Part shown: positions 1 to 64,000 of the stretch, one piece after another | How positions within the stretch are numbered: position 1 is the stretch's first letter | Layout of the letters: each line of letters starts with the position of its first letter | From: Hylemonella sp. | GTDB taxonomy: Bacteria; Pseudomonadota; Gammaproteobacteria; Burkholderiales; Burkholderiaceae_C | Assembly: GCA_030680575.1 (NCBI GenBank) | Contig: JAUXVI010000023.1 | Coordinates: forward strand, 1-64,000 | DNA length: 64,000 bases | Reading direction: 5' to 3' | Position numbers and translations under genes: made by a program | The notes under the pieces: generated by a model | What the model saw: the letters and a program-made list of their open reading frames with translations, nothing else | Databases searched by the model: none | What the model was told of the DNA's origin: nothing

Positions 1-1345
1 TGACGCGGCGGATGCTGCTCACCACCTCACTCATGGTGGTGCCGGCCTGGTCGACCAGGGCGGTACCCTGCTCGACCCGCTGCACGCTGTCGGTGATCAG
101 GGTCTTGATTTCCTTGGCGGCTTCGGCAGAACGGCCGGCCAAGGAACGTACTTCACTGGCCACCACGGCAAAACCACGGCCTTGTTCGCCCGCACGGGCA
201 GCTTCCACTGCCGCATTCAGCGCCAGGATGTTGGTCTGGAAGGCGATGCCGTCGATCACGCTGATGATGTCGTTGATCTTGCGGCTCGAATCATTGATGC
301 CCTTCATGGTGTCGACCACCTGGGCCACCACCTCGCCGCCCTGCACCGCCACGGTGGAGGCACTTTGGGCCAGTTGATTGGCTTGTTTGGCGTTGTCGGC
401 GTTCTGGCGCACGGTGGAGCCAAGCTCCTCCATCGAGGCGGCGGTTTCTTCCAGTGCACTGGCCTGACTCTCTGTGCGGGCACTGAGGTTGAGGTCACCC
501 TGGGCGATCTCGGCACTGGCCGTGGCCACGCTTTCAGCGCCGCCGCGCACGCGCGCAACCACCTGGGCCAGCCCGGACTGCATGTCATGCAAGGACGACA
601 ACAGCTGGCCGATCTCATCGCGGCCCGGAATCGTGATATGGGAACTGAGGTCGCCCTGGGCCACTTTGCCGGCGACATCTGCCGCATGCCTGACGCCGCG
701 GGCAATGAACTGGCTCAGGGTGCGGGCAATGACCAGGCCCAAAATGATGGTGACCAGCAACGCCCCGAGATTGCCGTACATCACCTGGTTTTGCAGTGCT
801 GCGTTCTGATCACGGGCCAGGGCCGCGCCCTGCTGCGCCATCTGCGAAAGAGACTTGAGTTGCGCCATGGTGGCCTCGAAGGTCTGCAGTGCCGGCCCCT
901 TGAGAATGTCCAGCGCTTCCTCGTCGCGACGCTGGCCGGCCAGTTGCACGATTTCGGTTTTCTGAGCCAGGTACTTCTTCCACTCCATGGCGAATGCGTC
1001 GTACAGCTTCTTTTCCTCATGGCTGCGGATGAGCGGTGCATAGGCCTGCATTTCCTTGGCAACAGCGCCTTGCAGCGCCTCCATTTCCTTGACCAAGGCC
1101 TTGCGTTCGTCCTCGCCGAAGGTCAACACATACTGGAACTGGACCGCGCGCAGGCGGCTGGCCTGGGTGCTGAGGGTGCCGGTGTGCAGAGTACCCGGCA
1201 GCCACTGGTCAGCGATCTGGCTGGAGTTGTCATTGAGCTCGCCGACGCCGTAGACGGCATAAAAAGTCTGGGCTGCGGCCAAGCACAGCACGAGAATGAA
1301 GCCGCCCATCAGCTTGGTGCCGATCCTGATGTCCGTCAATTTCAT
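1..1345 (-). CDS. Methyl-accepting chemotaxis protein (3' end outside window)
   Basis: Inner-membrane chemoreceptor that would signal to CheA/CheW. I translated the minus strand from ATG at 1345 ([16 protein letters not shown]...). It runs open to the window edge, about 448 codons, so the C-terminus is missing. In order it shows a first membrane segment (about residues 12-32), a periplasmic four-helix-type sensor region (about 35-185), a second membrane segment (about 188-208), a HAMP-like linker, and the cytoplasmic signalling domain. The highly conserved hairpin tip is present ([20 protein letters not shown], then [15 protein letters not shown]). The ligand cannot be told from sequence. It is divergent from rlmI, with a 91-bp gap. 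Identification as an MCP is firm. Confidence 0.95.
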
Positions 1346-1436
1346 GGTGTCTCCCCCTGTTGGTATAGATCGGATGAGTCCACTCTAGCGGAATGCCCGC
1401 CGAACCGAACCCCGGAAAAGCCCGACAATTCAGGCC

Positions 1437-2621
1437 ATGAAAACCCTACGACTCAGAGAAGGCAAGGAGCGCTCACTCCTGCGCCGTCACCCATGGATCT
1501 TCGAATCGGCCATTGCCAAGGGTGGTGCCGATGCCGGCGAAACGGTGCGGGTGGAGTCGGCCAAGGGGGAGTTTCTGGCCTGGGCTGCCTTCAGTCCGAG
1601 TTCAAAGATCCGGGCACGGGCCTGGAGCTTTGATGAAAACCAGCGCATCGACGCTACTTTTTTGAGAGTGCTTGTCGCAGATTCCATCAGGGCCAGAGCC
1701 CGATTTGACGTGCAAAGTGACGGCGTTCGCCTGGTGCATGGCGAGGCCGACGGACTGCCCGGCCTGATCGTCGACCGCTATGGCGACACGCTGGTGGCGC
1801 AGTTTCTCTCCAGCGGCGTGGAGCGCTGGAAGACGGTGCTGGTCGACGCCTTGCTGGCGGAAACCGGCCTGAGCCTACTTTATGAACGCTCAGACGCCAG
1901 CTCGCGCGGCCTGGAGGGGTTGCCCGAGGCCGCAGGCTGGCTGCACGGACAGGGCGCGACCGAACGGGTGCTGCGCGAACACGACTGGCAGCTTGGGCTG
2001 GACATCGCCACGGGCCACAAGACCGGTTTCTACCTGGACCAGCGCGACAGCCGCAAGCGCTTTGCGGACTATGCCCGGCGGCTGCAGTTCCAGCGCGTGC
2101 TCAACTGCTACTGCTACACCGGCGGCTTCACGGTCGCCGCACTGGCCGGCGGTGCGGCGCACGTCACGTCGATCGACTCGTCGGGCCCGGCCCTGGAGCG
2201 CGCCCGTGCCAACGTGGCGCTCAACGGCTTTGAAGCCGCCCGGGCCGATTTCATGGATGCCGATGTGAACGCTTCCTTGCGCCAGTTCGCGCAGGACGGG
2301 CAAACGTTCGATGCCATCGTGCTCGACCCGCCGAAGTTCGCCCCCACTGTGGCGCATGCCGAGCGTGCAGCGCGTGCCTACAAGGACATCAACCGGCGGG
2401 CCTTCAAGCTGCTGGAGCCCGGTGGTGTGCTGTTTACCTACTCCTGCTCGGGCGGCATCAGTGCCGACCTGTTCCATAAGATCGTGGCCTCGGCCGGCAC
2501 GGATGCCGGGGTGGACGGCTACATCCACGAACGCATGGGCGGCGCGCCGGACCACCCGATGACCATCAATTTCCCGGAAGGCGAGTACCTCAAGGGATTG
2601 GTGGTGATGCGCAAAGGCTGA
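1437..2621 (+). CDS. rlmI: 23S rRNA m5C methyltransferase RlmI-like (class I SAM-dependent)
   Basis: Predicted to methylate a cytosine of 23S rRNA (C1962 in E. coli) using S-adenosylmethionine. The protein is 394 aa, matching the usual length of about 396. The N-terminal 75 residues look like a PUA RNA-binding domain (RHPWIFESAI). The Rossmann methyltransferase domain follows, with the glycine-rich SAM loop region CYTGGFTVAA. The DPPKF motif is at about 297-301, and a YSCSGG motif has Cys at about 337, the likely catalytic nucleophile in this family. It starts at ATG 1437 and stands alone, divergent from the chemoreceptor gene. Confidence 0.9.
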   Translation: MKTLRLREGKERSLLRRHPWIFESAIAKGGADAGETVRVESAKGEFLAWAAFSPSSKIRARAWSFDENQRIDATFLRVLVADSIRARARFDVQSDGVRLVHGEADGLPGLIVDRYGDTLVAQFLSSGVERWKTVLVDALLAETGLSLLYERSDASSRGLEGLPEAAGWLHGQGATERVLREHDWQLGLDIATGHKTGFYLDQRDSRKRFADYARRLQFQRVLNCYCYTGGFTVAALAGGAAHVTSIDSSGPALERARANVALNGFEAARADFMDADVNASLRQFAQDGQTFDAIVLDPPKFAPTVAHAERAARAYKDINRRAFKLLEPGGVLFTYSCSGGISADLFHKIVASAGTDAGVDGYIHERMGGAPDHPMTINFPEGEYLKGLVVMRKG

Positions 2622-2627
2622 TGGGGG

Positions 2628-2702
2628 TGATTTTGAGCTGGAGCCCTTGCCAGTCATGCGCAAGGTGCTATTGACTTTGTAGCGTCCGGGGCTCGGCCCC
2701 GG
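2628..2702. repeat. Dispersed-repeat remnant plus GC hairpin after rlmI
   Basis: The stretch 2628-2682 (TTTTGAGCT, GCCCTTGC, CATGCGCAAG, GCTATTGACTTTGTAGC) resembles the segments at 7631-7700, 21081-21140 and 38386-38450. All share a GCTAT...TAGC-type element. It is followed by a perfect 7-bp hairpin, CCGGGGC-TCG-GCCCCGG (2686-2702), with no T tract, so a terminator role for rlmI is possible but weak. Assignment to one repeat family is by eye. Confidence 0.45.
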
Positions 2703-2723
2703 CAACCTTGCGGGCCCCGGGTC

Positions 2724-2753
2724 TTGACAGGGCCGGTAAACTCCTCATCTATC
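2724..2753 (+). promoter_or_regulatory. Possible sigma-70 promoter for the COG0523 gene
   Basis: A perfect -35 hexamer TTGACA lies at 2724-2729. About 18 bp later comes a poor -10-like TCTATC (2748-2753), some 70 bp before the start codon. The -35 is convincing and the -10 is not. Confidence 0.35.
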
Positions 2754-2821
2754 GACCTTGATCGGGTCGCCTGCGTGCAAGTTGGCGGCCACTTCCTCTT
2801 TTTCTACCTGAGATCCAACCC

Positions 2822-3901
2822 ATGGCCCTGATTCCCGCCACCATCCTGACCGGCTTCCTCGGCTCCGGCAAGACCACCCTGCTCAAGCGTGTGCTGCAGG
2901 AGGCACACGGGCAGAAGATCGCCGTGATCGAAAACGAGTTCGGCGAGGAAAACATCGACAACGACATCCTGGTGTCTGACACGAACGAGCAGATCATCCA
3001 GATGAGCAACGGCTGCATCTGCTGCACCATCCGCGAAGACCTGCGCACCACGCTGCAACTGCTGGCGGCCAAGAAGCGCAAGGGCCTGCTCGACTTCGAG
3101 CGTGTGGTGATCGAGACCACCGGCTTGGCCGACCCGGGCCCGGTGACCCAGACCTTCTTCATGGACGACGAGATCGCCGAGAGCTTTCTGCTCGATTCCG
3201 TCATCACCCTGGTGGACGCCAAGCACGCGGCCCAGCAGTTGAACGACCGGCAGGAAGCGCGCCGCCAGGTCGGCTTTGCCGACCAGATCTTCATCAGCAA
3301 GGCGGACCTGGTGTCGGCCGAGGAGCTGGAGGCCTTGCAGCACCGCCTGAAGCACATGAACCCGCGTGCGCCGCAGAAGGTGGTGCATTTCGGCGACGTG
3401 GCACTGAACGAGGTGTTCGATCTGCGTGGCTTCAACCTGAATGCCAAACTGGAGATCGACCCCGACTTCCTGAAGGAAGAAGAGTATGACCACGACCACA
3501 GCCAGTGCGGTCATGATCACAGCCATGACCACGACCACGCGCATGGCGAACACTGCAATCACCCGTCGCACCAGCATGCGCATGGCCACCACCATCACCA
3601 TGATGACGATGTGAAGAGCTTCGTTTTCCGCTCCGACCGGGCGCTGGATCCTGCCAAGCTGGAAGACTTTCTCGGCGCCATCATCAACATCTACGGCCCG
3701 CGTATGCTGCGCTACAAGGGCGTGCTCAATATGAAGGGCACCGACCGCAAGGTGATCTTCCAGGGCGTGCACCAGCTCATGGGCAGCGACCTGGGGCCGC
3801 AGTGGGCCGAGGGCGAGCCACGCACCAGCAAGATGGTGTTCATCGGCATCGACCTGCCGCGCGACATCTTCCTGCAGGGCTTGGAGCAAAGCCTGGTCTG
3901 A
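2822..3901 (+). CDS. COG0523/CobW-family GTPase, putative metallochaperone
   Basis: G3E-family GTPase of the CobW/YjiA/ZNG1 type, thought to deliver metal (usually zinc) to client proteins. The protein is 359 aa. The Walker A sequence GFLGSGKTT is at 11-19. The signature metal-binding Cys-x-Cys-Cys (GCICC) is at 65-68, and a SKAD base-recognition motif occurs near residue 160. A His/Asp-rich stretch covers about 222-263, with more than 15 histidines and two cysteines, and leads into the CobW C-terminal domain. The His-rich loop supports metal binding. It sits directly upstream of a dksA whose zinc finger has lost three of four cysteines, an association known for zinc-independent DksA in Pseudomonas. 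The client is unknown. Confidence 0.9.
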   Translation: MALIPATILTGFLGSGKTTLLKRVLQEAHGQKIAVIENEFGEENIDNDILVSDTNEQIIQMSNGCICCTIREDLRTTLQLLAAKKRKGLLDFERVVIETTGLADPGPVTQTFFMDDEIAESFLLDSVITLVDAKHAAQQLNDRQEARRQVGFADQIFISKADLVSAEELEALQHRLKHMNPRAPQKVVHFGDVALNEVFDLRGFNLNAKLEIDPDFLKEEEYDHDHSQCGHDHSHDHDHAHGEHCNHPSHQHAHGHHHHHDDDVKSFVFRSDRALDPAKLEDFLGAIINIYGPRMLRYKGVLNMKGTDRKVIFQGVHQLMGSDLGPQWAEGEPRTSKMVFIGIDLPRDIFLQGLEQSLV

Positions 3902-4032
3902 TGCGACGCCGCCACGGCCGACAGCCTGGGCTGATGGCGGCGCTTCCGGATTGTCTCTGTTTCGCAACTATTCAAGTGGATGGTGCGAAAACCTGTACAC
4001 TCGCGCGCCAGTAAAAAACTCCCAATTCGGAC

Positions 4033-4060
4033 TTTTGCGGGTTCGCATTGAGGGTATAAC
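4033..4060 (+). promoter_or_regulatory. Possible promoter for dksA
   Basis: In the 210-bp gap before dksA, TATAAC (4055-4060) makes a good -10. TTTTGC (4033-4038) is a weak -35 at 16 bp spacing. The 5' untranslated region would be about 45 nt. The gap is otherwise unremarkable. Confidence 0.35.
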
Positions 4061-4111
4061 AGCAGGCACTTAGGTGCATGCGCAGGCCAGACCTGCGAGG
4101 AGACAATAAAA

Positions 4112-5218
4112 GTGAAAGCCAAACCAGGAAAGGTGACCGTGTCTTCCAAAGCCAAACCCGTGGCGGCAAAAACCAAACCGGCCAGCAAGGCCACCGCCAA
4201 GCCGGCCGCCAAGGCCAAGCCTGTGGTCAAAGCCAAGCCCGTCGCCAAGTCCGCGGCCGGCAAGTCTGCCGTGAAGACAGCCAAACCTGGTGCCAAGAAG
4301 CCTGTGGCCAAGCCGGTCGCCAAAGCCAAGCCGGCGGTCAAGGTCGTCGCCAAGAAGGCCGCGGCCAAACCGGCGGTGAAAGCCAAAGCGCCCGCCAAGC
4401 CTGTCATCAAGCCGGCGGCCAAAGCGGCCAAATCCGTTCCCAAGGCTGTCAAGCCGGCGGCCAAACCCAACGCCAAAGCGGCCAAGCCGGCGGCTGTACC
4501 CGCGAAAACGGTCAAGCCCGTTGCCAAGGCCCCCGCCAAGGTGGCGGCGCCGGCTGCCAAGCCGGTGCCGGCCGTTGCGGTCAAGCCCAGTGCGCCAGCG
4601 GTCGCCCCTCCACCGGCGCCGGTGGTCAAGCGGGTTTCGTCCCGTCTGGCCCAGCTGACCGTTCCTTCCATGGCTCAGTCGGTGGCATCCACCGCTGCCA
4701 AAGCCAGTTATACCCAGACCATGACACCCACTCTGATTGCTCCCCCCTTGCCCTCGGCTGTTAAAAAAGACCCCAAGTTGGCTAACAACTGGAAAACCAA
4801 GTCGGCCGAGGAGCTGACCGATGCCGAGCTGTTGGCCATGCCCGACAGCGAATACATGAACGACAAGCAGATGGCGGCCTTTCGCCTGCGCCTGTCGATT
4901 CTCAAGCAGGACATCCTGAACAGTGCCGGCGAAACCACCGAGCACTTGCGCGAAGACACCGTCGTCGTGCCCGATCCGGCCGACCGTGCCACCATTGAAG
5001 AAGAGCATGCGCTGGAGTTGCGCACACGTGATCGCGAACGCAAGCTGCTGAAGAAGATCGAGCAGTCGATTTCGCGCATCGACAGTGGCGACTACGGCTA
5101 TTGCGATGAAACCGGCGAGCCCATCGGGGTCGGGCGTCTGCTGGCGCGTCCCACCGCCACGCTGTCGCTTGAAGCACAGCAGCGCCGAGAGCTCAAGCAG
5201 AAGATGTTCGGGGATTGA
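4112..5218 (+). CDS. dksA: DksA-type RNA polymerase-binding regulator with H1-like N-terminal extension
   Basis: DksA binds the RNA polymerase secondary channel and, with ppGpp, redirects transcription in the stringent response. The protein is 368 aa against about 150 in E. coli. The DksA domain occupies roughly 218-368. The coiled-coil tip residues are kept (PDPADRA: D288, D291, A293), as is the following ELRTRDRERKLLKKIE helix. The zinc finger is degenerate: only Cys331 remains (YCDETGEPIG), and the second pair is replaced by ATLSLEA. This matches zinc-independent DksA forms. Residues 1-200 are Lys/Ala/Pro repeats (AKPAAKAKP-like), resembling histone H1 tails and probably disordered and nucleic-acid binding. 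The GTG start at 4112 has a GAGGAG ribosome site at 4096-4101. Whether the tail is translated in vivo is inferred from that site and the continuous frame. Confidence 0.88.
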   Translation: MKAKPGKVTVSSKAKPVAAKTKPASKATAKPAAKAKPVVKAKPVAKSAAGKSAVKTAKPGAKKPVAKPVAKAKPAVKVVAKKAAAKPAVKAKAPAKPVIKPAAKAAKSVPKAVKPAAKPNAKAAKPAAVPAKTVKPVAKAPAKVAAPAAKPVPAVAVKPSAPAVAPPPAPVVKRVSSRLAQLTVPSMAQSVASTAAKASYTQTMTPTLIAPPLPSAVKKDPKLANNWKTKSAEELTDAELLAMPDSEYMNDKQMAAFRLRLSILKQDILNSAGETTEHLREDTVVVPDPADRATIEEEHALELRTRDRERKLLKKIEQSISRIDSGDYGYCDETGEPIGVGRLLARPTATLSLEAQQRRELKQKMFGD

Positions 5219-5262
5219 GTCCCGATCAGTCGATGATCCGGTTCAGCCCAGATTAGAGAGAC

Positions 5263-7014
5263 ATGGCCAAAGGCGATTCCTCCCCTGGTTTGCTGTCCAA
5301 GGTTGCGAAGTTCGTGCGCAATCCCACGCGGGATTGGTCCGAACTTGACCAGAAGGATGAGCCTGAAGCCGACAGCGGCTTCAACAAGGAGGTGCTGCGG
5401 CAGATGATCGAGCGCAAGCGGCAGAACGATTTCGTGCGCAAGCGTGAGTTCGACTACCTGCGCAAACTGCGTCGTCGCGAATCACTGGCCGGGTCGGGGC
5501 AGACGGGGCGCCCTTCGTTTTTCCAGAGCAGTTTGCCGACCAATCCGGACGAGCGGGCCATGACGCTGCGCAAGATCGACGAGATCGAAGCCCAGATGTC
5601 GCGTCAGTGGTGGCAGGGCAAGCAGGATGAGGGTGCTGCCCGTGCGGCAGGTTTTCCCATGTCACCCGACCCGATGCTGGGGCCTGATGCCGGCCCGACC
5701 CAGCCGATGGCCCCGCAGGATGAGGGCGGCGACAGCAAATTCGCCTCGACCCAGTCCTCGGCCTTGCGGACCGGCTCCAACTGGTTCGAGGTGCCGGAGG
5801 AATATGCGCTCACGCGCATGGACCCGGCTGAGGCCGGTTATGAGCCCTTGCAGCCTTCCCTGAGTCAACCTTTTGCCACCACCCGCGGTGTCAATTTGGT
5901 GGGGCCGGGTTTTGCCAGTTCCCGGCAGTCGACGTCTGATGTGATGGACAACCTGAGCGACGCCGATCTGGAGGAGGCGGCCATCCGCTATGCCAATGGT
6001 GATGTGGCCGGCGCCGAAGCCACCTTGCTGGCTGCTTTGCAGGGCGAGAGTCCGCGCCCTGAGCTGGCGGAGGCCTGGATGGCAGCCTTGTTTGATTTGT
6101 ACCGGGCGACCGGTCAGCAAGCCCGCTTTGACAGCGTGGCGCTTGACATGGCCAACCGTTTTGGGCGTTCATCACCGGCCTGGTTTTCCATTCCCGAGCT
6201 GCTGGGGCGCCCATCTGAGGCGCAGGCCACCCAGCCCAGTCCTTTGCGGGCCGTGCATGAGCGGGTCTGGGCCAGTCCTTCCGAGTTGAGGCCAGCGAGC
6301 TTGGTCCGACTGCAGGAGGCAACACAAAGCGGCCCCGGCCCCTTGGTGCTGGATTGGCAGGCGTTGACCACCATTGCCCCCGAAGCCGTGGAGGGCTTGG
6401 CCGAGGTGTTTGCCCATTGGTGCCGCACGCCGGTGCAACTGGTGTTTCGGGGTCATGACAATCTGGAGCGTGTTCTCAAGACGCTCACGCCGTCAGGTGA
6501 GCGCAGTGCCAACCCTGCGGGCTGGCAGTTGCGCATGGATGCTTTGCGTATCCTGCGCCTGCAGGACGAATTTGAATTGGCCGCTCTGGACTATTGCGTG
6601 ACGTTCGAGGTCTCGCCGCCTTCCTGGCAGGACGTACTCTGTGGCTGCGAATTCGAGGGGCTTGCCGCGCGTGGCGCTGGTGCAGCGGTGCAACTGCCCG
6701 AAGAGGCGTCCGGCCCCGGCCATGAGAGCGCTCAAGCCGGTGGCTTGGAGTTGGCGGGTGAGGTCGTGGGTGACGCTTCCGATGTGCTGGCTGGTTTTGA
6801 GGCCGGCATGGACGATGCCAAACGTCTGGTGATTTCCTGCGCACGGCTCATCCGGGTTGATTTCTCTGCAGCCGGCAGCATATTGAACTGGGTGGCAGCC
6901 CAGGAGGTGCAGGGCCGGCGAGTCCATTTCCATGATGTCAATCGCATCGTGGCCGCCTTCTTCCGGGTGATCGGCATCAACGAGCATGCCCGGATTGTGC
7001 CTCGCAGCACCTGA
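5263..7014 (+). CDS. STAS-domain protein, function unknown
   Basis: A 583-aa soluble protein with no signal peptide or membrane segment. Residues 1-200 are charged and low in complexity (a basic helical stretch [22 protein letters not shown] near 50-70, then Pro/Gln-rich). The middle (about 230-310) is helical and TPR-like ([23 protein letters not shown]). The C-terminal third contains two STAS-like segments. One is around 365-450 ([21 protein letters not shown]). The last is about 515-583 ([22 protein letters not shown]), resembling anti-sigma antagonist domains. No conserved phosphorylatable serine could be assigned. It lies 44 bp after dksA, in the same direction, before hslV. The role is unknown. 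Confidence 0.75.
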
Positions 7015-7023
7015 GCGCTCACA

Positions 7024-7041
7024 CCATCCTGATCAGGATGG
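7024..7041. repeat. Perfect 18-bp palindrome upstream of hslV
   Basis: CCATCCTGATCAGGATGG is a perfect inverted repeat with no loop, between the STAS gene stop and the hslV start (7083). It could be an operator or the core of a hairpin. No factor is assigned. Confidence 0.6.
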
Positions 7042-7082
7042 GCGTCTCGCCCTCGTCATCTTTGAGTTTTTTGGACAACAGC

Positions 7083-7631
7083 ATGGAACAATTTCACGGT
7101 ACCACCATCGTCAGCGTGCGACGCAAGACGGCGGCTGGATTCGATGTCGCCATCGGTGGCGATGGCCAGGTGACCCTGGGCAATATCGTGGTCAAGGGGA
7201 CGGCACGCAAGGTGCGCAAGCTCTACCACGGCAAGGTGCTGGCCGGTTTTGCCGGCGCGACGGCCGATGCCTTCACGCTGTTTGAGCGCTTCGAAGCCAA
7301 ACTGGAAAAGCACCAGGGCCATCTGCAGCGTGCGGCCATCGAGTTGACCAAGGACTGGCGCACCGACCGCGTGTTGCGTCGCCTGGAGGCCATGCTGGCG
7401 GTGGCGGACCACGAGTGCTCCCTCATCATCACCGGCAATGGTGATGTGCTGGAGCCGGAGAACGGTGTGGTTGCCATCGGTTCGGGGGGCGCCTATGCGC
7501 AGGCTGCGGCCATCGCCTTGCTCGGCAATACCGAGCTGTCGGCGCAGGACATCGTCAAGCAGTCGCTGTCGATTGCCGGCGAGCTGTGCATCTATACCAA
7601 CATGAACCACACCATCGAAACCTTGAGTTGA
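7083..7631 (+). CDS. hslV: ATP-dependent protease peptidase subunit HslV
   Basis: Proteolytic subunit of the HslVU (ClpYQ) complex, a dodecameric threonine protease in the cytoplasm. From ATG 7083 the protein is 182 aa. It begins with the six-residue propeptide MEQFHG, followed by TTIVSVRR, so Thr7 becomes the catalytic N-terminal threonine after processing. The motifs [24 protein letters not shown] and [16 protein letters not shown] match the family closely. A few extra residues (KTAAGFDV) lie after VSVRR. A longer in-frame start at 7038 is rejected because it would bury the active threonine. hslU follows 79 bp downstream and the pair is probably co-transcribed. Confidence 0.96.
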
Positions 7632-7700
7632 GTTTTGATGAGGAAATGGCTTTGGGGCTTTTAAAACAAGCATCAATAGCTATTAAAAATATAGCAAAAC
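7631..7700. repeat. Dispersed intergenic repeat between hslV and hslU
   Basis: The AT-rich insert contains TTTTGATGAGG, GGGGCTTTTAAAACAAG and CAATAGCTATTAAAAATATAGC. It has the imperfect palindrome GCTATTAAAAATATAGC at its end. It resembles the segments at 2628, 21081 and 38386, and repeats I recall from Comamonadaceae genomes. Confidence 0.5.
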
Positions 7701-7710
7701 GGATTGCATC

Positions 7711-9039
<1,329 letters not shown>

Positions 9040-9103
9040 GTGATTTCCTGAAGGTGGGCCATCCTTCAAGCATCACATTCATATCACTTGCTAAGTGCTT
9101 AAT

Positions 9104-9148
9104 TTAGAACGGTTTTTGCCCTCGGCTTTTCTTTGAAAACCGTTCTAA
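9104..9148. terminator. Stem-loop after hslU
   Basis: TTAGAACGGTTTT (9104-9116) pairs perfectly with AAAACCGTTCTAA (9136-9148) across a 19-nt loop. It lies 65 bp after hslU in an AT-rich stretch. No clean T tract follows, so factor-independent termination is only possible. Confidence 0.4.
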
Positions 9149-9185
9149 GTCATTGATTTCATTGAAAATTTTCTTGTAATCCCTC

Positions 9186-9244
9186 TTGCGGCGAACTATT
9201 TTGCTGCTACAGTGCAAAAAAGTGGAATTAAGTGGTGAAAAGTG
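9186..9244 (+). promoter_or_regulatory. mraZ promoter with four-repeat MraZ operator
   Basis: AGTG recurs at exactly 10-bp steps, at 9211, 9221, 9231 and 9241. The flanks are AAAAAGTGGA, TTAAGTGGTG and AAAAGTGCC. This is the helical-phase GTG(G) array that MraZ binds in other bacteria. A possible promoter (TTGCGG 9186-9191, 16-bp spacer, TACAGT 9208-9213) overlaps the first repeat, so MraZ binding would block it. The array ends 51 bp before the mraZ start. The repeats are directly seen; autorepression is inferred from the family. Confidence 0.7.
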
Positions 9245-9294
9245 CCTTTGCGCTTTTCGTCTCTCGCTTTTCTGTTCAAAAGGGGTTGGTTGCC

Positions 9295-9723
9295 GTGTTT
9301 CAAGGTGCTTCGTCACTCAGTCTGGATGCCAAGGGCCGCCTGTCGGTGCCCACGCGGCACCGTGACGTGCTGAGCGCGACGGCTGCCGGACAGCTGACCA
9401 TCACCAAGCATCCGCATGGCTGCCTCATGGTCTTCCCGCGTCCGGAATGGGAGAAGTTCCGCGAGCGCATTGCGGCCCTGCCGATGGCGGCCCAGTGGTG
9501 GAAGCGGATCTTCCTTGGCAACGCCATGGACGTGGAGATGGACGCCACCGGTCGTGTGCTGGTCTCTCCTGAATTGCGCGCCGCAGCGGGCATTGCCAAA
9601 GATGCCATCTTGCTGGGCATGGGCAACCATTTTGAACTCTGGGACAAGGCCACCTACGACGCGCAGGAGGCTCAGGCCATGCAGGGCGAGATGCCCGATG
9701 TCTTCAAGGACTTTTCCTTCTGA
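9295..9723 (+). CDS. mraZ: Transcriptional regulator MraZ
   Basis: DNA-binding repressor of the division cluster, built from two swapped-hairpin AbrB-like halves and acting as a ring. The protein is 142 aa. The start GTG 9295 is chosen because the product then begins [21 protein letters not shown], matching MraZ, with AAAGGGG at 9278-9284 as ribosome site. The upstream GTG 9232 would add 21 unrelated residues and overlap the operator. The second half contains [20 protein letters not shown]. It is the first gene of the dcw cluster. Confidence 0.95.
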
Positions 9724-9732
9724 AGGTTGACG

Positions 9733-10677
9733 GTGGAAAACTCCGCATGGACACACACCACCGTCTTGTTGAACGAAGCCGTCGAAGCCTTATTCAACAA
9801 GCCGGCCGCGCAGGCGGACGGGCCGGACCCGGCCGATGGCACCTATGTCGACGCCACCTTCGGCCGCGGCGGGCACTCGCGCCTCATCCTGTCCAGGCTG
9901 TCGCCCCAAGGGCGGCTGATCGCCTTCGACAAGGACCCGATGGCCATTGCCGAAGCGCAGCGCATCACCGACCCGCGTTTTGCCATTCGCCACCAGGGTT
10001 TTCGTCATCTGGACGAATTGCCGCCGGCCAGCGCGACGGGCGTCCTCATGGATCTGGGGGTGAGCTCGCCGCAGATCGACAACCCCGAGCGGGGGTTCAG
10101 TTTTCGATTCGAAGGGCCGCTGGACATGCGCATGGACACCACGCGCGGTCAGAGTGTGGCGCAGTGGCTGGCGACGGCCGAAACCAAGCAGATCGCGGAG
10201 GTGATACGTGACTACGGTGAAGAACGGTTTGCTGGCCAAATTGCAAAGGCGATTGTTGCTCGCCGACAAGAGCGGGGCCCAATTTCAACCACCACTGAAC
10301 TGGCCCAGCTCGTGGCTGACACGGTCAAAACCCGCGAGCCGGGCCAGAACCCTGCAACGCGCACATTTCAGGCTCTTCGGATTTTCATCAACGCCGAGCT
10401 TGAAGAGTTGCAAGCGGCGTTAGAGGCGAGCCTGGATGTCCTGCAACCCGGGGGAAGGCTGGTGGTGATCAGTTTCCATTCGCTGGAAGATCGCATTGTC
10501 AAGCAGTTCATCGCGCAGCATTCGCGTGAGGTGTTCGATCGTCGGGCACCCTTTGCGGCGCCCAAGCCGATGAAGCTCCTCGCGCTGGACCGGATCAAGC
10601 CGAGCGGCGCTGAAGTGGCGGGTAACCCGCGCGCGCGCAGCGCCATCATGCGCGTGGCCATGAGGACGGCCGTATGA
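9733..10677 (+). CDS. rsmH: 16S rRNA (cytosine-N4) methyltransferase RsmH
   Basis: Methylates N4 of C1402 in 16S rRNA (E. coli numbering). The protein is 314 aa from GTG 9733, preceded by GAAGG (9722-9726). The in-frame TTG at 9727 sits right against that site and is unlikely. Motifs: [13 protein letters not shown] at the N-terminus, SAM-binding [28 protein letters not shown], and C-terminal [14 protein letters not shown], all typical. It overlaps ftsL by 4 bp (ATGA). Confidence 0.97.
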
Positions 10678-11009
10678 CGCGGCTGAACATCGTCCTGCTA
10701 TTGGCTGTGCTGGCCAGTGCCTTGTACCTGGTGAATGTGCAGTACGAGTCGCGCCGCCTGTACACGGAAATCGACCGCGCCAAGCTGGATGCGCGCCGGA
10801 TCGAGACCGAGCGCGAGCAGTTGCAGATCGACAAGCGGGGCCAGGCCACGCCGCTGCGGGTGGACAAGCTGGCACGTGAGCAACTGCACATGCGTGTCAC
10901 AACGCCGGCCATCACGCACTACGTGACCTATACGGCTGGGTCGGGGACGGCGACGGAGCAGGCAGAGACCGCCAGCAAACAACCGCAAGCCAAGGGGCGC
11001 GTGCAATGA
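10674..11009 (+). CDS. ftsL: Cell division protein FtsL
   Basis: Small bitopic divisome protein forming the FtsQLB complex, which activates FtsWI. The protein is 111 aa: a short cytoplasmic start, one membrane segment at about 3-22 ([24 protein letters not shown]), then a periplasmic coiled coil ([20 protein letters not shown]). The ATG overlaps the rsmH stop and its own stop overlaps the ftsI start, so translation is probably coupled. Confidence 0.93.
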
Positions 11010-12751
11010 GCCGCAGCATCCTCTATACCTCCAGCCCGCTCCTGGCCAGCCGCACGCCGGTGTGGCGCAGCAAGTTCATCGTGGCAGCACTGGCTTTGGG
11101 CTTTGGCGGGCTGGCGGCGCGCGCCGCCTATGTGCAGGTCGTGGGCAACGATTTCTTTCAGCGCCAGGGTGAGGTGCGCTTTGCGCGCACGCTGGAACTG
11201 CCGGCCCATCGTGGCCGCATCATGGATCGCAATGGCCTGCTGCTTGCCTCCAATGTCGTGGCGCCCAGCATCTGGGCGATCCCTGAGGACGTGGAGAGTG
11301 ATGACGCCGAGGTCAAAGCCAAGTTGCGCCAGTTGGCGCAGCTGCTGGGGGTGCCGCTTACCGAGCTGAACAAGAAGCTGGACGACGAAGACAAGACCTT
11401 CGTCTGGCTCAAACGTCAGGTGGACGAGCCGGTGGCGCAGCAAATTGCGGCCCTCAACATCAAGGGCATCTACCAGCGCAAGGAATACAAGCGCAAATAC
11501 CCGGAAGGCGAGGCGGCGGCGCATGTGGTCGGCTTTGCCAACGTGGAGAACCATGGCCAGGAGGGCGTGGAACTGGCATTCGACAAGTCGCTTGCCGGAC
11601 GCCCTGGCTCGCGTCGTGTCATCAAGGATCGGCTTGGCCGGGTGGTGGAGGACGTGGGTGAGCAGGTGCCGCCGGTCGACGGCCGCGACATCCAGTTGTC
11701 GATTGACAGCAAGGTGCAGTTCTTCGCCTACCAGAAGCTCAAGGCTGCCGTGCTGGAGAACAAGGCCAAGGCCGGCAGCGTGGTGGTGCTCGACTCCGTG
11801 ACCGGCGAGGTGTTGGCGCTGGCCAACTACCCGAGTTATGTGCCGGACAAGCGGCAGAACCTCACCGGCGCCCAGTTGCGCAACATCGCATTGACCGACG
11901 TGTTCGAGCCGGGCTCGACGATGAAACCGTTTACCATCGGCCTAGCGTTGGAAACCGGACGCGTCAAACCGAGTACCCAGATCCAGACCGCTCCCGGCAA
12001 GATCCAGATCACCGGCTCGACCATCTCCGACTCCCATCCGCATGGGGTGCTGACGGTGGAGGAGGTGATCCAGAAATCGAGCAACGTCGGCACGGTCAAG
12101 CTGGCCATGCAGATGCAGCCGCGCGAGATGTGGGAAATCTTTTCGGCTGCGGGTTTCGGTCAGAAGCCGCAGCTCAGTTTCCCGGGTGTGGTTTCGGGCC
12201 GGCTGCGGCCCTACAAATCGTGGCGGCCGATCGAACAGGCCACCATGTCTTACGGTTATGGCCTGTCGGCCTCGCTGTTCCAGATGGCGCGTTCTTACAC
12301 CGTGTTTGCGCATGATGGCCAGATCATTCCGGCCACCATGCTCAAGAGCAATGAGCCGGTGGTGGGTGTCCAAGTGCTGTCGTCACAGACGGCAGCTCAG
12401 GTCCGCAAAATGCTGCAGATGGCCGCAGGCCCAGGAGGCACTGGGCAGAAGGCGCAGACCATCGGTTATTCGGTAGGCGGCAAGTCGGGTACCGCGCACA
12501 AGCAGATCGGGCGCAGTTATGCCAGCAACAAGTACCGGGCCTGGTTCACCGGCATGGCGCCGATCGACAAGCCGCGCATCATCGTGGCAGTGATGATCGA
12601 CGAGCCGAGTGCCGGCCAGTACTACGGCGGCGCCGTGGCGGCACCGGTGTTCAGCGAAGTGGTGCAGCAGACCCTTCGCATGATGGGCGTGCAGCCCGAC
12701 ATGGCGGTCAAACCGCAGATCGTGGCGCAGGCAGTGGAGGAGAGCTTCTGA
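11006..12751 (+). CDS. ftsI: Peptidoglycan DD-transpeptidase FtsI (PBP3)
   Basis: Septal class B penicillin-binding protein that crosslinks peptidoglycan together with FtsW. The protein is 581 aa. It has an N-terminal membrane anchor near residues 24-45 and a pedestal domain (AHRGRIMDRNGLLLASN). The transpeptidase domain carries the nucleophile motif S304-T-M-K307, S358-S-N360, and the K493-S-G-T triad. It overlaps ftsL by 4 bp and murE by 1 bp. Confidence 0.97.
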   Translation: MSRSILYTSSPLLASRTPVWRSKFIVAALALGFGGLAARAAYVQVVGNDFFQRQGEVRFARTLELPAHRGRIMDRNGLLLASNVVAPSIWAIPEDVESDDAEVKAKLRQLAQLLGVPLTELNKKLDDEDKTFVWLKRQVDEPVAQQIAALNIKGIYQRKEYKRKYPEGEAAAHVVGFANVENHGQEGVELAFDKSLAGRPGSRRVIKDRLGRVVEDVGEQVPPVDGRDIQLSIDSKVQFFAYQKLKAAVLENKAKAGSVVVLDSVTGEVLALANYPSYVPDKRQNLTGAQLRNIALTDVFEPGSTMKPFTIGLALETGRVKPSTQIQTAPGKIQITGSTISDSHPHGVLTVEEVIQKSSNVGTVKLAMQMQPREMWEIFSAAGFGQKPQLSFPGVVSGRLRPYKSWRPIEQATMSYGYGLSASLFQMARSYTVFAHDGQIIPATMLKSNEPVVGVQVLSSQTAAQVRKMLQMAAGPGGTGQKAQTIGYSVGGKSGTAHKQIGRSYASNKYRAWFTGMAPIDKPRIIVAVMIDEPSAGQYYGGAVAAPVFSEVVQQTLRMMGVQPDMAVKPQIVAQAVEESF

Positions 12752-14265
12752 TGATCGAGCTCCAGACACCTGCCCAGGCGGCCCAGTGGCTGCGCACTCA
12801 TGTGCGGGGCACGCTCCAGACGGACAGTCGCAAGGTGCGTGCCGCTGATGGTTTCATCGCCTGGCCGGGTGCTGCCGTTGATGGTCGTCAGTACGTGGCT
12901 GGCGCCTTGGCGCAAGGGGCGGCCGCCTGTCTGGTAGAGCAAGCTGGCGTGGGTGCTTACTCGTTCGAGGGCGAGCGTGTGGCGGTCTATGCCGGCCTCA
13001 AGGCCGCCAGTGGTCCGATTGCTGCGGCCTACTATGAGCAGCCTTCGCAGCAACTGGATGTGCTCGCGGTGACGGGTACCAATGGCAAGACGTCCATCAC
13101 ATGGTGGCTGGCGCAGGCATTGTCGGCATTGCAGCCGGCCCAGCCCTGCGGTCTGGTCGGTACGCTGGGCATCGGCCACGCGCCACGCGCCGGAATGGCG
13201 GATGAGGTGGTCAGCACCGGTCTGACGACACCTGACCCGGTGCTGCTGCAGCAGACTTTTCGGCGTTTTGTCGATGAAGGGCTCAGCGCCTGCGCTATCG
13301 AGGCCTCGTCCATTGGCATTGCAGAGCGACGCCTGGACGGCACGCAGATCCGCACCGCTGTATTCACCAACTTTACGCAGGACCATCTCGACTACCACGG
13401 CAGCATGGATGCCTACTGGCAGGCCAAGGCGGCGCTGTTCGACTGGCCGGGCCTGCGCGCCGCCGTGGTCAACATTGATGACGAAAAAGGCGCCGAGCTG
13501 GCTGGGCAATTGGCGCAACGGCCGCTCAATCTGTGGACCGTCTCGTGCCGGGAGCCGGCGCGATTGAGTGCGCGCGACGTTCGTTTCGACGGCCTGGGCC
13601 TGCGTTTCACCGTCTGCGAAGGCGACGTATGCCTTGATCTGTTCACGCAGGTGATTGGCCACTACAACGTGAGCAACTTGCTGGGGGTGATTGCCGCCAT
13701 GCGTACGCTGGGTGTGCCGTTGACGGCGGCCGTGGCGGCTTGCCGCGCGCTGCACCCGGTGCCCGGCCGCATGGCGTGCCAGGGTGGGGGCGATCAGCCC
13801 TTGGTCGTGGTGGACTACGCCCACACCCCCGATGCGCTGGCACAGGTGCTGCTGGCGTTGCGGCCGCTGGCCGAGCAGCGTGGTGGTCAGCTCTGGTGTG
13901 TCTTTGGTTGCGGTGGTGACCGTGATCCGCTCAAGCGCCCCCTCATGGGTGCTGTGGCCGCTCAGCACGCCGACCAGGTGGTGCTGACGAGTGACAACCC
14001 GCGGCGTGAAAAGCCCGAAGCCATCATCAGTCAGATCCTGCTGGGGCTCGAAGGGCACAGCGCCGTGAGCGTGCAAAGTGACCGCGCACAAGCCATTGCC
14101 GAGACTTTGCGGCAGGCGGCCGCACGCGATGTGGTGCTGGTGGCCGGCAAGGGACATGAGGAGTACCAGGAAACGGCCGGTCAGCGTCTGCCGTTTTCCG
14201 ACCGGACCGAAGTGCAGCGCGCCTTGCAGGCACGTGCTGCGGTGATCGAGGGGGTGAACCCATGA
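12751..14265 (+). CDS. murE: UDP-MurNAc-L-Ala-D-Glu:meso-DAP ligase MurE
   Basis: Adds the third stem-peptide residue in the cytoplasm. The protein is 504 aa. The ATP-binding TGTNGKTS is at about 107-114. The DNPR motif at about 415-418 (TSDNPRREKPE) is the known signature for meso-diaminopimelate rather than lysine. HPVPGRM and VVDYAHTPDAL are also typical. This implies DAP-type peptidoglycan, in agreement with mpl later in the window. Confidence 0.97.
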   Translation: MIELQTPAQAAQWLRTHVRGTLQTDSRKVRAADGFIAWPGAAVDGRQYVAGALAQGAAACLVEQAGVGAYSFEGERVAVYAGLKAASGPIAAAYYEQPSQQLDVLAVTGTNGKTSITWWLAQALSALQPAQPCGLVGTLGIGHAPRAGMADEVVSTGLTTPDPVLLQQTFRRFVDEGLSACAIEASSIGIAERRLDGTQIRTAVFTNFTQDHLDYHGSMDAYWQAKAALFDWPGLRAAVVNIDDEKGAELAGQLAQRPLNLWTVSCREPARLSARDVRFDGLGLRFTVCEGDVCLDLFTQVIGHYNVSNLLGVIAAMRTLGVPLTAAVAACRALHPVPGRMACQGGGDQPLVVVDYAHTPDALAQVLLALRPLAEQRGGQLWCVFGCGGDRDPLKRPLMGAVAAQHADQVVLTSDNPRREKPEAIISQILLGLEGHSAVSVQSDRAQAIAETLRQAAARDVVLVAGKGHEEYQETAGQRLPFSDRTEVQRALQARAAVIEGVNP

Positions 14266-15689
14266 ACGGCATGATGACCCTGCAACAGGCGGCGCAGTGG
14301 ATCGACGGCGCGCAACGGGTGGGCGACGGCACGGTGGTGCTGCAGCGCGTGCATACCGACACCCGCACCTTGCAGCCGGGTGATCTGTTCGTGGCACTCA
14401 AGGGTGAGCGTTTCGATGCCAATGGGTTCCTTGCCGAAGCACGGGCCAAGGGCGCTGTGGCAGCGATCTGTGATGACGAAATGGCTTTGCGCACGGCCGG
14501 GTTGCCCGGCCTGGTCGTGAAAGACAGCAAGCTGGCGCTGGGGCAACTGGCCGCCGGCTGGCGTGCCCAGTTCAAGTTGCCGCTGATCGCCGTGACCGGC
14601 AGCAACGGCAAGACCACAGTGACGCAGATGCTGGCGTCCATCCTGCGCGCTTATCGACCGCAGACCATGCTGGCCACCGAAGGCAATCTCAACAATGAAA
14701 TCGGTGTGCCGTTGACCGTGTTGCGTCTGCATGCCGGTCATGACGTGGCGGTGGTCGAGCTGGGCATGAACCATCCGGGCGAAATCGCGGTGCTGGCCGC
14801 CATCGCGCAGCCGACGGTGGCCCTGGTGAACAACGCACAGCGTGAGCACCAGGAGTTCATGGCCACCATTGAAGCGGTGGCGCGTGAAAACGGGGCCGTG
14901 ATCGAGGCCCTCGGCACCAGCGGCACCGCCGTCTTTCCGCTCGATGATGCCTACAGCGCGCTGTGGCGCGACCTGTCAGGAGCGCGGCCGCAGTTGACTT
15001 TTGCCATCACGCCCGATGCACGGGCGGCGGACGTCACCTGCGCTGCGCCGCCATGGACGGGCCGCGCCTGGCAGGTCGAGGCGCACACGCCGGCGGGATC
15101 GCTGGCTTACGCCTTGCATGTGGCGGGCTTGCACAACGTCAAGAATTCCCTGGCGGCGGTTGCCTGTGCACTGGCCGCTGGCGCACCGCTGGCTGACATT
15201 GCACGCGGCTTGGAGACGTTTGAGCCGGTCAAAGGCCGCTCCCGCGCGCTGGCGCTTGAATGGGCTGGCCGCCAACTCACCGTGGTGGACGACAGCTACA
15301 ACGCCAACCCGGACTCCGTGCGCGCCGCCATTGATGTGCTGGCCGGTTTGCCTGGCCCGCGCCTGCTGGTGCTGGGCGACATGGGCGAGGTCGGCAACGA
15401 GGGGCCGCGCTTCCATGCCGAGGTGGGTGCCTATGCGCGCGAACAGGGCATCGAGATGCTCTTCGCCCTGGGCGAGCAGGCTGCGGTGTCGGTACAGCAT
15501 TTCTCGCAGCCGTCAGCCCGGGGCTGTCATTTCACGGACATCGAGACGCTGAACACGGCCGTGCTCAGCACCTTGCCAGGCCTGAGCAGTGTGCTGGTCA
15601 AAGGCTCGCGTTTCATGCGCATGGAGCGCGTGGTGCAGGCCATCACAGCGAGCGCGCAACAAAACAAGGAAGAAACCCATGCTGCTTAG
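14262..15689 (+). CDS. murF: UDP-MurNAc-tripeptide:D-Ala-D-Ala ligase MurF
   Basis: Adds the D-Ala-D-Ala dipeptide to the nucleotide precursor. The protein is 475 aa. It has an N-terminal uridine-binding domain ([21 protein letters not shown]), ATP-binding [10 protein letters not shown] at about 112-121, and [17 protein letters not shown] in the C-terminal part. The ATG at 14262 overlaps the murE stop by 4 bp. A second ATG at 14271 is a possible alternative. It overlaps mraY by 11 bp. Confidence 0.96.
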
Positions 15690-16857
15690 CCTGGCCCAGT
15701 GGCTGCAAACCCTGTCCCCCGAATTCGGGTTTTTCCGGGTTTTTCAGTACCTGACATTCCGCGCCGTCATGGCCGCGCTGACCGCACTGCTGATTGGGCT
15801 GCTGGCCGGCCCCTACGTGATTCGCCGTCTGACGGAACTCAAGATCGGCCAGCCGGTCCGTGGTTACGGCATGGAGACGCACTTGGCCAAGAGCGGCACC
15901 CCGACCATGGGCGGCGTGCTGATCCTGCTGTCGATCGCCGTCTCCACGCTGCTGTGGTTCGACCTCTCCAACCGCTTCGTCTGGATCGTGCTGCTGGTCA
16001 CCCTCGGCTTTGGTGCCATCGGCTGGGTCGATGACTGGCGTAAGGTGGTCAACAAGGACCCGGAGGGCATGCGTTCACGCGAGAAGTATTTCTGGCAGTC
16101 GCTGATCGGCCTGGTGGCTGCGCTCTATCTGGTGTTCAGCATTTCCGAAAGCAGCAACCTGCGGGTGCTGGAGCTCTTCATCACCTGGGTGCGCTCCGGT
16201 TTCGACGTCAACCTGCCGCCCAAGGCCGGCCTGTTGTTGCCCTTCATCAAGGAAGTGAGCTACCCGCTGGGGGTGTTCGGCTTTGTCATCATGACCTACC
16301 TCGTCATCGTTGGCGCCAGCAATGCCGTGAACCTGACCGATGGCCTGGACGGCTTGGCCATCATGCCGGTGGTCATGGTCGGCTCGGCGCTGGGGGTGTT
16401 TGCCTACGTCACCGGCAGTGCGGTGTATTCGAAATACCTGTTCTTCCCGCACATCCCGGGCTCAGGCGAGTTGATGATTTTTTGTGCTGCCATGGCCGGT
16501 GCCGGCCTGGCCTTCCTCTGGTTCAACGCCCATCCGGCGCAGGTGTTCATGGGCGACGTCGGGGCACTGGCGCTGGGTGGTGCCTTGGGCACGATCGCTG
16601 TCATCGTGCGGCAGGAGATCGTGTTGGCGATCATGGGCGGCATCTTTGTGGTGGAAGCCCTGTCGGTGATGTTGCAAGTCACGTACTTCAAGTACACGAA
16701 GAGGAAATACGGTGAGGGCCGGCGCATCCTGAAGATGGCGCCCTTGCACCATCATTTTGAAAAGAGCGGCTGGAAGGAGACCCAGGTGGTGGTGCGCTTC
16801 TGGATCATCACCATGCTGCTGTGCCTGATCGGCCTGTCGACCCTGAAACTACGATGA
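15679..16857 (+). CDS. mraY: Phospho-MurNAc-pentapeptide transferase MraY
   Basis: Integral membrane enzyme making lipid I from UDP-MurNAc-pentapeptide and undecaprenyl phosphate. The protein is 392 aa from ATG 15679 ([16 protein letters not shown]), with AAGGAAGA just upstream inside murF. About ten hydrophobic segments are seen. Hallmarks: [20 protein letters not shown] (Asp pair), [32 protein letters not shown], and [11 protein letters not shown] near the C-terminus. It is somewhat longer than E. coli MraY (360 aa). Confidence 0.97.
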
Positions 16858-18803
16858 ATCCGAACGAGCCGCTCAACCCCGGTGATGTGCCTGCACAGCC
16901 TCAGGAGGAGGTGACGCCGGTGCACGTGCCAGAGCTGGAGACTGATGTGCCTGAGGCTGAGGCTGAGGCTGAGGCTGAGGCTGAGGCTGAATTGTCTGCG
17001 TCAGCATTGCCTACGGAGCCTGTGCCGCAACCTTGCGCGACAGAAGCGATCCCGACACCCGTTGATACGGCCGCCAGCACGAAAGCGGCACGACCGCTGC
17101 CAGAAACTCTCACCGCCGCACGCGATGCAGCTGCTTTTGTGGCGCAACTGTTCGCCGAGGTGAGTGCGCCCGAGCCCGCAGCTCCGACCACGCCGGTGGC
17201 GGATGTGCAACAGCCCTCGGAAGAAAGCACGCTGAGCGAGGACGAAGAAACGCCGGCGATCACCGAACCCGCTGGCGAGGTGGTGGCGTTGCCGCTGCAG
17301 GACCAGCCGGTGCTCATTCTCGGGCTGGGGGCGTCGGGGCTGGCCATGGCCCGCTGGTGTGTGCGCCTGGGCGCGCGCGTCACGGTGGCGGACACCCGTG
17401 AGGCACCGCCGCAACTGGCGACCTTGCGCAGTGAGCTGCCTGAGGTGGCCTTCCGCAGCGGCGCTTTCGAGGCCGGGTTGATCGAAGGCCGTGACTTCCG
17501 TGCCGTCTTCAAGAGCCCGGGACTGTCGCCCGCTGTGGTGGCACCGGTCTGGCAGGCGGCGCAGGCCATCGGCCTGTGGGTGGGCGGTGAGCTTGACCTG
17601 TTCGCACGTGCCCTGCGCGATCTGCAGGCCGAGCGCGACTATGCCCCCAAGGTGCTGGCGATCACAGGCACCAACGGCAAGACGACCACGACCTCGCTCA
17701 CCGGTCAGCTGGTGGCCCATGCGGGCAAGAGCGTGGCGGTGGCGGGCAATATCGGCCCCAACTTGCTGGACGTGCTGGCCCAGCAGATCGATGCGGGCAC
17801 GCTGCCCGAGGTCTGGGTGCTGGAGCTGTCGAGCTTCCAGCTCGATGGCGTGCAGGGTTTCGAACCCACGGCGGCCGTGGTGCTGAACCTGACGCAGGAT
17901 CACCTGGACTGGCACGGCAGCATGGAGGCCTATGGTGTCGCCAAGGCGCGCATCTTTGGCGAACGTGGTCTGCTGGTGCTCAACCGCGATGACCCCGCGG
18001 TGATGGCCATGCTGCCCGAGCCGGTGCGTGTCAAGCTGCAGAAGCCACAGTGGCGTGACTACGTGAGCTTTGGCGCGGACATGCCCCAGCGCCCGGGTGA
18101 CTTCGGCATCGAGATCGTCAACGGCATGGCCTGGCTGGTACGTGCCATGGAAGCCGATGAAACGCAGAAGCGCAAGCGTGGCGAAGAGGTGGAGCTGTTC
18201 ATCCAGCGTCTGATGCCGGCCGATGCCTTGCGCATCCGCGGGCGCCATAACGCCACCAATGCCCTGGCTGCTCTGGCCATGGCCCAGGCGGCGGGTTGCA
18301 GTCTGGCCAGCATGCTCTACGGCTTGCGCGAATACCGCGGTGAGCCGCACCGCGTGGAACCGGTCACGATCGTGAACGAGGTTGAATATTTTGACGACAG
18401 CAAGGGCACCAATGTCGGTGCCACCGTGGCCGCCCTGACCGGGCTGGGTGCGGAACGAAAAATCGTCGCCATTCTGGGCGGCGACGGCAAGGGGCAGGAT
18501 TTTGCGCCGCTGGCCGCTCCGGTGGCGCGTTATGCGCGCGCGGTGGTGCTGATCGGACGCGATGGACCGGTGATTCATGCCGCACTTGAGCATAGCGGCG
18601 TGCCCCTGGTGAATGCCGAATCCATGGTGCAAGCGGTGCAGTTGGCCAGTCAACTGGCGCACGCAGGCGATGCGGTGCTGATGTCGCCGGCCTGCGCCAG
18701 CTTCGACATGTTTGACAACTACGAGCACCGCGCCCGCGTTTTCGTCGAAGCGGTGCGGGCCTTGGCCCAGGACGCTGGGGTGGCTGAGGGAGGGATGGCA
18801 TGA
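16854..18803 (+). CDS. murD: UDP-MurNAc-L-Ala:D-Glu ligase MurD with long N-terminal extension
   Basis: Adds D-glutamate to UDP-MurNAc-L-Ala. The protein is 649 aa against about 440 for typical MurD. The enzyme core starts near residue 150 ([17 protein letters not shown]) and has ATP-binding TGTNGKTTT at about 271-279, [13 protein letters not shown] and [11 protein letters not shown]. Residues 1-150 are an acidic, Pro/Ala-rich, probably disordered extension containing a run of Glu-Ala repeats encoded by six GAGGCT units. The ATG 16854 overlaps the mraY stop, which supports the long form; no better start lies near the core. An insertion near 400-455 ([16 protein letters not shown]...) is also present. 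It overlaps ftsW by 4 bp. Confidence 0.94.
16953..16988 (+). repeat. Hexanucleotide tandem repeat (GAGGCT)6 in murD
   Basis: Six perfect GAGGCT copies encode alternating Glu-Ala in the N-terminal extension of MurD. The unit is a multiple of three, so slippage would change the length of the extension but not the frame. Confidence 0.95.
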
Positions 18804-20053
18804 CCTCTCTGGCACAGCGCTTCACCGGTTGGCTCTGCGGCATGGCACGCCCGGGCACCGATGCGCTGCCGGTTCGTCTGGGTGGCATGCGTGGCGGCGC
18901 GGGCAGTGCGCCGGTCCGCATGGCTGGTTTCGACCAGGCGCTGGTCTGGGTCTGCGTGGCCTTGCTGGTCTGGGGCCTGGTGATGGTGTATTCGGCCTCG
19001 ATCGCCATGCCGGACAACCCGAAATTTGCGCGTTACGCCCACACGCATTTTCTGACCCGGCACATGCTGTCGCTGGTAGTCGCTTTTCTGGCTGCCTTGA
19101 TCGCCTTCCAGGTGCCGGTGGAGACTTGGGAAAAAGTGGCGCCCTGGCTGTTCGTCATCTCGCTGGTGCTGCTGATTGCGGTGCTGATCCCGGGCATTGG
19201 CAAGGGCGTCAACGGTGCCCGGCGCTGGATTGCGCTGGGTGTCATGAACTTCCAACCCTCAGAACTGGCCAAATTCGCGGTGTTGCTTTACGCGGCGGAC
19301 TACATGGTGCGCAAGATGGACGTGAAGGAGCGTTTCTTCCGCGCCGTGCTGCCGATGGGTGTGGCGGTGGCGGTGGTCGGCCTGTTGCTGCTGGCCGAGC
19401 CCGACATGGGCGCCTTCATGGTGATTGCGGTCATTGCCATGGGCATCCTCTTCCTGGGTGGCGTCAATGCCCGCATGTTCTTCCTGATTGCTGCCGTGCT
19501 GGTGGTGGCCTTCAGCATGATGATCGCCTTCAGCGAATGGCGGCGCGAGCGCATCTTTGCCTATCTCAACCCGTGGGATGAAAAGCACACGCTGGGCAAG
19601 GGCTACCAGTTGTCGCACTCGCTGATTGCCATTGGCCGTGGCGAGATCTTCGGTGTCGGCCTGGGGGGCAGTGTGGAAAAACTGCACTGGCTGCCGGAGG
19701 CGCACACCGACTTCCTGCTGGCCGTCATTGGCGAGGAGTTCGGTCTGATTGGTGTGCTTGCCGTGATCGGCCTGTTCCTCTGGATGACGCGCCGCATCAT
19801 GCACATCGGCCGCCAGGCCATCGCGCTGGACCGTGTCTTCGCCGGGCTGGTGGCACAGGGGGTGGGTGTCTGGATCGGCTTTCAGGCCTTCATCAACATG
19901 GGGGTGAACCTCGGTGCCTTGCCGACCAAGGGCCTGACGCTGCCGCTGATGAGCTACGGCGGCTCGGCCATCCTGATGAACTTGGTGGCCATCGCCGTGG
20001 TGCTGCGGATTGATTATGAAAACAGACAACTCATGCACGGAGGTCGTGTATGA
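18800..20053 (+). CDS. ftsW: Septal peptidoglycan glycosyltransferase FtsW
   Basis: SEDS-family lipid II polymerase working with FtsI at the septum. The protein is 417 aa with about ten membrane segments. The first 45 residues form a Gly/Arg-rich cytoplasmic tail ([15 protein letters not shown]). Hallmarks: [50 protein letters not shown], and [13 protein letters not shown]. The start ATGA overlaps the murD stop. The C-terminus (LMHGGRV) and stop lie in a hairpin and in a duplicated module at the murG junction. Confidence 0.96.
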
Positions 20054-20064
20054 GTTGTCTGTTT
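20020..20064. repeat. Perfect 15-bp hairpin at the ftsW-murG junction
   Basis: AAACAGACAACTCAT (20020-20034) pairs exactly with ATGAGTTGTCTGTTT (20050-20064) across a 15-nt loop. The loop carries a GGAGG ribosome-binding sequence (20039-20043). The ftsW stop and the ATG at 20050 lie in the 3' arm, so folding could hide a start codon. A second hairpin, CATGGCGC-GGTGT-GCGCCATG, lies at 20094-20114. Confidence 0.85.
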
Positions 20065-20140
20065 CACCAAAACCGGCACGGCGCGCAGCGCAGCATGGCG
20101 CGGTGTGCGCCATGGCTCATGCACGGAGGCCGTGTATGAG
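20030..20140 (+). repeat. Duplicated 25-bp coupling module (copies 86 bp apart)
   Basis: Copy 1 (20030-20054) and copy 2 (20116-20140) differ at one base (T20044 against C20130). Each holds CTCATGCACGGAGG, then CGTGTATGAG: a ribosome-binding site followed by an ATGA stop/start overlap. Copy 1 ends ftsW; copy 2 starts murG. Confidence 0.9.
20050..20139 (+). CDS. 29-codon ORF bridging ftsW and murG
   Basis: Starts at ATG 20050, which overlaps the ftsW stop (ATGA), and ends with TGA 20137-20139, which overlaps the murG ATG. It has GGAGG 7 nt upstream. The product begins [13 protein letters not shown] and ends LMHGGRV, the same last seven residues as FtsW, because both ends lie in the duplicated module. 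It probably has no function as a peptide but may pass ribosomes from ftsW to murG. Translation is inferred only. Confidence 0.5.
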
Positions 20141-21197
20141 CAAGTGCGCCCTGATCATGGCGGGTGGTACCGGCGGACATATCTTCCCGGGCTTGGCGGT
20201 GGCTGAAGCCTTGCGAGCCCAGGGCTGGCGTGTTCACTGGTTGGGCAATGCCAGCGGCATGGAGGCGACGCTGGTGCCGCCGCGCGGCTTTCCGTTCGAG
20301 ACGATTGACTTCTCCGGTGTGCGTGGCAAAGGCTTGACCACGCTGGCGTTGCTGCCGCTGCGATTGCTCAAGGCCTTCTGGCAGAGCATTCAGGTGCTGC
20401 GCCGCGTGAAGCCCGATGTGGTGGTGGGGCTGGGTGGCTACATCACCTTTCCGGCCGGCATGATGAGCGTGCTGCTGGGCAAACCGCTGGTGCTGCATGA
20501 GCAGAATTCGGTGGCGGGCATGGCCAACAAGGTGCTGGCTGGCGTGGCAGATCGCGTCTTCACCGCCTTCCCTGGTGCCATCAAGGGTGCGCAGTGGGTG
20601 GGTAACCCCTTGCGCGCGGCCTTCCTCCAGCAGCCCGACCCGGCCACGCGCCTGGTTGGCCGCACCGGTCCGCTGCGTCTGCTGGTGGTGGGTGGCAGCT
20701 TGGGGGCCAAGGCGCTCAACGACATCGTGCCGAAAGCGCTCGCACTGATTCCGGCCGAGCAGCGGCCCCAAGTGACTCACCAGAGCGGCGCCAAGCAGAT
20801 CGATGCACTGCGCGCCAATTACGCCGCCGCCGGCGTGCAGGCCGAACTGACGCCCTTCATCGACGACACGGCCCGGGCCTTTGCCGAGGCCGACCTCATC
20901 GTCTGCCGCGCCGGGGCCAGCACCGTGACCGAGATTGCCGCCATCGGCGCCGCCGCACTGTTTGTGCCTTTCCCTGCGGCCGTGGATGACCACCAGACCG
21001 CCAACGCACGGTTCCTGGTTGACCAGGGCGCGGGCCAGCTGCTGCCGCAACACGACATGACACCTGAAAGATTGGCCGAATTGCTACAAAAAACAGAGCG
21101 CCTCGCGTTGATTTCACAAGGCGTAGAGGCCAAAAAGCTTGCCAAAACCGACGCTGTCGCCCAGGTTGTGGCGGCGTGTGAGGAGTTGAGCCGATGA
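20136..21197 (+). CDS. murG: Lipid II synthase MurG (GlcNAc transferase)
   Basis: Membrane-associated glycosyltransferase converting lipid I to lipid II on the cytoplasmic face. The protein is 353 aa from ATG 20136, with GGAGG at 20125-20129. Hallmarks: [40 protein letters not shown], and the C-terminal donor-binding [14 protein letters not shown] and [14 protein letters not shown]. The C-terminal residues encoded at 21081-21140 seem derived from a dispersed repeat. It overlaps murC by 4 bp. Confidence 0.96.
21081..21140. repeat. Dispersed repeat apparently embedded in the murG coding region
   Basis: TTGCTACAAAAAACAGAGCG, then CCTCGCGTTGATTTCACAAG, then GCGTAGAGGCCAAAAAGC. This is AT-richer than the gene and resembles the intergenic repeats at 7631 and 2628 (GCTA...; GCGCTAGAGGCC-type end). 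It encodes an in-frame helix in MurG ([19 protein letters not shown]). Confidence 0.45.
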
Positions 21198-22615
21198 AGC
21201 ACGCCATCAAACACATCCATTTCATCGGGATCGGCGGCTCCGGCATGTCCGGCATTGCTGAGGTGCTGTGCAATCTCGGCTACCAGATCTCCGGCTCCGA
21301 TCTGGCCGACAGCGCCACGCTCAAGCGTCTGGCCTCGCTCGGCATCAAGACCTTTGTCGGCCATGGGCCGGCCAACATCGCCGGTGCCGACGCGGTGGTG
21401 ACGTCCACCGCCGTGCAGGGCGACAACCCCGAGGTGCTGGCGGCGCGCGAGAAGCGCATCCCGATCGTGCCGCGCGCCGTCATGCTGGCCGAGCTGATGC
21501 GCCTAAAGCAGGGCATTGCCATTGCCGGCACGCATGGCAAGACCACCACCACCAGCCTAGTGGCCAGCGTGCTGGCCGAGGCCGGGCTGGACCCGACCTT
21601 CGTCATTGGCGGGCGCCTCAACAGCGCCGGCGCCAACGCACGGCTGGGGCAGGGCGACTACATCGTGGTTGAGGCCGACGAGTCGGACGCCTCCTTCCTC
21701 AACCTGATGCCGGTGATGGCGGTGGTGACCAACATCGACGCCGATCACATGGAGACCTATGGCCACGACTTTGGCCGGCTGAAAAAGGCCTTCATCGATT
21801 TCCTGCACCGCATGCCCTTCTACGGCACCGCGATTCTGTGCACCGATGACGCAGCGATCCGTGAGATCGTGCCCGAGGTGTCCTGCCCGATCACCAGCTA
21901 CGGTTTCGACGAAGGCGCCCAGGTGCGCGCCCTGAACGTGCGCGCGGTCGATGGCCAGATGCATTTCACCGTGCAGCGCCGCAACGGCGTGGTGCTGCCA
22001 GATCTGGAGGTGGTACTCAACCTGCCAGGGCGTCACAACGTGCTCAACGCCCTGTCGGCGATTGCAGTGGCGGCCGAGCTGGATGTCCCGGACGCGGCAT
22101 TGCTCAAGGCGCTGGCCGAGTTCAAGGGGGTGGGCCGGCGTTTCCAGCGCTACGGCGAGGTGAATGCCAAGAACGGCGGCAGTTTTACGGTGATCGATGA
22201 CTACGGCCACCATCCGGTGGAGATGGCCGCCACGCTGGCGGCGGCGCGCGGTGCTTTCCCCGGGCGGCGTCTGGTGCTGGCTTTCCAGCCGCATCGCTTC
22301 ACGCGTACGCGCGACTGCTTCGAGGACTTCGTCAAGGTCATCGGCGAGGCTGACGCGGTGTTGCTGGCCGAGGTCTATGCCGCCGGCGAGACGCCCATTG
22401 TGGCGGCCGACGGCCGGGCCCTGGCGCGCGCCTTGCGTGTGACCGGCAAGGTGGAGCCGGTGTTCGTGGATGACATCGCCGCCATGCCGCAGGCCATAGC
22501 GGACAACGCGCGCGACGGCGATGTGGTGATGTGCATGGGGGCTGGCTCGATCGGTGCGGTGCCAGCCAAGGTGGTGGAGTTGCAGGGCCAGGTGGCCCAG
22601 GCGGGGAAAAAGTGA
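21194..22615 (+). CDS. murC: UDP-N-acetylmuramate:L-alanine ligase MurC
   Basis: First amino-acid ligase of peptidoglycan precursor synthesis. The protein is 473 aa. It has an N-terminal Rossmann motif [20 protein letters not shown]-binding [12 protein letters not shown] at about 110-121, [10 protein letters not shown], and [18 protein letters not shown] overlaps with murG upstream and GTGA with ddlB downstream suggest coupled translation. Confidence 0.97.
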
Positions 22616-23568
22616 GCGAGGACCAAGTGAATCTGGGAAAAGTGGCGGTGCTGATGGGCGGGGCGTCTGCCGAGCGCGACATTTCAATCATGTCGGGCAG
22701 CGGTGTGCTCAAGGCTTTGCAGTCACGCGGGGTGGATGCCCATGCCTTCGATCCGGCGGAGCGGGAACTGGGTGAACTCAAGCGCGACGGTTTTGCGCGC
22801 TGCTTCATCGCGCTGCATGGCCGCTTCGGCGAAGACGGCACGGTGCAGGGCGCGCTTGAACTGCTGGGCATTCCCTACACCGGCTCGGGTGTCATGGCCT
22901 CCAGCATCGCCATCGACAAGGTCATGACCAAGCGCATCTGGCGTTCGGAAGGGTTGCCCACGCCGGCATGGGCCCGGGTCGCAAGTGCCGAGGCAGCGCG
23001 TGCGGCGTTTGCCGAGCTCGGCGCCCCCATGATCGTCAAGCCGGCGCGCGAGGGCTCCTCCATCGGCCTGACCAAGGTGATGTCGGTCGACGAATGTGAC
23101 GCCGCCTACGCGCGTGCAGCGCAGGAAGATGAGCAGGTGCTGTGTGAGCAGTTCGTCAGCGGCGACGAGGTCACGGTGCCGGTGCTCGGCACAGGTGCCC
23201 AGGCGCGTGCCTTGCCGGTGATCCGCATCGTGGCGCCCGGTGGCAACTACGACTACCAGAACAAGTACTTCACCGACGACACGCAGTACCTAGTGCCTTG
23301 CGGCCTGCCGGCCGGTGAGGAGGAGGCCATCCAGCAACTGGTGCTGAAGGCATTCACCGTGTTGGGTTGCCGCGGCTGGGCCCGTGCTGACGTGATGATC
23401 GACGCCCGCACGCGCCAGCCCTATCTGCTGGAGATCAACACAGCGCCCGGCATGACAGGCCACTCGCTGGTGCCGATGTCGGCACGTGCCGCCGGCATCA
23501 GCTATGAAGACTTGTGCGTGCGGCTGCTGCAGGCGGCCACACTCGACCATCCGCAGGAGCGTGCATGA
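22612..23568 (+). CDS. ddlB: D-alanine:D-alanine ligase
   Basis: ATP-grasp enzyme making D-Ala-D-Ala for MurF. The protein is 318 aa from GTG 22612, which overlaps the murC stop as GTGA and has GCGGGGA just upstream. A GTG at 22627 with GAGGA is an alternative that would shorten the protein by five residues. Hallmarks: [44 protein letters not shown] (in parts), [11 protein letters not shown], and [16 protein letters not shown]. It ends with an ATGA overlap with ftsQ. Confidence 0.95.
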
Positions 23569-24362
23569 CCCACAACCTGCCCGCCCCCCTGGACGTCAAG
23601 CTCATGAACCTGACCAGCAACCTGCTGCTGGTCGCGTTCGTGCTGCTGGCGCTGGGGGCTGCGGCAGGGTGGGCGATGGCGCATCCGCTGTTTGCCATCC
23701 GGGGCGTCACGGTGACCGGGGATGTGAACCACAACAATGCGTTGACCTTGCGTGCCAACGTGGCACCGCAGTTGCGCGGCACTTTCCTCACCATCGATCT
23801 GGTGGCGGCGCGGCACGCGTTCGAGGCCATGCCCTGGGTGCGCCAAGCGGTGGTGCGGCGCGAATTTCCGAACCGGCTCAAGGTCATCCTGCAAGAGCAC
23901 CAAGCCGTGGGTTACTGGGGCACGGAGAGCGATTCGACGCTGGTCAACAGCTTTGGCGAAGTATTCGAGGCCAACGTGGATGAGGTTGAACAGGACGAAT
24001 TGCCGCGCCTGGACGGCCCGCAAGGCCAGTCAGCTCAGGCGCTGGCCATGTACCGCGCCTTGCAGCCCTTGTTTGAAAAGGTGGATCTCTCGATCGAGGA
24101 GCTGGATCTCACCGGGCGTGGCAGCTGGCGCGCCAAGCTCGATACCGGGGCGCAGATCGAACTGGGTCGTGGCACGGAAGAAGAAGTGGTGGCGCGGACG
24201 CAGCGCTTCCTGGGGACCATGACGCAGGTGACCTCGCGTTATGGCCGCACGGTCACGTCGCTGGAGTCGGCGGATCTGAGGCATCAGGAAGGGTATGCCA
24301 TCCGGCTGCGCGGTGTCAGCACCGTGCTGCCGGAGGCACAGAAGGCTCAGAAAAATCAGTGA
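23565..24362 (+). CDS. ftsQ: Cell division protein FtsQ
   Basis: Bitopic divisome scaffold of the FtsQLB complex. The protein is 265 aa. The cytoplasmic tail is about 20 residues. A membrane segment lies at about 19-42 ([20 protein letters not shown]). A POTRA domain follows ([20 protein letters not shown]), then the FtsQ domain with [18 protein letters not shown]. The start 23565 overlaps the ddlB stop; longer in-frame starts inside ddlB are rejected. A 51-bp gap separates it from ftsA. Confidence 0.94.
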
Positions 24363-24413
24363 ACTGACAGACCGAGAAAACGTAGAGAGAAACAAAGACA
24401 CACAGGACCGCAT

Positions 24414-25643
24414 ATGGCAAAAGAGTACAAAGACCTGGTTGTCGGGCTCGACATCGGCACCGCCAAGGTGATGGCGGTGGTGGCCGAGGTGATGCCCAAT
24501 GGCGAGCTCAAGCTGGCCGGCTTGGGCATTGCGCCGAGCAACGGCCTCAAGCGTGGCGTGGTGGTCAACATCGACGCCACGGTGCAGAGCATCCAGCAGG
24601 CGCTGAAAGAGGCCGAGCTGATGGCCGACTGCAAGATCACGCGTGTCTACACCGGCATCACCGGTAGCCACATCCGCGGCATCAACTCCAGCGGCATGGT
24701 GGCGGTGAAAGACCGCGAAGTGACGGCGGCCGACGTGGCGCGTGTGGTGGAAACCGCCAAGGCGATCAACATCTCGACCGACCAGCGCCTGCTGCTGGTG
24801 GAGCCGCAGGAGTTCATCATCGACGGCCAGGATGTGCGCGAGCCGATCGGCATGAGTGGCATCCGGCTGGAAGCCAAGGTGCACATCGTCACCGGCGCCC
24901 AGAGCGCGGCGGAAAACATCATCAAGTGCGTGCGTCGCTGCGGCCTGGAAGTGGAGCAGCTGATGCTCAACCCGCTGGCCTCCAGCCTGTCGGTGCTGAC
25001 CGAGGACGAGAAGGAGCTGGGCGTGGCCTGCGTCGACATCGGCGCCGGCACGACCGATGTGGCGATCTTCACCTACGGCGCCATCCGCCACACGGCGGTG
25101 ATCCCGATTGCCGGCGATCTCATCACCAGCGACATTGCCATGGCGCTGCGCACGCCGACCAAGGACGCCGAGGACATCAAGGTGGAAAGCGGCTTTGCCA
25201 AGCAGCTGCTGGCCGATCCCGAGACCCAGGTGGAGGTGCCGGGCCTGGGTGACCGCGGCCCGCGCATGCTCGGCCGCCAGGCGCTGGCCGGCGTGATCGA
25301 GCCGCGCATTGAAGAGATCTTTTCGCTGGTGCACCAGGTGCTGCGCGAGTCCGGCTGCGAGGAGGTCTTGTCCTCCGGCATCGTGCTGACCGGCGGCAGC
25401 TCCATCATGCCGGGCATGGTCGAGTTGGGCGAAGACATCTTCCTCAAGCCGGTGCGCCGCGGCGTGCCGAAATACGCCAGCGCCCTGGCTGACATGGTGG
25501 CCCAGCCGCGTGCGGCCACTGTCATGGGGCTGCTCGAAGAGGCCCGTCTGGCGCGCATGCGCGGCTTCAAGGTGGCGCAGAAAAATGGGTCCATGAAAAC
25601 GGCAGTGGGCCGCGTCAAGGACTGGTTCATCGGGAACTTCTGA
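24414..25643 (+). CDS. ftsA: Cell division protein FtsA
   Basis: Actin-like ATPase that tethers FtsZ filaments to the membrane. The protein is 409 aa. Hallmarks: VVGLDIGTAKVMAVVAEV (phosphate 1), the 1C subdomain, VDIGAGTTDVAIFTYGAI (phosphate 2), GIVLTGGSSIMPGM (adenosine). A C-terminal amphipathic tail (VGRVKDWFIGNF) fits the membrane-targeting helix. Confidence 0.97.
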   Translation: MAKEYKDLVVGLDIGTAKVMAVVAEVMPNGELKLAGLGIAPSNGLKRGVVVNIDATVQSIQQALKEAELMADCKITRVYTGITGSHIRGINSSGMVAVKDREVTAADVARVVETAKAINISTDQRLLLVEPQEFIIDGQDVREPIGMSGIRLEAKVHIVTGAQSAAENIIKCVRRCGLEVEQLMLNPLASSLSVLTEDEKELGVACVDIGAGTTDVAIFTYGAIRHTAVIPIAGDLITSDIAMALRTPTKDAEDIKVESGFAKQLLADPETQVEVPGLGDRGPRMLGRQALAGVIEPRIEEIFSLVHQVLRESGCEEVLSSGIVLTGGSSIMPGMVELGEDIFLKPVRRGVPKYASALADMVAQPRAATVMGLLEEARLARMRGFKVAQKNGSMKTAVGRVKDWFIGNF

Positions 25644-25775
25644 CCATGCAACACAAGATCTGGTTGGCACGCGGAAGTCCTCACCCCCGATGGCGGTGCG
25701 TCGGCCCGCCCTCATGACCCGCATACACGGCTATCGAACAGAAATCAAAGGCAACTGCATCAAGGAGAATCAAAA

Positions 25776-27041
25776 ATGAGTATCGAAATGATTGAAGAAG
25801 AAGGCTTCAACCAGGGCACCCAGATCAAGGTGATCGGTGTCGGCGGTGGTGGCGGCAATGCGGTGGAACACATGATCGCCAGCGAAGTGCAGGGCGTGGA
25901 ATTCATCTGCGCCAACACCGACGCACAGGCCCTGATGCGCAGCAGTGCGCACAAGGTGATCCAGCTTGGCAACAGCGGCCTGGGGGCTGGCAGCAAGCCC
26001 GAGAAGGGGCGTGATGCCGCCGAAGTGGCCGAGGATGACATCCGCACCGCCGTCGCGGGCGCCCACATGCTCTTCATCACCGCCGGCATGGGCGGCGGCA
26101 CCGGTACCGGTGCGGCGCCCGTGATCGCGCGTGTCGCCAAGGAAATGGGCATTCTCACCGTCGGCGTGGTCACCAAGCCCTTCGACTGGGAAGGTGGTCG
26201 TCGCATGACCAATGCCGACAGCGGTCTGGCCGAGCTGGAAGCCAATGTGGACTCGCTCATCGTTGTGCTCAACGAGAAACTGCTCGAAGTGCTGGGCGAT
26301 GACGTGACGCAGGACGAGGCCTTTGCCCATGCCAACGACGTGTTGAAGAACGCCGTGGGCGGCATTGCCGAAATCATCAATGTGCCGGGCCATGTGAACG
26401 TCGACTTCGAAGATGTGCGCACCGTCATGGGCGAGCCCGGCAAGGCCATGATGGGTACGGCGGTGGCCAGCGGTCCGGACCGCGCGCGTATCGCTGCCGA
26501 GCAGGCCGTGGCCTGCCCGCTGCTCGAGGGCATCGACCTTTCCGGCGCGCGTGGCGTGCTGGTGCTGATCACCGCGGCCAAGGGCAGCCTCAAGCTGTCC
26601 GAGTCCAAGCTGGCGATGAACACCATTCGTGCCTACGCTTCGCCGGATGCCCATGTGATCTACGGTACCGCCTATGACGACGAACTCGGTGATGACATCC
26701 GTGTCACTGTGGTGGCCACCGGCCTGTCGCGCCAGGGCATGCGCCGTACCGCGCCGCCGCTGCAGGTGTTGCGCACCGGTACCGACAACGTGCCGTTCCA
26801 GGTGCCTACGCTCAGCACGCCGATGGGTGGCGCCACGACCGGTGGCACGGCTGGCGGCATGATCACACCCGGCATGGCCCCGGCCACTGCTGGCGCACCG
26901 CAGCCGGACTACCAGACCATGGCCACCCCCAGCGTCTGGCGTACCAATCGCACTCAGGCTGCGGCCAAGGTCGATGCGCTGTCCTCCGGCGGCATGGACG
27001 ATTTCGAGATCCCGGCGTTTCTTCGCAAACAAGCCGACTGA
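25776..27041 (+). CDS. ftsZ: Cell division GTPase FtsZ
   Basis: Tubulin homologue that forms the Z ring. The protein is 421 aa. The GTP-binding signature GGGTGTGAAP is at about 106-115, and the T7 loop region has NVDFEDVRTVMG. A Gly/Thr/Ala-rich linker covers about 345-400. The conserved C-terminal peptide DDFEIPAFLRKQAD binds FtsA/ZipA-type partners. It has a strong ribosome site (AAGGAG at 25764-25769). The 132-bp gap before it may hold its own promoter; none could be assigned firmly. Confidence 0.98.
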   Translation: MSIEMIEEEGFNQGTQIKVIGVGGGGGNAVEHMIASEVQGVEFICANTDAQALMRSSAHKVIQLGNSGLGAGSKPEKGRDAAEVAEDDIRTAVAGAHMLFITAGMGGGTGTGAAPVIARVAKEMGILTVGVVTKPFDWEGGRRMTNADSGLAELEANVDSLIVVLNEKLLEVLGDDVTQDEAFAHANDVLKNAVGGIAEIINVPGHVNVDFEDVRTVMGEPGKAMMGTAVASGPDRARIAAEQAVACPLLEGIDLSGARGVLVLITAAKGSLKLSESKLAMNTIRAYASPDAHVIYGTAYDDELGDDIRVTVVATGLSRQGMRRTAPPLQVLRTGTDNVPFQVPTLSTPMGGATTGGTAGGMITPGMAPATAGAPQPDYQTMATPSVWRTNRTQAAAKVDALSSGGMDDFEIPAFLRKQAD

Positions 27042-27056
27042 TCTTGTGGTCTGAGC

Positions 27057-27101
27057 CTGGCCCTCTTGCCCCTATGGGTGGCAAGGGGGCCAGCCTGTTT
27101 T
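27057..27101 (+). terminator. Hairpin terminator after ftsZ
   Basis: A 14-bp GC-rich stem (27057-27070 with 27080-27093, one G-T pair) and a 9-nt loop, followed by CCTGTTTT. It lies 16 bp after the ftsZ stop. The T tract is short, so termination before lpxC may be partial. Confidence 0.6.
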
Positions 27102-27136
27102 CGGCAGGAAAATGCCGCCAACCGTAAAATCAAACC

Positions 27137-28060
27137 GTGCTTCAGCAAAGAACCCTCAAATCCCTCACCCGCGCCGTGGGCGTAGGACTGCACAGCGGCC
27201 AGCGGGTCGAGATCACGTTGCGCCCGGCTCAGCCCGACACCGGCATCGTGTTCCGGCGCGTCGATCTGGCGCAGCCGGTCGACATTCCGGTTTCGGCGAT
27301 GGCAGTGAGCGACACGCGTCTGGCCTCCACGCTGTCCAGCGGTGGGGCCAAGGTGCACACGGTGGAGCACCTGATGTCAGCCTGCGCTGGCCTGGGCGTG
27401 GACAACCTGTATGTGGACATCACGGCCGAAGAGGTGCCTATCCTCGACGGCTCGGCGGCCTCCTTTGTCTTTCTGTTGCAAAGCGCCGGTATCGAATTGC
27501 AGAACGCGCCTCGCCGCTTCATCCGCGTTATCAAACCGGTGGAAGTGCGCGAAGGCCAGGGTGCCGCTGAAAAGTGGGCGCGGCTCGACCCCTACCACGG
27601 CTACAAGCTCAGTTTCGAGATCGATTTCAGCCACCCGGCGGTGGACTCCACCGGGCAGCGTGTCGAGTTCGACATGAGCACCAACTCCTATTCGCGCGAC
27701 ATCGCCCGTGCGCGCACGTTCGGCTTCACCAAGGATGTGGAGATGATGCGTGCCAACGGCCTGGCGCTGGGCGGGGGGCTCGACAACGCCATCGTGATGG
27801 ACGACTACAAGGTGCTCAATGCCGGTGGCTTGCGTTACGACGACGAGTTCGTCAAGCACAAGATCCTCGACGCCATGGGCGACCTCTACATTCTGGGCAA
27901 GCCGCTGCTGGCAGCCTACAGTGCCTTCCGCTCTGGCCATGCGATGAACAACAAGTTGCTGCGCGAATTGCTGCTGCGAACCGATGCCTGGGAAACCGTG
28001 ACCTTCCCCGACGAAAAGCTGGCTCCCAAGGGCTTTGCCCAGTTGGCGCGCGCCTGGTGA
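27137..28060 (+). CDS. lpxC: UDP-3-O-acyl-N-acetylglucosamine deacetylase LpxC
   Basis: Zinc deacetylase catalysing the committed step of lipid A synthesis. The protein is 307 aa from GTG 27137. The start reads [20 protein letters not shown], as in the family. The zinc ligands fit H78 (EHLMSA), H241 and D245 ([10 protein letters not shown]), with a later GHAMNNKLL histidine. It is the last gene of the dcw block, 95 bp after ftsZ. Confidence 0.97.
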
Positions 28061-28062
28061 CA

Positions 28063-28140
28063 TGGCCCCCACGCTTCGCCGTTGCACGGGTCGCTGCCCC
28101 CCAAGGGGGCTAACTCGCCTTGGGGCGGCCCGGCGGCGAG
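28063..28140. repeat. GC-rich palindromic intergenic repeat after lpxC
   Basis: Contains CCCCCACGCTTCGCCGTTGC, GCTGCCCCCCAAGGGGGC and CCTTGGGGCGGCCCGGCGGC, with CCCCC/GGGGG inverted repeats. It looks like a repetitive extragenic palindrome common between genes in Acidovorax/Variovorax-type genomes; that comparison is from memory. It may act as a hairpin terminator for lpxC. Confidence 0.5.
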
Positions 28141-28161
28141 TTGTCCGCGCGAGGTAGACCT

Positions 28162-28338
28162 ATGCTGCTGTTTCGCTGGCTCATTCTGTTGCTGCTGATC
28201 GGTGCGGCGGTGTCCTTCGCCTTTTACGTCGGCACCGGCCAACCGCGTTACAAGCGCTGGGGTCTGCTCACACTCAAGTGGACATTGATCGCTGCCGGCG
28301 GTTTCTTTGCCGTGCTGATCCTGGAGCGGATCGCATAA
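28162..28338 (+). CDS. Small membrane protein, 58 aa
   Basis: Start ATG 28162 with GAGGT at 28151-28155. Two hydrophobic segments (about 3-22, LLFRWLILLLLIGAAVSFAF; about 38-55, TLIAAGGFFAVLIL) flank a short basic loop (RYKRWG). No known function. I recall small two-helix proteins of this kind as conserved hypotheticals in Burkholderiales. The in-frame upstream start at 28120 lies in the intergenic repeat and is rejected. Confidence 0.75.
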   Translation: MLLFRWLILLLLIGAAVSFAFYVGTGQPRYKRWGLLTLKWTLIAAGGFFAVLILERIA

Positions 28339-28339
28339 A

Positions 28340-28385
28340 GACGTTGCCTTGCGCTTGTTTCATTGGTCTTTAGCGCGGCAACGTC
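28340..28385. terminator. Hairpin between convergent genes
   Basis: GACGTTGCC-TT-GCGC (28340-28354) pairs with GCGC-GGCAACGTC (28373-28385), giving a 13-bp stem with a 2-nt bulge and an 18-nt loop. It sits between the 58-aa gene and the histidine kinase stop, so it could end transcription from both sides. There is no clear T tract. Confidence 0.45.
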
Positions 28386-29479
28386 ACTGTCACCACCAGA
28401 CCGCCCTGCGCGGCGTTGCTCAGATGCAGTTGGCCCTGAAGACGTTGCACGATGCTGTTGGCAATCGAAAGGCCCAGGCCGACTCCGCCGCCATGGCGAT
28501 CGCGCGATCCCTCCATGCGATAGAACGGCATCAGCACCTTGTCCCGTTCGTCGTCAGGAATACCTGGGCCGTGATCCCGAATTTCAATGCAGACATGGTC
28601 TGTTGAATCCTTGTAACGGATCTCGGCACTGCCGCCATAACGCACGGCGTTGTCGACGAGGTTGTTGATGCAGCGGCGCAGTGCCGAAGCCTGGGTACGC
28701 AAGGTCGCGCAGGGCAAGGGGGGATCGGCATCGAAGATGCGCACGGGATGTCCGCTGGCCAATTGGTCGTCGGCCACGCTGTTCAGCAGCGAAACCAGGT
28801 CCAGCGATACAAAGGGTTCCGGATCTGCCACGCCGCGAAGATGGTTCAGCGTGGACGAGATCATGGCATTCATCTCCCGGATGTCACGCCAGAAGCCCCG
28901 TTGCTGCTCTTCACTGGACAGGCTCTCGACGCGCAGCGCCAGGCGGGTCAAGGGCGCCCGAAGGTCATGGGATACTGCCGCCAGGAAAAAATCGGCCTCA
29001 CCCGGCATGCGCGCAACGCTTGTAGCCGGCGGCGAGACCTCGCTGATTTTCCGGCGTGCCGATTCATTCACCCCGGCCCCCAGCAGGCGCGGACGCGGGG
29101 GGGCAAGCTCACAGGCTTTTCTGCTGCGTTGCTTCAGGCTGAACAGCAGCCAGTGGGCACAGAACCCGGCCACCGGAACCAGAACCAGAAGCCGAGCGCC
29201 CAGGTCGAGCCAGGCACCGGGATGGGAAAAAGAAGCGAACATGACGAGAGTTTCGAGGAAGGCAGGTGAGGGAAGCAGCGAATCCACCACGGCGCCTGCC
29301 CCGGCTGGTGGGGGGGCGCCGGTCCCCGATCCCGTCTCGAACAACTCCGGCCACAACTGGAACATCACGGCCAGGGCCAGGATGTGACCCGTCAGGATGG
29401 CCGTGAACAAGAGCAGCGTCAGTTGGCCAAACAGGGTGCTTGGCGTCAGCCTTCGCAGCCAGGTGCTTAGCTGCGCCAC
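28370..29479 (-). CDS. Sensor histidine kinase (EnvZ-like class)
   Basis: Membrane sensor that would phosphorylate the response regulator encoded just upstream. The protein is 369 aa. Membrane segments lie near 18-42 and 93-113, with a short Pro/Gly-rich periplasmic stretch of about 50 residues between them. The H box is AAVSHDLRAPLTRL with phospho-acceptor H171. The N box is NLVDNAVRYGG and the G boxes are RDHGPGIPDDE and GGGVGLGLSIA. No separate periplasmic sensor domain is recognisable, as in compact EnvZ-type kinases. It overlaps the regulator gene by 13 bp. The signal is unknown; the neighbouring FlgH-like operon is a candidate target. Confidence 0.9.
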   Translation of the reverse strand: MAQLSTWLRRLTPSTLFGQLTLLLFTAILTGHILALAVMFQLWPELFETGSGTGAPPPAGAGAVVDSLLPSPAFLETLVMFASFSHPGAWLDLGARLLVLVPVAGFCAHWLLFSLKQRSRKACELAPPRPRLLGAGVNESARRKISEVSPPATSVARMPGEADFFLAAVSHDLRAPLTRLALRVESLSSEEQQRGFWRDIREMNAMISSTLNHLRGVADPEPFVSLDLVSLLNSVADDQLASGHPVRIFDADPPLPCATLRTQASALRRCINNLVDNAVRYGGSAEIRYKDSTDHVCIEIRDHGPGIPDDERDKVLMPFYRMEGSRDRHGGGVGLGLSIANSIVQRLQGQLHLSNAAQGGLVVTVTLPR

Positions 29480-30207
29480 ACCATGCGCCCCTGAACCGAC
29501 TGGGCATTGAGCATGTAACCAACGCCGCGCACGGTTTTTATCATGTTGAAGCCACCCGGCGTGCGGATCAGCTTCTGGCGTAGCCGTGAGACCAGCAAAT
29601 CAATGCTGCGTTCACCTGAATCCAGGGCATGGCTGTTTTCTTGTTCCATGAGCTGATCACGTTTGAGCGCACGGCGCGGCGTTTGCAGGAGAAGACAGAG
29701 CAGACGAAATTCGGCATTGGAGAGCGCCACAACCGCTCCATCAGGCGCATGCAGGCAGTGGTTCTCCCGATGCAATTCCCAGCCGTCAAAACTGATCATG
29801 TCGCTGCGCGCATGGTCTGTCGGGTGCCTTGGTGTTGTTGTGGTGCGGCGCAAGACGGACTGTATGCGCGCCACCAGTTCGCGCGGTTCGAAAGGTTTTC
29901 CCATGTAGTCATCGGCACCCGTTTCCAGGCCGACAACACGGTCATAAGGATTGGAGCGCGCGGTCAGCATGATGATCGGCAGGCGTGACCGCTTGCGCAT
30001 TTCACGCGCCAGCGCAAGACCATCGGTGCCCGGCAGCATCACATCCAGAATGATGAGATCAATCGCATGCTGGGATAACTGATGCTGCATGCTGTCCGCA
30101 TCGCCAGCGGCATAGGCTTCATAACCATACGAGACCAAATACTGAGGCAGCATCGTGGTGATCTCTTCATCGTCGTCGACGATCAAAATTTGTTTTCGTG
30201 CGGTCAT
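29467..30207 (-). CDS. OmpR/PhoB-family response regulator
   Basis: DNA-binding regulator, 246 aa from ATG 30207 (MTARKQILIVDDDEE). An in-frame TTG at 30225 would add six residues and lacks a ribosome site. The receiver domain has phospho-acceptor D55 (LIILDVMLPG), a T/S switch (IMLTARS), and K of KPFEPREL. The C-terminal winged helix shows LSNAEFRLLCLLLQTPRRAL and VSRLRQKL...GVGYML. It is followed by its kinase in an overlapping operon. Confidence 0.92.
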   Translation of the reverse strand: MTARKQILIVDDDEEITTMLPQYLVSYGYEAYAAGDADSMQHQLSQHAIDLIILDVMLPGTDGLALAREMRKRSRLPIIMLTARSNPYDRVVGLETGADDYMGKPFEPRELVARIQSVLRRTTTTPRHPTDHARSDMISFDGWELHRENHCLHAPDGAVVALSNAEFRLLCLLLQTPRRALKRDQLMEQENSHALDSGERSIDLLVSRLRQKLIRTPGGFNMIKTVRGVGYMLNAQSVQGRMVWRS

Positions 30208-30448
30208 GACATACGGATTAAACAAGAACCAGTCGAGTGACGACTCCGACTTAAACGTTGAATTGCGCGATTTTCTTCGTTCATTTCAACGCTTATGGAC
30301 TCATTCCTGCCAAGCTGGATACATAGGTGATAAATAGCGTTTACATAAGGGAAAAAGTCTTGAAATTTTCTTGTGTCGATGCGCTGAGACGACTTGCAGC
30401 GCTTGGAGGACATGCGGGGTTTCCAGGTATCGTTGGCAGCAGTTCGAA
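30208..30448. other. AT-rich intergenic region upstream of the response regulator
   Basis: 241 bp, clearly AT-richer than its neighbours. It likely holds the promoter of the two-component pair, but no convincing -35/-10 set could be fixed. An inverted repeat CGTTGAA (30256-30262)/TTCAACG (30285-30291) and the minus-strand 10-mer TTGAAATGAA (30280-30289) are candidate binding sites. No RNA gene was seen. Confidence 0.4.
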
Positions 30449-31054
30449 TCAGTTGGCCGCGGCGCGCACTTGCGGCGGGCGGCCCAGCAGCTTGGTCTTC
30501 AGGGCCGGATCAGCTGGCTTGTCGCCCAGCCAGATGTTCAGCAGAGCGTTGTAAAAGGCGATGTCTCGCATCGGCTCAACCAGGGGCTTCTTGTTGAGTT
30601 CGATCACCGTGCCGGTACCGGGAACCCAGTCCATGGTCAGGGTGTCGCCCTTGCGCAGGCCTTTGGGCTGGCTGGCGATGGCCTTGCCTAGCAGCATCAC
30701 ATGGCCGATCGACTTGGTCTGCATGCTGCCCGTTTCGGTGGAAACGAAGTTGATGATGGCCTCATTGAAATCCTCGCCGCTCACGTCGCGCAGCATCGTG
30801 ATGACGAGGCGGCGTGGCCCGTCCGTGGCCAGCACGTCCTGAATGGTCGCCTTGTGATCCGGCAGGTAAAGACCCATGGCGTAGATCTTGAAGATCAAGC
30901 GGAAGCTGATGCCGGCGCCATTGAGTTTGAGATTCTTGCCGGCCACCAGGACCGATTCGTCCAGCGCGATGCCCTCCATGTTGACGGAGGCCATGACCGG
31001 GGTGCAGGCGATCACGCAGGCGGCGGCCAGGCTTGTTCGAAATCGTGAAGTCAT
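30449..31054 (-). CDS. Chalcone isomerase-like exported protein
   Basis: 201 aa with a signal peptide (RTSLAAACVIACTPVMA). The rest matches the bacterial chalcone isomerase-like family (Chalcone_3-type): GAGISFRLIFKIYAMGLYLPD, RLVITMLRDVSGEDFNEAI, GLRKGDTLTMDWVPGTGT. The family is periplasmic with unknown or fatty-acid-related binding roles; enzymatic activity is not implied. It starts at ATG 31054 with AAGGAGC upstream. It is the last gene of the four-gene minus-strand operon, 87 bp after the FlgH-like gene. Confidence 0.8.
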   Translation of the reverse strand: MTSRFRTSLAAACVIACTPVMASVNMEGIALDESVLVAGKNLKLNGAGISFRLIFKIYAMGLYLPDHKATIQDVLATDGPRRLVITMLRDVSGEDFNEAIINFVSTETGSMQTKSIGHVMLLGKAIASQPKGLRKGDTLTMDWVPGTGTVIELNKKPLVEPMRDIAFYNALLNIWLGDKPADPALKTKLLGRPPQVRAAAN

Positions 31055-31141
31055 GTCTTGCTCCTTGCGCGGCTCCGCGATGACGCAGGCATCCGCATGA
31101 AAAAGTTGTGGGGAAGAGATGTGTCGCAGCCCGGTTCCCGC

Positions 31142-31870
31142 TTACCAGACGGCGAGGTTGTTGGTCAGCACGCGTTGCAGCCAGTTGCGTGTGGTGCTGT
31201 CCGCCACGTCACCCTGGCTGACCACCTCAAGGCGCGCGTTGACCACGTCGCTTGAGATGATGACGTTGCCTTCCTTGATGTCCTTGGGGTCCACAACGCC
31301 CGAGAACCGCATAGTGCTGACGCTGCCGCTGAGGGCGATGCTGCGTTCGCCGGCGATGATGAGGTTGCCGTTGGACAGCACATTGATCACCGAAGCGGCC
31401 AACTGACCTGTGAAACTGCTGTCGTTTCTGGTGGTTCCATCACCCTTGAAGTTGGTGTTGCCCGAACCCGAGATGTTCTGATTCATCAGCCCACTCAGCA
31501 GGTTGGCGGGATCGGCGTTGCCGGGTCCTTTGGAGCTGAATGAGCTCTCGCGGTTCATGTCGTTCTTGACCGTATTGCTTGCGCGAAGACTTTCGGAGAT
31601 ATCCACCTTCAGCGTGTCGCCAATGTGGCGCGGCTTTTGCCGGCCCGAGTAGAGTGATGCCATGCCCGGCTGAAACAAGGAGCCTGTATTCACACGCTCG
31701 ATGGCGGCCGGACGGGAGATGGGCGGCGCGGTCAATGGCCCTTGGACGATCGTGCCCGGTGTGCTTGCACAACCTGTCGTCAGGCTGGCGGACAATGTGA
31801 CGCAAACCAGTGCGCCGCATGCACGCCATCCCCCAGGCATCCGATCCGGACGTATTGGAAGTTGCCTCAT
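31142..31870 (-). CDS. flgH: Orphan FlgH-like outer membrane L-ring lipoprotein
   Basis: FlgH forms the flagellar L ring in the outer membrane. The protein is 242 aa from ATG 31870, with AGAAGGA upstream; a longer frame from 31972 is rejected. The lipobox is LTTGC at about residue 33. FlgH hallmarks follow: NTGSLFQPG, RHIGDTLKVDISESL, FTGQLAASVINVLSNGNLII, AGERSIALSG, MRFSGVVDPKDI, VVNARLEVVSQGDV, NWLQRVLTN. It looks complete. No flgG, flgI or other flagellar gene is near it, which is unusual. It overlaps the upstream lipoprotein gene by 4 bp (ATGA). Either it serves a flagellum encoded elsewhere or it has been reused as an outer membrane ring. Confidence 0.85.
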   Translation of the reverse strand: MRQLPIRPDRMPGGWRACGALVCVTLSASLTTGCASTPGTIVQGPLTAPPISRPAAIERVNTGSLFQPGMASLYSGRQKPRHIGDTLKVDISESLRASNTVKNDMNRESSFSSKGPGNADPANLLSGLMNQNISGSGNTNFKGDGTTRNDSSFTGQLAASVINVLSNGNLIIAGERSIALSGSVSTMRFSGVVDPKDIKEGNVIISSDVVNARLEVVSQGDVADSTTRNWLQRVLTNNLAVW

Positions 31871-32493
31871 ATTTTTTCCTTCTGAGAGCTTGGTGTGGAA
31901 GTCGGCTTGTTCTCGATGCCGGTGATCAGGGCGGACACCACGGGCGCCAGCTTGTCTTGGGTGCTGGCCCATTTGCTTGCGCCGAGCATGGGGTCCAGTT
32001 CATAGTGACTGCTTGACAGCACCTGTCCCTGGGCTGTTTGCAGGGTCAGTGCGGCTTTGCTCACATACGACCGGTAGCGGTCGCTCAGCGGGTACTGACC
32101 CCAGTCAATGGAGGCGCTGTACCTTAGCCAGACATTGCATTTTTCTGCAGCAACAACGCCTTCGTATACCCGGCTTTCGATCTGCTGCTGGCGCAGTGCC
32201 CTCTGCAGTGCGGGCACGATGTCCGCGACTTGCGCTTGAGGGTTGAACTCAATGCACAACGCCTTGAGCGGTTCATGGGCGTGGTGCACGGTGTTGTTGG
32301 GCTCGCCGGGGTTGGCCGCCATGGCCATGCTGGCAAGACTGCCGGTCGCCTTGGCCAGTTCCCAAAGCGGCGCCGGACTGACGATCGAGCAGCCAGACAG
32401 GGACAGTCCGGCCAGGGTCAGGGCAAGGATCAGAGGCCGACACGTATGCCTGTGCGCGGTCGGCGGCCGGTATTGTGGACGGCGGCGGAACAT
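31867..32493 (-). CDS. Lipoprotein of unknown function, upstream of flgH-like
   Basis: 208 aa. A basic leader, then LILALTLAGLSLSGCS, gives a clear lipobox (LSGC, Cys near 35), so it is a predicted lipoprotein. The mature part has ALCIEFNPQAQVADIVPALQRAL and KCNVWLRYSASIDWGQYPLSDRY, which could be an outer membrane-associated domain. I do not recognise the family. Translation is coupled to the FlgH-like gene (4-bp overlap), pointing to a joint function. The ribosome site for ATG 32493 is poor, and the gene starts only 16 bp after the preceding stop. Confidence 0.75.
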   Translation of the reverse strand: MFRRRPQYRPPTAHRHTCRPLILALTLAGLSLSGCSIVSPAPLWELAKATGSLASMAMAANPGEPNNTVHHAHEPLKALCIEFNPQAQVADIVPALQRALRQQQIESRVYEGVVAAEKCNVWLRYSASIDWGQYPLSDRYRSYVSKAALTLQTAQGQVLSSSHYELDPMLGASKWASTQDKLAPVVSALITGIENKPTSTPSSQKEKI

Positions 32494-32508
32494 GTCAGAT
32501 GAGCCCGT

Positions 32509-33036
32509 TTATGACAGCGTCCCGGCAGTGACGCCCAGGGACACGAGGCCGGCCACATTGCTCGCTGCGGTGCCGATGCCGTCGATGACAGAAGAGGCGG
32601 CATCGCTCACGGCTGTGGCGGCATCCGAAAGTCCGTCCTCAATGCTGTCGATGACCTCTTCGGCGGCATTGCTCACGGTCTGGCCGACATCGCCAAGGGT
32701 GTCCAGGCCGTCGCTGGCCATGGCGGCCACGTCCGTGTACAGCTGGGTGAAGCCGTTTGTGACGCTGTCGAGTGCCGATTCGACGGCGTCACCGGTATCG
32801 CTCAGTGCCGTGCCGACGGCGTCATAGCCTGCATCGGCCATGTCGCCCAGCTTTTCCAGGCTTTCGGCACTGAACGAGCAGATGGCGCTGACCGAGTCAG
32901 CTGCGGCATTGGCAACGCCAATCGCGGAAGCGACGACCGGGCCATAGAGACCGGCGTTGATCGTGTAGTCGTCCTGGCAGGCCTTCGCTGAGGCCAAAGG
33001 TTGCACATAGGAAGAAATCGAATTGATGCTGCTCAC
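32509..33036 (-). CDS. Ala/Asp/Ser-rich amphipathic helical protein, unknown function
   Basis: 175 aa from GTG 33036 (VSSINSISSYVQPLASAKA), with CGGGAG just upstream. The longer frame from ATG 33108 is less likely. After residue 60 the protein consists of repeating amphipathic units (SAESLEKLGDMADAGYDAV, SDTGDAVESALDSV, SNAAEEVIDSIEDGLSDAA), nearly free of Lys/Arg and strongly acidic. It resembles phasin or LEA-type helices. There is no Sec signal; the Ser/Asn-rich start recalls substrates of non-Sec export systems, which is only a suggestion. It is the first gene of the operon that includes two lipoproteins, one of them the FlgH-like protein. Confidence 0.65.
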   Translation of the reverse strand: MSSINSISSYVQPLASAKACQDDYTINAGLYGPVVASAIGVANAAADSVSAICSFSAESLEKLGDMADAGYDAVGTALSDTGDAVESALDSVTNGFTQLYTDVAAMASDGLDTLGDVGQTVSNAAEEVIDSIEDGLSDAATAVSDAASSVIDGIGTAASNVAGLVSLGVTAGTLS

Positions 33037-33468
33037 AATAATCTCCCGAAAGGTTGGTTGAGGGGGTGAGTGAATGGTAGGTTTGCCATCCAATGTCGTT
33101 CTCTCCATTAACCGGAAGAAAATTCGCCACTCCTAGAGTCTTTGATAAACACGGTTTTCACGGGAGAAACCAAGCCTCCATATTGAAATGAATGTTTACC
33201 GGAGAGATGTCGACATGAGAGGTTTGATGTTTCCCGACACGAAGTTGATACAGAGCCGTGCCCGGACGATGGGTGCCCTCGTGCCATTGCGCACTGCAAG
33301 CGCTGAGGCTTGCTGTCGAGCTAGAGAATGCGGTTTACCCAGAGGCGAAAGAGGTCTCAGGTCCGAGGGGCGGCGGTTGTGATGACAGGGGTTGGCCGCT
33401 GGGCTGGTGCGAGGCCATGAAGTTATGTAAAAGATGAGCTGGCACCGTGGGCGCGTTGCTGTGCGTGC
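33037..33468. other. Divergent intergenic region (432 bp)
   Basis: Lies between the minus-strand FlgH-like operon and the plus-strand YhgE/Pip gene. It is AT-richer at 33100-33250. It contains TTGAAATGAA (33183-33192), also found upstream of the response regulator. Weak minus-strand promoter-like hexamers (TTGGTT, TTTATC) can be seen around 33140-33170. No tRNA, terminator or small gene could be supported. Short ORFs here have no ribosome sites. Confidence 0.4.
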
Positions 33469-35361
33469 ATGAAAGCCAGCACAATCAGCGCCATGAGCTC
33501 CGCAAAACCATTGAGCCGCTTCATGCTTGCCACCGGGCAGATCGTGAAGACTGACCTGGCATTGTTCCGTCGCTTTTCGCGTTTGTGGCTGGCCGTGCTG
33601 GCCATTGCACTGGTGCCTGCCGCCTATGCCCTGATCTACCTCTCCAGTGTCTGGGATCCGAATGCCAAGACCAGCGACCTGCCCGTGGGCATCGTCAACC
33701 TGGACGAGGGATTCGACTACCGTGGCCGCGTCATGAATGTCGGCGCGGAATTGACAAACGAGTTGATCCGGTCGGCCACCTTCGGTTTCCGCAAATTGGA
33801 CGATGCCGATGCGGCGCGCCAGGCCGTCAAGCTGGGCAGTCTGGCGTTTGCCGTCATCATCCCGCGCGACTTCAGTGCCAGCGCGGTGCCGGGTGAGTAC
33901 GCTGGCGCCGGCACCGTGACGGTGGTGCTGTCCGAGGGCAACAACTACGCCGCGGCTGGTTTTGCGCGTCGTTTTGCGGTTGACCTGGGTCATCAGGTCA
34001 ATGAGGCCTTGAACGAGAAGCGCTGGGAGCAGGTGCTGCTGTCGGCGGACGGTTCTGGCAAGAGCCTGGACATGCTGAAGGCGGGCATGGCCGAGTTGCG
34101 TACCGGCGCCCTGACTTACAACGAGGGGCTGACCCGCTACAGCGGCACGGCGGCGCAGCTGGCGAGTGGTTTCAAGCAGGTCGGTGCCGGTATCCGCACC
34201 ATGGCGTCCCGGTTGCCGCCCGAGGCTGAGCTCAAAGCCTTCAAGGCCGGCACCCAGCATCTGAACCAACGCCAGCGCGAACTGGGCAACGGGCTGGAGC
34301 AGTTACAGGCAGGGGCGTTCAAGCTGACGGAAGGTGCCGTCAAGATGCAACAGGAAACCGCAGGCATTCCCTTCGTCGGCGACAAGATTTCTGCCAACGC
34401 AGGGGAACTGGCCGCGGGCGGCCAGCAGTTGAACGACGGGCTGATGACCGCGCTGGATGCGAATGCGCGCCTGACGCGCGGCGCGGCCAAGGTGGAGGAG
34501 GGGGCGGACAAGCTGGTCGATGGTGCCACGGCCGTGGGCGAGGGACTGCGCACCCTGGCTGAGAAACTGCCGGAAGAGGCCCGGCTGGATGCTTTCGCCA
34601 AGGGTAGTGGCGAGTTGCTGCGTGGCGCCACCAAGCTGCGCACCGGGATCGAGTTGGTGGCATCGGCGCTGCCGTCGTCGGTCAGCAAGCTCGACGGAAG
34701 TGCGCGCGGCCTGGCCGATTCCGTCAAGCCGGCGCTGGCGGTGTTGGCGCCTGTGGCCAACAACGGCAGTGCCTTCGCCCCCAACATGATTGCCATGGCC
34801 TTGTGGCTGGGTGCCGTGATGGCGGTGTACCTGTTCAACGTGCGTGTGCTGGCGGTTGAGCATGCGGGTGCATCCCCCCTGGCCAAGACGCTGGGCAAGT
34901 TTGCGGCACCCGCCCTGGTGGTGCTGGTGCAGACGGGACTGACCCTGCTGATGCTGGTGTTCGGCCTGGGCATTGCCGTGCCGGACTATGTCAGTCTCAC
35001 CTTGGTCATGCTGGCGGCCGGACAAGCCTTCCTGGCCATCGTCTACCTGCTGCTGCGTGCCCTGGGTGAGGCGGGCAAGCTGCTGGTCATTCTGCTGCTC
35101 ACGTTGCAGTTGGCGGCGGGCGGCGGCGTGATGCCGATTGAACTCACCGCCGATTTCTTCCAGGCCGTGCATGCCTGGCTGCCTTTCACCTGGGTCGTCA
35201 AGGCACTGCGCGCCAGTTTGTTCGGGGCTTTTGACAATGGCTGGTTGTCCGCCTGGCTGGAGCTGATGCTGATCGGTGCGCTGGCGCTGCTGCTGGCCAG
35301 TCTGGTGCGGCGCTGGCAGACCGTGCCGGCGGCGGATTACAAACCCGGCATCGAGATCTGA
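33469..35361 (+). CDS. YhgE/Pip-family membrane protein
   Basis: 630 aa, of the phage-infection-protein/YhgE family related to ABC-2 type permeases. One membrane segment near 40-62 is followed by a large extracytoplasmic part starting DLPVGIVNLDEGFDYRGR. A long helical region (about 190-420) has many short GA-TKLR-type repeats (QLASGFKQVGAGIRTMA, GATKLRTGIELVASAL), typical of this family. About five membrane segments lie from 440 to the end. Physiological substrates are unknown; export of small molecules or proteins has been proposed for relatives. ATG 33469 and ATG 33493 are both possible and neither has a good ribosome site. Confidence 0.8.
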   Translation: MKASTISAMSSAKPLSRFMLATGQIVKTDLALFRRFSRLWLAVLAIALVPAAYALIYLSSVWDPNAKTSDLPVGIVNLDEGFDYRGRVMNVGAELTNELIRSATFGFRKLDDADAARQAVKLGSLAFAVIIPRDFSASAVPGEYAGAGTVTVVLSEGNNYAAAGFARRFAVDLGHQVNEALNEKRWEQVLLSADGSGKSLDMLKAGMAELRTGALTYNEGLTRYSGTAAQLASGFKQVGAGIRTMASRLPPEAELKAFKAGTQHLNQRQRELGNGLEQLQAGAFKLTEGAVKMQQETAGIPFVGDKISANAGELAAGGQQLNDGLMTALDANARLTRGAAKVEEGADKLVDGATAVGEGLRTLAEKLPEEARLDAFAKGSGELLRGATKLRTGIELVASALPSSVSKLDGSARGLADSVKPALAVLAPVANNGSAFAPNMIAMALWLGAVMAVYLFNVRVLAVEHAGASPLAKTLGKFAAPALVVLVQTGLTLLMLVFGLGIAVPDYVSLTLVMLAAGQAFLAIVYLLLRALGEAGKLLVILLLTLQLAAGGGVMPIELTADFFQAVHAWLPFTWVVKALRASLFGAFDNGWLSAWLELMLIGALALLLASLVRRWQTVPAADYKPGIEI

Positions 35362-35373
35362 GGCTGCTGGCGC

Positions 35374-35922
35374 TCAGCGGCTGCGTCCGGCGCGGTACAT
35401 GCCGCTGGTCGAACGCGTCAGCGCTGTGGCCTTGGCGATCTGGGCTTGGGCCTGTCCGACGTGGGCGTGCGTGATGGCCAGGCCCAGTGCGTCGGCTGCG
35501 TCCGGCCCCGGCAGGCCGGGCAGCTTGAGCAGGCGTTTCACCATCTCCTGGACCTGGGCTTTTTGTGCACGGCCGTGACCGACCACGGCCTGCTTCATCT
35601 GCAACGCGGTGTATTCGGCCACCGGCAGGTCGCGTGTGACCAGCGCGCTGACGCAGGCGCCACGTGCCTGGCCCAGCAGCAGGGTGGACTGCGGGTTGAC
35701 GTTGACGAAGACGATCTCCACCGACGCCGCCTCGGGTTGGTAGCGCGCGATCACCTCGTGGATCCCTTCGAACAGCACCTTCAGGCGCGCCGGCAATTCG
35801 CCCTGCGCCAGATGCAGGGTGCTGATGGTGCCGCTGGCCACATAGCTCAACTGGTGGCCGGCGACGTCGATGATGCCGAAGCCGGTGGTGCGCAAGCCGG
35901 GGTCGATGCCGAGGATTCTCAT
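35374..35922 (-). CDS. ruvC: Holliday junction resolvase RuvC
   Basis: Endonuclease that cleaves Holliday junctions with RuvAB. The protein is 182 aa. It starts [18 protein letters not shown], with catalytic D7. The motifs [19 protein letters not shown] and [14 protein letters not shown] (acidic cluster) are conserved. ATG 35922 overlaps the mtgA stop by 4 bp. Confidence 0.96.
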
Positions 35923-36650
35923 GGCAGTTCAGCGTTCCACAGGCGGCCCGCGATCACCGCCGAACGTTCGGCCAGGTAGCTGGAGTTGGGCAGCTTCTCG
36001 AAGTACTTGGGCCGCGGCAGCATCACGGCCAGCCGTGCCGCCTCCAGCGGCGTGAGCCGGGATGCCGGTTTGCGGAAGTAGTACTGCGCGGCGGCTTCGG
36101 CGCCAAACACGCCTTCGCCCCATTCCACATGGTTGAGGTAGATCTCCAGGATGCGCTGCTTGCTCAGCAGGCGCTCCAGCAGAAAGGTCAACACGAATTC
36201 CTGGCCCTTGCGCACGAAGGTGCGCTCGCCCGAGAGAAACAGGTTCTTGGCCAGCTGCTGCGTGATGGTGGAGCCGCCGACGATCTTGGGCGGCTTGACC
36301 ACCCGGGCGCCGTTGGCGGCTTTTTTCGCGGCCTGCGCTTCGGCCTTGGCGTTCTTCTGCCAGGCTTTTTCCAGCGCGTCCCAATCGACGCCGTCGTGGT
36401 AAGTGAAGCCGTCGTCCTCCGAGGCGATCACCGCGCGCTTGAGGTGGTCGGAGATGTCGGCATAGTCCACCCACTGCTGGCGCCAGCGCAGCTGGTCTTT
36501 CTCGTTCAGGAGGCGCCAGGCCTCGGAGCGCTCGAAGGCGGTGGACTGCGGGTTGACGACCACCATCAAGGCAATGCGTGCCACAAAAAACAGCTGCAGC
36601 GCCAGCAGCGCGGCAGCCAGCAGGAGCGTCCAGCGCAACAGGCCTTTCAT
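35919..36650 (-). CDS. mtgA: Monofunctional peptidoglycan glycosyltransferase MtgA
   Basis: Lipid II polymerase of the GT51 family, without a transpeptidase domain. The protein is 243 aa. An N-terminal membrane anchor is at about 5-28. Motifs: [23 protein letters not shown] (catalytic Glu in EDDGF), [24 protein letters not shown] (in parts), [23 protein letters not shown]. It overlaps the TonB-like gene and ruvC by 4 bp each, in one operon. Confidence 0.95.
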
Positions 36651-37516
36651 GGGCTGGCCACCGGCGCGCTGATGCGGGTTTCCAGGGTCTGGTCGCGTGT
36701 GAAACGGAAGCGCGACACCACCACGATCTGCTCGGCCTGGCGGCGCATGGCCTGGCTGAACGCGCCGAAGGGGCCGGCGCTCTTGGCGATGGCCTGGGCA
36801 CGACGGTCGAGCGTGCGGTTGCCCGAACTCTCCACCACCTCGGTGGCGAGCACGCGGCCGTCATGGTTGACGGTGACCACCATGGTCAGCTCGCCGTAGA
36901 GCTTCTTGCCGCCGGCCTCGGGAAAGTTTTCCGTGCCGCGGTCCTCGATGCTGCGACGCAGCTGGTCGTAGTAAATCGCATAGACCTCTTCCCGTGTGGC
37001 CGGGCTGATGTAGCGCTTCTTGGGGCGGGCGTTTTCCTGGTTGATGCGGCGTTCGATCTCGGCCAACAGCTTGATCAGCTGGCGGCGCTTTTCCTCGCGT
37101 GCAGCCAGCTCGGAGGCCTCCATGGGCTGGGTCGGGTCGGTCTTGGGCAGGGCCGCGATCTGCTGCTTGATCTGCGCCAGCAGCAGGGTTTGCTGCTGCT
37201 GCATGGTCTGCAGCTTGCGCTGCGTTTCCGCTTCGATGGCGTCGCCGCTGTCGCTGATCAGTGCCGATGGCAGCGGGCTGGTGGCGCGGCCGCGTTCCGC
37301 CTCGCCGCCGCCGGCCATGGTGGCCTGGGCGATGGCGCGGGCTTTGTCGGGTTTCTCGTTTGTGCGGGCGTTGACCAGCACCACTTCCAGCGGCGTGTCT
37401 TCAAACACGCGGTTGAAGGCCTCGGGGTCGACGATGCGCACCGTCAGCAAGACGGCATGAACGGCCACCGAGATGCCGAGGGCCAGCTGCAGGGGACTGA
37501 GGGTGCGCAGGTTCAC
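36647..37516 (-). CDS. TonB-family energy transducer-like protein
   Basis: 289 aa. An N-terminal membrane anchor (LQLALGISVAVHAVLLTV, about 9-27) is followed by a Gln/Glu-rich coiled coil (about 95-175). The C-terminal TonB-like domain carries YDQLRRSIEDRGTENFPE and GELTMVVTVNHDGRVLATEVVES. No ExbB/ExbD genes lie nearby and there is no Pro-rich spacer of the classical TonB kind, so coupling to outer membrane receptors is uncertain. It overlaps the RNase II family gene and mtgA by 4 bp. Confidence 0.85.
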   Translation of the reverse strand: MNLRTLSPLQLALGISVAVHAVLLTVRIVDPEAFNRVFEDTPLEVVLVNARTNEKPDKARAIAQATMAGGGEAERGRATSPLPSALISDSGDAIEAETQRKLQTMQQQQTLLLAQIKQQIAALPKTDPTQPMEASELAAREEKRRQLIKLLAEIERRINQENARPKKRYISPATREEVYAIYYDQLRRSIEDRGTENFPEAGGKKLYGELTMVVTVNHDGRVLATEVVESSGNRTLDRRAQAIAKSAGPFGAFSQAMRRQAEQIVVVSRFRFTRDQTLETRISAPVASP

Positions 37517-39570
37517 GGGGCAGGATTATCGCCCGCGGGGGCTTCAGCTTCGTTGACGTCCACGGCGATCTCGATCGGGCCGGCGGCCAGGTGCTCGGCC
37601 TCCTCTTCCTCGGCTTCCTCCTCGGCCACGGCATCGGGCGCGGTGTCGAGCCGTTCGATCACCGTGCCTTTGACATCCAGCGCCACTTCGTCGATCTCGC
37701 CCAGCTTCACGCGCACCTTGGCGCCACGCGGCAGGTCCTGCGCGCCGAGCACCGGCAGCACCAGCGGCAGCTCGTCAGCGCGTGCCATGTTGTCCTTGAA
37801 CACGGTGGCCACCAGCTCGGTGATGCTGTTCTGCTGCACGTATTTCAGCGTCCAGAAGCGCTCGATGGCGCCCTGGAAGCCGTTGTAGGCGCTGTAGGCG
37901 GCGTCGAAGCCGGAGACGATGGAAAACAGGTCGGCATCCTTCGGCTTGAAGGGTGCGGCCAACGCTGCTGTCTTGCCGTGGCGCGCGCAGGCGATGATCT
38001 GCCATTGGTTCACCAGGTCGGTGTAGCGGCGCAGCGGTGAGGTGCTCCATGCGTAAGCCTTGACGCCGATGCCGGCGTGCGGCAGCGCCTTGGTGCCCAT
38101 GCGCACCTTGACGCCCGGCGCCAAGCTGGCCTGGCTGCGGTAGATGCCAGGCACGCCGTGCTCGGCCAGCCATTGGCCCCAGGTGCTGTTGGCCAGGATC
38201 ATGGCCTCGGCCACCATCAGGTCCAGCGGGGCGCCGCGCTGGCGCGTGCCGATCTGCACCTGCTCGTGGCCGGTGGGCTCGTTGCCATCGTTGCCGACCA
38301 GTTTGAAGGTGTAGTCCGGCCGGTTGAAGGTCTCGGGTTTGCCGCGCACCACCTCGCGCTGGGCCTTCAGGTGCTGGGCCAGGCGGTATAAAAATGATAG
38401 CTGTCCGCGCAGATGCGACAAGGGCTGCGTGCTGTTTTGATGCTCAAACTCGGGGTTTTGCAGCCACTCGGCCGTGACCACCGTGTCGAGCTGGTCGTGG
38501 CGCAGGTTGTGTGCGATCGGCACGCGCTCCAGTCGCGTCTCGTGGCCGCGGATCTCCAGCGTGGCCTCGTCCAGCGCCACGTAGAGCGAAACTGCCGGGC
38601 AGTCGCGTCCTTCCTGCAGGGTGTAGCGCTGCACCACTTCGTCCGGCAGCATGGTGAGCTTGTAGCCCGGCATGTAGACGGTGGACAGGCGTGCGCGGCC
38701 CACGTTGTCGACCGCGCTGTCGCGTTGCACGGCCAGGCCCGGCGCCGCAATGTGGATGCCGACCGTCACTGTGCCTTCGCCCAGGCCCTGCACCGACAAG
38801 GCGTCGTCGATCTCGGTGGTGGCTGAATCGTCGATCGAAAAAGCCTGCACGGCGGCCAGCGGGAGTTCGTCGCGGATCTCGGGTGCATCGAGCGCGGGAA
38901 AGCCGTAACCCTTGGGGAAGTTGTCGAACAGGAAACGCCGCCAGTGGAACTGGTAGGGCGAGTCAATGGCGCCGGCCTTTTGCAGCAGGTCCAGTGGTGC
39001 GGTGTGGGTGGCGCGCGAGGCCTCGACCACCGCCTTGTACTCGGGCGCGTTCTTGTCCGGCTTGAACAGAATTTTGTAGAGTTGTTCGCGGATCGGCTGC
39101 GGGCACTCGCCGCGGCCCAGGGCGGCGGCCCAGTCCTCGATCTGCAGTTGCAGCACACGTTTTTTCTCGATCGCCGCCAGTGCCTGCTGGATGATTTCGG
39201 CCGGCGCCTTCTTGAAGCGTCCCTTGCCGGCGCGTCGGAAGTAATGCGGTGCCTCCTGCAGGCGCAGCAGCGCCGCGACCTGCTGCGGCAGGGTGGGCGG
39301 GTCCTGGAAGTAGACGCTGGCGAGGTCGGCGAAGCCGAAGTCCTCTTCCGGCGCGAACTCCCAGGCCAGTTCCAGCTCGATACCCTGGCTCAGCGTCTGT
39401 GCCGCGCCCAGCAGTTCGGAGGGGCTGGGTTTGTCGAACTTGAGCAGCACGTTGGCGGCTTTCACCTTGACGCGCTTGCCGGACTCCAACTCGACCTGGA
39501 TGGAGGCCTCGGCCTCGGACAGAATTCTGCCGGCGAGGAATTTTCCGGCTTCGTCAAACAATGCAAACAT
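37513..39570 (-). CDS. RNase II/RNB-domain 3'-5' exoribonuclease
   Basis: 685 aa from ATG 39570 (MFALFDEAGKFLAGRI). The ORF extends 53 codons further upstream, but that part overlaps the hydrolase gene and is not family-like. The N-terminal part has an RNA-binding cold-shock-like fold. The catalytic RNB domain shows AFSIDDSATTEIDDALSV (acidic Mg ligands) and later YAWSTSPLRRYTDLVNQWQI. The C-terminus has an S1-like domain (GAKVRVKLGEIDEVALDVKG) and an acidic tail (EEEAEEEEAEHL). Segment 38386-38450 appears to be a dispersed repeat read in frame. It is the first gene of the tonB-like/mtgA/ruvC operon. Confidence 0.92.
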   Translation of the reverse strand: MFALFDEAGKFLAGRILSEAEASIQVELESGKRVKVKAANVLLKFDKPSPSELLGAAQTLSQGIELELAWEFAPEEDFGFADLASVYFQDPPTLPQQVAALLRLQEAPHYFRRAGKGRFKKAPAEIIQQALAAIEKKRVLQLQIEDWAAALGRGECPQPIREQLYKILFKPDKNAPEYKAVVEASRATHTAPLDLLQKAGAIDSPYQFHWRRFLFDNFPKGYGFPALDAPEIRDELPLAAVQAFSIDDSATTEIDDALSVQGLGEGTVTVGIHIAAPGLAVQRDSAVDNVGRARLSTVYMPGYKLTMLPDEVVQRYTLQEGRDCPAVSLYVALDEATLEIRGHETRLERVPIAHNLRHDQLDTVVTAEWLQNPEFEHQNSTQPLSHLRGQLSFLYRLAQHLKAQREVVRGKPETFNRPDYTFKLVGNDGNEPTGHEQVQIGTRQRGAPLDLMVAEAMILANSTWGQWLAEHGVPGIYRSQASLAPGVKVRMGTKALPHAGIGVKAYAWSTSPLRRYTDLVNQWQIIACARHGKTAALAAPFKPKDADLFSIVSGFDAAYSAYNGFQGAIERFWTLKYVQQNSITELVATVFKDNMARADELPLVLPVLGAQDLPRGAKVRVKLGEIDEVALDVKGTVIERLDTAPDAVAEEEAEEEEAEHLAAGPIEIAVDVNEAEAPAGDNPAP
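38386..38450. repeat. Dispersed repeat embedded in the RNase II family gene
   Basis: GGTATAAAAATGATAGCTGT, CCGCGCAGATGCGACAAGGG, CTGCGTGCTGTTTTGATGCTCAAA. The TAAAAATGATAGCTG and TTTTGATG parts are the same kind of sequence as the intergenic repeat at 7631-7700. It encodes part of the protein in frame (minus strand) and is visibly AT-richer than the flanks. Confidence 0.45.
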
Positions 39571-39664
39571 GGGGCCGATTGTCCCAGTAAATCGGGGCTT
39601 TCCGTCGGGCCAGGGCTTCCCGGTTGGTGCTTGATGCCGGTTTTGCAGAGGGTTGCAGGTGTTC

Positions 39665-40252
39665 TCAGGCGGCGAAGTCCAGAAAAGCCAGGATGTCGTC
39701 CAGATGCTCTGCAAACTCACTGATGGCATGGTCGCTGCCTTCGAGCAGCCGGATTTGCGCGCCGGGGTAGCGGCCCGTCATCTCACGCCAGTCCAATACT
39801 TCGTCGCCCTTGGCGATCAGGGCAAAGTAACGCTCGGGGTGGGTGATGGCCGGGCAGCTGAGGGCGTGCAACTCGTCCACGAACTCGGGATGGAAGAAAA
39901 AGCGCTCTTGCGGGTCATGCCAGCTGGTTTGCTCGCCGATATACTTGGCCAGATCACGCGCCGGGTCAACGGCCGGGTTGAGCAGGGCGGCGCGACAGCC
40001 GGTTTGCTCAGCCACCCAGGTGGCGTAGAAGCCGCCGAGTGATGAGCCCACGACTGCCATGCGCTTGTGCGGCCAGCCGGCGATACCCTGCGTGACCATG
40101 GCCATGGCCTCGCGCGGCGAAGGCGGCAGTTGCGGACACCACAGCGTCACCTGGGGGTACTGCGCCTCGATGCGCTGGCGCACCAGCTGCGCCTTGGTGG
40201 AGCGGGGCGAAGAGCGGAAGCCGTGCAGGTAAAGCAGATGGGTGGCGGGCAT
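39665..40252 (-). CDS. YqiA/YcfP-type alpha/beta hydrolase (esterase)
   Basis: 195 aa. It starts LLYLHGFRSSPRSTKAQL, the YqiA-type oxyanion region. The nucleophile elbow is GSSLGGFYA (Ser near 70). A later IAKGDEVLDW and GSDHAIS (catalytic Asp and His) complete the triad. Small esterases of this family have unknown physiological substrates. It is divergent from rodA with only 20 bp between starts, so the promoters must lie inside the opposite genes or overlap. Confidence 0.88.
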   Translation of the reverse strand: MPATHLLYLHGFRSSPRSTKAQLVRQRIEAQYPQVTLWCPQLPPSPREAMAMVTQGIAGWPHKRMAVVGSSLGGFYATWVAEQTGCRAALLNPAVDPARDLAKYIGEQTSWHDPQERFFFHPEFVDELHALSCPAITHPERYFALIAKGDEVLDWREMTGRYPGAQIRLLEGSDHAISEFAEHLDDILAFLDFAA

Positions 40253-40272
40253 GTGCTGGATAATCGCACACC

Positions 40273-41427
40273 ATGGCGGTTGTATTTGAAAGACCTTCTC
40301 TGCTCAAACGGGCGATGCCCTGGTTCAGTGGCTTCGATGGCCCGCTGGCGTTTGCCGTTTTTCTGCTGGCCTGTGCGGGCATGCTGACCATGTTCTCCTC
40401 GGGGTACGACCATGGCACGCGTTTCCTGGATCATGGCCGCAACATGCTGCTGGCCGGCTTCATCATGTTTGTGGTGGCCCAGATCCCGCCGCAGCGGCTG
40501 ATGACGCTGGCGGTGCCACTGTATGTGTTGGGGGTGACCTTGCTGATTGCCGTGGCGGTGTTCGGTATCACCAAAAAAGGTGCAAGGCGCTGGATCAATG
40601 TCGGCATCGTCATCCAGCCCAGCGAAATCCTCAAGATCGCCATGCCGCTGATGCTGGCATGGTGGTTTCAGAAACGCGAAGGTCAGTTGCGCCCGCTCGA
40701 CTTCCTGGTGGCCGGCCTGCTGCTGGCCGTCCCGGTGGGGCTGATCATGAAGCAGCCGGACCTGGGAACGTCCCTGCTGGTGCTGGCGGCTGGACTGTCG
40801 GTGATCTTCTTTGCTGGCTTGAGCTGGAAGCTGATCATTCCGCCGGTGTTGCTGGGCTTGCTCGGACTGCTGTTGCTGGTGATCTTTGAGCCCCAGCTGT
40901 GCGCGCAGGGGGTGCGCTGGCCGGTGTTGCACGATTACCAGCAACAGCGCATCTGTACCCTGCTCGACCCGACCCGTGACCCGCTGGGCAAGGGCTTCCA
41001 CATCATCCAGGGCATGATCGCCATCGGCTCGGGCGGCTTGTTGGGCAAAGGGTTCATGCAGGGCACGCAGACCCACCTGGAATTCATTCCCGAGCGCACG
41101 ACCGACTTCATCTTTGCCGCTTTCTCCGAGGAGTTCGGCCTGCTTGGCAACCTGTTGCTGATTGGCGCCTTCATCTTCCTGGTCCTGCGCGGTCTGGCGA
41201 TCGCGCTGGAGGCGCCCACCCTGTTTGCCCGTCTGCTGGCCGGCAGCGTGACCATGATTTTCTTCACCTATGCCTTCGTCAACATGGGCATGGTCAGCGG
41301 TATCCTGCCGGTGGTGGGGGTGCCATTGCCCTTCATCAGCTACGGTGGCACGGCCATGGTGACGCTGGGCATGGGTTTGGGCATCCTGATGTCGATCGCC
41401 CGCTCCAAGCGTCTGGTGCAAGCCTGA
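40273..41427 (+). CDS. rodA: Rod-shape SEDS glycosyltransferase RodA
   Basis: Elongasome lipid II polymerase, the partner of PBP2. The protein is 384 aa with about ten membrane segments. Hallmarks: KGARRWINVGIVIQPSEILKIAMP, MKQPDLGTSLLVLAAG, FIPERTTDFIFAAFSEEFGLLGN (in parts), PFISYGGTAMVTLGMG. It is distinct from FtsW at 18800-20053. PBP2/mrd genes are not in the window, although they often precede rodA. Confidence 0.95.
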   Translation: MAVVFERPSLLKRAMPWFSGFDGPLAFAVFLLACAGMLTMFSSGYDHGTRFLDHGRNMLLAGFIMFVVAQIPPQRLMTLAVPLYVLGVTLLIAVAVFGITKKGARRWINVGIVIQPSEILKIAMPLMLAWWFQKREGQLRPLDFLVAGLLLAVPVGLIMKQPDLGTSLLVLAAGLSVIFFAGLSWKLIIPPVLLGLLGLLLLVIFEPQLCAQGVRWPVLHDYQQQRICTLLDPTRDPLGKGFHIIQGMIAIGSGGLLGKGFMQGTQTHLEFIPERTTDFIFAAFSEEFGLLGNLLLIGAFIFLVLRGLAIALEAPTLFARLLAGSVTMIFFTYAFVNMGMVSGILPVVGVPLPFISYGGTAMVTLGMGLGILMSIARSKRLVQA

Positions 41428-41490
41428 GGTGGTGGCTCCCGGGTAGCCCTACGGCAGGGCAAGGGGATCGCGCCGGCCTAAAATGAGGCC

Positions 41491-42951
41491 ATGATTTCCC
41501 GCGAACCCACCCTGGAGCGCCTGGCCATTGCCAGGGATCTGTTGCTGACGCCCTTCGGGCTCGATGAGTCTCACCTCACGCGCGCGCTGGCCGAGATCCG
41601 CGCCCACCGGGTCGACGACGCCGATCTGTATTTCCAGTACACGCGCAGTGAGGGCTGGAGCCTGGAGGAGGGCATCGTCAAAACGGGTTCCTTCAGTATC
41701 GACCAGGGCGTTGGCGTGCGCGCCGTCAGCGGTGAGAAGACGGCTTTTGCCTATTCCGACGATATTTCCGAGGCCTCGTTGCTCGATGCCGCGCATACGG
41801 TGCGCACCATCTCCAGCGCGGCCAAGTCGATGCGCGTGAAGGCCGGAACGCCCAAGATCGCTTCGGCACGCTCGCTCTATCCGGGCATGGACCCGATTGC
41901 CACGCTTGACAGCACGGCCAAGGTCAAGTTGCTCGAGACGGTGGAGCAATTGGCGCGTGCCCGTGACCCGCGCGTGGTGCAGGTCATGGCGGGTCTGGCC
42001 GGCGAGTACGACGTGGTGATGGTGGCGCGTGCCGACGGCACGCTGGCGGCCGATGTGCGGCCGCTGGTGCGGCTGAGCGTGACGGTGATTGCCGAGCAGT
42101 CCGGCCGGCGCGAGATGGGTTCCTCCGGCGGCGGTGGCCGTTTCGGACTAGCGTATTTCGACACGGCACGGATTCACCAGTATGTCGACGAGGCGGTGGA
42201 CGCTGCGCTGACCAACCTGGAGTCGCGCCCGGCGCCAGCCGGCGAGATGACCGTGGTACTCGGGCCCGGCTGGCCTGGCGTGCTGCTGCACGAGGCCATC
42301 GGCCACGGACTGGAGGGCGATTTCAACCGCAAGGGCTCAAGCGCATTTTCCGGCCGCATCGGCCAGCGCGTCGCGGCCAAGGGTGTGACGGTGCTGGATG
42401 ACGGCACCCTGGCCGACCGGCGCGGCTCGCTTAACGTCGACGACGAGGGTAACGCCAGCCAGCGCAATGTGCTGATCGAAGACGGTATCTTGAAGGGCTA
42501 CATGCAGGACGCGATGAACGCGCGCCTGATGAAGGTGCGGCCCACCGGCAATGGCCGGCGCGAGAGCTACGCCCACATCCCGATGCCACGCATGACCAAC
42601 ACCTACATGCTGGGCGGCGACAAGACGCCGGAGGAAATCGTGGCCAGCATCAAGAAGGGGCTGTATGCCACCAACTTCGGTGGCGGCCAGGTCGACATCA
42701 CCTCCGGCAAGTTCGTCTTCTCGGCCAGCGAGGCGTACTGGGTGGAAAACGGCAAGATTCTGTATCCGGTCAAGGGCGCCACCATTGTCGGCAACGGCCC
42801 GGACGCCCTGACGCGTGTCACCATGATCGGCAACGACATGCAGCTTGACAGTGGGGTTGGCACCTGTGGCAAGGAGGGGCAGAGTGTGCCTGTGGGCGTG
42901 GGACAGCCCACCTTGCGTATCGATGGCCTGACGGTTGGCGGGACCGCCTGA
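41491..42951 (+). CDS. tldD: Metalloprotease TldD
   Basis: Subunit of the TldD/TldE peptidase, which degrades unfolded peptides and processes modified peptides. The protein is 486 aa. The zinc-binding HEAIGHGLEGD motif lies in VLLHEAIGHGLEGDFNRKG at about 267-278. MGSSGGGGRFG, NTYMLGGDKTPEEIV and GNDMQLDSGVGTCGKEGQ match the family. ATG 41491 is preceded by GAGG very close to the start. The partner tldE/pmbA is not in the window. Confidence 0.94.
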   Translation: MISREPTLERLAIARDLLLTPFGLDESHLTRALAEIRAHRVDDADLYFQYTRSEGWSLEEGIVKTGSFSIDQGVGVRAVSGEKTAFAYSDDISEASLLDAAHTVRTISSAAKSMRVKAGTPKIASARSLYPGMDPIATLDSTAKVKLLETVEQLARARDPRVVQVMAGLAGEYDVVMVARADGTLAADVRPLVRLSVTVIAEQSGRREMGSSGGGGRFGLAYFDTARIHQYVDEAVDAALTNLESRPAPAGEMTVVLGPGWPGVLLHEAIGHGLEGDFNRKGSSAFSGRIGQRVAAKGVTVLDDGTLADRRGSLNVDDEGNASQRNVLIEDGILKGYMQDAMNARLMKVRPTGNGRRESYAHIPMPRMTNTYMLGGDKTPEEIVASIKKGLYATNFGGGQVDITSGKFVFSASEAYWVENGKILYPVKGATIVGNGPDALTRVTMIGNDMQLDSGVGTCGKEGQSVPVGVGQPTLRIDGLTVGGTA

Positions 42952-42983
42952 CGCAGCTTGCGCCCGGGGTGCTGATTTTTCTG

Positions 42984-42992
42984 TGCTATATT
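42984..42992 (+). promoter_or_regulatory. Extended -10 promoter of the aroG leader
   Basis: TGCTATATT is an extended -10 element (TGn plus TATATT). No -35 lies at a proper distance. Initiation about 7 nt downstream would fall on or next to the leader ATG at 42999, so the leader peptide would be leaderless. Confidence 0.55.
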
Positions 42993-42998
42993 GAATCC

Positions 42999-43070
42999 AT
43001 GGTTTCGACCCGTTCCTACTTTTTTGGCTACTTTTGGTTCTCAAGCGCCGTCGGCGGAAGAGAGTTCTGA
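42999..43070 (+). CDS. Aromatic-rich leader peptide of aroG (23 aa)
   Basis: A 24-codon ORF beginning MVSTR. It then reads SYFFGYFWF, with eight aromatic residues in its 23, and ends GGREF. Seven of nine consecutive codons are Tyr, Phe or Trp (about 43017-43040), as in pheA/trp-type attenuation leaders. The stop is at 43068-43070 and the terminator hairpin begins 33 nt later. No ribosome-binding site precedes ATG 42999, consistent with a leaderless start. The DAHP synthase gene it precedes makes the aromatic precursor, so the regulatory logic fits. It is shorter than most annotation cut-offs. Confidence 0.8.
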   Translation: MVSTRSYFFGYFWFSSAVGGREF

Positions 43071-43133
43071 ACGTACCCACAAGAAACGTACCGAATTCCA
43101 CTAAACCGCCGGCCAGTCCGGCGGTTTTTTTTT
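43052..43133 (+). promoter_or_regulatory. Transcription attenuator of aroG
   Basis: A strong intrinsic terminator: AAACCGCCGG (43103-43112), 5-nt loop, CCGGCGGTTT (43118-43127), T run to 43133. Its 5' arm can instead pair with CGGCGG at 43052-43057, inside the end of the leader ORF (6 G-C pairs plus a G-T and one more G-C). A ribosome stalled on the aromatic codons would leave 43052-43057 free and favour this antiterminator. A ribosome reaching the stop would cover it and allow termination. The pairing is seen in sequence; the switching is inferred. Confidence 0.8.
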
Positions 43134-43174
43134 GACCGAATCACACATTCAATCCGAATACAAGGAGCGACACG

Positions 43175-44302
43175 ATGACTGCCAAAGCACAACCCTCCAG
43201 CACCGATGCCTGGTATACGCACCCTGGTGACAAGACCAGCCGTACCGACGACCAACGTATCAAGGACATCACCGTGTTGCCCCCGCCCGAGCATCTGATC
43301 CGCTTCTTCCCGATCCAGGGAACACCCGTGGAGAGCCTGATCTCCCACACACGCCACAGCATCCACAACATCATGCACGGCAAGGACGACCGTCTGCTGG
43401 TCGTCATCGGCCCGTGTTCCATCCATGACCCGGCCGCCGCGCTCGAGTACGCCCGACGTCTGAAGGCGCAACGCGAGAAGTACAAGGACACGCTGGAGAT
43501 CGTGATGCGCGTCTATTTCGAGAAGCCGCGTACCACAGTCGGCTGGAAGGGTCTGATCAACGACCCCTACCTGGACGAGAGCTACCGCATTGACGAGGGC
43601 CTGCGCATTGCGCGCCAGTTGCTGATCGAGATCAACCGCCTGGGCCTGCCGGCCGGCAGCGAGTTCCTCGACGTGATCTCTCCGCAGTACATCGGTGACC
43701 TGATTTCCTGGGGCGCCATCGGCGCGCGCACCACCGAAAGCCAGGTGCATCGCGAACTGGCCTCGGGCTTGTCGGCGCCCATCGGCTTCAAGAACGGTAC
43801 CGACGGCAACATCCGGATTGCCACCGACGCCATCCAAGCGGCGGCGCGCGGCCACCACTTCCTGTCGGTGCACAAGAACGGCAAGGTCGCCATTGTGCAG
43901 ACCAATGGCAACAAGGACTGCCACGTCATCCTGCGCGGCGGCAAGGCGCCGAACTACGACGCCGCCAGCGTCACGGCGGCGTGCAAGGAGCTGGAGGCCT
44001 CGAAGCTGCCGGCCAGCTTGATGGTGGACTGCAGCCATGCCAACAGCAGCAAGCAGCACGAGAAGCAGCTTGATGTGGCACGCGACATCGCGGGTCAGCT
44101 GGCCGACGGCTCGCGCCACGTCTTCGGCGTCATGGTGGAAAGTCACCTGCATGCCGGCGCGCAGAAGTTCACACCGGGCAAGGACGATGCCGGCAACCTG
44201 GAGTACGGCAAGAGCATCACCGATGCCTGCCTGGGATGGGACGACTCGCTGGAAGTGCTGGAAGTCCTGTCCGGCGCGGTCAAGGCGCGCCGGGAGCGTT
44301 AA
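43175..44302 (+). CDS. aroG: 3-deoxy-7-phosphoheptulonate (DAHP) synthase, class I
   Basis: First enzyme of the shikimate pathway, condensing PEP and erythrose 4-phosphate. The protein is 375 aa. Hallmarks: LLVVIGPCSIHDPAAALEYA, VMRVYFEKPRTTVGWKGLIND (in parts), GFKNGTDGNI, LMVDCSHANSSKQ. It belongs to the AroF/G/H-type class. Which amino acid inhibits it cannot be told; the leader contains Tyr, Phe and Trp codons. It has AAGGAG at 43161-43166 upstream of ATG 43175. The last 4 bp overlap the convergent gene. Confidence 0.96.
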   Translation: MTAKAQPSSTDAWYTHPGDKTSRTDDQRIKDITVLPPPEHLIRFFPIQGTPVESLISHTRHSIHNIMHGKDDRLLVVIGPCSIHDPAAALEYARRLKAQREKYKDTLEIVMRVYFEKPRTTVGWKGLINDPYLDESYRIDEGLRIARQLLIEINRLGLPAGSEFLDVISPQYIGDLISWGAIGARTTESQVHRELASGLSAPIGFKNGTDGNIRIATDAIQAAARGHHFLSVHKNGKVAIVQTNGNKDCHVILRGGKAPNYDAASVTAACKELEASKLPASLMVDCSHANSSKQHEKQLDVARDIAGQLADGSRHVFGVMVESHLHAGAQKFTPGKDDAGNLEYGKSITDACLGWDDSLEVLEVLSGAVKARRER

Positions 44303-44766
44303 GGCGTACCGGCCTTGTCGATCATGGCCCTAGCCCAGCTCTGGGCTTCGGCCATGGTGGCGAAGGTCTGGAACGGGCGGCCGGCATCGGCGAAAATCTT
44401 CGCGAAGTGGGGGGCCATGAACTGGCCCCCCTCGACCTCTGGGCCTATGACATAGGCCGTAGCCACCGGGGTGAACTGCGGCGGCGCTTGACGGATCAGT
44501 TCAGCGTAGCGCTGCAGGCCGTCCGGCGTGGCCAAGGCGCTTTTGCGCACGGTGCAGATGCTGACCCAGGGGCCGCTCGGTTGAAGCGCCTGCAGGAAAT
44601 TCGACTGCGCCACCGCCAAGCAATCTGCCAGTTCCTTGTTGAAAGGCCCGGTGGACTCGTAATGCAGCAGATTGCCGTCCATCCACATGTCTACCTGCCC
44701 GTGCGGGGCGAACGGCGTGACCTTCACCTGGGTGGTGCTGCTTTTCGGTGATGTGTCGGAAGTCAT
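44299..44766 (-). CDS. Hypothetical protein, 155 aa
   Basis: A soluble protein with no signal peptide. It shows KVTPFAPHGQVDMWMDGNLLHYES, GPFNKELADCLAVAQSNFLQ, GPWVSICTVRKSALATPDGL, and near the end FAKIFADAGRPFQTFATMAEAQSWA. The alternation of beta strand and helix and the final F...A.AW segment recall STAS/SpoIIAA-like folds, but I cannot assign a family. It is convergent with aroG (4-bp overlap) and upstream of mpl in the same direction, 132 bp away. Confidence 0.7.
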   Translation of the reverse strand: MTSDTSPKSSTTQVKVTPFAPHGQVDMWMDGNLLHYESTGPFNKELADCLAVAQSNFLQALQPSGPWVSICTVRKSALATPDGLQRYAELIRQAPPQFTPVATAYVIGPEVEGGQFMAPHFAKIFADAGRPFQTFATMAEAQSWARAMIDKAGTP

Positions 44767-44866
44767 GGTCTGTCCTCTACGACAAACAAAGAATCAAACG
44801 GGTGCCATTTTCATCTTATCGGCATGCGCGGACCATTATGGAGGCAAGTTCGGGATTCCCCTCCCC

Positions 44867-44902
44867 GGCATATTCTCACCGTGGCGCGGGCCAGAATATG
44901 CC
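44867..44902. repeat. Inverted repeat at the end of mpl
   Basis: GGCATATTCT (44867-44876) and AGAATATGCC (44893-44902) form a perfect 10-bp stem with a 16-nt loop touching the mpl stop codon. It could be the 3' end hairpin of the mpl transcript. No T tract. Confidence 0.5.
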
Positions 44903-46311
44903 TAGTGCTTTTGCAATGCTTGCAGTAGCTTGAGGTGAACACCGCCAAAGCCGCCATTGCTCATGCACAGGATGTGATCGCCCGCTTGCGCAGAAACGAT
45001 GACCTGGCGGACCAGCTCATCAATCGTGTCGGCCACCTGCGCGCGTTCTCCCATGGGCGCCAGGGCTTCGCGTGCATCCCAGCCCAGGCCGCCGGCATGG
45101 CAAAAAGCCAGGTTGGCATCTTCAAGGCTCCAGGGCAGCTGCGCCTTCATGGTGCCCAATTTCATGGTGTTGGAGCGCGGTTCGAACACCGCCAGGATGC
45201 GGCTGTCCGGCCCGACCTTGCGGCGCAGGCCGTCGAGCGTGGTGCGAATCGCGGTCGGGTGGTGGGCGAAGTCATCGTAGACCGTGATGCCATGGACGCT
45301 ACCGCGTACCTCCATGCGGCGCTTGACGTTCTGGAACTCGCCCAGGGCGCGTGCGGCCACTGTAGGTGCCACACCCACATGCTCGGCTGCGGCGATGGCG
45401 GCCAGCGCATTGAGCTGGTTGTGTACGCCGGTGAGCGCCCACTCCACCTTGGCGACCGGCTGACCCTGGCGCAGTACTTCAAAATCGTGCGGCTCGCCAC
45501 GCGCGGTGAAATCGCTCACCGCCGCGCCAAAGCTTCGCACCTCGCTCCAGCAGCCGGCGTGCAGCACGCGCACCAGGCTTTCCTCCAAGCCATTGACCAC
45601 GACGCGGCCTGAGCCGGGCACGGTGCGCACCAGATGGTGGAACTGGCGTTCGATGGCGGCCAGGTCGTCGAAGATGTCAGCGTGGTCGAATTCCAGGTTA
45701 TTGAGCACGGCGGTGCGTGGCCGGTAGTGCACAAACTTGCTGCGCTTGTCGAAAAAGGCGGTGTCGTATTCGTCCGCCTCAATGACGAAGAGCGGGCGCT
45801 GGTCGGCCGGCGTCTTGGCGTTGGGGCGAACTGGCGCGCCAAGACGGGCCGACAGGCCGAAATTCATCGGTACGCCGCCGACCAGGAAACCCGGTTGCAG
45901 GCCGGCGGTCTCCAGAATCCAGGTCAACATCGAGGTGGTGGTGGTCTTGCCGTGGGTGCCAGCCACCGCCAGGACATGGCGGCCTTGCAGCACATGCTCG
46001 GACAGCCACTGTGGGCCGCTGGTGTAGGGTAGGCCGGCTTCCATGATGGCCTCCATCAGCGGGAATTTCGGGCTGCCGTCGGCTTGACGGGATCGGCTGA
46101 CCACGTTGCCAATCACGAACATGTCGGGTTTCAGGGCCAGTTGCTCGGCGCCGAAGCCCTCGATCAGCTCGATGCCCAGGGCGCGCAGTTGGTCGCTCAT
46201 CGGCGGGTAGACGCCGGCATCGCAGCCGGTGACCTTGTGACCCGCTTCGCGGGCCAGGGCGGCCAGTCCTCCCATGAAGGTGCCGCAGATACCGAGAATA
46301 TGAATGTGCAT
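44902..46311 (-). CDS. mpl: UDP-MurNAc:L-Ala-gamma-D-Glu-meso-DAP ligase Mpl
   Basis: Peptidoglycan recycling ligase that reattaches the released tripeptide to UDP-MurNAc. The protein is 469 aa. It starts MHIHILGICGTFMGGLAALA, the Mpl-type variant of the MurC start. ATP-binding [31 protein letters not shown] and YDDFAHHPTAI are conserved. Together with ampD (57995-58603) it shows an active recycling route. Confidence 0.96.
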   Translation of the reverse strand: MHIHILGICGTFMGGLAALAREAGHKVTGCDAGVYPPMSDQLRALGIELIEGFGAEQLALKPDMFVIGNVVSRSRQADGSPKFPLMEAIMEAGLPYTSGPQWLSEHVLQGRHVLAVAGTHGKTTTTSMLTWILETAGLQPGFLVGGVPMNFGLSARLGAPVRPNAKTPADQRPLFVIEADEYDTAFFDKRSKFVHYRPRTAVLNNLEFDHADIFDDLAAIERQFHHLVRTVPGSGRVVVNGLEESLVRVLHAGCWSEVRSFGAAVSDFTARGEPHDFEVLRQGQPVAKVEWALTGVHNQLNALAAIAAAEHVGVAPTVAARALGEFQNVKRRMEVRGSVHGITVYDDFAHHPTAIRTTLDGLRRKVGPDSRILAVFEPRSNTMKLGTMKAQLPWSLEDANLAFCHAGGLGWDAREALAPMGERAQVADTIDELVRQVIVSAQAGDHILCMSNGGFGGVHLKLLQALQKH

Positions 46312-46388
46312 CGCCCGATTCTAGGGGGTGGCTGTCGGTGTCCTTGCGGCCTTCCAGGGATCCAGCGCAGGTGCACAATACCCTTGGC

Positions 46389-46979
46389 ATGAGCAAACTG
46401 GAAATTGCCGCCGCAGCGGCGCAGATGGTGGTGGACGAGGGGCTGGAGTACGGGCCGGCCAAGCGCCGCGCTGTGCGTCAGCTCGGCCTGCCGCCGCGAA
46501 CGCCACTGCCTGGCAATGACGAGGTGGAGGATGCGGTGCGGGACTATATCGCCGTGTTCTGTGCCGATACCCAGCCGACTGAATTGCTGGCACTGCGCCG
46601 ACTGGCGCTGCTGTGGATGGAGCGGCTGGCCGTGTTCCGGCCACATCTGAGTGGGGCGGTTTGGCACGGCACGGCGACCCGCTTGTCGGATATTTACCTG
46701 CAGTTGTTCTGTGATGATGAAAAATCAGCGGAAATTGCCTTGATCGACATGGGGGTGCCCTATGAGCCGCGTACGGTGACCGGCTTTCACCAGGAACCGG
46801 TCGAAGCGTTGAGTCTTCACGCCCGCTGCCCGGAACTTGACGAGACGGTGGGCGTCCATTTGATGGTCCACGACCTGGATGACCTGCGTGGTGCCTTGCT
46901 GCGAGACATGAAAGGCCGGTCTCCGCGTGGTGATTTGGCTGCTGTTCGTCGATTGTTGACGGATTTTGAGTTCACTTGA
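46389..46979 (+). CDS. Hypothetical protein, 196 aa
   Basis: From ATG 46389 (MSKLEIAAAAAQMVVDEGLEY). The upstream in-frame ATG at 46338 has no support. It is a soluble, mostly helical protein. The stretch VRDYIAVFCADTQPTELLALRRLAL, then HLSGAVWHGTATRLSDIYLQLFCDD, resembles minimal nucleotidyltransferase-type proteins found next to mpl in related genomes; this is a weak recollection. It is 9 bp before the TlpA gene in the same direction, likely an operon. Confidence 0.75.
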   Translation: MSKLEIAAAAAQMVVDEGLEYGPAKRRAVRQLGLPPRTPLPGNDEVEDAVRDYIAVFCADTQPTELLALRRLALLWMERLAVFRPHLSGAVWHGTATRLSDIYLQLFCDDEKSAEIALIDMGVPYEPRTVTGFHQEPVEALSLHARCPELDETVGVHLMVHDLDDLRGALLRDMKGRSPRGDLAAVRRLLTDFEFT

Positions 46980-46988
46980 GGAGACTTT

Positions 46989-47534
46989 GTGAGGCAGGAA
47001 GATGATCTGGGGCCTTCGCGGCGGCGCTGGCTGTATGCCGCCGTTGCTGCGGTCGCCGGCTTGGGAGGGGCTGGCCTAGCTTGGTGGAAATTTTCGCCCA
47101 AGCCTATGGATGAAGGGGCTATGGCTGCTTTGTGGCAGCTGTCCCTCGATACGCCGACGGGTGAGGCGTTGGCACTGCAGAGTCTGCGCGGGCGCCCTTT
47201 GTTGATTAACTTCTGGGCGACTTGGTGTCCGCCTTGTATTGAGGAACTTCCTTTATTGGATGCCTTTTACAAGGAAAATGCTGTCAAAGGTTGGCAAGTT
47301 CTTGGTTTGGCAGTGGACAAGGTGGGTCCGGTGCGTGATTTCCTGGGTAAGCAACCCTTGAGTTTTCCAGTTGCAATGGCCGGCATGGAGGGTGTTTCCT
47401 TGAGTAAATCTCTAGGTAATCTCAGCGGCGGCCTGCCTTTTTCTATCGTTTTGGGCGCCGATGGGAAGGTTCGAAATCGTAAAATCGGCAAAGTTTCGCA
47501 GGCCGATTTGGCGCTCTGGCGTGAGTTAAAGTAG
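46989..47534 (+). CDS. TlpA-family thioredoxin-like disulfide reductase
   Basis: 181 aa from GTG 46989, with GAGGAGA at 46978-46984. A basic start (RRRW) and one membrane segment at about 15-32 anchor it in the inner membrane. The thioredoxin domain faces the periplasm, with the active site WCPPC (C80, C83) in NFWATWCPPCIEELP, and the cis-proline region GGLPFSIVL. Its coding sequence has more A/T in third positions than its neighbours, especially after 47230. A role in cytochrome c or periplasmic thiol reduction is likely for the family but unproven here. Confidence 0.9.
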   Translation: MRQEDDLGPSRRRWLYAAVAAVAGLGGAGLAWWKFSPKPMDEGAMAALWQLSLDTPTGEALALQSLRGRPLLINFWATWCPPCIEELPLLDAFYKENAVKGWQVLGLAVDKVGPVRDFLGKQPLSFPVAMAGMEGVSLSKSLGNLSGGLPFSIVLGADGKVRNRKIGKVSQADLALWRELK

Positions 47535-47561
47535 AGGCTGTGGCGCACCCTTTATGATGCC

Positions 47562-47592
47562 GGGCGGCAAGTATCCGCCCTTTTGCTTTTTT
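47562..47592 (+). terminator. Intrinsic terminator after the TlpA gene
   Basis: GGGCGG (47562-47567), 7-nt loop, CCGCCC (47575-47580), then TTTTGCTTTTTT. It separates the TlpA gene from accB. The remaining gap to accB is AT-rich and probably holds the acc promoter. Confidence 0.75.
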
Positions 47593-47671
47593 GGAATTCC
47601 CAAAATTTGGGTGGAAATCGCTTCAGTTCGAAGTAAATTGAAGCAATCTTTAGAAAGATGTTGGTGATCCC

Positions 47672-48130
47672 ATGGATTTGCGAAAACTCAAGACCTTGAT
47701 TGACCTGGTGTCCGACTCCAATGTGTCGGAACTCGAAATCACCGAAGCCGAAGGCAAGGTGCGTATCGTCAAAGGCGGCGGTGCCATGGTTCAGGGCTAT
47801 CAAATGCCAGCAGCCCCGATGGCGGCGCCCGTGGCGGCCGCACCGGTTGCCGCGGCGCCCGTGGCTCCCGCGCCTGTTGCTGCGCCGGTAGTCGCTGGTC
47901 ATACCGTCAAGTCACCCATGGTCGGCACGTTCTACCGCTCCGCCTCGCCGGGTGCCAAGGCCTTTGTGGAGCTGGGCTCTGTTGTCAAGGAAGGCGAGAC
48001 CCTGTGCATCATCGAGGCGATGAAGATCCTCAATGAGATCGAGGCCGACAAGGCTGGCACCGTGACCCAGATCCTGGGCGAGAACGGTCAGGCCGTGGAA
48101 TACGGCCAGCCCCTGTTCGTCATCGAATAA
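47672..48130 (+). CDS. accB: Biotin carboxyl carrier protein AccB
   Basis: Carries biotin for acetyl-CoA carboxylase, the first step of fatty acid synthesis. The protein is 152 aa. The N-terminal helical part ([20 protein letters not shown]) is followed by an Ala/Pro hinge at about 47-76. The biotinyl domain has the attachment site EAMKI (K118) and the thumb-like [15 protein letters not shown]. accC follows 13 bp later. Confidence 0.97.
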
Positions 48131-48143
48131 GGCGCATCGTCTC

Positions 48144-49493
48144 ATGTTCAAAAAGATTCTCGTTGCCAACCGCGGCGAAATCGCCCTGCGGATCCAGCGC
48201 GCCTGTAGCGAGTTGGGCATCAAGGCGGTGATGGTTTATTCCGAGGCCGATCGCGAAGCCAAGTACGTCAAGCTGGCCGAAGAGGCGGTATGTATCGGTC
48301 CGGCGCCTTCCGCGCAGAGCTATCTCAACATGCCCGCCATCATCTCGGCGGCGGAGGTGACCGACGCCGAAGCCATTCACCCCGGTTACGGCTTTCTGAG
48401 TGAAAACGCCAATTTTGCCGAGCGTGTCGAACAAAGTGGTTTTCAGTTCATTGGCCCGACGCCCGAGTCCATCCGCATCATGGGTGACAAGGTGTCGGCC
48501 AAGCAGGCCATGATCAAGGCGGGCGTGCCCTGTGTGCCAGGCTCGGAAGGTGAATTGCCGGATGATCCGGTGCAGATCCGTCGCATTGCCAAGGCCATTG
48601 GTTACCCTGTGATCATCAAGGCGGCCGGCGGTGGCGGTGGCCGCGGTATGCGCGTGGTGCATACCGAGGCGGCATTGATCAACGCGGTGCAGATGACCAA
48701 GGCCGAGGCTGGTGCAGCATTCAACAATCCTGCGGTCTACATGGAGAAATTCCTGCAGAACCCGCGGCATATTGAAATCCAGATCCTGGCTGACAAGCAT
48801 CGCAATGCGGTGTATCTCGGCGAGCGCGACTGCTCCATGCAGCGGCGGCACCAGAAGATCATCGAGGAAGCGCCGGCGCCGGGCATCCCGCGCAAACTGA
48901 TCGACAAGGTCGGTGAGCGTTGCGTGGCGGCCTGCAAGAAGATCGGCTACCGTGGCGCTGGCACGTTCGAGTTTCTGTATGAAGATGGCGAGTTCTACTT
49001 CATTGAGATGAACACGCGCGTCCAGGTGGAGCATCCGGTGACCGAGATGATCACCGGTGTGGACATCGTGAAGACGCAGATCATGGTGGCAGCCGGTGAG
49101 CGATTGCCGTTCACGCAGCGGGACATTCAGATCCGCGGCCATGCGATCGAATGCCGCATCAATGCCGAAGATCCCTACAAATTCACGCCATCCCCGGGCC
49201 GCATCACCATGTGGCACGCGCCCGGTGGGCCTGGGGTGCGGGTCGACTCGCACGTTTACACCAATTACTTCGTGCCGCCGAACTACGACTCGATGGTCGG
49301 CAAGATCATTGTCCATGGCGATACGCGACAGCAGGCCATGGCACGCATGAGTACCGCCCTGGGTGAGACGCTGGTCGAAGGTATCAGCACCAACATTCCG
49401 CTGCACCGTGAACTGATGGCGGATGCCAAGTTCATGGCCGGCGGAACCAACATCCACTACCTTGAAGAGTGGATGGCGCGCCACACGCGCTAA
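48144..49493 (+). CDS. accC: Biotin carboxylase AccC
   Basis: ATP-grasp enzyme that carboxylates biotin on AccB. The protein is 449 aa, the usual length. Hallmarks: [34 protein letters not shown] (ATP loop), [40 protein letters not shown] (in parts). Co-transcribed with accB; prmA follows 9 bp downstream. Confidence 0.98.
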
Positions 49494-49502
49494 GCACCAA
49501 CT

Positions 49503-50393
49503 ATGCATGAACTGAGTCTGTTGTGTCCGCAGGAGCGGGTCGAGGTCTTGAGTGAGGCGCTTGATGCGCTCGACGCCCTGAGCGTCAGCGTCGAAGATGC
49601 GGATGCCCAGACCGAGGCCGAGCAGGCCTTGTTCGGTGAGCCTGGTATGCCGCCGCCGCAGGATGGCTGGCAGCGCTCGCGCGTGCTGGCCCTGTACCCG
49701 ACCGAAGCAGCTGCTGGCGAGGCGGCAACTTTGTTGCAGGCGCAGGATTTTTTCGACGGCTGCCGTCTGCTGGGGATCGCTGAAGTGCCCGAGCAGGATT
49801 GGGTGCGTCTGACGCAGTCGCAGTTTTCTCCGGTCGAGATCACGCCAGACTTCTGGATCGTGCCGACCTGGCATGAACCACCGGCACAAGCCAAGACCAT
49901 CATCCGGCTCGATCCGGGTCTGGCCTTCGGCACGGGCACGCACCCAACGACCCGCATGTGCCTGCGCTGGATCGCGCACCACGCAGCCGATCAGGGCGGG
50001 CTGGGCCGTGTGCTGGATTACGGCTGCGGTTCCGGCATTCTGGCCATTGGTGCGGCCAAGCATGGTGCGACCGAGATTGATGCGGTTGACATTGACGAGG
50101 CCGCCGTCACATCCACCGTGCTCAATGCTCAAGCCAACGAAGTCATGCTGAATGCCGGTTTGCCGGATGCGGTCAGCGGCCAGTATCGGACCGTGCTGGC
50201 CAATATTCTGGCGACGCCCTTGAAGGTGCTGGCGCCCTTGCTGTGTGCCCGGGTGGCGGCTGGCGGTTCGCTGGTGTTGGCCGGCATCCTGGAGCGGCAG
50301 GCGGAAGAACTGAAGCTGGCCTATGCGCCCTATTGCCAACTGACGGTGAGCGACTCAGAAGACGGCTGGATTTTGATGACGGCCAGCTTCTGA
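49503..50393 (+). CDS. prmA: Ribosomal protein L11 methyltransferase PrmA
   Basis: Trimethylates L11 using SAM. The protein is 296 aa. The N-terminal substrate-recognition domain includes EQDWVRLTQSQFSPVEI. The SAM domain has DPGLAFGTGTHPTTRMCLRW, LDYGCGSGILAIGAAKHGA and ANILATPLKVLAPLL. accBC-prmA is a common operon order in betaproteobacteria. Confidence 0.96.
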   Translation: MHELSLLCPQERVEVLSEALDALDALSVSVEDADAQTEAEQALFGEPGMPPPQDGWQRSRVLALYPTEAAAGEAATLLQAQDFFDGCRLLGIAEVPEQDWVRLTQSQFSPVEITPDFWIVPTWHEPPAQAKTIIRLDPGLAFGTGTHPTTRMCLRWIAHHAADQGGLGRVLDYGCGSGILAIGAAKHGATEIDAVDIDEAAVTSTVLNAQANEVMLNAGLPDAVSGQYRTVLANILATPLKVLAPLLCARVAAGGSLVLAGILERQAEELKLAYAPYCQLTVSDSEDGWILMTASF

Positions 50394-50427
50394 TCGGTTC
50401 GGGGCAGCGCTCTACAATCCCGAGGTC

Positions 50428-51366
50428 ATGAGCCTGATCACCCGATGCCCAGCTTGCCGGACGATGTTCAAGGTCGTGCCCGACCAGTTGCGTATTTCCG
50501 AGGGCTGGGTGCGTTGCGGCCAATGTGACGAGATCTTTGATGCCTCGGTGAACATGCAGGATCCGCTGGCGGTCGAGACGCTGCAATCGGAATCCGTTGA
50601 TATCGAGCTGGAGATGACAGCGGCGCCAGCCGAGGGTGCATCGGCTCCCGATGTCGCGCCAGATCGGTCGCCACCCATCGAGGCAGAGCCCTTTGCGGTT
50701 GAGCAGGAGCAGGAGCAGGAGCAGGGCGCAGCGCCTGCGTCGGAGTTGGTTTCGCACAGTGATGGACCTGAAACCGCGGTGCTGACGGACGTCTGGGATT
50801 CGATGCCGTTGCCCGAGCCGGCAGAGTCAACTGAACCGGCGGCCCCGTCCTTCATGCGCAAGGCGCGTAGCCGCACTAAAACTCGGGTACGTCCTCGACG
50901 GCGTATGGCCTGGCTGGTCTCTGCGATAGTCTTGTGCCTGACGCTGTTCGTTCAACTGCTCGCCCATGAGCGCGACAGGATTGCGGCTGCTGCCCCCGGC
51001 TTCAAGCCGGTGGTCGAGGCGGTGTGTGTGCTGATGCAATGCAGCGTGGCACCATGGCGCCAGATTGAATCGGTGCTGATCGACAGTTCGTCTTTCAGTA
51101 AGCTGCGGGCGGATGTCTACCGACTGAGCTTGACGTTCAAGAATACGGCTGAAAAAGATGTGGCGCTGCCGGCGCTGGAGTTGTCGGTGACAGACACCCA
51201 GGACCAAGTGCTCTTCCGGCGCGTCTTTCTGGCCGGCGACTTGGGCCTGCCTTCACCCGTGCTTGCCGCCGGCTCCGAATTCCCGGTTTCCCTGGCATTG
51301 AACATCACGACCAATGGCAATGCAGAGCGCATTACCGGTTATCGTGTTCTTGCTTTTTATCCCTGA
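50428..51366 (+). CDS. MJ0042-type zinc-ribbon protein with DUF3426-like C-terminus
   Basis: 312 aa. The N-terminal zinc ribbon has two Cys pairs: TRCPACRTMF and VRCGQCDEIF. The middle is acidic and Pro/Glu/Gln-rich, with an EQEQEQEQ run from GAGCAG repeats (50701-50724). One membrane segment lies at about 172-190 (AWLVSAIVLCLTLFVQLLA). The C-terminal domain (residues 200-312; YRLSLTFKNTAEKDVALPALELSVTD) is an extracytoplasmic beta-rich DUF3426-type domain. Function unknown. It follows prmA by 34 bp. Confidence 0.88.
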   Translation: MSLITRCPACRTMFKVVPDQLRISEGWVRCGQCDEIFDASVNMQDPLAVETLQSESVDIELEMTAAPAEGASAPDVAPDRSPPIEAEPFAVEQEQEQEQGAAPASELVSHSDGPETAVLTDVWDSMPLPEPAESTEPAAPSFMRKARSRTKTRVRPRRRMAWLVSAIVLCLTLFVQLLAHERDRIAAAAPGFKPVVEAVCVLMQCSVAPWRQIESVLIDSSSFSKLRADVYRLSLTFKNTAEKDVALPALELSVTDTQDQVLFRRVFLAGDLGLPSPVLAAGSEFPVSLALNITTNGNAERITGYRVLAFYP

Positions 51367-51383
51367 AACTTTTCAACATCACC

Positions 51384-52286
51384 ATGGCATCTCTTATCTG
51401 CGGCTCCCTGGCTTTTGACACCATCATGAACTTCGAAGGCCGGTTTGCTGAGCAAATCCTGCCGGATCAGTTGCACATTCTCAATGTGTCCTTTCTGGTG
51501 CCGACGCTGCGCCGCGACTTCGGTGGTTGCGCCGGCAACATCGCCTATGCGCTCAAGGCCTTGGGTGGCGTACCGCTGCCGATGGCAACCGTGGGCAACG
51601 ATGGCTCCGGCTATCTGCAGCGTTTGCGTGAACTGGGAGTTGCCACGCAGTTCGTGCGCGAGGTTGGCGATACCTACACCGCGCAAGCCTTGATCATGAC
51701 CGACAAGGACAACAACCAGATCACCGCTTTCCATCCGGGAGCCATGATGCAGGCCCATGTGACCCGCGTCGAACGCCATCCTGATGTCAAGCTGGGCATC
51801 ATTTCGCCTGATGGTCGCGACGCCATGCTTCAGCATGCTGAACAGTTCAAGGCTGCAGATATTCCGTTTGTTTTCGATCCGGGCCAGGGTTTGCCCATGT
51901 TCGACGGCAAGGAGCTGGCGCGTTTTGTTGAACAGGCCAGTTGGGTGACGGTGAATGACTACGAAGGCAAGATGCTGTGCGATCGCACGGGCTGGAGCCC
52001 GGCCGAGATTTCACGCCAGGTTCGCGGCTTGGTCATCACGCTCGGTCATGAGGGAAGCGAAGTCTGGGTCGACGGCCAGAAGACACTGGTGCCACCGGTC
52101 AAGGCCGCGGAGGTGATTGACCCCACCGGCTGCGGCGACGCCTACCGTGGCGGTCTTCTCTATGGCCTGGAACAGGGCTGGTCGTTGGTACGTTGTGCCG
52201 AGCTCGGCAATCGCATGGGCTCCCACAAGATCGCGCACCGTGGACCGCAGAACTACACGGTTGATGCCAAGGTCTTTGGCCTGTAA
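51384..52286 (+). CDS. PfkB-family carbohydrate/nucleoside kinase
   Basis: 300 aa ribokinase-fold kinase. The N-terminal substrate region has RRDFGGCAGNIAYALKALGG (PfkB signature 1). The C-terminal signature reads DPTGCGDAYRGG, with the catalytic Asp and an unusual Cys in place of the common Ala of GAGD. It may act on adenosine or a sugar; the substrate is not determinable. It starts 17 bp after the zinc-ribbon gene and may be in its operon. Confidence 0.9.
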   Translation: MASLICGSLAFDTIMNFEGRFAEQILPDQLHILNVSFLVPTLRRDFGGCAGNIAYALKALGGVPLPMATVGNDGSGYLQRLRELGVATQFVREVGDTYTAQALIMTDKDNNQITAFHPGAMMQAHVTRVERHPDVKLGIISPDGRDAMLQHAEQFKAADIPFVFDPGQGLPMFDGKELARFVEQASWVTVNDYEGKMLCDRTGWSPAEISRQVRGLVITLGHEGSEVWVDGQKTLVPPVKAAEVIDPTGCGDAYRGGLLYGLEQGWSLVRCAELGNRMGSHKIAHRGPQNYTVDAKVFGL

Positions 52287-52298
52287 GAGCCGACGCGC

Positions 52299-52619
52299 TT
52301 AGCCGGCTTCGGGCGGTGTCAGGCGCTCCCAGTCGGCGGCCGCGACATAGCGGGCGGCCACGCGAAGCTGCTTGCGACGGGCGGTGTCACCACGAACCAG
52401 CTCGATGGCTGCGCGTGGTATGCCCAGAGCCTTCGCCAGCCAGGCCTGTAAGGCGAGGTTGGCTTTGCCATCTACCGGTGGCGCCTTCAGCCGAACGCGC
52501 AAGGCGTTGTCATGCAGGCCTTGAATCTGGGTCTGTGGCGCATTGGGCATGACATGAATATCCACGATGACCGAGCCATCCTTTTCGGTTCGCAGGAAAG
52601 GCAGCTTGGAAACAGGCAT
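52299..52619 (-). CDS. DUF167 (YggU-family) protein
   Basis: 106 aa. Shows VDIHVMPNAPQTQIQGLHDNALRVRLKAPPVDGKAN (in parts) and WLAKALGIPRAAIELVRGDTARRKQLRV, the typical DUF167 layout. Function unknown. Convergent with the PfkB gene. Confidence 0.9.
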   Translation of the reverse strand: MPVSKLPFLRTEKDGSVIVDIHVMPNAPQTQIQGLHDNALRVRLKAPPVDGKANLALQAWLAKALGIPRAAIELVRGDTARRKQLRVAARYVAAADWERLTPPEAG

Positions 52620-52640
52620 GGTGGCGTTGATGTGACGAAG

Positions 52641-52671
52641 AAAAAGCCCGATGCCTTGCGGTCATCGGGCT
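52641..52671 (-). terminator. Intrinsic terminator after the H1-like gene
   Basis: A perfect 10-bp stem, AAGCCCGATG (52643-52652) with CATCGGGCTT (52662-52671), and a 9-nt loop. On the minus strand it is followed by a TTTT run. It lies 19 bp after the H1-like stop. Confidence 0.8.
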
Positions 52672-52689
52672 TGAGGCTAAGCCGCTGAA

Positions 52690-53205
52690 TCAGGGCTTGC
52701 TGGCCGTCGGAAACGGCCAAGCGGCCTGCGGGTTCAGGGTTGTCTGAGCCGCAGGGGCAGCCGGGGCGGGCGCTGCTTTGGCAGCAGGCTTTTTCGCGGC
52801 TTTCTTCGCAGCCGGCTTCTTGGCAGCTTTCTTGGCAGCAGGTTTTTTCGCAGCCGGCTTCTTGGCGGCAGCTTTCTTGGCAGCGGCCTTCTTGGCAGGC
52901 GCCTTCTTGGCTACGGCTTTTTTGGCCGGAGCTTTCTTGGCGACAACCTTCTTGGCTACGGCCTTTTTAGCCGGAGCTTTCTTGGCGACGACCTTCTTGG
53001 CAGGCGCCTTCTTGGCTACAGCTTTTTTGGCCGGAGCTTTCTTGGCGACAACCTTCTTGGCAGGCGCTTTCTTGGCTACGGCTTTTTTGGCCGGAGCTTT
53101 TTTCGCTGCTACCTTCTTGGCGGGAGCCTTCTTAGCTGCGACTTTCTTTGCCGGAGCTTTCTTCGGTGCGGCCTTCTTTGCGGCCGGTTTTTTTGCAGTT
53201 GCCAT
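52690..53205 (-). CDS. Histone H1-like Lys/Ala-rich DNA-binding protein
   Basis: 171 aa from ATG 53205, chosen for its spacing from AAGGAG at 53213-53217; ATG 53208 is also possible. The protein is almost entirely Lys, Ala, Pro and Val in tandem units such as [10 protein letters not shown] and [10 protein letters not shown], then AAKKPAAKK, ending [18 protein letters not shown]. Such proteins (H1-like, HctB/AlgP-type) bind DNA non-specifically and are probably disordered. The repeat unit number is likely variable between strains. A terminator follows. Confidence 0.85.
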
Positions 53206-53265
53206 CATTTTCTCCTTGATCAAGTTACAAAGAGCACTTCACGCCAGTTGGAGGGCATGAAGCGA

Positions 53266-53337
53266 TTCATGGCGCTGGGATCAATCCCAACGCCATGAAC
53301 TCGGGTGCACATGCCAAGGCCGCTCTCTTTGGAGCGG
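53266..53337. repeat. Two inverted repeats between nrdB and the H1-like gene
   Basis: TTCATGGCG-C-TGGGAT (53266-53281) pairs with ATCCCA-A-CGCCATGAA (53284-53299), a near-perfect 15-bp inverted repeat with almost no loop. CCGCTC (53320-53325) pairs with GAGCGG (53332-53337). They may end the nrdB transcript or lie in the 5' leader of the H1-like gene. No T tract. Confidence 0.5.
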
Positions 53338-53377
53338 TCGGTGACATGTGTAATTCTGGAAGCCATAGGTTGTTTGC

Positions 53378-54565
53378 TCAGTCCCAGGAGAGGGCGCCAC
53401 CCGATTGATACTCGATCACGCGGGTTTCGAAAAAATTGCGCTCTTTCTTGAGGTCAATCATTTCGCTCATCCAGGGGAAAGGATTTTCCTCATTAGGGAA
53501 CAGCGGCTCCAGGCCAATCTGCGTGGCACGCCGGTTGGCGATGTAGCGCAGGTAACCCTTGAACATGGAGGCATTCATGCCGAGCACGCCACGCGGCATG
53601 GTGTCTTCGGCATAACGGTATTCGAGCTCGACCGCCTTCTCGAACAGGCCGCGAATCTCGGTCTTGAAGTCAGCTGTCCAGAGGTGCGGGTTTTCGAGTT
53701 TGAGCTGGTTGATCAGGTCAATGCCGAAATTGCAGTGCATCGATTCGTCGCGCAGGATGTACTGGTACTGCTCGGCGGCGCCGGTCATTTTGTTCTGGCG
53801 ACCCAGCGCCAGAATCTGCGTGAAGCCGACATAGAAGAACAGACCTTCCATCAGGCAGGCAAAGACGATCAGGGACTTGAGCAGCGTCTGGTCGGTTTCC
53901 TGGGTTCCGGTCTTGAAGTTGGGATCCATGATCGCGTTGATGAACGGGATCAGGAACTCGTCCTTGTCGCGGATCGACTGGACTTCGTTGTAAGCATTGA
54001 AGATTTCGCTCTCATCCAGACCGAGCGACTCGACGATGTACTGGTAGGCGTGGGTGTGAATGGCTTCTTCAAAAGCCTGACGCAGCAGGAACTGGCGGCA
54101 CTCGGGCGCCGTGATGTGGCGGTAGGTGCCCAGCACGATGTTGTTGGCAGCCAGCGAGTCGGCTGTGACAAAGAAACCGAGATTGCGTTTGACGATGCGG
54201 CGCTCGTCTTCGGTCAGGCCGTTCGGGTCTTTCCACAAGGCGATGTCGCGCGTCATGTTCACTTCCTGCGGCATCCAGTGGTTGGCGCAGGTGGCCAGGT
54301 ATTTTTCCCAGGCCCATTTGTATTTGAACGGCACCAACTGGTTGACGTCGGTCTGGCCGTTGATGATGCGCTTGTCAGAGGCCTTGATGCGGTGCGCAAC
54401 TGCAGGCACAGCCATCGTGGCGGATGCGAAGGGGGTAGTGCTCACAGCTGGCGCCGTGCGCAGTTCAGAAGATTGCAGGGGAAGCTCGGTCGTACGGCTG
54501 CTGGATGAGCCATGTGCAAAAGGCATTTGCGATGTGGGCTTGACTTCTTCGTCCCAGTTCAACAT
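53378..54565 (-). CDS. nrdB: Ribonucleotide reductase class I beta subunit NrdB
   Basis: Di-metal radical subunit for dNTP synthesis. The protein is 395 aa from ATG 54565 ([10 protein letters not shown]); the in-frame TTG at 54577 is unlikely. Metal ligands appear in [21 protein letters not shown] (in parts) and [13 protein letters not shown]. The N-terminal 65 residues are a Ser/Thr/Pro-rich extension before [18 protein letters not shown]. nrdA lies 118 bp upstream in the same direction. Confidence 0.95.
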
Positions 54566-54683
54566 ATGAGATTCCAATCAGCGGATTATGAGAGCAGCGA
54601 GATGAAATGAAAAGTATTCATTCACATCGCTGCTCAATTGTGTTGCTCAATAGCATCGCATGGCATGCGAAGCTGGCATCGAT

Positions 54684-57587
54684 TTACTGGCAGGCCTCGC
54701 AGCCGGGGTCATCGATTGCGCAGAACTTGATGTCGGTTGCGGCCGTTGCCATCTGTGCTTGCGCCGCCGCGGCCGCAGCTTCGAGCGCGCTCATGCCGGC
54801 ACCGCCTTGTGCTGCGCCACCAGAAGAGACTGCGTTGAGTCGGCCGGCTGCCACCGTAGATTTCTCGGCTTGCGTGGCCGAGGTGGTGCGCAGGTAGTAA
54901 GTGGTTTTCAGGCCACGCAGCCAAGCCAGTTTGTAGGTTTCGTCCAGCTTCTTGCCGGAAGCGCCTGCCATGTAAATGTTGAGCGACTGCGCCTGGTCGA
55001 TCCATTTCTGGCGGCGTGCGGCTGCTTCGACCAGCCAGCTGGTTTCCACTTCGAACGCTGTGGCGTACAGGGACTTGATCTCTTGCGGCACGCGGTCGAT
55101 GGGGGCCAACGAACCGTCGAAGTGCTTCAGGTCCATGACCATGACGTCGTCCCACAGGCCCAGTCGCTTGAGGTCGCGCACCAGATAACTGTTGATGACG
55201 GTGAACTCGCCCGACAGATTGGACTTCACGGACAGGTTGCCGAAGCAGGGTTCGATCGATGCATCCACGCCAATGATGTTGGAAATCGTCGCGGTCGGAG
55301 CGATGGCCACACAGTTGGAGTTGCGCATGCCATCCTTGGCGATCTTCTTGCGCAGGCTGTCCCAGTCCAGGGAGGCCGAGCGATCCACTTCCACATAGCC
55401 GCCGCGGGCGGAGGCCAGCATGTCCAGCGTGTCCAGAGGCAAGATGCCCTTGTCCCACAGCGAACCCTGGTAGCTGGAATAGCGGCCGCGCTCGGCTGCC
55501 AGATCGGTGGAGGCCAGGTAAGCGTAGTAGCAGACGGCTTCCATCGACTTGTCAGCGAATTCCACCGCCGCGTCGCTGGCATAAGGAATACGCAATTCGT
55601 ACAGGCTGTCCTGGAACGCCATGATGCCCAGGCCGACCGGGCGGTGGCGCAGGTTGGAGTCGCGAGCCTTCTTGACGGCGTAGTAGTTGATGTCGATCAC
55701 GTTGTCCAGCATGCGCATGGCCGTCGAGATCGTTTTCTTGAGCTTGTCGTGGTCGATCTGGCCATCCTTCAGGTGCTGGCGCAGGTTGACGGAACCCAGG
55801 TTGCAGACGGCGGTTTCAGTGTCGCTGGTGTTGAGCGTGATCTCGGTGCACAGATTGGACGAGTGCACGACACCGGCGTGCTGCTGGGGCGAACGCACAT
55901 TGCAGGCATCCTTGAAGGTGATCCAGGGATGACCGGTTTCGAACAGCATGGTCAGCATCTTGCGCCACAGGTCGCTCGCCTGCAGGGTGCGCGTCGGCTT
56001 GATCTCGCCGCGGGCGGCTTTCTCCTCATAGGCAACATAGGCCTTCTCGAAGTCGGCGCCGAACTTGTCGTGCAGGTCGGGTACGTTGGACGGGGAGAAC
56101 AGCGTCCACTGGCCTTTTTCCATCACGCGACGCATGAACAGGTCCGGAATCCAGTTGGCCGTGTTCATGTCGTGGGTGCGGCGGCGGTCATCGCCGGTGT
56201 TCTTGCGCAGCTCCAGGAACTCTTCGATGTCGAGGTGCCAGGTTTCCAGGTAGGTGCAGACGGCGCCCTTACGCTTGCCACCCTGGTTCACGGCGACGGC
56301 CGTGTCGTTGACGACCTTGAGGAAAGGCACGACACCCTGCGACTCACCGTTGGTGCCCTTGATGTGCGAGCCCAGGGCGCGCACGCGTGTCCAGTCGTTG
56401 CCCAGGCCGCCGGCGAACTTCGACAGCAGGGCGTTTTCCTTGATGGATTCGTAAATGCCGTCCAGGTCGTCCGGCACCGTGGTCAGGTAGCAGCTGGAGA
56501 GTTGCGAGCGCAGCGTGCCGCTGTTGAACAGCGTGGGCGTGCTGGACATGAAGTCAAAGCTGGAGAGCACTTCGTAGAACTCGATGGCGCGTGCTTCGCG
56601 ATCCACTTCATTCAGCGACAGGCCCATGGCCACGCGCATGAAAAAGGCTTGCGGCAACTCGATGCGGGTCTTGCGCACGTGCAGGAAGTAGCGGTCATAC
56701 AGCGTCTGCAGGCCAAGGTAGTCGAACTGCAGGTCGCGTTCGGCCTTGAGTGCGGCACCCAGGCGTTTGAGGTCGAACTGCAGCAGCTTCTCGTCGAGCA
56801 GATCGTTTTCCACCCCCTTCTTGATGAAGCCGGGGAAGTAGTCGGTATAGGCTTCGGCCATTTCGGACGGCGGCACGTCGCGCCCCAGCACCTCCTTGGC
56901 GATGGTGTGGAACAGCAGACGCGCGGTCGCGTAGGTGTAGTCGGGATCTTTCTCGATCAGCGTGCGCGCAGCCAGGATGGCGGCCTTGTAGACCTCGTCA
57001 ATGGGGACGCCGTCGTAGAGGTTGCGCATGGTCTCGGCCATGATGGGCTCGGCCTTGATGTCGGCGCCGAGGCCGGAGCAGGCCGACTCGATCAGGTGCT
57101 GCAGGCGACCCAAGTCCAGGGCAATGCGTTGATCGCCATCGACAACGTGCAGTTCAGGTGTCTTCGGCGTCTCCGTGGTGGCTTGGCGCGCCCGTTCTTG
57201 GGTGCGGCGTTCACGGTACAGCACATAGGCGCGGGCGATCTCGTGGTGGCCACTGCGCATCAGGCCGAGTTCGACCTGGTCCTGCACGTCTTCAATGTGG
57301 AAGGTGCCGCCGCCGGGACGCGAGCGCATCAAGGCGCGCACCACGGCCTGGGTCAGCTCATCAACCACTTCACGCACGCTGGCAGACGCTGCGCCCTGGG
57401 TGCCGTGCACCGCGAGGAAGGCCTTCATCATGGCCACGGCAATCTTGTTGGGCTCGAATGGCACCACGGCGCCATTGCGCCGGATGATCTGGTAATGATT
57501 GAGCGGTTGGGCTGCCGCATTTTCCTGAGTCTGCATGTTCAGGACACCTGTATGGAGGGGGGTGGATGTGTTCAGGGCAGGTTGCAT
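54684..57587 (-). CDS. nrdA: Ribonucleotide reductase class Ia alpha subunit NrdA
   Basis: Catalytic subunit reducing ribonucleoside diphosphates. The protein is 967 aa, longer than E. coli NrdA (761). The N-terminal ATP cone begins near YQIIRRNGAVVPFEPNKIAV. Further motifs: SSNLCTEITLNTSDTETAVCNLGSVNL (active-site Cys, in parts) and SATQAEKSTVAAGRLN. The C-terminal thiol pair is DPGCEACQ. An Ala/Gln-rich linker (ALEAAAAAAQAQMATAA) precedes that tail. The start ATG 57587 has GAGGA just upstream. Confidence 0.96.
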   Translation of the reverse strand: MQPALNTSTPLHTGVLNMQTQENAAAQPLNHYQIIRRNGAVVPFEPNKIAVAMMKAFLAVHGTQGAASASVREVVDELTQAVVRALMRSRPGGGTFHIEDVQDQVELGLMRSGHHEIARAYVLYRERRTQERARQATTETPKTPELHVVDGDQRIALDLGRLQHLIESACSGLGADIKAEPIMAETMRNLYDGVPIDEVYKAAILAARTLIEKDPDYTYATARLLFHTIAKEVLGRDVPPSEMAEAYTDYFPGFIKKGVENDLLDEKLLQFDLKRLGAALKAERDLQFDYLGLQTLYDRYFLHVRKTRIELPQAFFMRVAMGLSLNEVDREARAIEFYEVLSSFDFMSSTPTLFNSGTLRSQLSSCYLTTVPDDLDGIYESIKENALLSKFAGGLGNDWTRVRALGSHIKGTNGESQGVVPFLKVVNDTAVAVNQGGKRKGAVCTYLETWHLDIEEFLELRKNTGDDRRRTHDMNTANWIPDLFMRRVMEKGQWTLFSPSNVPDLHDKFGADFEKAYVAYEEKAARGEIKPTRTLQASDLWRKMLTMLFETGHPWITFKDACNVRSPQQHAGVVHSSNLCTEITLNTSDTETAVCNLGSVNLRQHLKDGQIDHDKLKKTISTAMRMLDNVIDINYYAVKKARDSNLRHRPVGLGIMAFQDSLYELRIPYASDAAVEFADKSMEAVCYYAYLASTDLAAERGRYSSYQGSLWDKGILPLDTLDMLASARGGYVEVDRSASLDWDSLRKKIAKDGMRNSNCVAIAPTATISNIIGVDASIEPCFGNLSVKSNLSGEFTVINSYLVRDLKRLGLWDDVMVMDLKHFDGSLAPIDRVPQEIKSLYATAFEVETSWLVEAAARRQKWIDQAQSLNIYMAGASGKKLDETYKLAWLRGLKTTYYLRTTSATQAEKSTVAAGRLNAVSSGGAAQGGAGMSALEAAAAAAQAQMATAATDIKFCAIDDPGCEACQ

Positions 57588-57678
57588 CTGTTCCTCGTCT
57601 TCGCAAATTTATTGGTTATTTCAGTCTTGTTTGCCGGCTTTTCATGCACCGTCGGCAGCGACCGTGGTGCAAACAGGA

Positions 57679-57727
57679 AACACTATATATGGGGTCTTGT
57701 GTGAATACAAGCCACTACAGGTAGTGT
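57679..57727 (-). promoter_or_regulatory. nrdA promoter with candidate NrdR boxes
   Basis: On the minus strand, -35 TTGTAT (57705-57710) and -10 TATAGT (57682-57687) are 17 bp apart. AACACTATATATGGGG (57679-57694) matches the NrdR-box pattern and covers the -10. CCACTACAGGTAGTGT (57712-57727), palindromic in ACTAC/GTAGT, lies about 33 bp away centre to centre. Paired boxes three turns apart are the known NrdR arrangement. nrdR itself is not in the window. Confidence 0.6.
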
Positions 57728-57994
57728 ATCGCGTCGTAATGGCGCGACTGTGTCAGTGGCGTGAAAGACGGCTGGCACCAAGTCGGTGAAATGGGGTGGC
57801 CACGATGTCGCGAGTGGGCTGAAGGCCGAGCCAAATTGGGCTTTGTCGTGAGACAGCCAGAAAACACGTGCGATGCAGCGGATTTTTCCTTGCCTGCCCG
57901 CATGGTGCCTGCGCATCGTGTGATGCACGATCGGTGTGCGTGATCGTCGAGTGCCTCACGCAGGTGCGCAAAAATATTTTTAACAGCGCGACAT
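57728..57994. other. Gap between nrdA promoter region and ampD (no gene)
   Basis: 267 bp upstream of the nrdA promoter and after the ampD stop. Together with the nrdA leader it makes a 407-bp gene-free stretch (57588-57994). Short frames here have no ribosome sites. I saw no RNA gene, repeat or convincing terminator. Confidence 0.5.
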
Positions 57995-58603
57995 CTATGC
58001 AACGTCTTGGGGAAAACACTGAGTCGGCCAGCCCAGACTTTGCCGCAAATGGGCCCACGCGAAGCCGGCACCCGGGTCGGCTTTCCGGCCGGGGGCAATA
58101 TGTTCATGACCGGCGATATGGCTGATGGGGTAGCGCTGCGGAATGGCGGCACACAAGCCGGCCAGGGTCTCGTACTGCGGGGGATCGAATGGCTCCCCCT
58201 CAAGGCCTTCCAGTTCTATGCCAATGGAGTCATCGTTGCAGTTGTCGCGGCCGCGGTAGTGTGAGGTGCCGGCATGCCAGGCGCGTTCATCGCAGCTGAC
58301 GAATTGCCAGAGTTCGCCATTGCGGCGGATGTAGAAATGGGCGGAGACTTCCAGGCCATGGATCGTGCGGAAGTAAGGGTGGGCGTCCCAGTCCAGGGTG
58401 TTGGTGAAGAGACGTTGCACCTCGTCGCCGCCATACCGGCCAGGCGGCAGGCTGATGGAGTGGATGACGATCAAGTCCACCAGCGCCTGCGGCGGACGGG
58501 GGCCGAAATTGGGGGAGGCCAAATGGCGGGCGAAGCGGTACCAGCCGCCGTTCCACAGGGCTTCGGCGCCTGGGGTGTCAGGAGGCGTCTGGGGCAGCAT
58601 CAT
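57995..58603 (-). CDS. ampD: 1,6-anhydro-MurNAc-L-alanine amidase AmpD
   Basis: Zinc amidase that cleaves anhydromuropeptides in cytoplasmic peptidoglycan recycling; its loss derepresses AmpC in species that have AmpR. The protein is 202 aa. The zinc ligands fit H48 (VIHSISLPPG), H166 (AGHEHIAPGRK) and D176 (ADPG), with K174. AHFYIRRNGELWQFVSCDERAWHAG and DSIGIELEG are typical. It overlaps the pilR 3' end by 26 bp. Confidence 0.95.
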   Translation of the reverse strand: MMLPQTPPDTPGAEALWNGGWYRFARHLASPNFGPRPPQALVDLIVIHSISLPPGRYGGDEVQRLFTNTLDWDAHPYFRTIHGLEVSAHFYIRRNGELWQFVSCDERAWHAGTSHYRGRDNCNDDSIGIELEGLEGEPFDPPQYETLAGLCAAIPQRYPISHIAGHEHIAPGRKADPGAGFAWAHLRQSLGWPTQCFPQDVA

Positions 58604-60044
58604 GGTCTTGCGGCATGTCGATGTTCAGCCGGGCAATCCGATAACGGATCTGGCGCAGGCTCAAACCGAGCCGTGCGGCGGCGGCGGTGCGGTTGAAGCT
58701 GGTTTCCTGCAAGGCTTTGATCAGGATGTCCCGCTCCTGCAGGTCCAGATGGCGCTGCAGATCGTCTGGCAGCGTGTTGGGCGACTCGGCAACCGTGGTT
58801 GGCGTCAACGTTGCCGTGGTGTCGAGGGGCTGCGACACGGTTTGCGTTGCTGATTCGATTTGCAACTCATGGCCATCGCTCAAGGCCATGGCGCGATGCA
58901 GCAGGTTCTCCAGTTCTCGCACATTGCCTTTGAACGGGTGCTGTGCCAATTGCGCCAGTGCTGCTTGCGAGAGCGTCGGGACGGGCAGCCCGGATTCGGT
59001 GGCAATCCGCTTGAGCAGCGCATCGCACAAGGCGGGCAGGTCCTCCCGCCGTTCCCGCAGCGGCGGGATGTCGATCTCGATCACGTTGAGCCGGTAATAA
59101 AGATCCTGGCGAAAGCGGCCGGCTTGCACTTCATCCGCCAGGTGTTTGTGGGTGGCACTGACAATGCGCACGTCGACCGGCTCTTCCTGGGTTGCGCCGA
59201 CCGGACGCACGCAGCGTTCCTGGATGGCGCGCAGCAACTTGGCTTGCATGGCCAGCGGCAGGTCGCCGATCTCATCCAGAAACAGCGTGCCGCCGCTGGC
59301 GGCCTGGAAGAAACCCTCGCGGTCTTGCGTGGCGCCGGTGTAGGCGCCTTTTCTGACGCCGAAGAACTCGGCTTCCAGCAGGGTTTCCGGAATGGCGCTG
59401 CAGTTGACCGCCATGAAGGGGCCGCCTGCGCGGTGGCTATTGGCATGCAGCGCGTTGGCCACCAGTTCCTTGCCGGTGCCGGATTCGCCGCAGACCAATA
59501 CCGGCGCCATGCTGTGCGCCACCTTGGTTATGCGCTCCTTGACCGAGCGCATGGCGGCCGATGGTCCGACCAGGCGCTGCAAGCTGATGTCTGCCTGGGG
59601 CGTGGCGGTGCCGGTCTCGGTCGTGCGGCGGGTGGTCGCGGTATCTGCTTGCTGTGCACGTGCATCCTGGACGGCGGAGGCAATGACGGCGCGGAATTGC
59701 CGCAGATTGACGGGTTTGGTCAGGTAGTCGAAAGCGCCGGCTTTGAGCGACTCGACGGCGTTCTCCGCCGAACCGTAGGCCGTGATGACCACGCAGCGCT
59801 CGTTACGCTGCTGTGCACGCAGGCGCTGAATCAGCTCGATACCCAGGCCGTCGGGCAGGCGCATGTCGGTGATCAGCACGTCGAAGCGTCGCTCGCTCAG
59901 CTGCTGCCAGCCACTTTCCAGACTTTCGGCCACATCAACCTGATAACCCTCGCGCAGCAGGGTGAGTTCGTAGAGTGTGCGCAGATCGGGCTCATCATCG
60001 ACCACCAGGATGTGAGCAGACGCGGTGGAGGTGTTCAGTGCCAT
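58578..60044 (-). CDS. pilR: Sigma-54-dependent response regulator, PilR-like
   Basis: NtrC-family activator, 488 aa. The receiver has phospho-acceptor D60 (VLITDMRLPDG). The AAA+ domain has Walker A GESGTGKE (186-193) and the sigma-54 contact loop GAYTGA (233-238, a common Phe to Tyr variant of GAFTGA). A Thr-rich linker near 400 precedes the Fis-type helix-turn-helix (RTAAAARLGLSLRQIRYRIA). Paired with the PilS-like kinase (10-bp overlap). In relatives this pair activates the pilin gene pilA. Confidence 0.9.
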   Translation of the reverse strand: MALNTSTASAHILVVDDEPDLRTLYELTLLREGYQVDVAESLESGWQQLSERRFDVLITDMRLPDGLGIELIQRLRAQQRNERCVVITAYGSAENAVESLKAGAFDYLTKPVNLRQFRAVIASAVQDARAQQADTATTRRTTETGTATPQADISLQRLVGPSAAMRSVKERITKVAHSMAPVLVCGESGTGKELVANALHANSHRAGGPFMAVNCSAIPETLLEAEFFGVRKGAYTGATQDREGFFQAASGGTLFLDEIGDLPLAMQAKLLRAIQERCVRPVGATQEEPVDVRIVSATHKHLADEVQAGRFRQDLYYRLNVIEIDIPPLRERREDLPALCDALLKRIATESGLPVPTLSQAALAQLAQHPFKGNVRELENLLHRAMALSDGHELQIESATQTVSQPLDTTATLTPTTVAESPNTLPDDLQRHLDLQERDILIKALQETSFNRTAAAARLGLSLRQIRYRIARLNIDMPQDHDAAPDAS

Positions 60045-61786
60045 GGGGTGTCGGTGGAGTTGACGGCGCGGGTGGTCTTGTTGGCTTCACGTGCGCGACG
60101 CAAGGAGATGAAAAATTCATTGCCCTCCATGCGGGTGCCACGTGCCACGCGCTGGACGCGCTGGTAGGCGATGGCCGCGCCGTGCCGCTCACACAATTCT
60201 CGGCAGATGTACAGACCCAGGCCGCTGGAGCGGCTCTCCGACGAGAAGAAGGGTTCGAACAGATGGCGCTCGACCGATGGCTCCAGGGGAGGGGCCTCGC
60301 TCCAGACGGACAGGGTGACTTGTCCCCGGGCGGCCACCTCCGTGGCGACCTGGATGGACTCGGCCTGTCCACTGGCATAACGTTGGGCATTGTCGAGCAG
60401 GTTGACCAGCACGCGTCGCAGATGATCTTGCGCGAAATCGACCTGCAGGGGGGCCGTGGCCAGATGCCAATACAGGACATGCTGGCCTTGCACCTGCTGC
60501 GCCCAGTCCTGGCAGATGCGGGCGACGCTTTCGTCGAGCCGCAGTGTCTCTGGCGTCTGGACGTAACCCGCGCCACGTTTTTGCACGCGCAAGATGTCTA
60601 GGATGTCTTCCACAATCTTTTCTAGCCGTTGGGCATTTTGCTGCACCAGCCCGGTCAACTGCTTGAGCCTGGGGTCGCTGAGATCTTCGTCCAGCAGCGC
60701 ATTGGCCTGGGCAATGGCGGCCAGCGGATTGCGGATTTCATGTGCAACGGCCGCGGACATGCGCCCCATGCTGGCCAGTTTTTCGGTGCGCATGCGGGCT
60801 TCCATCTCCCGCTGGTCCTGCAGGAACACGACGCACAGGTTTTTGGCGCCGCTGCCGCGTGTGGCTGTCAGGCGCGTGCGGACCCGGATGTGCCGCGGTC
60901 CTTGCCCGGCATGCTGGATGTTGATGTCGGCCTGCTGGATGCCGCGGTAAGCAAAGCTTTGCTGCGTCAGATCGACCAAGGGCTGCCAGGCCGTTTCGCT
61001 GCTCAGCGTGAAGGGGGGCGGCTGCAGCGGCTGGTTGTCCGATTGCAGCAGCTGGCGTGCAGCCGGATTGGCCGCGTGCACGGTACCGCGTGCATCGACC
61101 ACCAGAATGCCGTCGTTCAAGGATTCGATCACCAGGTCGTTGACCTGCTGCTGGATCCGTGCGGCAGACTGGCTGCGGCGCGCCCGCCGCTCCTCGCTGG
61201 CCAGCCGGGTGGAGAGCTGGTGCGACAGGAAGGCGATCACGAAACTGCCAGCGCCTGTCAGGGCTGCCTGAATCAGGTGCGGTGTGACGTCGCCATGGGT
61301 TTGCAGCGACAGCCGGACGGCATACAGCAGCAGCATCAGCGTGACGCCAGCCGCCGTGCCCATGGCCAGCAGAAGTGAACCGAGCACCGAGGCCAGCAGC
61401 ACCGGCAGGGCAAACAGCGGCGTGTAGTTGATGCTGCTGCCGTGCAGGAACTGCAGGGAGGCAAACACCAGTACATCGACACCAATGACGGCGCCCCATT
61501 GCAGGTCGAATGTCCGGCCCAGGCGGCGTGGGCGCGAGCCGATGCGAACCGCCAGTGCACTGAGAAAATAGCCGACACAAACGCCCAGCAGCCAGAGGGT
61601 GCTGACCTGTCCCAGCCCATACAGGGTGATCTGCAGCAGCAGCAGCACCAGTCCCAGTGTCACGCGGGCGGTCATGAAGCCGCGCCACAGTCGCTCAAGC
61701 TCCGGAAGCGTGTCGTCGGCAGGTTCCAGGTCCGTGTTCAGCAGCGACGGACCAAACCAGGAGTGCACCTCGTCGGCTGCCTGCAT
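60035..61786 (-). CDS. pilS: Sensor histidine kinase, PilS-like
   Basis: 583 aa. About six membrane segments in residues 40-190, as in PilS. A PAS-like domain at about 212-325 (IESLNDGILVVDARGTVHAANPAARQLL, in parts). The H box is AVAHEIRNPLAAI with H349. The N box is NLLDNAQRYA and the G box is SSGLGLYICREL. Its ATG directly follows the stop of the PP0621-like gene. PilS senses pilin levels in Pseudomonas; the signal here is inferred. Confidence 0.9.
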   Translation of the reverse strand: MQAADEVHSWFGPSLLNTDLEPADDTLPELERLWRGFMTARVTLGLVLLLLQITLYGLGQVSTLWLLGVCVGYFLSALAVRIGSRPRRLGRTFDLQWGAVIGVDVLVFASLQFLHGSSINYTPLFALPVLLASVLGSLLLAMGTAAGVTLMLLLYAVRLSLQTHGDVTPHLIQAALTGAGSFVIAFLSHQLSTRLASEERRARRSQSAARIQQQVNDLVIESLNDGILVVDARGTVHAANPAARQLLQSDNQPLQPPPFTLSSETAWQPLVDLTQQSFAYRGIQQADINIQHAGQGPRHIRVRTRLTATRGSGAKNLCVVFLQDQREMEARMRTEKLASMGRMSAAVAHEIRNPLAAIAQANALLDEDLSDPRLKQLTGLVQQNAQRLEKIVEDILDILRVQKRGAGYVQTPETLRLDESVARICQDWAQQVQGQHVLYWHLATAPLQVDFAQDHLRRVLVNLLDNAQRYASGQAESIQVATEVAARGQVTLSVWSEAPPLEPSVERHLFEPFFSSESRSSGLGLYICRELCERHGAAIAYQRVQRVARGTRMEGNEFFISLRRAREANKTTRAVNSTDTPWH

Positions 61787-62011
61787 TCACGGCTCCGCGC
61801 GTTGCCGGTGTTCAACGCAGCAGTACAGACCGTTGCGTCCGGCAACGGCGTCGGCCTGCGGGAAATGCACGCCGCATTGGGTGCAACTCACCATGTCTTG
61901 CGGCGGCGGAGGGGATGGTGGTTTTTGCTTTGAGGCTGCATCAGCCAGCCGGCCTGAGCGCCATACCCAGACGGCGGCGGCGACAACCACGAGCAACAGC
62001 AGAAACTTCAT
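61787..62011 (-). CDS. PP0621-family small protein, 74 aa
   Basis: From ATG 62011 (MKFLLLLVVVAAAVWVWRSG). One membrane segment is at the N-terminus, then a Pro-rich linker (KPPSPPPPQ). The C-terminus may bind metal: SCTQCGVHFP and YCCVEHR give a Cys/His set. Small proteins of this layout usually precede pilS in betaproteobacteria. Function unknown. A longer frame to 62197 overlaps the next gene and is rejected. Confidence 0.85.
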   Translation of the reverse strand: MKFLLLLVVVAAAVWVWRSGRLADAASKQKPPSPPPPQDMVSCTQCGVHFPQADAVAGRNGLYCCVEHRQRAEP

Positions 62012-62829
62012 GTGCTGCGACCGAGGATGATCTCGATGACGAAGCGCGAACCCACGTAGGCCAGCAGCAGCAGCCCCGAACCCATATAGAGAATGCGCGC
62101 GGCACGCCGGCCACGCCAGCCGAAGCGCGCGCGGCCGATCAGTAGAACTGCGAAGGTCAGCCAGGACAGCACGGAAAAGACGGTCTTGTGGTCCCACTTC
62201 CAGTGGGCGCCGGCCGTACCGTAAAGCGATTCGCCGAACAGCAGACCGACCAGCAGGGTGGCCGACAACAGCACGAAGCCGGCGCCGACAAAACGGAAGG
62301 TCAGGCGCTCGATCGTCAGCAGCGGCAGGCCGCTGTGCGGGTCGGCCGCCAGGCGGATGCGTTCTTCGGTGCGGTTCATCAGCCAGGCGTGGGCCGCAGC
62401 GGCGGCGAACAGACCATAAGAGGCAATGCCCAGAGCCCAGTGCAAGGGCAGCCAGGGTGAAGCCGCCGCGTGCAAGGGCTGGCCTGGGAACAGCAGCGCC
62501 AGCACCACCGTGGCGGCACCCAGGGCCGAAAAGGCCCAGCGCGTTTCCAGTTGCGGGTAGACATGGCTTTCCACGGCATAAACGGCCGCGACCAGCCAGG
62601 CCGTGACGGACAGCGCCGGGGCAAAACCGAAGGATGGGTTCTTGCCCAGCAGGCTGTAGGCCAGCACCGAGCCATGCAGCAGCCAGGCCAGGATCATGGC
62701 GCGGCGCATGGCCTGCGGTCCGAGGCGACGTACGGCGGTGGCCGGCGCAATATAGGCGATGGCGGTGGCTACGGTCAGCGCCACAGGGAGCCAGGAAGCA
62801 CTCGCTAGAATGGAGGGTAGCGATATCAT
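62008..62829 (-). CDS. CcsA/YpjD-like cytochrome c assembly protein, 5' end altered by intron
   Basis: 273 aa from ATG 62829. An integral membrane protein with about eight segments and the family motifs ESHVYPQLETRWAFSALG, PLHWALGIASYGLFAAAAAHAWLM (in parts) and GAHWKWDHKTVFSVLSWLTFA (in parts; Trp-rich haem-handling region). Related proteins lie between ffh and pilS. Its first codons (MISLPSI) fall inside or next to the 3' end of a group II intron, so the original start is probably upstream of the intron and outside the window. The ATG used here would lie in the intron domain VI hairpin. It overlaps the PP0621-like gene by 4 bp. Confidence 0.8.
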   Translation of the reverse strand: MISLPSILASASWLPVALTVATAIAYIAPATAVRRLGPQAMRRAMILAWLLHGSVLAYSLLGKNPSFGFAPALSVTAWLVAAVYAVESHVYPQLETRWAFSALGAATVVLALLFPGQPLHAAASPWLPLHWALGIASYGLFAAAAAHAWLMNRTEERIRLAADPHSGLPLLTIERLTFRFVGAGFVLLSATLLVGLLFGESLYGTAGAHWKWDHKTVFSVLSWLTFAVLLIGRARFGWRGRRAARILYMGSGLLLLAYVGSRFVIEIILGRST

Positions 62830-64000
62830 CTTTCGATGATACCGCCCCCTAAGAACCGTGCTTGCGAGTTTCCCCGCACACGGCTCACGCACGACCACTG
62901 GCTACACAGCGTCAACAGGTCGCGTGACCTTCGACTGTTTTGCCAGATTAAAGTCCCCCGTGTTGGGGACCGGCTTGATAACCTTCAAACCTAGGGCGTG
63001 GACCCGCCGGTGACAAACCGGATGCAGAAGCACCCGGTTGGAGAGAGCGTCACTCCCTCCTAGCTGTCGGTAGACGATATGGTGGTCGTCCATATCTTCG
63101 TCAGCCAAGTCAATTTCGCACTGACAGAGAGCGCACCTGCCTCCTTGGTCGAACCATAGAGAGGCCCTTTGGATGTCCCAGATGGTGGAACCCATCCGTT
63201 GCACCCGCAGTTTTTCACCATAGGCGAGCCAGTCGGGGTGGTAAGGGTTGTAGTCCCCCTTGACCTTGATGTGTCTGACAATTTTCATGTCAGACAGGCG
63301 GTACAGTGGATACGGTACCGTTGCCTCACCCCCGGCTGCGTCCTCTTGCAGTACCGCGAACTGCTTGCGTGTACCACACTGTTTCCAGTATTGGTTGTAC
63401 ACCCAGCCCGCGGACTTTCTTGGGTGACTCCGCAGTCCCCAGCGCATCAACCGCCAATGAATCAGGGCGTCGATTTTGCTGAAGGTCTGCTTGGCCACCA
63501 CCCCTTGGTGGTACTGAGCCCAGCCTTTTAAGACTGGATTCAGGCGCTGTATCAACACTTTGACAGGGAACCTGGACACTGACGTGGCGATGATTTCCTT
63601 AACCTTGCCATAGAACGCTTTCACGTTCTTCTGACTGGGCTTGATGAGCAGTTTTCCCGAGTACTTACGGAAGTTCCACCCAAGAAAATCGAACCCCTGT
63701 TCGATGTGCACGATGCGAGTCTTTTCCTCAGACAGCGTTAGTCCCCGCTCCCGCAGGAATTCCACTATCCATGGTTTGACGATGGTGTCCAGAAGCTCTT
63801 TTGAAGCCCCGGTCACCACAAAGTCATCGGCGTATCTCACTAGGTTCACCTTACACGCCGTCAAGGCTTTGGTGGTTTTCAGCTTATCCCGGAGGAATCG
63901 CATCAAACCAGTTTCCAGCCCGTTGAGCGTGATGTTCGCCAGCGTCGGCGAAATGATGCCCCCCTGCGGGGTGCCATCATCCGTGCGCAGGAGCTGACCC
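62810..64000 (-). mobile_element. Group II intron, 3' part (continues past window end)
   Basis: Minus strand. Domain V is visible as GAGCCGTGTGCGGGGAAACT followed by CGCAAGCACGGTTC (62844-62877). Domain VI follows with a long stem capped by a GAAA tetraloop (TATCATC-GAAA-GATGATA). A bulged A lies at 62818, eight nt from the probable 3' splice site ending in AT (62810). The intron-encoded protein gene fills the rest. Domain V is of the chloroplast-like kind by eye. The 5' part and exon are outside the window. Confidence 0.88.
62902..64000 (-). CDS. ltrA: Group II intron-encoded reverse transcriptase/maturase (N-terminus outside window)
   Basis: About 366 codons visible, open at the window edge. 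I read the frame upstream of 63906 to the edge as QLLRTDDGTPQGGIISPTLA and onward, which is RT block 4, so the true start lies outside the window. Reverse transcriptase block 5 is RYADDFVVTG, with the catalytic YADD. The maturase X domain includes LNPVLKGWAQYHQGVV and DALIHWRLMRWGLRSHP. The C-terminal HNH endonuclease has CALCQCEIDLADEDMDDHHI, then CHRRVHA. All three activities look intact in the visible part, so the element may still be mobile. Confidence 0.92.
   Translation of the reverse strand, partial: GQLLRTDDGTPQGGIISPTLANITLNGLETGLMRFLRDKLKTTKALTACKVNLVRYADDFVVTGASKELLDTIVKPWIVEFLRERGLTLSEEKTRIVHIEQGFDFLGWNFRKYSGKLLIKPSQKNVKAFYGKVKEIIATSVSRFPVKVLIQRLNPVLKGWAQYHQGVVAKQTFSKIDALIHWRLMRWGLRSHPRKSAGWVYNQYWKQCGTRKQFAVLQEDAAGGEATVPYPLYRLSDMKIVRHIKVKGDYNPYHPDWLAYGEKLRVQRMGSTIWDIQRASLWFDQGGRCALCQCEIDLADEDMDDHHIVYRQLGGSDALSNRVLLHPVCHRRVHALGLKVIKPVPNTGDFNLAKQSKVTRPVDAV

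Follow-up and report, generated by a model that had tools for sequence, protein, structure and literature searches.

The window (the whole stretch of DNA that was analysed, 64,000 nucleotides of a Hylemonella sp. contig) carries a gene for DAHP synthase downstream of a TldD/PmbA-family gene. Between the two lie a short open reading frame (ORF) rich in aromatic codons and an intrinsic terminator, which an initial annotation had interpreted as an attenuator with a leaderless leader peptide. The features, with the roles proposed for them, are listed here in window coordinates.

42951: stop of the TldD/PmbA-family gene, the upstream neighbour
42982..42992, forward strand: extended −10 element TGTGC-TATATT (TGTGCTATATT), read from the sequence; TGCTATATT occupies 42984–42992
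42999..43070, forward strand: leader peptide ORF of 23 amino acids, reading MVSTRSYFFGYFWFSSAVGGREF and a stop; its first base is the predicted transcript start
43017..43040, forward strand: control codons Y F F G Y F W F, from the ORF translation
43038..43042, forward strand: region 1 (UUCUC), 5′ side of the protector hairpin, within the ORF
43052..43057, forward strand: region 2 (CGGCGG), 5′ side of the antiterminator
43060..43064, forward strand: GAGAG, 3′ side of the protector (1:2) hairpin
43103..43133, forward strand: intrinsic terminator (3:4 hairpin) with its T run
43106..43111, forward strand: region 3 (CCGCCG), common to antiterminator and terminator
43162..43167, forward strand: Shine-Dalgarno sequence AAGGAG of the DAHP synthase gene
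43175..44302, forward strand: DAHP synthase gene of the aroFGH family, assigned by TIGR00034 and solved structures

The ORF with its Tyr, Phe and Trp codons is present where the initial annotation had placed it, and so are the 10-bp stem and the nine Ts. The stem spans 43103–43127 and has 10 pairs, of which 7 are G-C, closing a five-base loop. The Ts occupy 43125–43133, with the first three sitting in the outer A-T pairs of the stem. The alternative pairing that had been proposed was also found: CGGCGG at 43052–43057 can pair with CCGCCG at 43106–43111, inside the 5′ arm of the terminator. An additional hairpin that had not been listed, between UUCUC (43038–43042) and GAGAG (43060–43064), supplies the remaining helix of the classical four-segment arrangement. 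Folded as a whole to minimum energy, the leader is predicted to form both the 1:2 hairpin and the terminator, at −42.7 kcal/mol (z −2.1, with 5 of 200 shuffled sequences doing as well). Rfam gave three matches within 42000–44500, all below gathering, the best being sroD over the terminator, and a search of a plasmid collection returned no match.

The product of the downstream gene passes TIGR00034 (537 bits, cut-off 173) and falls short of the AroG equivalog NF006723 (549 bits, cut-off 568). The best solved chains for the enzyme, 1n8f, 5cks and 1gg1, are those of E. coli AroG, Phe-sensitive by name. The same genome encodes a second DAHP synthase that is 57% identical (L026), and no such leader was found in the stretch upstream of that gene.

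A near set of 108 loci was assembled from 28 loci in 24 of 26 genomes of the same genus, the other 2 having no matching locus, and from the best 80 of more than 590 named contigs. The nearest of these by DAHP synthase come from Hydrogenophaga, Ramlibacter, Polaromonas and Acidovorax, which we take to belong to the Comamonadaceae; the set as a whole is mostly of that family, with Polynucleobacter and one Solimonas in addition. As the initial annotation had anticipated, the aromatic codons and the stem are conserved in close relatives: an ORF that starts with ATG and has three or more aromatic residues within nine positions, lying behind TGNTANNNT, precedes the DAHP synthase gene in 97 of the 108 loci. 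The 11 misses are 7 loci without the element, 3 paralogs (L026–L028) and 1 contig that starts at the gene (L066). Locus L043, in whose segment the terminator was unrecognised, was dropped after this count, leaving 96 near leaders.

The attenuator is absent from three loci of same-genus genomes of 1.7–1.9 Mb (L022–L024) and from four of Polynucleobacter (L099, L104, L106 and L107), and in all of these the TldD-like gene is the immediate upstream neighbour of the DAHP synthase gene. The leader is present in two further records with the title Polynucleobacter (L085 and L090), so that some lineages may have lost the switch. The locus from a record titled Solimonas (L086, Solimonas sp. SE-A11), a genus of gamma-proteobacteria, has the same leader and a DAHP synthase 84% identical to that of the window, suggesting either transfer of the gene together with its switch or contamination.

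To follow the element further, RNA model R1 was built on 52 leaders and a broader model, R2, on 56. At E up to 1e-4, R1 had a match in 194 of 200 family genomes and in 176 of the 179 good genomes among them; at E up to 0.01 it matched 120 of 399 genomes of the order, and R2 matched 85 of 300 order genomes at E up to 1e-4; these large searches used stricter filters, with which weak matches are lost. The element is near-universal in the family and is present in a minority of the order as sampled, other families included. Within the genome of the window, the window locus is the sole strong R1 match (E 9.6e-24), the next having E values of 0.14 (same terminator, opposite strand) and 0.52. Leaving the window aside, 89 of the 123 order-level matches were fetched. 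The 69 with E below 3e-4 all precede a DAHP synthase gene on the same strand, and 58 of these 69 come from outside the family of the window. In one batch of 29 (L112–L140, 11 from that family) every match lies before the gene, on the same strand and 19–145 nt away; in the remaining 60, 45 lie before a DAHP synthase gene and all 15 failures have E values of at least 3.3e-4. Order matches at E of 3e-4 or above mostly represent something other than this element, 15 of the 20 fetched loci having no DAHP synthase gene close downstream. From the order loci outside the family, 61 leaders were picked by aromatic content, irrespective of promoters. This set leaves out L116 and L133, the latter because the finder accepted ATG starts only. 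By eye, L133 has an aromatic ORF (1501–1637) that apparently starts with GTG.

The reading frame of the leader is marked in several ways. In the 96 near leaders, 32% of in-frame codons are for Phe, Tyr or Trp, compared with 12% in either wrong frame and 11% after shuffling of the nucleotides. The order set reaches 30% in frame, a figure inflated by picking each start for the greatest aromatic content. When close leaders are compared, codons that differ by a single base are synonymous in 53% of cases in frame versus 7% and 41% in the other frames, the pairs not being independent and one wrong frame coming close behind the true one; in the part before the Trp codon the values are 54% in frame and 13% and 23% otherwise. 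The last Phe/Tyr-Trp codon motif inside the ORF (the match on which this test was run) shares the frame of the ATG in 86 of the 88 leaders that have the motif, at seven different distances. Judged by its recurrence and by these frame tests, the leader element is more than chance.

We then counted the helices across leaders. Default RNAalifold returned part of the terminator and none of the other helices in its consensus, and the helices were therefore named by hand before counting. The UUCUC/GAGAG helix is paired in 90.4% of cells in 52 leaders. Compensatory changes had been named by the initial annotation as a check on the stem. Covariation of the 1:2 hairpin and of the terminator is weak, with few double changes and slid controls equal. 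Region 2:3 pairing is found in 76% of cells, compared with 24–55% in slid controls, and regions 2 and 3 differ jointly between clades. Because the search required GGCGG:CCGCC, only the next base tests this pairing, and it could be scored in 135 of 157 leaders, 22 being left out. In the 102 leaders with C or T at one place and G or A at the other, the combinations were C-G in 67, T-A in 21 and a discordant C-A or T-G in 14; in the other 33 of the 135, one of the two places holds a different base. The near set contributes 60 C-G and 5 T-G, with no association within it, and the order set 7 C-G, 21 T-A, 8 C-A and 1 T-G, so the joint change is mainly between clades and is uncorrected for relatedness. 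One divergent leader (L095, 2776–2900) has regions 2, 3 and 4 that are unlike the usual form yet fit one another (GGGGCGGCT, AGCCGCCCC and GGGCGGTT).

Codon placement was scored over the control region as defined in PMC1183508, with the ribosome footprint masked through 12 nt beyond the first base of the A-site codon. L031 and L051 were dropped from the near set for this purpose (n = 94) and 9 of the 61 from the order set (n = 52). Between 5 and 12 codons before region 2, aromatic codons occur in 39 to 88 of 93–94 near leaders per position, and at positions 3 to −1 they fill 3 of 450 cells. Under the mask, the number of predicted 2:3 pairs is 5.5 with the ribosome at offset 5, remains high for stalls farther upstream, and is 3.1 at 4, 0.3 at 3 and 0 at 2 or nearer. 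The aromatic codons have the same border in the 52 scored order leaders. The window leader would form 8.0 pairs of the 2:3 helix with Trp13 in the A site and 0 from codon 16 to the stop, and once the ribosome has reached the stop codon, fewer than one 2:3 pair is predicted in 93 of the 94 near leaders. At an aromatic stall, at least 4 predicted 2:3 pairs are reached in only 65 of the 94 leaders. When the RNA was folded at equilibrium, ribosome-free and before region 4 is made, the window leader favoured 2:3 (7.7 pairs) and 2:3 was predicted to be off in only 57 of 94 leaders; a default-off switch would thus need folding kinetics or a translating ribosome.

The element has these parts of ribosome-mediated amino acid attenuators of the trpL/pheL/hisL type: a short ORF in which codons for the amino acids made by the pathway are clustered, an intrinsic terminator between that ORF and the biosynthetic gene, and an antiterminator excluding the terminator, as indicated by 2:3 pairing and its between-clade changes. 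A stall is also predicted to free region 2 and reading to the stop to cover it. The logic of attenuation that had been proposed thus gains backing from conservation, codon placement and alternative pairing, and we put the probability at about 0.85 that the element controls the DAHP synthase gene by ribosome-mediated transcription attenuation, leaderless start included.

In the mechanism that we infer, RNA polymerase would start at the A of the leader ATG and a ribosome would initiate on the 5′-terminal AUG without a Shine-Dalgarno sequence. When Phe (mainly), Tyr and, in this leader, also Trp are plentiful, the ribosome would pass Y-F-F-G-Y-F-W-F and reach the stop at 43070, where it would cover CGGCGG, leaving region 3 to pair with region 4 and terminate transcription. 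Under a shortage of charged aromatic tRNA, the ribosome would stall on the aromatic codons and block UUCUC. The 1:2 hairpin would then be prevented, CGGCGG would pair with region 3, and the enzyme gene would be transcribed.

Which amino acids are sensed was assessed from the codons. Phe is present in all 96 near leaders, Tyr in 95 and Trp in 88, and in the 61 leaders from elsewhere in the order the corresponding numbers are 61, 56 and 20. The suggestion that one leader senses all three amino acids is thus only partly supported: Phe codons are present in 157 of 157 leaders and Tyr codons in 151 of 157, but Trp is not general and is missing from 41 of the 61. The Trp codon is a trait of the near set, and Phe is the likeliest main signal, to judge from these counts. 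A narrower form of the explanation, for which the odds appear evenly balanced, is a Phe attenuator, perhaps also responding to Tyr, with Trp as a bystander codon. The closest solved enzymes, Phe-sensitive AroG, are in line with this reading, as is a Ser at the Phe-specific position of the enzyme, though the second DAHP synthase of the genome shares that Ser. A further parallel is the aroR leader of Corynebacterium glutamicum, which has Phe-Tyr-Phe before the DAHP synthase gene aroF (described in PMC11802643, which cites Neshat 2014, and in PMC4046766); expression of aroF rises under Phe limitation and is reported to answer to Phe and not Tyr (PMC11802643).

Two observations speak against a bystander role for Trp: its frequency in the near leaders, and its position, since 53 of the Trp codons in the 94 scored leaders lie 5–6 codons before region 2, near the last stall that would free region 2 (another 23 lie at 9 codons). 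With Phe and Tyr codons throughout and one Trp often near that last position, the leader of the window and its near set might work as an OR-gate for the three aromatics. Being read without a ribosome site, it would respond only in transcripts from its own promoter, and read-through from TldD would terminate by default. We offer this version tentatively and consider it somewhat doubtful.

No promoter-like pair of sigma-70 type −35 and −10 elements was found within 42500–43400. In 95 of the 97 loci TGNTANNNT ends 6–8 nt ahead of the leader ATG, the gap being 6, 7 or 8 in 21, 54 and 20 loci and 9 or 10 in one each. Loci had been selected for an extended −10 at 3–12 nt before the ATG, and it is therefore the sharp peak of the gap, not the presence of the element, that serves as the test. 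In the same segments, none of 295 other ATGs has an extended −10 at 6–8 nt upstream. A Shine-Dalgarno-like motif at −20 to −5 of the leader ATG was found in 0 of 97 loci (background, 177 of 1736 windows), an absence partly forced because the −10 occupies part of that stretch; such a motif lies ahead of the candidate DAHP synthase start in 85 of the 97. In the 61 order leaders outside the family, TANNNT was counted 28 times at gaps of 6–10, and no other single gap up to 49 has more than 3 occurrences; a Shine-Dalgarno-like motif precedes the leader ATG in 6 of these leaders. A transcript that begins at the seventh base after the hexamer, that is, with a hexamer ending at −7, would start at the A of the ATG or 1–2 bases earlier across gaps of 6–8; in the window, where the ATG lies six bases past the hexamer, it would start exactly at that A. 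The comparison thus gives good support to a leaderless leader mRNA, with its start predicted from the −10 spacing, and the absence of a ribosome site that had been noted in the window holds across the 97 loci. The E. coli pheL and trpL leaders have conventional ribosome sites.

The same evidence weighs on an attenuator whose leader is translated from a longer RNA, arising by read-through from TldD or using the in-frame GTG at 42969. An in-frame GTG does give a 33-amino acid version in the window, and an in-frame upstream start occurs before any stop in 80 of 97 loci, but only 12 of the 97 have one with a Shine-Dalgarno-like motif, at scattered distances of 9 to 144 nt. Together with the tight −10 spacing and the missing motif at the leader ATG itself, this makes the longer RNA improbable.

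TnaC exemplifies another kind of leader, in which the nascent peptide arrests the ribosome in response to a free small molecule, in place of slow decoding of starved codons. Recurrent FYFWFS-like motifs in the near set would suit such an arrest peptide. Order-wide, however, the residues vary among F, Y and W and in number and position, and the aromatic zone stops where the ribosome would cover region 2, as stalling on codons predicts; we regard arrest by the peptide as very unlikely. That the terminator merely ends the upstream gene constitutively, with an incidental ORF, is barely credible: it does start 152 nt after the TldD stop, but conservation extends to the frame, the aromatic codons, the start spacing and region 2, and DAHP synthase follows in 69 of 69 fetched order matches with E below 3e-4.

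Attenuation of the DAHP synthase gene, the reading that we prefer, has relatives among described systems. An attenuator at a DAHP synthase gene instead of pheA or trp, as first proposed for the window, is supported here and has a precedent in C. glutamicum aroR-aroF, which resembles it in placing an aromatic leader peptide ahead of such a gene; that system is actinobacterial, Trp is unmentioned in the accessible text, and the two were compared by description only (PMC11802643; PMC4046766). In Sinorhizobium meliloti, the first bases of the trpL/rnTrpL attenuator RNA are the ATG start codon of the leader peptide, and this RNA may serve as a leaderless mRNA (PMC7298713). The window leader would share this start, its 5′ end being a prediction, whereas the S. 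meliloti system was studied by experiment and concerns Trp and trpE(G) rather than DAHP synthase. The E. coli pheL-pheA and trpL-trp systems share aromatic control codons, the 1:2/2:3/3:4 logic and an intrinsic terminator (in part PMC11802643) and differ in serving genes other than DAHP synthase. The DAHP synthase genes of E. coli are controlled by TyrR and TrpR (PMC11802643).

No Burkholderiales DAHP synthase attenuator was found in the literature searched, which consisted of titles and beginnings of abstracts, with most subscription journals outside its coverage; the main text of PMC2965389, on premature terminators, mentions neither aroG nor aroF nor DAHP. Since a DAHP synthase attenuator and a leaderless leader peptide are each already known, the element in the window combines known parts in a widespread family. 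Within the searches made, the Burkholderiales family, the leaderless design at DAHP synthase and the Trp variant appear to be new.

If the proposal is correct, many Burkholderiales would regulate the first step of aromatic synthesis by attenuation and not, as E. coli does, by repressors, and this can be tested. The leaders would also provide a large number of natural, apparently leaderless mRNAs in which initiation must match the pace of RNA polymerase, useful for studying leaderless initiation and transcription-translation coupling in beta-proteobacteria. The leader ORF and its RNA are candidates for genome annotation and Rfam.

Searching the whole class gave matches in 28 of 369 genomes (E up to 0.001), of which three belong to the family of the window. 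Of 17 other loci fetched, a leader precedes DAHP synthase in 4, and 13 are without DAHP synthase. An aromatic leader precedes DAHP synthase in L201–L204, from two families outside the order, and on visual inspection a −10-like element lies near the ATG in L201 and L202. In three genomes of one genus (L220, 1611–1759, in G278; L189 in G217; L221 in G142), an aromatic leader-like ORF (YFYWYRSS) with a terminator precedes, instead of DAHP synthase, a gene without a Pfam match and a gene with a sub-threshold match to DUF4870.
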